This document shows positions 1 through 32,796 of a DNA stretch of 32,796 nucleotides, one piece after another (position 1 is the stretch's first letter; every line of letters starts with the position of its first letter). Source of the DNA: an uncultured Gammaproteobacteria bacterium (GTDB lineage Bacteria; Pseudomonadota; Gammaproteobacteria; Pseudomonadales; Pseudohongiellaceae). A program made the translations under genes and the position numbers. The notes beneath the pieces were generated by a model. The model was not told the origin of the DNA. It was given only the letters and a program-made list of their open reading frames with translations, and did no database searches. The stretch is from positions 1 to 32,796 of the forward strand of contig CAISOD010000300.1 in the NCBI GenBank assembly GCA_903887045.1. Reading direction: 5' to 3'.

Positions 1-165
1 GGCGCCTCTGTTGATGGTGAACCCACCGGCAAATTTTGCCGTGGTGCTGGCGGTCGCCGGCACGGTGAGGGTAACCACGCTCGGCGGCGTATCGGCATGC
101 ACGGCAGCTGTACAGACTGCTGCGAGCAGGGTGGCCTTAACAAATTGTTTGGTGAATCTGGTCAT
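1..165 (-). CDS. Unknown exported protein, N-terminal fragment (runs off left edge)
   Basis: The reading frame starts at ATG 165 and is open for 55 codons to base 1, where the window cuts it. The first residues are MTRFTKQFVKATLLAA followed by VCTAAVHA-D. This is a textbook Sec signal peptide: basic n-region, short hydrophobic core and an AxA-like cleavage site near residue 25. The mature start is rich in Thr, Val, Pro and Ala (TPPSVVTLTVPATAS), as in the linker or beta-rich start of many periplasmic or surface proteins. A GGAG lies about 10 nt upstream of the start (176-179). The gene is divergent from the cyclophilin-like gene to its right. I do not recognise the family and too little is present to assign a function. 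Confidence 0.5.
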   Translation of the reverse strand, partial: MTRFTKQFVKATLLAAVCTAAVHADTPPSVVTLTVPATASTTAKFAGGFTINRGA

Positions 166-363
166 AGAGGTCTGGCTCCGGTCGTTAGCTAGGGGCTGAT
201 TAAGACACGGGCATTTTCTGGGGTCTGCGTAAATTCTGGATTAAGCTGATATTCAGCATGGGTTAATTTTCCAGCCCCAACATGAAGAACCGATAAATGC
301 TTTGTTAAGTTGTCTGGTGCGCGCGCTTGCAGCGTTTTCACACATCCAGCCGCTTTGGCCTTG

Positions 364-372
364 TGGTATCCT
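364..372 (+). promoter_or_regulatory. Candidate extended -10 promoter for the cyclophilin-like gene
   Basis: The sequence TGGTATCCT has a TG dinucleotide one base before a TATCCT hexamer, an extended -10 arrangement. It lies about 64 bp upstream of the ATG at 436. No good -35 element is visible. The rest of the 270-bp divergent gap (166-435) shows only a small 5-bp hairpin at 245-257 and nothing else I can name. Confidence 0.3.
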
Positions 373-435
373 CACTTCCTGCGTTTTGGACGCAAAAAAT
401 TTCCCTGTCTTGCCTCACGAAATGTTGTGATTTGA

Positions 436-2001
436 ATGATTGCCAACAAATACCCCGCCATGCTGATGGCCGCCGCTGCAAGCCTGGCTTGCTCAACGAC
501 TCTTGCGCAGACAGTGGTCTGCGTGGAAACCAATCTTGATACTTTCTGTATGGAGCTGTTGCAGAGCCAGGCACCGTTGGCTACCGCCAACTTCCTGCGC
601 TATGTCGACGACGGTGACTATACCGGCACGCTGCTGCACCAGAGCCAGCGGGGCAGCTATCTTGTGGGCGGCTTGTGGCAGGCGTCACTGGATCCTGTGG
701 CGATAGCGGCTGATGCCCCTGTGGCCTATGAAGCTTCCGTAGCCAATAGCCGCGGCACCGTGGCACTGGTGACAACTCCAGGCCAGCCCAACAGCGCTAC
801 CAGTGGCTTCCGCGTCAATGTGGCTGACAACTCCAACAGCTTTACGTCAATCAACAGCGGCACCGTGTTCGCCCGCATACTCGGTGATGGTCTGGCAGTT
901 GTAGACCGCCTCTCCAAATTAACGGTGCATGCGCTCAACGGCAGCCACCTGAACCAGGCGCCGATGCTGCAGCTCGACAGCAAGGTGACTGCTGACGATC
1001 TTGTGCAGATCACACGTGTCTACCGCTACTCCGGCACTCTGGCTGACTTCAACAACTACGGCGTGAACTTTCCGCCAAAGGAACAAATTCCGGCGCAAAT
1101 AGAAGAGGTGGCTTGCCTGCAAACATCGCTGGGCGAGCTCTGTATGCGGCTTTTCAGGGAAGATGCACCCAACACCGTGAACAACTTCGTCAAATACGTG
1201 ACAGACGGTGATTACAACGGCAGCTTCTTCCACCGTTCGGTGCCTGGCTTTGTAGTGCAAGGCGGCGGCTTCCGCTTTCAAGGTGGTGTTGTGAGTGAGG
1301 TCCCAGCCGATCCGGCCGTAGTCAATGAATACAAGCGCCCCAACACCTACGGCACCTTTGCCATGGCCAAGCTGGGCGACCAGCCGAACAGCGCCACCAA
1401 TCAATGGTTCCTCAATGTTGCCGACAATACTTCCATTTTGAACACCAGCAACAACGGTGGCTTCACGGTGTTCGGTGAAGTTATCCCTAGCGACATCCCC
1501 GTGCTTGTCGACATTGCCGCCATTCGCCCCTACGACCTGAGCGCCAGTCTTGGGGGAACCTTCGCCGAAGTACCGCTGTTGAATCCTGACGCCAATCGTT
1601 CATCGGATGACTTCATCAACGTTGAAAGCGCCTATCTATCACGGCGCGACGTGGCTGCGCAGGCTGTACAAAACGCAGGCCCGCTCAGCAAAGTGGTGGC
1701 ACTTGGCAATTTTGGCCTGCAGTTCACAGGCTCAGGGGTCCGCATCCCTGTTCGGGTGAATGGCAAGTTGTACCAACTCGTCCTGAACCGTAGCGCTGAT
1801 GATGCGAGCTTGTTCAGCGTGGACCTGATCCGTATCGTAGAGCTGAAAGATTCCAATCGAATTGCCGCCAATTTTGATGGTGTGTTGCTGACGATCCCGA
1901 CAGTACGTGTAGGGGACAATGTCTATGCCAACGTGACATTGCGTGTAACCGATACGCGTACATTGACGTTCAAACTGGAAAGCTTCGAGCAACTCCCTTG
2001 A
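436..2001 (+). CDS. Exported protein with two tandem cyclophilin-type peptidyl-prolyl isomerase domains
   Basis: This 521-residue protein probably acts in the periplasm or outside the cell. Residues 1-25 form a signal peptide (hydrophobic Ala/Leu stretch, then TTLAQ). Residues about 27-190 and 225-385 are two cyclophilin-like domains. The second keeps the active-site pattern: FFHR with Arg267, VVQGG with Gln275, QPNSATNQWFLN at 316-327, and a late FGEV. In the first domain the same positions read LLHQ (Gln69 for the catalytic Arg) and LVGG (no Gln), so it is probably inactive as an isomerase. Residues about 400-521 form a beta-rich C-terminal region I cannot assign. No clear ribosome-binding site precedes ATG 436; ATG 460 (Met9) would still leave a signal peptide. 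It lies 15 nt upstream of the thioesterase gene and may be cotranscribed. The domain family is sure, the physiological substrate unknown. Confidence 0.85.
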   Translation: MIANKYPAMLMAAAASLACSTTLAQTVVCVETNLDTFCMELLQSQAPLATANFLRYVDDGDYTGTLLHQSQRGSYLVGGLWQASLDPVAIAADAPVAYEASVANSRGTVALVTTPGQPNSATSGFRVNVADNSNSFTSINSGTVFARILGDGLAVVDRLSKLTVHALNGSHLNQAPMLQLDSKVTADDLVQITRVYRYSGTLADFNNYGVNFPPKEQIPAQIEEVACLQTSLGELCMRLFREDAPNTVNNFVKYVTDGDYNGSFFHRSVPGFVVQGGGFRFQGGVVSEVPADPAVVNEYKRPNTYGTFAMAKLGDQPNSATNQWFLNVADNTSILNTSNNGGFTVFGEVIPSDIPVLVDIAAIRPYDLSASLGGTFAEVPLLNPDANRSSDDFINVESAYLSRRDVAAQAVQNAGPLSKVVALGNFGLQFTGSGVRIPVRVNGKLYQLVLNRSADDASLFSVDLIRIVELKDSNRIAANFDGVLLTIPTVRVGDNVYANVTLRVTDTRTLTFKLESFEQLP

Positions 2002-2016
2002 AAAAAAGGAGCCTTC

Positions 2017-2421
2017 ATGGCGATCGAACAGGATGTTGACCCCGATCCGCGCCCGAGTGGTTGGCACGCACTGCAACTCGTGGCGCTGCCAGGTGATACC
2101 AATCAGCACGGCCTGATCCACGGCGGTTGGATGGTGGGTCAGATGGACATGGCCGGCAACATGGCGTGCACACGTGAAACCCGGGGCAAAGTAGCGACTG
2201 TGGCGATCGAGAACATTGCGTTCCTGTCACCCATCCAGGTGGGTCAGACTGTTGGTTGCTTCACCAGAATCCTCGGCATTGGTCGCAGTTCGGTGCGGGT
2301 TGAAGTGGATGCGTGGGTGCGCAACCTCGATAAAGAAGCAGCATGGGTGAAAGTGGCGGAAGGACTGTTCGTGTTTGTTGCGATCGACGATAACGGCCGT
2401 ACGCGCGCGATCAGCCGCTGA
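2017..2421 (+). CDS. yciA: YciA-type acyl-CoA thioesterase (hotdog fold)
   Basis: This 134-residue cytoplasmic enzyme should hydrolyse acyl-CoA thioesters to free acid and CoA. The sequence follows the YciA family closely: PGDTNQHGLIHGGWMVGQMD at 25-44, with Asp44 in the position of the catalytic acid, then VATVAIENIAFLSPIQVGQ and a C-terminal GLFVFVAIDDNGRTRAI block. In YciA the first motif reads PADTNANGDIFGGWLMSQMD. The Ile-Phe-Gly-Gly step is Ile-His-Gly-Gly here. A strong AAAAGGAG lies 7 nt before ATG 2017. It sits 15 nt after the cyclophilin-like gene on the same strand and ends one base before the convergent uvrD stop, leaving no room for a separate terminator. Confidence 0.88.
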   Translation: MAIEQDVDPDPRPSGWHALQLVALPGDTNQHGLIHGGWMVGQMDMAGNMACTRETRGKVATVAIENIAFLSPIQVGQTVGCFTRILGIGRSSVRVEVDAWVRNLDKEAAWVKVAEGLFVFVAIDDNGRTRAISR

Positions 2422-2422
2422 T

Positions 2423-4603
2423 TCAAAGCGCTTCCAGCCGCGCGTAGGCGGCAACCAGCCACTTGCCACCCACCGCGTCGAAATTGATCTGGATACGGGC
2501 GTTGTTGCCATTGCCTTCGCAGCTCAATACCACACCCTCACCAAAGCTCGGATGCCGTACACGCTGACCAAGCCGGATGCTATTGTTTTCAGTAGTGGCT
2601 GCTGCTCCGGGTGTACCCGACCACGATGATGCCCGATTGATCTGGCCCTTCATGCGTACATCCTGCTTCAGTGCGGCCGGAATTTCGCGGATGAAGCGTG
2701 ATGGCCGGGAGAAATTTTCTTCGCCGTGCAGTCGGCGTGATTCAGCATGGCACAAGAACAGCTTTTCCATTGCGCGGGTGACGCCCACATAACAAAGTCG
2801 CCGCTCTTCTTCGAGACCATCGAGACTATCGCCTGACATCTTGTGCGGAAACAGGCCCTCTTCCATGCCGGCGATGAACACCAGCGGAAACTCGAGCCCC
2901 TTGGCTGAGTGCAGTGTCATCAGCTGGACAGCGTCTTCATATTCGTCGGCTTGTGCATCGCCCGCATCGAGAGCGGCTTTGTCGATAAAGCCCGTCATGC
3001 GCTGCGGCAGGGTGAGGTCGGGCTCTGCGGCTTCGCTTTCCTGCGCATAGCCGCGAGCAGCGTTGATCAGTTCTTCCAGGTTCTCCAGACGCGAGCTGGC
3101 TTTCTCGCCGCCTTCTTTCTCGTGATGCGGAATCAAGCCGCTCTGGCGTATCACGTAATCCATGGTCACGTGCAATTCGTGATCGGCGCTGTACTCATCG
3201 AGGCTGTTGATCAATGTCATGAAGCCGCCGACATTCTGCGCAGCTCGTGCACCCAGCATGCCGTGCGCCACTGCTCGCTGTGATGCCTGCCACAATGACA
3301 CGCGTTGCTCGCGCGCGATCGTGCGCAGGTTTTCCAGCGTTGCATTGCCGATGCCGCGCACTGGCACATTCACAACGCGCTCAAAAGCGGCATCGTCGTC
3401 TCTGTTGGTAACAAGGCGCAGGTACGCCATTGCATTGCGGATTTCGAGACGCTCATAGAAGCGGAATCCGCCGTAGATGCGGTAGGGCATGCTGACGCGC
3501 AGCAGCGCTTCTTCCAGCTCGCGCGATTGCGCGTTGGAGCGATACAGGATCACGCTGTCGTCACGGCGACGGCCTTTGCGTACCCACTGATCAATCTGGT
3601 CAACAATGAATCGGGCTTCATCCTGTTCATTGAAGGCGGTATAGACGGAAATCGGCTCGCCTTCTTGCCCATCTGTCCACAACTCCTTGCCCAGTCGACC
3701 AGTGTTGTTTGCGATCAACTCATTGGCAGCCTTCAGTATGGTGCTGGTGGAGCGGTAGTTTTGCTCAAGCCGAATCAGTGTGGCCGGCGCAAAGTCCTGG
3801 GTGAACTGCTGAATGTTTTCGATACGGGCACCGCGCCAGCCGTAAATACTCTGGTCGTCATCCCCCACTACGGTAATGCGGCCCTGCTTGCCGGCCAATA
3901 CACGCAGCCAGGCATATTGGATGGCGTTGGTGTCCTGGAATTCGTCGACGAGGATTTGCGAGAAACGACGCTGGTAGTAGTCGAGGAGTCCGGGGTGCCT
4001 GAGCCAAAGCTCATGAGCGCGAAGCAAGAGTTCGCCGAAATCAACCATCCCGCCTCGTTCGCAGGCTTGTTCATACGCCTCGTACACGCTGATCATTGCG
4101 CGGTGATAGTCGTCACCGAGATGTTCGAGGTGGCTGGCGCGCAGGCCTTCGTCCTTTTGCTGGTTGATAAACCACTGGCACTGTTTGGCCGGCCATTTGG
4201 CTTCATCCAGCTCCAGGGTTTGCAGGATGCGCTTGATAAGTCGGTGCTGGTCATCAGAGTCGAGAATCTGGAACTTCTCTGGCAGACCAGCCTCCTGCCA
4301 GTGCGAACGCAGCAGGCGGTGAGCCAGGCCATGAAAGGTACCCACCCACATTCCCCCCAACGAGTGGCCCAAGAGGCTTTCAATGCGGTGACGCATCTCG
4401 CTGGCGGCTTTGTTGGTGAAAGTCACCGCCAGCAATCCGGCAGGCGCTACCCCTTCCATCTGGATCAACCAGGCGATGCGGTGCACCAGTACCCGGGTCT
4501 TGCCACTGCCAGCGCCTGCCAGCACCAGAAGGTTGCCCGGTTCGGCGGTTACTGCCTGCCGCTGGGCATCGTTCAGATCGTTCAAAATATGCGAAACATC
4601 CAT
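2423..4603 (-). CDS. uvrD: DNA helicase II UvrD (SF1A)
   Basis: This ATP-driven 3'-5' helicase acts in nucleotide excision repair and methyl-directed mismatch repair. The 726-residue length matches UvrD. Visible SF1 motifs are Walker A AGAGSGKT at 29-36, DEFQD near 219-223, GDDDQSIYGWRGA near 246-258, the LEQNYRS block, TLHSAKGLEFPLVF and the YVGVTRA block. The C-terminal segment RVRHPSFGEGVV...KWLVAAYARLE is the UvrD-specific tail, which separates it from Rep and PcrA. The start is set at ATG 4603 because MDVSHILNDLNDAQRQAV aligns with the UvrD N terminus; the in-frame upstream extension has no family support. No Shine-Dalgarno is visible and a TACAAT hexamer lies only 9 bp upstream. I found no convincing LexA box. 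Confidence 0.96.
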   Translation of the reverse strand: MDVSHILNDLNDAQRQAVTAEPGNLLVLAGAGSGKTRVLVHRIAWLIQMEGVAPAGLLAVTFTNKAASEMRHRIESLLGHSLGGMWVGTFHGLAHRLLRSHWQEAGLPEKFQILDSDDQHRLIKRILQTLELDEAKWPAKQCQWFINQQKDEGLRASHLEHLGDDYHRAMISVYEAYEQACERGGMVDFGELLLRAHELWLRHPGLLDYYQRRFSQILVDEFQDTNAIQYAWLRVLAGKQGRITVVGDDDQSIYGWRGARIENIQQFTQDFAPATLIRLEQNYRSTSTILKAANELIANNTGRLGKELWTDGQEGEPISVYTAFNEQDEARFIVDQIDQWVRKGRRRDDSVILYRSNAQSRELEEALLRVSMPYRIYGGFRFYERLEIRNAMAYLRLVTNRDDDAAFERVVNVPVRGIGNATLENLRTIAREQRVSLWQASQRAVAHGMLGARAAQNVGGFMTLINSLDEYSADHELHVTMDYVIRQSGLIPHHEKEGGEKASSRLENLEELINAARGYAQESEAAEPDLTLPQRMTGFIDKAALDAGDAQADEYEDAVQLMTLHSAKGLEFPLVFIAGMEEGLFPHKMSGDSLDGLEEERRLCYVGVTRAMEKLFLCHAESRRLHGEENFSRPSRFIREIPAALKQDVRMKGQINRASSWSGTPGAAATTENNSIRLGQRVRHPSFGEGVVLSCEGNGNNARIQINFDAVGGKWLVAAYARLEAL

Positions 4604-4611
4604 GGGCGGGC

Positions 4612-4617
4612 ATTGTA
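4612..4617 (-). promoter_or_regulatory. Candidate uvrD -10 element
   Basis: On the minus strand TACAAT (5 of 6 to TATAAT) ends 8 bases before the uvrD ATG. A start site 6-7 bases downstream would make the mRNA leaderless or nearly so. No good -35 hexamer is visible at 16-18 bp. Confidence 0.35.
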
Positions 4618-4787
4618 GAGCAATGAAAAACTTTGCATAGGCAAACCAAAATATTGTTGCTACCATCGACCGGTCTCTCGCTTTTCCTACCCTTGATAAG
4701 TAGCAGCGGAGAGGCCAAGTACCAATAGCACTAAAAGCAAAATTGGGTTCCGCCACAGTTGTGGTATGCAAAAAGCAAGAGAGTGAT

Positions 4788-5003
4788 ATGGCAGAGCAAG
4801 TAGAAGGCACCGTCAAATGGTTTAATGACGAAAAGGGATTCGGCTTTATTGAACAATCTGGCGGCAAGGATGTGTTCGTACACTACAGCGCTATTCAGTC
4901 TGATGGTCGTCGCACTCTGAAGGAAGGTCAGAAAGTAAAAATGACCGTGACCCAGAGCGCCAAGGGTCCACAGGCTGAAAACGTCTCCGTTGTCGGCGGT
5001 TAA
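4788..5003 (+). CDS. Cold-shock domain protein (CspA family)
   Basis: This 71-residue single cold-shock domain binds single-stranded RNA or DNA and acts as an RNA chaperone. It opens with [21 protein letters not shown]1 (KGFGFIE) and RNP2 (VFVHYSAI) are both intact, and the chain ends with the usual [11 protein letters not shown] strand. ATG 4788 is chosen because the family begins at this point; an in-frame upstream start at 4743 would add 15 unsupported residues. A weak AAGAGAG precedes it. The gene is divergent from uvrD, with a 184-bp region between them. Whether it is cold-induced or constitutive cannot be read from the sequence; I could not recognise a cold-box in the leader. Confidence 0.93.
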
Positions 5004-5036
5004 CACCTCCGATCGCTGTCCGCCTCCTGATGCTTA

Positions 5037-5067
5037 CTGCTTCGTAGCGTGACCCGCTACGAGGCAG
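5037..5067 (+). terminator. Strong hairpin downstream of the cold-shock gene
   Basis: CTGCTTCGTAGCG (5037-5049) and CGCTACGAGGCAG (5055-5067) pair over 13 bp with a single G-U wobble and a 5-base loop. It begins 33 bases after the cold-shock gene stop codon. No T-run follows (GAGCTCTATATAG), so it may be a weak terminator, a 3'-end-protecting stem or part of the hexR leader. Confidence 0.5.
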
Positions 5068-5221
5068 GAGCTCTATATAGTATAGGTTGCACTGCAGCCA
5101 AGTTGGTTCCGACAAGCTTTCTGCCTTGTTCGGCGATACTTTAATTGCCCCCAATTTTGCTCTGTACTACGTTAGCGTCCCTGTCCCTTCTACGCTGACG
5201 GAGGTTTCTCTGAACGCATCC

Positions 5222-6070
5222 ATGCTGCTTCGCCGTATCCAGGCCCAGCTGGACCATCTGCGTAAATCCGAGCGCAAGGTGGCCGAATTAGTCCTGCAAG
5301 ACCCCACGCAAATGCTGCCAATGCGCATTGCCGACTTGGCGGCGGCGGTTGGTGTTAGCGAACCCACGGTAATCCGCTTTTGTCGAGCCCTGGGTTTTGA
5401 TGGCTTTCAGTCATTCAAATTACAGTTGGCGCAGTACCTCGGTAGCAGTGGCAATTATGTGCAGTTCTCTGTCAGCGCCCAGGATTCGGTTGCCGATGTT
5501 AACCGCAAGGTATTCGATGCCACGATAGGTTCACTGCTCGACGTGCGCGATGAGATCGACCCGAAGGCACTTGAACAGGCCATAGCCGCACTCTGCGCGG
5601 CCAAGCGGGTAGAGTTCTACGGCTTTGGGGCGTCTGGCTCAGTGGCAATTGATGCGCAACACAAATTCTTTCGTTTGCAGGTGTCAGCCGCGGCCTACAC
5701 CGACCCGCACATCCAGCACATGTCCGCCGTTTCGCTTCGACCAGATGATGTCGTAGTAGCGATCTCCCAGTCAGGGCGTACGAAGGCATTGATCCAGAGT
5801 GTGAATCTCGCGCGAGAAGCTGGTGCAAAAGTAATCGGACTGGTGCCGCGCAACACACCGCTGGCAGAGCTTTGCCATTTTCCTATCCACATCAACGTGG
5901 AGGAGAGTGAGTTGGTCTATACGCCGGTATCGTCTCGCATCGCCCACCTGGTTGTGATTGATGTGTTGGCTATGGGAGTGGCCCGCGGACGTGGTGATTT
6001 GCTACAGGACTATCTCAAACGGCTGAACCGTAGTTTGCGGAGTCTGCGAGCCCCCGGGCGCCTTCGCTAA
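5222..6070 (+). CDS. hexR: HexR-like RpiR-family transcriptional regulator (HTH + SIS)
   Basis: RpiR-family repressors bind DNA through an N-terminal helix-turn-helix and sense sugar phosphates through a C-terminal SIS domain; HexR of pseudomonads responds to the Entner-Doudoroff intermediate KDPG. Here the HTH covers about residues 1-75 (RKSERKVAELVL, then VGVSEPTVIRFCRALGF). The SIS domain covers about 115-245 (GFGASGSVAIDAQHKFFRL, VVAISQSGRTK). The HexR-typical DAQHKFFR and TPVSSRIAHLVVIDVLA blocks are present. ATG 5222 gives 282 residues, but GGAGG at 5200-5204 is 17 nt away; it is ideally placed (5 nt) for an in-frame CTG at 5210, which would give 286 residues. No zwf, edd or eda gene is nearby; the nearest sugar gene is glmS. 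Family certain, HexR orthology likely. Confidence 0.82.
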   Translation: MLLRRIQAQLDHLRKSERKVAELVLQDPTQMLPMRIADLAAAVGVSEPTVIRFCRALGFDGFQSFKLQLAQYLGSSGNYVQFSVSAQDSVADVNRKVFDATIGSLLDVRDEIDPKALEQAIAALCAAKRVEFYGFGASGSVAIDAQHKFFRLQVSAAAYTDPHIQHMSAVSLRPDDVVVAISQSGRTKALIQSVNLAREAGAKVIGLVPRNTPLAELCHFPIHINVEESELVYTPVSSRIAHLVVIDVLAMGVARGRGDLLQDYLKRLNRSLRSLRAPGRLR

Positions 6071-6080
6071 GGAGTGCACA

Positions 6081-6164
6081 ATGACGGCAGTGGCGCCTAT
6101 TTCTACAATTGCATCGTACTCTGCAAAGCGAGATTTCAATGCCGAGAAAACTTCACGCTCATAG
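6081..6164 (+). CDS. Possible 27-residue small protein downstream of hexR
   Basis: ATG 6081 is preceded by AAGGAG at 6-base spacing, a better ribosome-binding site than several real genes here have, and the start is 10 bases after the hexR stop. The frame runs 27 codons (MTAVAPISTIASYSAKRDF...) to TAG 6162-6164. It has no recognisable domain or membrane segment. It may be a small translated gene, a coupled leader, or the remnant of a decayed downstream gene. The evidence is only the ribosome-binding site and spacing. Confidence 0.22.
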   Translation: MTAVAPISTIASYSAKRDFNAEKTSRS

Positions 6165-6372
6165 TTGAGTCTTCTTGAAGACTGCGGAGCAAAATCAAAC
6201 TCTCCGACATGGGGACGTATCTAGATTTCACAGCCATCGCAGAGTTCAACCCGTCTTCAGGCATGACACTGCAAGCCAGTCCACTTTCGACAGAAGTCCG
6301 AAAATTATCCACGCCAATTTGTGGAGCAATGGATGACTGGCCTTATTTACCTGCTTCACTGGTTGTATGTGC
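6165..6372. other. Gap between hexR and glmS with no convincing gene
   Basis: Together with the small frame before it, this makes about 300 bp between two converging genes. A short inverted repeat AGTCTT/AAGACT lies at 6168-6183. TCCAC/GTGGA at 6308-6325 forms a weak 5-bp stem that, read on the minus strand, is followed by TAATTTTC and could act as a poor glmS terminator. The same place contains TTATCCACG (6305-6313), one mismatch from a DnaA box, but it is isolated. I see no conserved protein on either strand. Confidence 0.4.
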
Positions 6373-8208
6373 TCACTCGACAGTCACGCTCTTTGCGAGA
6401 TTGCGCGGTTGATCGACGTCGGTGCCTTTTATGACGGCAACATGGTAGCTAAGCAGTTGCAGCGGTATTGTGTAGATGATTGGCGCGAGGAAATCACTGC
6501 AATGTGGGACGTTTAGCACCTTGATACCGGGCTCGTTGCTGATGCCCGCATTCGCATCGGCAAACACATAGAGTTGGCCGCCACGAGCGCGCACTTCCTG
6601 CAGGTTTGATTTCAGCTTTTCCAGCAGCTCATTATTGGGCGCTACTGTAATCACCGGCATTTCACTGTCGACCAACGCGAGTGGGCCATGCTTGAGTTCA
6701 CCGGCCGGATAGGCCTCGGCATGGATATAGGAAATTTCCTTCAGCTTCAATGCCCCTTCCATCGCTACTGGGTACTGTATGCCTCGTCCCAGAAACAAGG
6801 CATTGTGTTTTTCGGCAAAGTCATGGGCGAGCTTCAGTATTTCGTTGTCGAGCTTAAGCGCCAACTCCATGATGGCAGGTAGTTGATTGAGATCTGCGAC
6901 ATACTGCTCTTCCTGCGCAGCAGTCATGCCGTTGCGACGGGCAAGCGCCAGCGCGATCAACGACAGCACTGCCAACTGCGTTGTGAACGCCTTGGTGGAT
7001 GCAACTCCGATTTCGCGACCAGCAAAGGTCATCACGGCAACATCGGATTCTCGTACCAGCGTACTGCTCGCAACGTTGCATACAGCTATATGGCCTACGT
7101 AGCCGAGCTTCTTTGCATAACGTAAAGCTGCAAGCGTATCTGCTGTTTCGCCTGATTGTGAAATGGTGACAAATAGGCAATTGGCGGGTACCAGTATTTT
7201 CCGATAGCGGTATTCGCTGGCGATTTCCACGGTGCATGGAACACGCGCAATGTTCTCAAACCAGTGCTTGGCAACCATACCGGCATGACTACTGGTGCCA
7301 CAAGCTACGATGTGAACAGTGTGAACTTTATCGAGAATTTCTTTGGCGGCGACTCCAAACGATTCTTCCAACAGCCGGGTTTTGCCGATGCGGCCTTGCA
7401 GTGTGTTGCGTAGCACAGCCGGCTGCTCATGGATTTCCTTCTGCATGTAATGACGGTATTTGCCCTTCATTACTTCGTCATTGTCCTGACGAATCTGATT
7501 CATTTCGCGCGAGACTTCCTTGCCGTTATTCCAGATGCGCCAAGAGGTCAGTGTGATTTGTGCGATGTCGCCTTCTTCAAGATAAATGAACCTATCGGTC
7601 ACCTGGCCAAGTGCAGCAGGATCAGATGCGATAAAGTTCTCGCCAATGCCAACACCAATCACCAAGGGACTGCCACTTCGCGCACACACCAGACATGTCG
7701 GATCCGATTTGTCGATTACCGCAATACCGTAAGCGCCATGCAGCTGTGCTATTGCCGCTTTTACTGCGTCCGGGAGGCGGAGATTTTTTTCAATGGTAAT
7801 TGCATGGATCAAGTGAGCAATCACCTCGGTATCGGTGTCTGACTCAAACGCATAGCCTTTCCTTAGCAATACCCCCTTGAGTTCGAGATGATTCTCGATG
7901 ATGCCGTTATGCACAACCGCAATGGATTCGGTAGATATGTGTGGGTGAGCGTTGCGGTGTGACGGCTTGCCATGTGTCGCCCAGCGGGTGTGGGCAATAC
8001 CCAACGTACCCCGAACGGGGTGAGCGGTTATCTCGTCTTGCAGCGCTTGTACTTTCCCTACTGCTTTTATTGTTTGCAGCAAGGATTTGTCACAGTCGAC
8101 GACCGCAAGTCCTGCAGAGTCATAACCGCGATACTCCAGCCGGCGCAAGCCTTCGACAAGAATGTCGGTGATCTGCCGCTCTGCAATTGCTCCAACAATT
8201 CCACACAT
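6373..8208 (-). CDS. glmS: Glutamine-fructose-6-phosphate aminotransferase (isomerizing)
   Basis: GlmS converts fructose 6-phosphate and glutamine to glucosamine 6-phosphate and glutamate, the first step to UDP-GlcNAc for peptidoglycan and LPS. The 611-residue chain starts MCGIVGAIA, leaving Cys2 as the N-terminal nucleophile of the class II glutaminase domain (about 2-220, with RWATHG and HNGIIEN). Two SIS domains follow (about 290-430, with ACGTSSHAG and [11 protein letters not shown]; and about 460-600, with [18 protein letters not shown]). The C terminus [11 protein letters not shown] is the canonical end carrying the active-site Lys. AAGGAG precedes ATG 8208 at good spacing. It follows glmU by 24 nt and is surely cotranscribed. 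No glmR/DeoR-type gene lies between them as in some pseudomonads. I see no glmS ribozyme. Confidence 0.98.
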
Positions 8209-8232
8209 GGTGCTGCTCCTTCGGCGGGAAAA

Positions 8233-9609
8233 TCAGGGTATTTTTGGCAATTTATGCGGCCGCTGCCAGCCGTCGAGATTGCTCTGGCGACCGCGAGCGA
8301 TAGCCAGTTGTTTTTCTGCCACATCCTTGGTGATCACAGAGCCCGCTCCTACGGTTGCACCGCTCGCAACTGTGACTGGTGCCACCAACGCTGTATTCGA
8401 TCCAATGAAAACGTTGTCGCCAATTATTGTCTTGAACTTGTTGACCCCATCATAGTTGCACGTAATGGTCCCAGCGCCGATGTTGACGTTCTGTCCCAAT
8501 ACGCTGTCGCCTACATAGCTGAGATGGTTCACCTTGCTGTGATAGCCGATCTTCGATTTCTTGATTTCGACAAAGTTGCCGATCTTTGCCTGATCACTCA
8601 GTTCAGTCCCGGGGCGGATACGTGCGAACGGGCCAACACTACAATGTTTTCCAATTACCGAATCCTCCAGCATCGAGTTGGCGGCGATCTCTGTGTCGTC
8701 ACCCACCTTGCAGTTTTTTAACACGCAGTTGGGGCCGATTTTCACATTGCTGCCCAGCTCAATACTGCCTTCCAGAATAACGTTGATATCGATTTCGACA
8801 TCGCGACCACACTGCACACTTCCGCGTATATCAAGACGCGCAGGATCGCGTAACGTAACGCCGGCTCGCATCAAGCGTGCAGCCGCAATCAGCTGATAGT
8901 GGCGCTCCAGTTCTGCAAGTTGTGCGCGGTCATTGATCCCGGCTGTTTCCTTTTCATCCACGCTGGGCGATGTGAGTACCCGGCAACCATCTGCAAGTGC
9001 CAGTGCCACCACGTCAGTAAGGTAATACTCCTTCTGTGTGTTGTTGCTCTGGATGCGCGGCAGCCATTGCTGCAGTCGCTTGACCGGTATTGCCATGATA
9101 CCGGTGTTGATTTCGTGGATCGCACGTTGGTCGGGTGTGGCATCTTTCTCTTCGACGATGCACTGGATGCTGCCGCCGCTATCGCGCACGATACGGCCGA
9201 GTCCGAATGGATTTTTCATTACACATGTGAGTACGGCCATCGTGTTGGCATCCGCTTGCAGCAGCAACGTGCGCAGCGTTGCCACTTGCACCAGCGGTAC
9301 ATCGCCGAACAGGATCAATGCAATGGCATCGTGCTCAAGCTGTGGCAACGCCTGGTGTACAGCATGTGCTGTGCCCAATTGTTGTTCCTGCACGACGCAA
9401 TTCACGTTCTGGTTGGCAATAGTTTGTTGTACCTCGTCTGCGCCGTGACCGATCACGAGTTGGATGGCTCTGTCGGTCAACTGGCGAGCGGTATCCAATA
9501 CATGCTGCAACAGGGGCTTTCCGGCAAGTTGATGCAACACTTTCGGTCGCGCAGAGTGCATTCGCGTGCCTTTGCCGGCTGCGAGTACAACTACGTTGAT
9601 ATTAACCAT
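8233..9609 (-). CDS. glmU: Bifunctional GlcN-1-P acetyltransferase / GlcNAc-1-P uridyltransferase
   Basis: GlmU makes UDP-GlcNAc from glucosamine 1-phosphate in two steps in the cytosol. The 458-residue length fits. The N-terminal pyrophosphorylase carries LAAGKGTRM at about 9-17 followed by RPKVLHQLAGKP, and GDVPLV later. From about residue 250 the chain shows the hexapeptide repeats of a left-handed beta helix (for example VKIGPNCVLKNCKVG and GQNVNIGAGTITCNYDG), which is the acetyltransferase half. The gene is separated from the atp operon by a hairpin terminator and a likely promoter of its own, and it leads a two-gene glmU-glmS unit. Confidence 0.98.
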   Translation of the reverse strand: MVNINVVVLAAGKGTRMHSARPKVLHQLAGKPLLQHVLDTARQLTDRAIQLVIGHGADEVQQTIANQNVNCVVQEQQLGTAHAVHQALPQLEHDAIALILFGDVPLVQVATLRTLLLQADANTMAVLTCVMKNPFGLGRIVRDSGGSIQCIVEEKDATPDQRAIHEINTGIMAIPVKRLQQWLPRIQSNNTQKEYYLTDVVALALADGCRVLTSPSVDEKETAGINDRAQLAELERHYQLIAAARLMRAGVTLRDPARLDIRGSVQCGRDVEIDINVILEGSIELGSNVKIGPNCVLKNCKVGDDTEIAANSMLEDSVIGKHCSVGPFARIRPGTELSDQAKIGNFVEIKKSKIGYHSKVNHLSYVGDSVLGQNVNIGAGTITCNYDGVNKFKTIIGDNVFIGSNTALVAPVTVASGATVGAGSVITKDVAEKQLAIARGRQSNLDGWQRPHKLPKIP

Positions 9610-9639
9610 GCGAACGAACCCTTGAGTTTTTACGCGGGT

Positions 9640-9669
9640 AGGATAGTGCCGCAGCTACACTGAGGGCAA
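9640..9669 (-). promoter_or_regulatory. Candidate glmU-glmS promoter
   Basis: On the minus strand TTGCCC (9669-9664) and TATCCT (9645-9640) are spaced by 18 bp, about 30 bp upstream of glmU ATG. The same TTGCCC-18 arrangement occurs at the atpI promoter. A perfect TTGACA lies at 9684-9679 but has only a poor -10 match at 17-18 bp. Confidence 0.45.
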
Positions 9670-9728
9670 CCGCACGCGTGTCAACGCTTTTTCGAGAACG
9701 TCGCATTTCGGCAGGAGGCGGAAATGCA

Positions 9729-9750
9729 AAAGGCGGCATAAGCCGCCTTT
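9729..9750 (-). terminator. Rho-independent terminator of the atp operon
   Basis: AAAGGCGGC and GCCGCCTTT form a 9-bp GC-rich stem with a 4-base loop, 20 bases after the atpC stop. Read on the minus strand the stem ends in CCGCCTTTTGC, giving a short U-run. Because the stem has A's on one side and T's on the other it could also stop transcription from the plus strand. It separates atp from glmU-glmS. Confidence 0.82.
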
Positions 9751-9769
9751 GCTTCAAACCGGAATTTCG

Positions 9770-10195
9770 TTACTGGCCCAGCTTCTTGCGCAACTGTTGT
9801 ATGGTGCGGATTTGGGCCGCCGCTTCTGCCAGCTGGGTAGCTGCGCGGGAATATTCGAACTCGGCATTACGATTGGCAATTGCCTCTTCGACGTCACGTT
9901 TCGCCTGTTCGGCAGCGACCTCATCCATATCGTCGGCGCGTATGGCAGTGTCGGCTAGAATGTTGACACCTCCCGGCTGAACCTCAACGTAACCACCGGA
10001 CACATAGAAGATCTGTTCCTGGCCATCCTGTGTGACAAGACGAACCGGACCTGGGCTCAAGGCAGACAACAGTGGTGCGTGACCAGGCAGTATGCCCATG
10101 TCGCCCAGCGAGCCGGTGCACACCAGCGACTCGATGCGACCGGAGAAAATCCGTGCCTCGGTGCTGGCGATATCGCAGTGCATAGTCATGGCCAT
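9770..10195 (-). CDS. atpC: ATP synthase F1 epsilon subunit
   Basis: The epsilon subunit is part of the rotor stalk and restrains ATP hydrolysis. The 141-residue chain has the N-terminal beta-sandwich (HCDIASTEARIFSG, GSLGDMGILPGHAPLLSAL, FYVSGGYVEVQPGGVNILAD) and a two-helix C-terminal part from about residue 90 (EVAAEQAKRDVEEAIANR). The start MAMTMHCDI fits pseudomonad homologues; Met4 at 10186 is an alternative. The ribosome-binding site is weak. The 67-bp spacer from atpD contains a 12-bp tandem repeat. It is the last gene of the atp operon, before a hairpin terminator. Confidence 0.97.
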   Translation of the reverse strand: MAMTMHCDIASTEARIFSGRIESLVCTGSLGDMGILPGHAPLLSALSPGPVRLVTQDGQEQIFYVSGGYVEVQPGGVNILADTAIRADDMDEVAAEQAKRDVEEAIANRNAEFEYSRAATQLAEAAAQIRTIQQLRKKLGQ

Positions 10196-10207
10196 GGCCG
10201 TTTACCT

Positions 10208-10243
10208 GTCGTTGGGTCGGTCGTTAGGTCGGTCGTTGCGTCT
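10208..10243. repeat. Three 12-bp tandem units in the atpD-atpC spacer
   Basis: GTCGTTGGGTCG (10208-10219), GTCGTTAGGTCG (10220-10231) and GTCGTTGCGTCT (10232-10243) stand head to tail. The second differs from the first by one base and the third by two. They fill most of the 67-bp spacer. Confidence 0.8.
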
Positions 10244-10262
10244 GTCAGAGTGTTTTTGCTGC

Positions 10263-11729
<1,467 letters not shown>

Positions 11730-11758
11730 TCAAATATGCTTTAGCTGAATAATCCGGC

Positions 11759-12619
11759 CTAAACGGCCGCCGCGCCGCTGACGATTTCCGACAGCTCCTG
11801 CGTGATCGCCGCCTGGCGTGCCTTGTTATAGACCAGCTGCAGTTCGTGAATGATGTCGCCTGCGTTGTCGGTCGCGTTCTTCATGGCAATCATGCGCGCA
11901 GCCTGTTCGCAGGCGTTGTTCTCGACTACTCCCTGGTACACCAAAGATTCGATGTAGCGGGTGAGCAACCCATCAAGCAACTCTTTTGGAGCGGGTTCGT
12001 AGATATAGTCCCAGTGGTGTTTCAGGTCCTTTTCGTCTGACGGTAGCAAAGGCAACAACTGTTGCACTGTTGGCTTCTGCGTCATCGTGTTGACGAATTC
12101 GTTGCTTACCAGGAATAGTCGATCAATTTTTTGTGTGTTGTAGGCATCAATCATTACTTTGACTGCGCCAATCACATCAGCAACCGTTGGCTTCTCTCCG
12201 ATGTTGCGTACGGAGGCCACTACATTGCCGCCGTAGTTATTGAAGAAAGAAGCTGCTTTGGCGCCAATCGAACAGATGTCTGCGCCGGCGCCCTGCTCGT
12301 GCCACGACTTCATTGCGTTGATAGTGGCCTTGAACAAGTTGATGTTCAAACCGCCACACAAACCGCGGTCACTGGAGACAACGATAAAGCCAACACGTTT
12401 GGCTGGTCGCTCCTGCATGTACTCGTGCTTGTATTCCGGGTTGGCATTGGCGATATGACTCACAACATTACGAATGTTGGTCGCATACGGTTTGCCGAGC
12501 TGCATGGCATCCTGCGCTTTGCGCATTTTGCTGGCAGCCACCATTTCCATGGCGCTGGTGATCTTTTGAGTATTTTTAATACTCTTGATCTGGTTGCGAA
12601 TTTCTTTGCCGACAGCCAT
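11759..12619 (-). CDS. atpG: ATP synthase F1 gamma subunit
   Basis: Gamma is the rotating central shaft that couples proton flow to catalysis. The chain is 286 residues from ATG 12619, where [19 protein letters not shown] is the family N-terminal helix. An in-frame extension upstream reaches into atpA and is not supported. Conserved parts include [35 protein letters not shown], and the C-terminal helix ending [21 protein letters not shown]. It begins 7 nt after the atpA stop, so translation is probably coupled. The ribosome-binding site is weak. Confidence 0.98.
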
Positions 12620-12626
12620 GGCTGTG

Positions 12627-14171
12627 TTACCAGGTCTGGGTGGAAACGAAGCTTTCGAGAGCAGCTTTGAACGAAGCGGCTGTCGCATCTGTGTAATCGC
12701 CGGTCTTGTTGATTTCCTTCATCAACGCAGCTTGGCTGCTGTTCATGTAGGACAGCAGCGAAGATTCGAAATCGGCGATTTTGTTGAGCGGCACTTTCTT
12801 CAGGTAGCCTTCGTTGGCGGCGTAGATCACCACGGCCATTTCGGCTACTGACTGGGGCGAGTACTGCTTCTGCTTCATCAGTTCGGTAACGCGCTGGCCG
12901 TGTTCGAGCTGGGCACGGGTTGCATCGTCAAGATCGGAAGCGAACTGGGCGAATGCTGCAAGTTCACGGTACTGGGCAAGTGCGAGACGGATACCACCAC
13001 CGAGTTTGCGGATGATCTTGGTTTGGGCAGCACCACCGACTCGCGATACCGACAGACCTGCGTTCATGGCCGGACGGATGCCGGAGTTGAACAAGCTGGT
13101 CTCAAGGAAGATCTGGCCGTCGGTGATCGAGATTACGTTGGTTGGTACGAAGGCTGATACGTCACCCGCCTGGGTTTCGATAACCGGTAGTGCAGTCAAC
13201 GATCCGGTTTGGCCTTTGACGGCGCCATTGGTGAACTTTTCTACGTAATCCGGATTTACACGGGCGGCTCGCTCAAGCAGGCGGCTGTGCAGGTAGAACA
13301 CGTCGCCTGGATACGCTTCGCGGCCTGGAGGACGACGCAGCAGCAGCGAGATCTGGCGGTAGGCCCAAGCCTGTTTGGTCAAATCGTCATAAATGATCAA
13401 CGCGTCCTGACCGCGGTCGCGGTAGTACTCGCCCATCGTGCAACCGCTGTACGGCGCAAGGAACTGCATGGCAGCTGGATCGGACGCGCCGGCTGCAACA
13501 ACGATGGTGTGTTCCATCGCGCCATGTTCTTCCAGTTTGCGCACCACCGCAGCGATCGACGACTGCTTCTGGCCGATGGCAACGTAGATACATTTTACGC
13601 CGGTGCCCTTCTGGTTGATGATCGCGTCAACGGCGATTGCGGTTTTGCCGACCTGACGGTCGCCGATGATCAGTTCGCGCTGGCCGCGACCGATTGGTAC
13701 CATCGCGTCGAGAGCCTTCAGACCAGTCTGAAGTGGTTGCGATACACCCTGGCGGGCAATTACACCGGGGGCTACTTTTTCAACGGCGTCAGTCAGTTTG
13801 GTGTTGATCGGGCCTTTGCCATCAATCGGATTACCGAGAGCGTCAACTACACGGCCTTCCAGTTCCGGGCCTACCGGCACCTCAAGAATGCGCTTGGTGC
13901 AGCGGCAAGTCTGGCCTTCGGCTAGTTTGTTGTAGTCGCCCAATACAACGGCGCCCACCGAGTCACGCTCAAGGTTCAGCGCCATACCATAGAGGCCGCC
14001 CTCGAATTCAATCATCTCGCCGTACATAACGTCGGCAAGGCCGTGAATACGAATGATACCGTCAGATACGCTGACAATGGTGCCTTCGTTCTGGGCCTGT
14101 GCAGTTACATCCAGCTTTTCGATCCGCTGTTTGATGATGTCGCTGATTTCGGATGGATTCAGTTGCTGCAT
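12627..14171 (-). CDS. atpA: ATP synthase F1 alpha subunit
   Basis: Alpha forms the hexamer with beta and carries the non-catalytic nucleotide sites. The 514-residue chain starts [20 protein letters not shown]. Walker A GDRQVGKT is at 170-177, and the arginine-finger region reads [14 protein letters not shown]. The N-terminal beta barrel ([16 protein letters not shown]) and C-terminal helical domain are complete. The 79-bp spacer from atpH holds no recognisable element apart from two TCGAAT copies. Confidence 0.99.
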
Positions 14172-14250
14172 GCTCTGGTCCTCAACTTAATTCCTGGATA
14201 CTTTCTATGTGGGTCGAATGTAAATGGATCGAATCGGTATTGGTTGCTAT

Positions 14251-14787
14251 TCAGGCCGACATTACTTCGGCGAGCTTCTTCAGACGACCGCTTATCGAGC
14301 TGTCGATCACTGTGTCGCCAGTGCGCACTATAACGCCGCCGATCAAGCTGCTATCTACACGGGTGGAAAGCTTTACTTCGCGCTGCAGTTTATTTTTGAG
14401 CAAAGCGCTCAACTGCTGCTCGGCAGCGGCGTCCATCGGGAAGGCGGTCACAACATCTACATCTACCGTGCGCTCACGCTCTGCTTTGAACTGTTCAAAC
14501 AAATCAACGATGTCCGTCAGCAGACCGAGTCTTTTGTTGGCGGCCAACACCAGGACAAAGTTCTGTACCGTGGTATCAATTTCGTTGCCACACAGGTCAA
14601 TCAGGGTCCGGGCTTGTTCACCGGCGTTGCGTGACGGATCAGACAGGAAGCCGGCAACTCGCGTCTGCCGAGCGACGGCGGCCAGCACTGCCAGACCCTT
14701 CGACCAGGCAGCAAGCTGTCCGCCGGCTTCAGCATTACTGAAAGCAGCCTTTGCGTAGGGGCGAGCCAGGGTGGTGAGTTGTGCCAT
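14251..14787 (-). CDS. atpH: ATP synthase F1 delta subunit
   Basis: Delta sits on top of F1 and joins it to the b-subunit peripheral stalk. The 178-residue length is typical. The N-terminal helical domain begins LTTLARPYAKAAFSNAEAGGQ, and the C-terminal part has VKLSTRVDSSLIGGVIVRTGDTVIDSSISGRLKKL, a strong family signature. It starts 30 nt after atpF and belongs to the same transcript. Confidence 0.97.
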   Translation of the reverse strand: MAQLTTLARPYAKAAFSNAEAGGQLAAWSKGLAVLAAVARQTRVAGFLSDPSRNAGEQARTLIDLCGNEIDTTVQNFVLVLAANKRLGLLTDIVDLFEQFKAERERTVDVDVVTAFPMDAAAEQQLSALLKNKLQREVKLSTRVDSSLIGGVIVRTGDTVIDSSISGRLKKLAEVMSA

Positions 14788-14817
14788 TGCCGGGTTTCCT
14801 CGTCTGCTTATGGCTGG

Positions 14818-15288
14818 TTACAGGCTGGCAGCCAACTTGTTCAGCAGCTCACCGTGGGCTTTGGCATCCACTGAACTCTGCAGGATTTTCTCGGCACCGG
14901 CCACAGCCAACACTGCAACCTGCTGACGCAAATGTTCGCGCGCTTGGCTGACCTGCTGTTCAATCTCAGCCTGGGCACCCGCTTTGATACGCAGACCTTC
15001 TTCGCGAGCCTTGTCCTTCGCTTCGTCAACGATCTGGTTGGCGCGCTTGTTGGCCTGATCAATGATTCCGGCGGCGTTGGTCTTGGCATCGCGCAACATT
15101 TCGGTTGCACGATCCTGCGCCAGCTCCAGATCCTTGCCGGCGCGCGTGGCAGCCTCCAGACCATCAGCAATTTTCTTCTGACGATCAGCCAACGCTTTCA
15201 CGATTGGCGGCCAGACGTAGGCACTGCAAAACCACGCAAACAGGAAGAATGCGATGATTTGACCAATGATGGTTGCATTCAGATTCAT
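14818..15288 (-). CDS. atpF: ATP synthase Fo b subunit
   Basis: The b subunit dimer is the peripheral stalk of Fo. The 156-residue chain has one membrane segment at about 5-25 (ATIIGQIIAFFLFAWFCSAYVWPP), followed by a long charged, Ala-rich coiled-coil helix (LADRQKKIADGLEAA onward) to the C terminus, as expected. GAGGTG precedes ATG 15288. A 103-bp spacer with a strong hairpin separates it from atpE. Confidence 0.97.
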   Translation of the reverse strand: MNLNATIIGQIIAFFLFAWFCSAYVWPPIVKALADRQKKIADGLEAATRAGKDLELAQDRATEMLRDAKTNAAGIIDQANKRANQIVDEAKDKAREEGLRIKAGAQAEIEQQVSQAREHLRQQVAVLAVAGAEKILQSSVDAKAHGELLNKLAASL

Positions 15289-15352
15289 GACTTTTCCACC
15301 TCAGGGTTACAGCGGCTCGCAGGCACACTGCAACTTCAAACAGCTTTTCCTT

Positions 15353-15376
15353 TCGCAAGCCAAATCGGGCTTGCGA
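15353..15376 (-). other. 9-bp stem-loop just downstream of atpE
   Basis: TCGCAAGCC (15353-15361) and GGCTTGCGA (15368-15376) pair perfectly around a 6-base loop, starting 15 bases after the atpE stop in the 103-bp atpE-atpF spacer. On the minus strand it is followed by AAAGGAAAAG rather than U's. It therefore looks like an intercistronic RNA stem rather than a terminator. Confidence 0.6.
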
Positions 15377-15391
15377 TGGGTTTCCCGACGC

Positions 15392-16592
<1,201 letters not shown>

Positions 16593-16615
16593 TTACACCA
16601 GTAATCGTTATCGGT

Positions 16616-16990
16616 TCAAACAGGGTTGCGGCTTGCCAGTCGGGACGTAATCACCATACCAGCCACCTGCACCACTACAAATCCACTCAATACGGCCAGT
16701 GGGCTCAAAGGCCTCACCAAGGCAAACACCAAGGCGAAGCCGACCACCATCTGGACCAGCTTCACTGCTTCGCCGACGAAGGCATTCCGGACTACCCGCT
16801 CCATGGCGCGGGCTCCGCTTAAACGGAAATATCGCATCATGAACCAGATGCCCGGGAACAGGGAGATCAGACCTCCCAGTGCAACCGAGTATCCGGCCAA
16901 CACGCCCAAAGCTGCTGCGGTCAGCACAACCGAGGCCAGCCAGATCAGGCTTTGGCACGCAATTGCTCTGTTAATCGGGAATTTATGCAT
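16616..16990 (-). CDS. atpI: ATP synthase accessory protein I
   Basis: AtpI is a small membrane protein that helps assemble the c ring. The 124-residue chain from ATG 16990 shows four hydrophobic segments: about 10-30 (SLIWLASVVLTAAALGVLAG), 33-50 (ALGGLISLFPGIWFMMRYF), 70-92 and 95-115. The PGIWFMMRYFR and VGEAVKLVQMVVGFALVF stretches are typical of the family. A longer frame begins at 17104 but passes through the promoter, so the internal ATG is preferred. It is the first gene of the atp operon. Confidence 0.9.
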   Translation of the reverse strand: MHKFPINRAIACQSLIWLASVVLTAAALGVLAGYSVALGGLISLFPGIWFMMRYFRLSGARAMERVVRNAFVGEAVKLVQMVVGFALVFALVRPLSPLAVLSGFVVVQVAGMVITSRLASRNPV

Positions 16991-17032
16991 GGCCTTGATG
17001 CGTGGCCAACCGGCCCCTATCGAAGGCGGCGC

Positions 17033-17062
17033 ATTATAGGGGGATGCCAATTGGGCGGGCAA
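17033..17062 (-). promoter_or_regulatory. atp operon promoter
   Basis: On the minus strand TTGCCC (17062-17057) and a perfect TATAAT (17038-17033) are 18 bp apart. Transcription should start near 17026, giving a leader of about 35 nt to the atpI ATG. The sequence after the -10 is GC-rich (GCGCCGCC), as in growth-rate-controlled promoters. Confidence 0.7.
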
Positions 17063-17121
17063 CACAAATGTGCCTGATTTTTGGGCGGAATTTGACCTGG
17101 TCACCTGTGTCGGTGCGCAGG

Positions 17122-18039
17122 CTAGCGGATGCGTGCAAGGATGCCATCAAGCTGGTCGAGCGATCCGTATTTCAGCACAAGCCGTCCTTTTCCATTCGCT
17201 GCGTGCTCAACCACCACCTCGGTTCCCAACTTTTCTGCCAACTCATCCTGCAGCGCCTTGATGTCAGGGTCTTGCTTGTTGTCCGGCCGGCCTGCCGGCT
17301 TTTTGCCGCTTTGCAGCGAGCGGACCAGCGCCTCGGTTTGACGCACAGACAAGCTTTTGGCGATGACAGCGCGGGCAGCCGTCACCTGCTGCGGCCCGTC
17401 CAGTGCCAGTAGGCAGCGGGCGTGGCCCATTTCGAGGTCGCCGTGTTCGAGGAAGGTTCTGACTTCAGGTTGCAGATTCATCAACCTGAGCAAGTTGGCT
17501 ACTGCAGCGCGCGACTTGCCCACAGCGTCCGCCACCTCTTGTTGCGTCAACGCGAACTCGTCCTGCAGGCGTTTCAATGCAATGGATTCCTCCATCGGGT
17601 TGAGGTTTTCACGCTGGATGTTTTCAATCAGGGCCATGGCGATAGCTGCGTTGTCGGGCACTTCGCGAATCAATGCCGGAATCTTGTCGAGGCCCGCCAG
17701 CTGGGCTGCGCGCCAGCGGCGCTCACCAGCAATAATTTCGAATTTGTTGGTGCCGATAGGTCGTACGACGATAGGCTGCATCAGACCTTGCTGCTTGATC
17801 GAGGCTGCCAGCTCTTCCAGCGTTTCGATGCGGATGTCCAGCCGTGGCTGGTATTTCCCTGGTTGGATGAATTCCACCGGTAGCTGACGCAATGACCCAT
17901 CTGTAGGTGGTGCTTCGAGAGCTGGCGCCGAAGATGCTGCAGGAGCGGCTACTTCAGCCGGCGGTTGTGGTTTACCGGTTTTGACGCCTCCCAACAATGC
18001 GTCCAATCCCCTGCCCAGTCCGAGTTTCTTTGTGGCCAT
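17122..18039 (-). CDS. parB: Chromosome-partitioning protein ParB
   Basis: ParB binds parS, spreads along DNA as a CTP-dependent clamp and loads condensin. The 305-residue protein starts at ATG 18039 (MATKKLGLGRGLDALLGG, the ParA-interacting N-terminal motif), with CGAGG 6 nt upstream. A Pro/Ala-rich linker (about 20-50) follows. The CTPase motif GERRWRA is at 105-111, ENIQR at 139-143, a helix-turn-helix at about 164-186 (TQQEVADAVGKSRAAVANLL), and a C-terminal dimerisation domain ends GSLDQLDGILARIR. Its start is 10 nt after the parA stop. Two matching parS sites lie in recF, about 11-12 kb away. Confidence 0.98.
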   Translation of the reverse strand: MATKKLGLGRGLDALLGGVKTGKPQPPAEVAAPAASSAPALEAPPTDGSLRQLPVEFIQPGKYQPRLDIRIETLEELAASIKQQGLMQPIVVRPIGTNKFEIIAGERRWRAAQLAGLDKIPALIREVPDNAAIAMALIENIQRENLNPMEESIALKRLQDEFALTQQEVADAVGKSRAAVANLLRLMNLQPEVRTFLEHGDLEMGHARCLLALDGPQQVTAARAVIAKSLSVRQTEALVRSLQSGKKPAGRPDNKQDPDIKALQDELAEKLGTEVVVEHAANGKGRLVLKYGSLDQLDGILARIR

Positions 18040-18049
18040 TGTTGCCTCG

Positions 18050-18853
18050 TTATGGTTCCTGGGTTTCTGCCGGGGGGGCGGTATCGGTTTCAGAGCCGCG
18101 CCGCAACAGCTCGCCTGCAAGCGCCAGATAGGCTTGGGCTCCACTGGATGCTTTGTCATAGGCAATCACCGGCAGACCATGACTTGGTGCCTCGGCCAGA
18201 CGGATATTCCGCGGAATCACGGTCCGATACAGCACATCATTGAAGTGTTGTTTCAGCTGCTCGGAAACCTGCTGAGTCAGATTGTTGCGTGGATCAAACA
18301 TCGTGCGGACGATGCCCTCAATCACAAGTGCGGGGTTGAGCGACTGCTGGATAGCCGCAATCGTGTTGGACAGCGCCGACAACCCTTCAAGCGCATAGTA
18401 TTCGCATTGCATGGGTATCAGGACCGCATCTGCTGCCACCAACGCGTTCAGCGTCAGCATGTTCAGTGAAGGCGGGCAATCAATCAGTACGAAATCGTAG
18501 TTATCTGTGACAGCTATAAGAGCCGTTCGCAAGCGCTGTTCTTTATTTTCCATTTCCAGCAGCTCAACTTCGGCGGCAGTGAGATCAGCATTGGAGGGCA
18601 GCAGTGCGTAGCCGGCATCGGCCGCTCGCGTGACTGCACCTGCCAGGTGGCTTTTGCCGGTGAGTACATCATAGGTTCCGAGTACGATGCTGTTCTTGTC
18701 GATCCCGCTGCCCATGGTGGCATTCCCCTGCGGATCCAAATCTACCAGCAGCACCCGGCGCTGCATGCGTGACAGGGAAGCCGCGAGGTTGATGGCGGTG
18801 GTGGTTTTTCCCACTCCACCCTTCTGGTTGGCGATAGCAATGATCTTGGCCAC
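18050..18853 (-). CDS. parA: Chromosome-partitioning ATPase ParA
   Basis: ParA is a deviant-Walker ATPase that binds DNA nonspecifically and moves ParB-parS complexes. The 267-residue chain opens with KIIAIANQKGGVGKTTTAIN; the signature Lys lies at 11 and the P-loop at about 11-18. VLLVDLDPQGNATMG and FVLIDCPPSLNMLTLNAL are the other two nucleotide-site motifs. The start codon is GTG 18853, with AGGA 7 nt before it. It lies 79 bp after rsmG and just before parB. The short N terminus without an HTH is the chromosomal type. Confidence 0.98.
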   Translation of the reverse strand: MAKIIAIANQKGGVGKTTTAINLAASLSRMQRRVLLVDLDPQGNATMGSGIDKNSIVLGTYDVLTGKSHLAGAVTRAADAGYALLPSNADLTAAEVELLEMENKEQRLRTALIAVTDNYDFVLIDCPPSLNMLTLNALVAADAVLIPMQCEYYALEGLSALSNTIAAIQQSLNPALVIEGIVRTMFDPRNNLTQQVSEQLKQHFNDVLYRTVIPRNIRLAEAPSHGLPVIAYDKASSGAQAYLALAGELLRRGSETDTAPPAETQEP

Positions 18854-18932
18854 TTGTGCTTCCTACTTCCCGTTCCTGTTTATTGTGTGTCTGCGTTGTA
18901 TGTCTGACTTGTGAGGTTCAGATGTACGGTTG

Positions 18933-19592
18933 TTACTGTGTCATATCCTGGTTTCCGCTCCGCCGGATATCCAGTAGATGCCGAGATACCGTCGTGTAGG
19001 GGACATGCAGAGGATGACTGGCAAACAGTGTGAATCCTGGAGGCAAGTCAGCTATTTCGGCCACAGGGTACTGTCCTTTCATCGCGAGCAGGCGGCCATT
19101 GTCTGCAAGCAGATGTTGGCTACTCTCAATGAAATTGCGCAAAGAGGCAAAAGCTCGGCTGGTGACGATAGCAACTTGCGCAGGTATTGCATAGCCTTCG
19201 GCTCGGGCATGCACAGCATGCACATTGCACAACCCCAGTGCTGTCGCAGCCTGGAACAGGAATCGGGTTTTCTTGCTGTTGCTGTCGATCAGGAACAACT
19301 CAGCTTCAGGTTTGCAGATAGCCAGCACCATACCTGGCAAGCCGGCTCCTGTACCTATATCCGCTATGGTGTTGGCTGTGAAGAATGGCAGTACAGCAAG
19401 CGAATCAATGACGTGAAGCACCAGCATCTCGTCCAGCTTCTGCAGGCCGCTGAGGTTATATGCCTTGTTCCACTTGTACAGTAGGGAGAGATACTGCAGC
19501 AGCTGTTGCTGTTGGTCTGCTGTTATGACCAAGCCAAGTTCAGTAATCGCGGCAGCGAGCTTTTCCACCAGTTCCAGGCTGATCTCAGTCAT
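18933..19592 (-). CDS. rsmG: 16S rRNA (guanine-N7)-methyltransferase RsmG
   Basis: RsmG methylates G527 of 16S rRNA using SAM (formerly gidB). The 219-residue chain has LYKWNKAYNLSGL at about 38-50, HVIDSL, and the SAM-binding loop DIGTGAGLPG at 78-87, then LIDSNSKKTRFL and VTSRAFASL. All are family signatures. It starts 19 nt after the mnmG stop and is likely cotranscribed with it, as gidA-gidB in many bacteria. Confidence 0.97.
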   Translation of the reverse strand: MTEISLELVEKLAAAITELGLVITADQQQQLLQYLSLLYKWNKAYNLSGLQKLDEMLVLHVIDSLAVLPFFTANTIADIGTGAGLPGMVLAICKPEAELFLIDSNSKKTRFLFQAATALGLCNVHAVHARAEGYAIPAQVAIVTSRAFASLRNFIESSQHLLADNGRLLAMKGQYPVAEIADLPPGFTLFASHPLHVPYTTVSRHLLDIRRSGNQDMTQ

Positions 19593-19611
19593 GCAGCTTC
19601 AACCTTTGACT

Positions 19612-21540
19612 TCATGCGGTCTTGCTCAAACTATCAGCGACTTGTTGGCTGGCTATAACCAGTTGATGTTTTTTCAGATAAACCAACAGCAGTGATACTG
19701 CGGCCGGCGTAACGCCCGGAATACGGGATGCACGACCGATGCTATCGGGCCGCTGCTCGGACAGTTTTTGTTTGAGCTCGTTTGACAGACCCGGAATTGA
19801 GCTGTAATCGAAACTCTCCGGCAACCGGGTACCTTCATGGCGCTTTAGTTTATCGATCTCGTCGTGCTGACGATTGATATAGCCTTGGTACTTCACCTGG
19901 ATTTCGACCTGCTCAGCTACTTCTCCTGTTGGCCCATCCTCACGGAGTCCGCATTTTTTCCATGCCAATGCCAATTCCTGGTAACTAATGGCAGGACGCG
20001 CAAGAATCTCGCTGAGGCGGTATTCATGTGCCAATGGTTTTTCCAACAAGGGATCAATCAATACTGCAAGCGCAGTGCCTGGTTGTACCCATTGATCGCG
20101 CAACCATTGGCCTTCTTTTTCGATTGCTTCTCGTTTTTCACAGAAATTTCGCCAGCGCTCATCATCGACAAGTCCAAGCTTGCGGCCAGTTTCGGTGAGA
20201 CGCATATCAGCGTTGTCCTGTCGCAATAACAGGCGGTATTCAGCACGTGATGTGAACATGCGATAGGGTTCGCGGGTTCCTTGGGTGATCAAGTCGTCAA
20301 CCAATACGCCAATGTAGGCTTCGTCTCGACCAGGACTCCACGCTTCTTTTCCAAGCGCTGCCAGTCCGGCATTGATACCGGCAAGCAGGCCTTGCGCTGC
20401 AGCTTCTTCATAACCGGTAGTGCCGTTTATCTGACCGGCAAAATACAACCCTTTGATCACACGGGTTTCAAAAGTTGCTTGTAGATCACGCGGATCGAAA
20501 AAGTCATATTCGATGGCATAGCCGGGCCGCACTATATGAGCGCTTTCCAACCCATTGATCGAAGCAATCAATTTGCACTGGGTTTCAAATGGCAGACTGG
20601 TGGAAATACCGTTTGGATACAGCTCATGTGTGGTGAGACCCTCAGGCTCGATGAATACCTGATGGCTGGTGCGATCGGCAAATCGTACGACCTTGTCTTC
20701 AATCGACGGACAGTAACGCGGACCGACACCTTCGATAATGCCGGCATACATTGGGGATTGATCAAGACTGCTGCGGATGATGTCGTGGGTTTTTTCGTTG
20801 GTACTGGTGATGAAACAACTGACTTGCCGAGGATGTTCATCAACGCTCCCGAGATAAGACATTACCGGTGTAGGAGTATCACCTGGCTGTTCAACCATTA
20901 CCGAGAAGTCAACGGTACGGGCATCCAGCCTTGGCGGTGTACCAGTTTTGAGACGCCCCACTCGTAATGGCAATTCCCGCAAGCGATGAGCCAGCGCTAT
21001 GGATGGAGGGTCGCCAGCTCGACCGCCTGCATGATTCTTGAGACCCACATGAATCTTGCCACCGAGGAAGGTGCCGGTAGTCAGCACAACGCAAGGAGCG
21101 AAGAACCTCAGCCCTGTTTGCGTAACCACCCCTTCAACTTTGTCTGCTACCACTATCAGATCATCGATAGCCTGTTGAAAAATTCGGAGGTTGGGTTGGT
21201 TCTCCAGAATGCTGCGGATAGCGGCCTTGTAGATCACACGATCAGCTTGGGCACGAGTCGCACGTACAGCCGGACCCTTGCTGGCGTTAAGAGTACGGAA
21301 CTGGATACCGGCTTTATCGGTTGCCCTTGCCATGGCCCCGCCCAGTGCATCGACTTCTCGCAGGAGATGGGTCTTGCCTATGCCGCCGATCGCGGGGTTG
21401 CAGGACATCTGGCCAAGAGTTTCGACACTATGAGTGACCAACAAGGTTCTTGCGCCCATACGCGCCGACGCAAGAGCGGCTTCAGTGCCGGCGTGACCAC
21501 CACCAACTACGATGACATCAAACTTGTCCTGAAAGGCCAT
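19612..21540 (-). CDS. mnmG: tRNA uridine 5-carboxymethylaminomethyl modification enzyme MnmG
   Basis: MnmG (GidA) works with MnmE to install cmnm5U at the wobble position of certain tRNAs, using FAD. The 642-residue chain has the FAD-binding GGGHAG at 13-18, [26 protein letters not shown], and the C-terminal YQGYINRQ and [12 protein letters not shown] blocks. ATG 21540 is preferred because AGGTG lies 6 nt upstream; a GTG at 21549 would overlap that site. Upstream lies a 435-bp AT-rich region with DnaA-box-like sequences that separates it from mnmE, the arrangement E. coli has at oriC-gidA. Confidence 0.98.
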
Positions 21541-21570
21541 CGAAGGCACCTGTGGGAGAAAGGGTGGCGG

Positions 21571-21576
21571 ATTATA
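21571..21576 (-). promoter_or_regulatory. Candidate mnmG -10 element
   Basis: A perfect TATAAT on the minus strand lies about 30 bp upstream of mnmG ATG. The -35 region at 17 bp (AAGCGT) is poor. It would fire away from the putative unwinding region and lead mnmG-rsmG-parA-parB. Confidence 0.5.
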
Positions 21577-21975
21577 CGGGTTTTATTCTTGTTACGCTTT
21601 TTCGGGTGTAGATGGCCTTTAGTCCAGTTTCGGTATTTGTATGCCTCAGGTATCTGTGTGTATTAGGTATATATATGTATTAGATATCTTCTTATTTGAT
21701 TTTATTATGATTATTAGCAACGGTCATTTTTGTGTACAGGTCGTTTGTTTATCGTTATATCAGTGACTTGTGCTTCAGATAACCCTGTGGGGAATGATTG
21801 TTGTGCCATGCGTTTAGATGCGTATAACCCTGTATCAATGTGATGGTTATCCACCGCGTTTTGCCGAACCCTGAACAGCCCACAATTGAACAACAAGTTG
21901 TGGACAGCTCTGTCAACAGCTATTCCAAGGTTATCCAGTGGCTGTCCACAGGTTGGTCTGTATTTGTGGTCCCCT
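21577..21975. other. oriC: Candidate E. coli-type oriC between mnmG and mnmE
   Basis: No protein is supported here. About 21575-21775 is very AT-rich and contains GATATCTTCTTAT (21683-21695), which matches 9 of 11 fixed positions of the E. coli oriC 13-mer GATCTNTTNTTTT. Toward mnmE follow DnaA-box-like 9-mers: TTCCCCACA (21786-21794, reverse), TTATACGCA (21819-21827, reverse, one mismatch to TTATNCACA), TTATCCACC (21847-21855, one mismatch), CTGTCCACA (21899-21907, reverse), TTATCCAGT (21931-21939) and CTGTCCACA (21942-21950). AT-rich 13-mer next to mnmG and boxes on the far side is the E. coli order. No box is perfect and no GATC is present. Confidence 0.5.
21899..21950. repeat. 10-bp inverted repeat made of two DnaA-box-like 9-mers
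   Basis: TGTGGACAGC (21899-21908) and GCTGTCCACA (21941-21950) are perfect inverted copies with a 32-base spacer. Each contains CTGTCCACA. In RNA from mnmE they could also pair as a stem about 25 bases past the stop codon. Confidence 0.7.
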
Positions 21976-23334
21976 TTATTTCCCTATACAAAAACTGCTG
22001 AAGATAGCGCCCAGCAGGTCATCACTGGTGAACTTGCCGGTTATTTCATCCAGAGATTGTTGTGCGTTGCGCAGTTCTTCCGCAACCAATTCACTGGCCT
22101 GCAGGCAATCAAGGCAATACAAAGCTTGTTGTAATGCCTTATATGCAGCATCAAGCGCGATCAGGTGTCGTCTCCTCGCTATGAAGCCACCGTCCTCTGC
22201 CGGGTTGACACCGGCACGGTGCTTGATGTGATCGCGTAGCAAATGGAGCCCTGCCCTTGTATGAGCTGAAAGTCGGATGGAAGTGACGCCTTCGACATGA
22301 TCAATCTCAGGATCCAGATTGGAAAGATCAGTCTTGTTCAATACTACTGTCAGCTTACCCACGGCCAGAGTATTCAATTCGTGCCAGAGTGGATCCGAAA
22401 TGACATCTGCTGATTGCTGTATGTCGATCAATAACAGCACCAGATCAGCATCGTTGATTGCAGCCCGCGCGCGCCTGATGCCTTCTGCTTCAACCGGGTC
22501 GCCGCTGTCTCGGAGGCCTGCGGTGTCGGTCAGATGCACGGGAATGCCGTCGAGAGAAATTTCATGCTGCAGCAGATCACGTGTGGTGCCCGCTATAGGG
22601 GTAACTATGGCAACGTCGTGGCCACACAACGCATTCAACAAGGTAGATTTACCAGCGTTAGGGGCACCGGCGATGACCACCTTGAGACCTTCACGTAGCA
22701 GACTTCCCTGTTTTGCCTGGAGCTGGATTTGTTGCAGCGTTGTCATCAGCGCGACAAGGCGTGAACGAACATTGCCAGCGCCGAGAAAGTCGATTTCCTC
22801 ATCCGCAAAATCCATCGCTGCTTCAACGTATGCGCGGAGCTCAACCAGTTGTGAAACCAATTGATGGACCAGTTGAGAGAAATCGCCTTGCAGCGAACGA
22901 ATTGCATGGCGGGCTGCGGAAATTGACGCGCTGTCGATCAGATCTGCAATTGCCTCGGCTTGCGTCAAGTCGAGTTTGTCGTTGAGAAATGCGCGTTCGG
23001 AAAATTCACCCGGCCTCGCCAGTCTGGCGCCGTGTGCCACCAGAAATGTGAGCACCTGATCGACAACCATCGGGCTGCCGTGGCAATGGAACTCGCATAC
23101 ATCTTCACCTGTGAAGGAATGCGGTGCCTTGAAATACAACACAAGTCCGTTATCGATCAATTCGCCGCCACGGGCATGGAATGAACCGAGGACTGCTTGT
23201 CTGGGAGTGGGCTGCAGGCCGGTAAGGACTTGGCACAGCGGAAGTGCATTGCTGCCCGAGACCCGAATGACACTCACCCCACCCTTGCCCACAGGCGTGG
23301 CAAGAGCACAGATTGTGTCATTTGTGATCGGCAT
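21976..23334 (-). CDS. mnmE: tRNA modification GTPase MnmE
   Basis: MnmE (TrmE) is the GTPase partner of MnmG in wobble-uridine modification. The 452-residue chain starts at ATG 23334 (MPITNDTICALATPVGKGG). The folate-binding N domain occupies about 1-120 (EFHCHGSPMV, RPGEFSERAFLNDKLDL). The G domain has GAPNAGKST at 223-231, GTTRD near 249-253, DTAG at 270-273 and NKTD at 333-336. The C terminus ends FCIGK with the catalytic Cys. It starts 2 nt after the yidC stop. An in-frame extension upstream overlaps yidC and is not supported. Confidence 0.98.
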   Translation of the reverse strand: MPITNDTICALATPVGKGGVSVIRVSGSNALPLCQVLTGLQPTPRQAVLGSFHARGGELIDNGLVLYFKAPHSFTGEDVCEFHCHGSPMVVDQVLTFLVAHGARLARPGEFSERAFLNDKLDLTQAEAIADLIDSASISAARHAIRSLQGDFSQLVHQLVSQLVELRAYVEAAMDFADEEIDFLGAGNVRSRLVALMTTLQQIQLQAKQGSLLREGLKVVIAGAPNAGKSTLLNALCGHDVAIVTPIAGTTRDLLQHEISLDGIPVHLTDTAGLRDSGDPVEAEGIRRARAAINDADLVLLLIDIQQSADVISDPLWHELNTLAVGKLTVVLNKTDLSNLDPEIDHVEGVTSIRLSAHTRAGLHLLRDHIKHRAGVNPAEDGGFIARRRHLIALDAAYKALQQALYCLDCLQASELVAEELRNAQQSLDEITGKFTSDDLLGAIFSSFCIGK

Positions 23335-23336
23335 GT

Positions 23337-25007
23337 TCAGCCGTCGTTGGCTGGTACTGTTTGCAGGCGCTGGTTGAAGTACCACTGCTGCAGAATGCCT
23401 AGCAGCGCGTTGGCCAGGTAATACAGCACCAGACCGGCGGGGAACCACAGGAAGAACACCGAAAAGATCACTGGCATGAATTTCATCATTTTTGCCTGCA
23501 TCGGATCAGTCGTGGGCATCGGGTTCATGTGTTGCTGCAGGTAGTACGCGCCCCCCAACAAAATTGGCAGAATAAAGAATGGATCCAGCGCTGACAGATC
23601 CTGGTACCAAAGGAAAAAAGGCGCCTGGCGCAACTCGACGCTTTCGTTCAACACCCAGTAAATACCAAGGAACACCGGCATCTGTAGAAACATCGGCAAG
23701 CAACCACTGAACGGGCTGACCTTTTCCTTCTTCCAAAGTTCCATCTGTGCCTGCATCAGTTTCTGCTTGTCATCACCATAGCGCTCTTTTAGTTGGTTCA
23801 TCTTTGGCTGCAGGCGCTTCATGCCGGCCTGCGATGCGAATTGTTTGGCAGAGAGAGGATAGAACAGCGTGCGGATGATGACGGTGAGCAGGATGATTGC
23901 AACACCGTAGTTCCCCACCAGGGAGTTGATCCAGCTCAACAACTGGAAAATCGGGTAACCCACAAACCACAGCATCCCGTAGTCGATCGTAAGACCAAGA
24001 TTCTTCGCGAGTTCTTCGAGGCGGTCCTGGTTCTTTGGACCGGCCCACAGCGCGCTTTCCAGCGTTCGTGCTGCACCTGGTGCAACAGCAAATTCCTGGC
24101 CGACATAACCCATCAGGTACTCACCGCTTTCATTGCGACGCACGCTGTATGTGTTCTGCTCTTCTGCTGGTGGAATCCAGGCGCCGAGAAAATAGTGCTG
24201 TGAAAAAGCAATCCAGCCTCCCGCCATCGTGACGGGCTCTTCGCCGTCGTCCATATCGCCGAAGTCCAGTTTCATGTAGGGATCATCAGGCGATGTCATT
24301 GCTGCGCCAAGGAAGTTGTTCAACTTCATGCCGGTGCTTGAGCTCGGATCAGTGCCGTTGTTGCGCTTCAGCTGGCCAAAGACATTGCCGCGCCATTCGG
24401 CAGTGCTGTTGTTGTTGATCAGGTATTGCTGGCGGATCAGGTAATCATCGGAGTTGAAAATGAAGCGCTTGGTGATGGCCACCCCGTTGCTGGTAGCAGT
24501 CACAATATCAACGGTCAACTCGCCACTATCAGTTGTGTATGTTGTCTGAGCGCTCTTATACAGCGGCCGACCGTTGCTGTTGCCATCGGGACCATTACGA
24601 CCCACTAAACCGCTTTGTGCTACATAGGTTTCCAGCACATCGTTGCGCAGCAACTGGAATGGATCATTGGGAGTTTCAAGCGCCTTCGGATAGCGCGGCA
24701 GTGACAGCGAGATGATGTCGCCGCCGAGCAGGTCAATCTGCGCAACCTGGTTGGGCGTGCGTACCGTGATTATGCGGGACTGCGGGGAAACCGGATCCAC
24801 AGCGACTACCTGACCGGGCGCAGCTGGAATGTCGCTGGTTGTACCGGCAGTTGTGACGGGCAGATCCAGCGAGCCGGACTCAGCTGTGGTGGCCAGCTGC
24901 GCGCCGGAAGTAGCGACTTGGGCAGGGAAGTCGTTGTTCCACGCCAACAGCAGCAAATAGCTGACGACGGCCAGAGCGGCAAGAAGCAAATTACGTTTGT
25001 GATCCAT
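23337..25007 (-). CDS. yidC: Membrane protein insertase YidC
   Basis: YidC inserts and folds inner-membrane proteins, alone or with SecYEG, and the Fo c subunit is a classic client. The 556-residue chain starts at ATG 25007. TM1 is at about 5-23 (NLLLAALAVVSYLLLLAW), followed by a large periplasmic beta domain. The conserved C-terminal 60-kDa inner-membrane domain begins around residue 350 and includes YPLSAKQFASQAGMKRLQPK, FSGCLPMFLQMPVFLGIYWVL and FPAGLVLYYLANALLGILQQ. The start overlaps the yidD stop by 17 bp. The longer upstream frame lies in yidD and is rejected. Confidence 0.98.
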   Translation of the reverse strand: MDHKRNLLLAALAVVSYLLLLAWNNDFPAQVATSGAQLATTAESGSLDLPVTTAGTTSDIPAAPGQVVAVDPVSPQSRIITVRTPNQVAQIDLLGGDIISLSLPRYPKALETPNDPFQLLRNDVLETYVAQSGLVGRNGPDGNSNGRPLYKSAQTTYTTDSGELTVDIVTATSNGVAITKRFIFNSDDYLIRQQYLINNNSTAEWRGNVFGQLKRNNGTDPSSSTGMKLNNFLGAAMTSPDDPYMKLDFGDMDDGEEPVTMAGGWIAFSQHYFLGAWIPPAEEQNTYSVRRNESGEYLMGYVGQEFAVAPGAARTLESALWAGPKNQDRLEELAKNLGLTIDYGMLWFVGYPIFQLLSWINSLVGNYGVAIILLTVIIRTLFYPLSAKQFASQAGMKRLQPKMNQLKERYGDDKQKLMQAQMELWKKEKVSPFSGCLPMFLQMPVFLGIYWVLNESVELRQAPFFLWYQDLSALDPFFILPILLGGAYYLQQHMNPMPTTDPMQAKMMKFMPVIFSVFFLWFPAGLVLYYLANALLGILQQWYFNQRLQTVPANDG

Positions 25008-25305
25008 TGTGTTGACTGCTTGTAGAGGAGGTTTGCAGGAATGGTTTAACAGAGAATTCGGCAGGTACGGGATCAAGCCCACCTTCGCACAGCGGATTAC
25101 AGCGGCAAATGCGCCAGATTGCCAGTAGGCTGCCTTGCACTGGGCCATGTTGATGAATGGCCTCGTTGGCGTAGTGCGAGCAGGTGGGATGGAAGCGGCA
25201 TTGCCCACCGAACAGCGGACTCAGCGCGCGCTGATAACACCAAATGAGTCCGAGCAACAGCCAGGACAAGATCTGCCCCAACTTATGGAACACTATTGTC
25301 AGCAT
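24991..25305 (-). CDS. yidD: Membrane protein insertion efficiency factor YidD
   Basis: YidD is a small membrane-associated protein that aids YidC-dependent insertion. The 104-residue chain has an amphipathic start (LGQILSWLLLGLIWCYQRALSPL) and the family signature CRFHPTCSHYANEAIHQHG, then RICRCNPLCEGGLDPVP. Residues after about 85 (FSVKPFLQTSSTSSQHNGSQT) form a polar tail that most family members lack. Its last 17 bp overlap yidC, and its start lies inside rnpA (23-bp overlap), so translation of rnpA, yidD and yidC is probably coupled. Confidence 0.95.
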   Translation of the reverse strand: MLTIVFHKLGQILSWLLLGLIWCYQRALSPLFGGQCRFHPTCSHYANEAIHQHGPVQGSLLAIWRICRCNPLCEGGLDPVPAEFSVKPFLQTSSTSSQHNGSQT

Positions 25306-25723
25306 GGGTTGTGCCTGCGGAATTGGCGGGTATTTTATTCGAGGGCACCTTCATAGAGGGTGCCATGCGTCGTTTGTGTTGCGTGGCCAGCGTATCAAGC
25401 AGCTGGCCCAACAACGCAGCGATGCCTGCATTGTCGATCATTGCAAGCCCCGGTCGTGCCAGCACCACAATGTCTATGCCGGGCAGGCCTGCGCACTGGT
25501 GGCGGAATACTTCCCGACAAAGCCGCTTTACACGGTTTCTCGCAACAGCGTCACCAACATTCTTTTTCGAGATTACCAAACCAAGTCTGGCGTGCTCTCT
25601 GTCGGTAATGAGGCCTAGCAACAATAATTGCGGAGCTCCGGCCTTCAACTTGGCGCCTTCGAAAACACCGCTGAAATCCCCCGCACTCAACAGCCGGTGT
25701 TGCTTGGTCAGCCTGAAATCCAC
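25283..25723 (-). CDS. rnpA: Ribonuclease P protein component
   Basis: RnpA is the protein subunit of RNase P, which matures tRNA 5' ends. The 146-residue chain starts with DFRLTKQHRLLSAGDFSGVF and carries the RNR motif region AVARNRVKRLCREVFR at about 60-75. The start is GTG 25723 with a strong GGGAGGT five bases upstream. A basic-to-polar tail of about 30 residues (KRRMAPSMKVPSNKIPANS onward) extends past the usual end and covers the yidD start. It lies 61 nt after rpmH in the same operon. Confidence 0.97.
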   Translation of the reverse strand: MDFRLTKQHRLLSAGDFSGVFEGAKLKAGAPQLLLLGLITDREHARLGLVISKKNVGDAVARNRVKRLCREVFRHQCAGLPGIDIVVLARPGLAMIDNAGIAALLGQLLDTLATQHKRRMAPSMKVPSNKIPANSAGTTHADNSVP

Positions 25724-25784
25724 TGCGACCTCCCGGTAGCAACACGGGGATGACCAGACTCAGGGATGCCTGGATAAGTAAAGC

Positions 25785-25919
25785 TCAGGCAGAAAGAGTC
25801 AAACGGCCTTTGGCGCGACGACGGGCCAGCACTTGGCGCCCCTTCTTGGTGGCCATGCGGGCGCGGAAGCCGTGGGTTCTTTTGCGCTTGATGATACTGG
25901 GCTGAAATGTACGTTTCAT
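25785..25919 (-). CDS. rpmH: 50S ribosomal protein L34
   Basis: L34 is a very small basic protein of the large subunit. The 44-residue sequence is canonical: [20 protein letters not shown], then [19 protein letters not shown] and a short end LTLSA. AGGA lies 6 nt before ATG 25919. It is the first gene of the rpmH-rnpA-yidD-yidC-mnmE unit and is divergent from dnaA. Confidence 0.99.
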
Positions 25920-25958
25920 GGCTGTTCCTGCAACGTAGGGTCGGAAAAAAGAGCGCGG

Positions 25959-25987
25959 ATTCTATATAGTTTGCCTGCTTGGCGCAA
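25959..25987 (-). promoter_or_regulatory. Candidate rpmH operon promoter
   Basis: On the minus strand TTGCGC (25987-25982) and TAGAAT (25964-25959) are exactly 17 bp apart, about 40 bp upstream of the rpmH ATG. The -10 matches 5 of 6. GC-rich sequence follows the -10. Confidence 0.6.
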
Positions 25988-26274
25988 TTACGAAGAAGTA
26001 GACAGCAGGCCCGTTTGCGAGATGTAGGATACTCGCTGTTAACGCACAACTTATCCACAGATCATTCACAAAGGCCGGGAAGATTTTTGGTGCAGGCGCA
26101 GGTGGCACAAACGCTGCCTATGAGCGTGAAAGCATCCATAACTGTTTGATTTAAAAGATTAAAATAAATGCAGATGCCGAGATGGCGCACATAGATGGCT
26201 GTGGATAAGTGGCCGTGTGCTGGGTAGAATTTCGCCTCCGCAAGACCATCAAAATAACAACCCAGGGAGCTGAT
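25988..26274. other. oriC: Candidate pseudomonad-type oriC between rpmH and dnaA
   Basis: The divergent gap holds two perfect DnaA boxes in opposite orientation, TTATCCACA at 26051-26059 and TGTGGATAA at 26200-26208. TCATTCACA at 26062-26070 is a further box with one mismatch to TTATNCACA. Between them, 26141-26170 is almost pure A/T (TGTTTGATTTAAAAG and neighbours), a plausible unwinding element. A GATC at 26060-26063 touches the first box. This matches where Pseudomonas origins lie. Three boxes is a modest number, so the region could also be mainly the dnaA control region. Confidence 0.65.
26225..26230 (+). promoter_or_regulatory. Candidate dnaA -10 element next to a DnaA box
   Basis: TAGAAT lies about 50 bp upstream of the dnaA start. 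The perfect DnaA box at 26200-26208 occupies the place of its -35 region, an arrangement that would let DnaA repress its own gene. The -35 hexamer itself is poor. Confidence 0.4.
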
Positions 26275-26280
26275 TTGACT

Positions 26281-27744
26281 GTGAGTGCCACTCTTTGGCA
26301 AAAGTGCGTTGTTTGCCTGAAATCCGAAATGCCATCCCAGCAGTTCAACACCTGGATACGCCCGATTCTGGCCAAAAGCGCAGAAGGCTCGCTTCAGCTC
26401 TATGCCCCCAACCGCTTCGTGCAGGAGTGGGTGCGTGAGCATTTCCTGACTCGTATTACCGAGGTAGTAGCTCGGCTCAGCAAGCCAGCCCCGCGGATCC
26501 TGTTGGAGGTGGCCTCAGCTGACATGCTGGACCATCAAGCCACCATTGCGGAACACTTCGTCGCTGAAGAGACCGCACGAGTAGAGCAGGCTGACAACTC
26601 GGAAGATCTGCTGGAGCGAGCGCTGCGTGAAACCAGCGACCCGGTGTCGTCACCACCAGAGCCCTCCAACACAAAGGGAAGCCGTAACGGCATTATTGCG
26701 GCCTCGACGCGGAAATTGACGTTTCGCGGTGAGCTCAACAAGAACTACACCTTCAATAGTTTCATCCAGGGCAAATCGAACCAGATCGCGCGTGCAGCTG
26801 CCGCCCAGGTCGCCAGCAATCCGGGCGGCGCCTACAACCCACTATTCATATATGGTGGTGTTGGCCTCGGTAAAACCCACCTGATGCATGCAATCGGCAA
26901 TCATCTGCTGCAAAAAAATCCCGCAGCGAAGGTGGTGTACCTGCATTCTCAAACGTTTGTCGGCAGCATGGTGTCGGCATTGCAACTGAATGCCATCAAC
27001 GAATTCAAACGCTACTACCACACGGCGGATGCACTGCTGATCGACGACATTCAGTTTTTCGCCAACAAGGAGCGCTCGCAGGAAGAGTTTTTCCATACGT
27101 TCAATGCCATCTTCGAAAGTGGCCGCCAGATCATCATGACCTGCGACAAGTACCACAGTGAGATCAACGGCCTTGAAGAGCGGCTGAAGTCCCGTTTTGC
27201 TTGGGGACTTTCTGTTGCAGTGGAGCCACCGGACCTGGAAACCCGCGCTGCTATCCTGATGAACAAGGCAGTTCAGGATCAGGTAGTACTTGCTGAAGAA
27301 GCTGCGATGTTCATGGCCCACAAGCTGCGCTCAAATGTGCGGGAGCTGGAAGGCGCATTGAAAAAGGTCATTGCACACGCGCGCTTTCTCGATGAAGAAA
27401 TCACAGTACCTCTTATAAAGGATGCTCTGAAGGACCTGCTGGCGATACAAAGCAAGCTGATCAGCGTCGACAACATCCAGCGCACCGTGGCTGAGTATTA
27501 CAAGATCAAAATGGGCGACATGATTTCGAAGCGCCGCAACCGCTCCATCGCGCGACCGCGCCAAATGGCAATGTGTCTTTCGAAAGAATTGACGAATCAC
27601 AGTCTGCCGGAAATCGGCACTTATTACGGTGGTCGCGACCACACTACCGTGTTGCACGCGTGCCGCACCATCAACGATTTGCGCAAATCTGATACCGACA
27701 TCGAAGAAGACTATCAGAACCTCATGCGCTCCTTGTCGAGTTGA
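26281..27744 (+). CDS. dnaA: Chromosomal replication initiator DnaA
   Basis: DnaA binds DnaA boxes at oriC, melts DNA and loads helicase. The 487-residue chain has domain I at about 1-80 (LWQKCV...[22 protein letters not shown]), a polar linker to about 150, and the AAA+ domain with Walker A GGVGLGKT at 192-199 and Walker B LLIDD at 252-256. The C-terminal DNA-binding domain carries the signature [11 protein letters not shown] at 450-460. GTG 26281 is preferred because family members start MS-x-x-LWQ. However, AGGGAG is 11 nt from it and only 5 nt from an in-frame TTG at 26275, so the TTG start (two residues longer) is a real alternative. Confidence 0.98.
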
Positions 27745-27904
27745 GAACAGCAAGGCAAAATGCAGAAATTGTTGGGTGCCAGGCCGTGGGTACGGCGCCA
27801 CTACACCGGCGGTTGAATCTGCAGTAGGACGACGAACCCTCACGGCACGCAGTCGACACAGACGATCAACAACAACGATCGACAACAACGAAAAGAGAAC
27901 CAGC
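27745..27904 (+). other. dnaA-dnaN spacer with a 13-bp direct repeat
   Basis: This 160-bp spacer contains CGATCAACAACAA (27863-27875) followed directly by CGATCGACAACAA (27876-27888), one base different. An 18-codon frame at 27760-27816 starts with MQKLLGARPW after an AAGG. I regard it as unsupported. No clear dnaN promoter or terminator is seen. Confidence 0.5.
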
Positions 27905-29008
27905 ATGCAATTCGAAATTTCCCGGGAAGCTCTGATCAAACCTTTGCAGTTGGTCACCGGCGTTGTGGAACGCCGGCAGACGCTACCTGTGCTGTCCAAC
28001 GTGTTGCTGGCACTCGATAAGGGTGCACTGGCTTTGACCGGTACTGATCTTGAAGTCGAGCTGATCGGCAAAGTCGCCGTGGATAATGGACAAGGCGATG
28101 GCGAAATCACGGTTCCAGCGCGCAAGCTGATGGACATCTGCAAATCGTTGCCGGAAGACGCCCTGATCAAATTCAGCACCGAAGAGGGCAAAGCCATCAT
28201 TCGGGTCGGTCGGAGTCGCTTCAGCTTGGTTACGTTGCCCGCCAGCGACTTCCCTAGCGTGGAGGAGTCGAAGGGCTCGTTCGAGATCAGTGTCTCGCGG
28301 GTTGCACTGAAGAGCATGCTCGATAACACCAGCTTTGCGATGGCGCAGCAGGATGTGCGCTACTACCTCAACGGCCTGCTGCTTGAGGTGACTCCGGATT
28401 TCCTGCGGGTGGTGGCCACCGACGGGCATCGCCTTGCGCTGCATACTGAAAAAATGGCGGTCGGCGTGGCCTCCAAGCACCAGGTGATCGTGCCACGCAA
28501 AGGCGTCTCTGAGCTGTCCCGCCTGCTGGCGGAGGGCGATGACGAAGTGTCGCTGGTAATTGGCAACAATAATATCCGCGTCAAAACGCGGAACTACACC
28601 TTCACTTCCAAGCTGGTGGACGGCAAATTCCCCGACTACGACCGCGTACTGCCCAAGGGTGGTGACAAGGTGATGATCGGCAACCGCAACGGCCTCAAGC
28701 AGGCCCTCAGCCGCGCCGCTATCCTGTCCAACGAGAAATTCCGTGGTATTCGCCTGATGCTGGCCAAGGATGAATTACGCATCCTTGCCAACAACCCCGA
28801 GCAGGAAGAGGCAGAAGATGTTGTCTCGGTAGAGTACTCGTCATCCCCGCTGGAGATTGGTTTTAACGTCAGCTACCTGATTGATGTACTCAATGTGGTG
28901 ACTACCGAAACCGTACAAATGGTGCTGAGTGATACCAACAGCAGTGTGCTGATGCAAGCAACCGAAGGTAGCCCGGCTCTCTTTGTCGTGATGCCGATGA
29001 GGCTCTGA
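27905..29008 (+). CDS. dnaN: DNA polymerase III beta subunit (sliding clamp)
   Basis: The beta clamp is a ring that tethers polymerase III and many other proteins to DNA. The 367-residue chain starts at ATG 27905 (MQFEISREALIKPLQLVTGV). It has the repeated three-domain clamp fold, with VERRQTLPVLSNVLL, VRYYLNGLLLEV and ATDGHRLALH. The C terminus VVMPMRL is the usual hydrophobic-pocket end. An AAGAGA precedes the start. It follows dnaA by 160 bp and precedes recF by 29 bp. Confidence 0.99.
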   Translation: MQFEISREALIKPLQLVTGVVERRQTLPVLSNVLLALDKGALALTGTDLEVELIGKVAVDNGQGDGEITVPARKLMDICKSLPEDALIKFSTEEGKAIIRVGRSRFSLVTLPASDFPSVEESKGSFEISVSRVALKSMLDNTSFAMAQQDVRYYLNGLLLEVTPDFLRVVATDGHRLALHTEKMAVGVASKHQVIVPRKGVSELSRLLAEGDDEVSLVIGNNNIRVKTRNYTFTSKLVDGKFPDYDRVLPKGGDKVMIGNRNGLKQALSRAAILSNEKFRGIRLMLAKDELRILANNPEQEEAEDVVSVEYSSSPLEIGFNVSYLIDVLNVVTTETVQMVLSDTNSSVLMQATEGSPALFVVMPMRL

Positions 29009-29037
29009 TCCTGGGGCAGCTATCTGCCCCGTCCTCC

Positions 29038-30135
29038 ATGCCAACTCTGGCCCGCCTTGCGATCAGCAACCTGCGCAATATCGCTGAGGGTAGTCTTGAG
29101 CCCGCTGCCGGCTTTAACCTGATTTGCGGCAATAATGGCAGCGGTAAAACCTCCGTATTGGAAGCGCTCTACCTGCTGGGCATGGGCCGCTCCTTCCGTA
29201 GCCACCTGCAAAAACCCCTGATCCAGCATGGCCAGCCCCATGCCACCGTCTTTGGCCAGACCACAGACGGCAAGGCCTTAGGGGTACAACGGCCGCTGCG
29301 AGGCCAGCAAATCATCAGGATTGACGGCAAGCCGGCCGAAGGGTTGGCCCAGCTTTCCCGCGCTTTGCCGCTACAGATGATCAATGCCGACACCTTTCTG
29401 CTGTTGGAGGGCAGCCCCGCCGAACGCCGCCACTTCCTGGACTGGGGAGTGTTCCACGTGGAACAACTGTTCATTGATTACTGGCGTCGGGCCCGCCAGG
29501 CACTGGAGCAGCGCAATAGCCTGCTCAGAGCCGAGGCAAGTGCCGCTGAAATCGAGCCGTGGTCGCATGAGCTGGCTCTGAATGCTGGCTATATGGACCA
29601 ATGCCGCCGAGTCTATCTGGACCAGTTCACCCAAGGTTTGGCCCTGAAGCTGGCAGAATTGGGTACTCCAGGCGGCGGCGAGCTGATTCTCAAATACTGG
29701 CGCGGTTGGGACGAAGACACCGACTTGTTTCAACAGCTGCAGCAAGGTTTGGCTCGTGACCGCAAGTACGGCTTTACCACTGTCGGCCCGCACAAAGCGG
29801 ATATCCGCTTTCTATTGAATGGTCAGGATGCTGCGGAACAGCTGTCGCGCGGGCAGCTCAAACTACTGATTTGTATGTTGAAGGTCGTGCAGTCGCAGCT
29901 GCTATTGCAAATGACCGGTATCCGCTGCCTGTTTTTGTTGGACGATCTGCCCGCCGAGCTGGACGCTGACAACCGCACCAAGGTCTGTCAGCTGCTGGGC
30001 GGACTGCAAAACCAATGCTTCCTTACCAGTATAGAGCAAGAAAGTCTGGCACCGATTGTGCTGAAGCAAGCGCAAGCCAGCGGGATGCAGGTGGCATTGT
30101 TCCACGTGAAACATGGTAAGATTGTGGCGCTGTGA
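29038..30135 (+). CDS. recF: DNA replication/repair protein RecF
   Basis: RecF is an SMC-like ATPase that, with RecO and RecR, loads RecA at gaps. The 365-residue chain has Walker A GNNGSGKT at 31-38, the RecF blocks GMGRSFRS and SPAERRHFLDW, the signature-like QLSRGQLKLL, and a Walker B LFLLDDLPAELD. No good ribosome-binding site is seen before ATG 29038. Two parS sites lie inside the gene, encoding VFHVEQ (138-143) and LFHVKH (354-359). Confidence 0.97.
   Translation: MPTLARLAISNLRNIAEGSLEPAAGFNLICGNNGSGKTSVLEALYLLGMGRSFRSHLQKPLIQHGQPHATVFGQTTDGKALGVQRPLRGQQIIRIDGKPAEGLAQLSRALPLQMINADTFLLLEGSPAERRHFLDWGVFHVEQLFIDYWRRARQALEQRNSLLRAEASAAEIEPWSHELALNAGYMDQCRRVYLDQFTQGLALKLAELGTPGGGELILKYWRGWDEDTDLFQQLQQGLARDRKYGFTTVGPHKADIRFLLNGQDAAEQLSRGQLKLLICMLKVVQSQLLLQMTGIRCLFLLDDLPAELDADNRTKVCQLLGGLQNQCFLTSIEQESLAPIVLKQAQASGMQVALFHVKHGKIVAL
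29450..29465. promoter_or_regulatory. parS: parS site 1 (perfect, within recF)
   Basis: TGTTCCACGTGGAACA is a perfect 16-bp palindrome identical to the pseudomonad parS consensus as I know it. It is the binding site for ParB, whose gene is in this window, and lies about 3.2 kb from the dnaA start. Confidence 0.93.
30098..30113. promoter_or_regulatory. parS: parS site 2 (one mismatch, within recF)
   Basis: TGTTCCACGTGAAACA differs by one base from site 1. Its left half is the pseudomonad form and its right half is the GTGAAACA form of the general bacterial parS. It lies 648 bp (216 codons) after site 1, in the same codon phase. Confidence 0.85.
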
Positions 30136-30151
30136 GTGCGGGGTATATAAT
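30122..30151 (+). promoter_or_regulatory. Candidate gyrB promoter
   Basis: A perfect TATAAT at 30146-30151 follows TTGTGG (30122-30127) by 18 bp; the -35 overlaps the recF 3' end. A second weaker TAGAAT lies at 30184-30189. gyrB could thus be transcribed apart from recF. Confidence 0.5.
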
Positions 30152-30178
30152 CCCGCTAACTCCTTCAAAATCAAATAG

Positions 30179-32647
<2,469 letters not shown>

Positions 32648-32669
32648 TTCTGCATCTCGTGGAGCTGCT

Positions 32670-32719
32670 GGGCATAACCTTCATCCATAAAGGCGGCAGG
32701 TTGTCGTCGTCTTATGCCC
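32670..32719. repeat. 8-bp inverted repeat downstream of gyrB
   Basis: GGGCATAA (32670-32677) and TTATGCCC (32712-32719) are perfect inverted copies with a 34-base spacer, starting 23 bases after the gyrB stop. No T-run follows, so a terminator is doubtful. I see no convincing gene from 32648 to the edge; a frame opening at ATG 32714 runs out of the window with no good ribosome-binding site. Confidence 0.4.
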
Positions 32720-32796
32720 GTAATGAAAACCTCATTTATCAAAATTGAATTGATACCCGCTCAGCCACTATCGTGCCCCGAATCCCCAACACCCAC

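Follow-up and report, generated by a model that had tools for sequence, protein, structure and literature searches.

Why should recF, a gene close to the replication origin, carry much the same 16-bp palindrome twice in the same codon phase? This question is raised by a window of 32,796 nucleotides (the whole stretch of DNA analysed here), in which recF (29038..30135, plus strand, 365 amino acids) contains two sequences resembling parS, the target of the ParABS segregation system. Site 1 (29450..29465, no strand assigned) is the perfect palindrome TGTTCCACGTGGAACA, with 0 mismatches; it covers recF codons 138–143, which read GTG-TTC-CAC-GTG-GAA-CAA (V-FHV-E-Q). Site 2 (30098..30113, no strand assigned) is TGTTCCACGTGAAACA, with 1 mismatch; it covers codons 354–359 near the C-terminus, which read TTG-TTC-CAC-GTG-AAA-CAT (L-FHV-K-H). 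Against the degenerate 16-bp palindrome consensus TGTTYCACGTGRAACA, both sites have 0 mismatches. Their offsets inside recF, 412 and 1060, are each 1 mod 3, and the spacing between them is 648 bp. A sequence-only reading of this DNA had described two 16-mers in recF that begin at the second base of a codon, specify an FHV core and lie 648 bp apart, and our analysis confirms each of these points. Intragenic parS are not in themselves new, as parS sites also lie within genes in Bacillus subtilis; the likeness of our sites to these and to the intragenic parS of Pseudomonas aeruginosa is their location within coding sequence. Our results indicate that the two 16-mers are very probably the chromosomal parS of the host's ParABS system, set in frame in recF near oriC, where they constrain codons and some residues of RecF.

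No third match was found in the window, even with ≤3 mismatches allowed. Across the 3.39-Mb draft genome (3,388,444 bases in 313 contigs, 99.74% complete), a search for further parS with ≤2 mismatches returned the recF pair and nothing else, and a random scatter of the 16-mers, which the sequence-only reading had named as speaking against it, was not seen. A coincidence has a practically negligible probability and is refuted, for although the shared phase of the two sites would arise by chance alone with a probability of 1/3, the window is expected to contain only 0.13 matches (sd 0.42) when as many as 3 mismatches are allowed, at least two matches occurred in 3 of 100 shuffles, and the sites are widely conserved. 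A reversed version of the pattern, used as a control, matched the genome at 5 places (≤2 mismatches), versus no stray parS-like place beyond the recF pair. Possibly, stray parS-like sites are avoided in the host genome, in so far as such small numbers can tell.

The genes around the two sites are arranged in the usual order of the origin cluster. The segment of 17.1–19.6 kb contains parB (longest ORF, 17122..18165, minus strand; ParB_N 1e-38, HTH_ParB 1e-34, ParB_C 1e-21), parA (18050..18853, minus strand; AAA_31 5.4e-65, CbiA 2.7e-31) and, upstream of parA, rsmG/gidB (18933..19592, minus strand; GidB 4.4e-52). It is followed by DnaA-box-like sites and by dnaA (26209..27744, plus strand, the longest ORF being taken as the gene; Bac_DnaA 7.1e-69), dnaN (27905..29008, plus strand), recF and gyrB (30230..32647, plus strand; DNA_gyraseB and GyrB_insert). 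The start of dnaN was placed at ATG 27905, within an ORF (27629–29008) that contains three DNA_pol3_beta domains. Because the longest ORF of parB shares 116 bases with parA (17122–18853), the true start of parB is probably further in. A putative oriC (26051..26208, no strand assigned) is suggested by the DnaA-box-like sequences TTATCCACA (26051) and TGTGGATAA (26200) just before dnaA. Both parS lie about 3.2–4.1 kb from these two sequences, while parB is about 11–13 kb away from the recF parS. As in type Ia ParABS systems, parA and parB are located on the same chromosome beside a gid gene (17122–19592), and the recF sites combine the 16-bp palindrome with the closeness to oriC of chromosomal parS. 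The identity of recF is supported by Pfam SMC_N (RecF/RecN/SMC; E 2e-27), by RecF relatives in the PDB and by the SMC-like ABC ATPase motifs of its product, with invariant residues G31, K37, S270–G272 and D302–D303, which we take to be the Walker A, signature and Walker B motifs. None of these residues overlaps with site 1 or site 2. The AlphaFold2 model of the window's RecF (28-row alignment, mean pLDDT 95.9) places site 1 where helix 127–141 ends and in the loop after it, and site 2 in strand 352–358.

The spread of the two positions was assessed in several sets of recF genes. The order set comprised 110 of the 189 genomes of the order with a RecF match, among the matches listed; 30 were taken as loci, including the window's own, and 80 were picked to spread over families. 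The class set comprised 100 of the 103 listed rows outside the order (103 being a hand count), with one genome per family; one cut-short recF and two with an internal stop were omitted, and three others with an internal stop were retained. Both sets were drawn from among the matches listed, and they do not include the RecF with the lowest similarity to the query. The named set consisted of the best 80 of 158 loci, and F-H at site 1 is favoured in this set because one of the three search peptides, Rx[FY][LIM]DWGxFH, itself contains F-H. The outgroup consisted of 21 loci from outside the class. Loci L293–L303 duplicate earlier genomes and were left out, and six more repeats were dropped before the tree and the codon and residue analyses. 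The class is taken to be Gammaproteobacteria on the strength of the named matches: the titles of the 80 named loci give 79 Gammaproteobacteria and one Alphaproteobacteria, with a Rhodobacterales label. A metagenome bin labelled Thalassobium (L169) carries both recF parS; it is probably the single locus with the Alphaproteobacteria label, which may be wrong.

At ≤1 mismatch, 95 of the 110 recF in the order set had site 1, 103 had site 2, 94 had both sites and 6 had neither. The corresponding numbers in the class set (n = 100) were 84, 84, 76 and 8, and among the best 80 of the 158 named loci site 1 occurred in 46 and site 2 in 50. Taking all sampled recF together, at least one site was found in 256 of 290 genes and both in 206, while 26 had neither site within 2 mismatches. 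The spacing between the sites ranged from 609 to 684 bp, with a median of 630, and was always a multiple of 3; 463 of the 467 parS inside these 290 genes (≤1 mismatch) were in the window's phase. The recF positions also account for most exact parS genome-wide, with 156 of 195 (80%) in the 110 order genomes and 105 of 120 (88%) in the 100 class genomes, 25 of which had no exact parS anywhere. In a count over 194 genomes of the order, 170 contained at least one exact parS; two was the commonest number (104 genomes), followed by one (48) and none (24). In most families sampled from the class, parS is found at these same two codon positions.

A similar arrangement is known from P. aeruginosa. In the portions of the papers available to us, its closest parS is placed ~4 kb from oriC, in recF (PMC3909081), and parS1 and parS2 are named as lying within recF (PMC5521831), so that this kind of arrangement was already known. 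The likeness extends to the sequences, TGTTCCACGTGGAACC and TGTTCCACGTGGAACA, and to the presence of two parS in recF at ~4 kb from oriC (PMC4368675, PMC5098823, PMC5521831, PMC3909081). The same portions report that ParB of P. aeruginosa binds parS1 and parS2 in vitro and that one origin-proximal site suffices (PMC4368675). In ChIP-seq, ParB was found at four sites with enrichment over >20 kb, and over >8 kb from one site (PMC5098823), while strains without all four origin-proximal parS produced ~25% anucleate cells (PMC4368675, PMC5098823). In contrast to the host genome, which has no other site at ≤2 mismatches, P. aeruginosa is described as having two more high-affinity sites beyond recF, parS3 and parS4. 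Nine of its ten parS are predicted to lie in coding sequence according to the available text of PMC4368675, and parS3 is called intergenic in that of PMC5521831.

Intragenic parS of P. aeruginosa have, by the same account, been recoded without a change in protein, which lowered ParB binding (PMC4368675). When the recoded forms in Table 1 of that paper, TaTTtCAtGTaGAgCC and TGTTtCAtGTaGAgCA, are read in the window's phase, the changes fall at third positions and V/M-F-H-V-E is kept; on our reading, the authors therefore worked in the same frame. Our Pseudomonas loci (L113–L122) have their sites at the same RecF columns, and together with the published recoding they place the window's sites in the same gene, codons and phase as parS1 and parS2. 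In two rows, L122 and L140, site 1 retains its peptide despite 3 mismatches. In L122 (Pseudomonas chlororaphis EA105), which keeps FHVE, this may reflect either a recent loss or a sequence error; L121, under the same species label, has 1 mismatch. By strong analogy with P. aeruginosa, the sites of the window would be functional and of a known kind, with ParB binding and a role in segregation predicted for the host species as well.

Conservation alone does not name the binder, and another protein that reads CACGTG-centred palindromes might bind or modify the element instead. This is extremely unlikely, as ParB of P. aeruginosa binds this very 16-mer at the homologous sites, as far as the accessible text of the papers goes (PMC4368675, PMC5098823), and as the sites are eroded in groups said to be without ParABS, namely the Enterobacteriaceae and Pasteurellaceae (introduction of PMC4368675, seen in part). 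In ten named Enterobacterales (L156, L160, L164, L165, L166, L168, L170, L174, L178 and L182), four of which belong to today's Enterobacteriaceae, site 1 reads FHN or FHH with 7–9 mismatches; at site 2, R, N, T or A replaces His, with 1–4 mismatches and the CACGTG core absent. In Escherichia coli (L343), site 1 encodes FHNE (6 mismatches) and site 2 encodes FTVE (3 mismatches), the latter without a CACGTG core. In Pasteurella testudinis (L150), 7 mismatches separate site 1 from the consensus, and site 2 has 5 and no CACGTG core; in two Orbales, the counts are 9 and 5–6, respectively. The site 2 remnant of the Enterobacterales, TGTTCCGCGTGGAACA, resembles a parS with a broken core, although part of this likeness may be kept by the protein, since F-x-V is a protein pattern too.

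Is it then the DNA or the protein that is conserved at these positions? One alternative is that RecF needs FHV(E/K) for its own function and that the likeness of the DNA to parS is a by-product. The codons argue strongly against this. Among the 290 recF, CAC-GTG-(G/A)AA occurred together in 221 of 227 FHV[EK] at site 1 and in 226 of 238 at site 2, whereas 25.5 and 26.8, respectively, are expected from the codon usage of the same genes. As a control we took the GPH[RK]AD motif, in which the codon for His is free (CAT 75, CAC 53, in 128 of the 290 recF). We also ordered degenerate columns by how constant the codon is for a given residue; 217 columns, each aligned in at least 250 of 303 rows and with a commonest residue present in at least 100, could be compared. 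The seven most codon-invariant columns were, in this order, codons 141, 358, 357, 142, 356, 138 and 140, and in all of them parS includes the free base. Codons 143 and 359 came next, at ranks 8 and 9; their first two bases close the 16-mer, and their free base lies just outside. In the Phe codons, parS allows Y at the third base, and these ranked only 54 and 70. His at codons 143 and 359 was CAT in 89 of 117 and 124 of 164 parS rows, compared to about half gene-wide; this bias in the base after parS hints at selection reaching past the 16 bases.

The third base of the Phe codon lies opposite the first base of the Glu/Lys codon across the dyad, and the two vary together, a leaning that is partly base composition. 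At site 1 we counted TTC with E 151 times, TTT with E 50, TTC with K 3 and TTT with K 28 (odds ratio 28), and at site 2 131, 67, 10 and 38 times, respectively (odds ratio 7.4). Measured against the rest of the gene, TTC with E was in excess at site 1 (151 vs 78.4, z 11.6) and site 2 (131 vs 76.7, z 8.7); TTC with K was depleted at site 1 (3 vs 9.9, z −2.9) and not significantly so at site 2 (10 vs 14.6, z −1.5), where all these z-scores, like the Fisher values, overstate independence because the rows share kinship. Such a leaning would hardly be a product of protein need alone.

The residues tell a more layered story. We compared 303 class rows with and without parS, counting a site as present at ≤2 mismatches, and by a stricter rule that additionally demands an intact CACGTG core, so that rows with CAT in the core no longer count as parS. 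By the first rule, FHV[EK] occurred at site 1 in 232 of 235 rows with parS and 2 of 68 without, and at site 2 in 247 of 261 with and 0 of 42 without; by the stricter rule, the values were 229 of 229 versus 5 of 74 at site 1 and 233 of 233 versus 14 of 70 at site 2. As parS itself encodes these residues, the figures for rows with parS are largely so by construction, and the rows without parS are the informative part. Residue by residue (2-mismatch rule, with versus without parS), site 1 had F in 235/235 versus 67/68, H in 235/235 versus 51/68, V in 232/235 versus 3/68 and E/K in 235/235 versus 22/68; site 2 had F in 261/261 versus 33/42, H in 252/261 versus 4/42, V in 256/261 versus 17/42 and E/K in 261/261 versus 15/42. 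None of the 21 outgroup RecF has parS at either place; at site 1 they have F in 9 and H in none, and at site 2 V in 17 and FHVE in two, written in other codons.

Hence, the expectation that FHV(E/K) would be conserved only in parS-bearing lineages was nearly borne out, the exceptions being the 5 and 14 rows that retain the peptide without an intact core and the two outgroup rows with FHVE. On a tree of 324 rows built without the motif columns, the state of site 1 changed 24 times; in 8 independent, well-supported pairs the peptide tracked site 1 in 6.3 on average and showed the opposite in 0 (sign test, median p 0.031, range 0.016–0.125). Since the peptide is mostly gone where parS is absent, parS has shaped RecF on top of an older scaffold, consisting of the Phe and, at site 2, of F-x-V, the V there being common in the outgroup without parS. 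Judged from these alignments, Phe is not owed to parS, His at site 1 is mostly retained without it, and the DNA constraint adds to the older protein scaffold. The earlier claim that RecF sequence is held at two sites by segregation is thereby supported, and extended to codons as well as residues, except for Phe and, for the most part, the His of site 1. A need of RecF itself for the peptide would account for this Phe and His, for the V of the outgroup and for the rows that keep FHV[EK] without an intact core. Yet the peptide is lost in most rows without a site, and synonymous codons are frozen far past the usage of the same genes. Protein need as the source of the parS likeness is very unlikely, and as a full account of the sites it is refuted by codon usage.

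A different alternative is that both sites are real parS that arose many times independently, the F-x-V scaffold making recF an easy landing place near oriC. The direction of the 24 changes of site 1 state cannot be told from the tree, outgroup sequences, which lack parS, often have V at site 2, and parS also occur at or just past the recF stop. In five of the 42 rows without site 2 (L176, L191, L247, L265 and L279, of which two carry Legionella in the title), a parS (≤1 mismatch) lies at −12 to +57 of the recF stop, and 10 of the 261 rows that keep site 2 bear an extra parS downstream as well. The occurrence of parS at the recF stop in rows without site 2 suggests that sites turn over locally. 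Against many origins stand the same codons and phase in most of the 100 families (one genome each) and the outgroup, with parS at either place in 0 of 21 rows; moreover, a loss takes one or two substitutions while regaining 16 bases would be hard, though this last point is reasoning only. Independent origins are therefore unlikely, and we infer that the sites descend from one ancestral pair.

Some rows complicate this picture. The core contains CAT in each of the 14 rows that hold FHV[EK] at site 2 despite a broken core, a synonymous exchange by which ParB binding may be weakened; those with names are mostly Vibrionales (Vibrio, Photobacterium and others) and Shewanella. A ParB match was obtained in every one of the six genomes, out of 100 in the class set, that have neither site within 2 mismatches (E ≤7e-65 in five, 8.8e-24 in one), with one exact parS elsewhere in two of these genomes and none in four. 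The pair is therefore dispensable in some lineages. Within the order, five genomes without site 1 (L042, L044, L045, L046 and L093) have an exact parS at 3.57–3.90 kb from the recF start, presumably around the end of gyrB. One genome with neither recF site (L092) has two exact parS at 3.7–4.2 kb from the recF start, and two genomes (L085 and L097) keep both recF sites along with one exact parS at ~3.57–3.90 kb.

Probably, the positions in recF were the centromeres of the ancestor of the whole class and are still its principal ones, inherited at the same two codon sites. The V-E/K-H/Q that follows DWGxFH in RecF and the H-x-E/K of its C-terminal strand would then be owed to segregation, and the M-F-(R/T/N/A)-V-E/D of the Enterobacterales, E. 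coli included, would be a decaying centromere fossil. In the mechanism that we propose, ParB, encoded about 11–13 kb away, would load at the two recF parS and spread over the dnaN-recF-gyrB region, as the sequence-only reading had suggested and as the ChIP-seq data of P. aeruginosa lead one to expect; ParA would move the ParB complex, by which the origins separate. Selection for ParB binding would freeze RecF codons and residues, V-E/K-H/Q at site 1 and H, E/K and H/Q at site 2, above the older scaffold of Phe and, at site 2, F-x-V.

In the portions of the P. aeruginosa parS papers available to us, no mention was found of codon phase or of a constraint on RecF, and several other parS papers, likewise available in part, name recF only as a gene of the origin cluster. 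In Caulobacter, the recF-gyrB region was a hot spot for transposon-borne parS, which resembles our case in that parS insertions close to recF-gyrB are tolerated or favoured; it differs in that the insertions were artificial and the cluster of native parS is reported as a hot spot of its own (PMC5815017, seen in part). In the intragenic parS literature, which we covered partly, we found no report of parS kept in gene and codon position across a class. Class-wide conservation of parS in recF and RecF residues set by parS were likewise not found in the open-access literature; the parS survey of Livny et al. (2007) was outside its scope, and a prior report is possible. The breadth and binding force of the double use of recF and parS were, within these limits, not found in print.

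Judging from the sequences compared here, the dual use of recF and parS is widespread in the class and dictates a few amino acids of RecF. Its breadth and the measured double constraint lift the case above a single-species curiosity. It offers a clean example in which a chromosome-maintenance site and a protein have long been written in the same bases, and in which natural losses can serve for comparison. It is also a warning that conserved residues of an origin-proximal protein may reflect a function of the DNA. For many members of the class, the two recF codon stretches are a simple place to seek the centromere, and whether RecF pays for carrying centromeres becomes a testable question.
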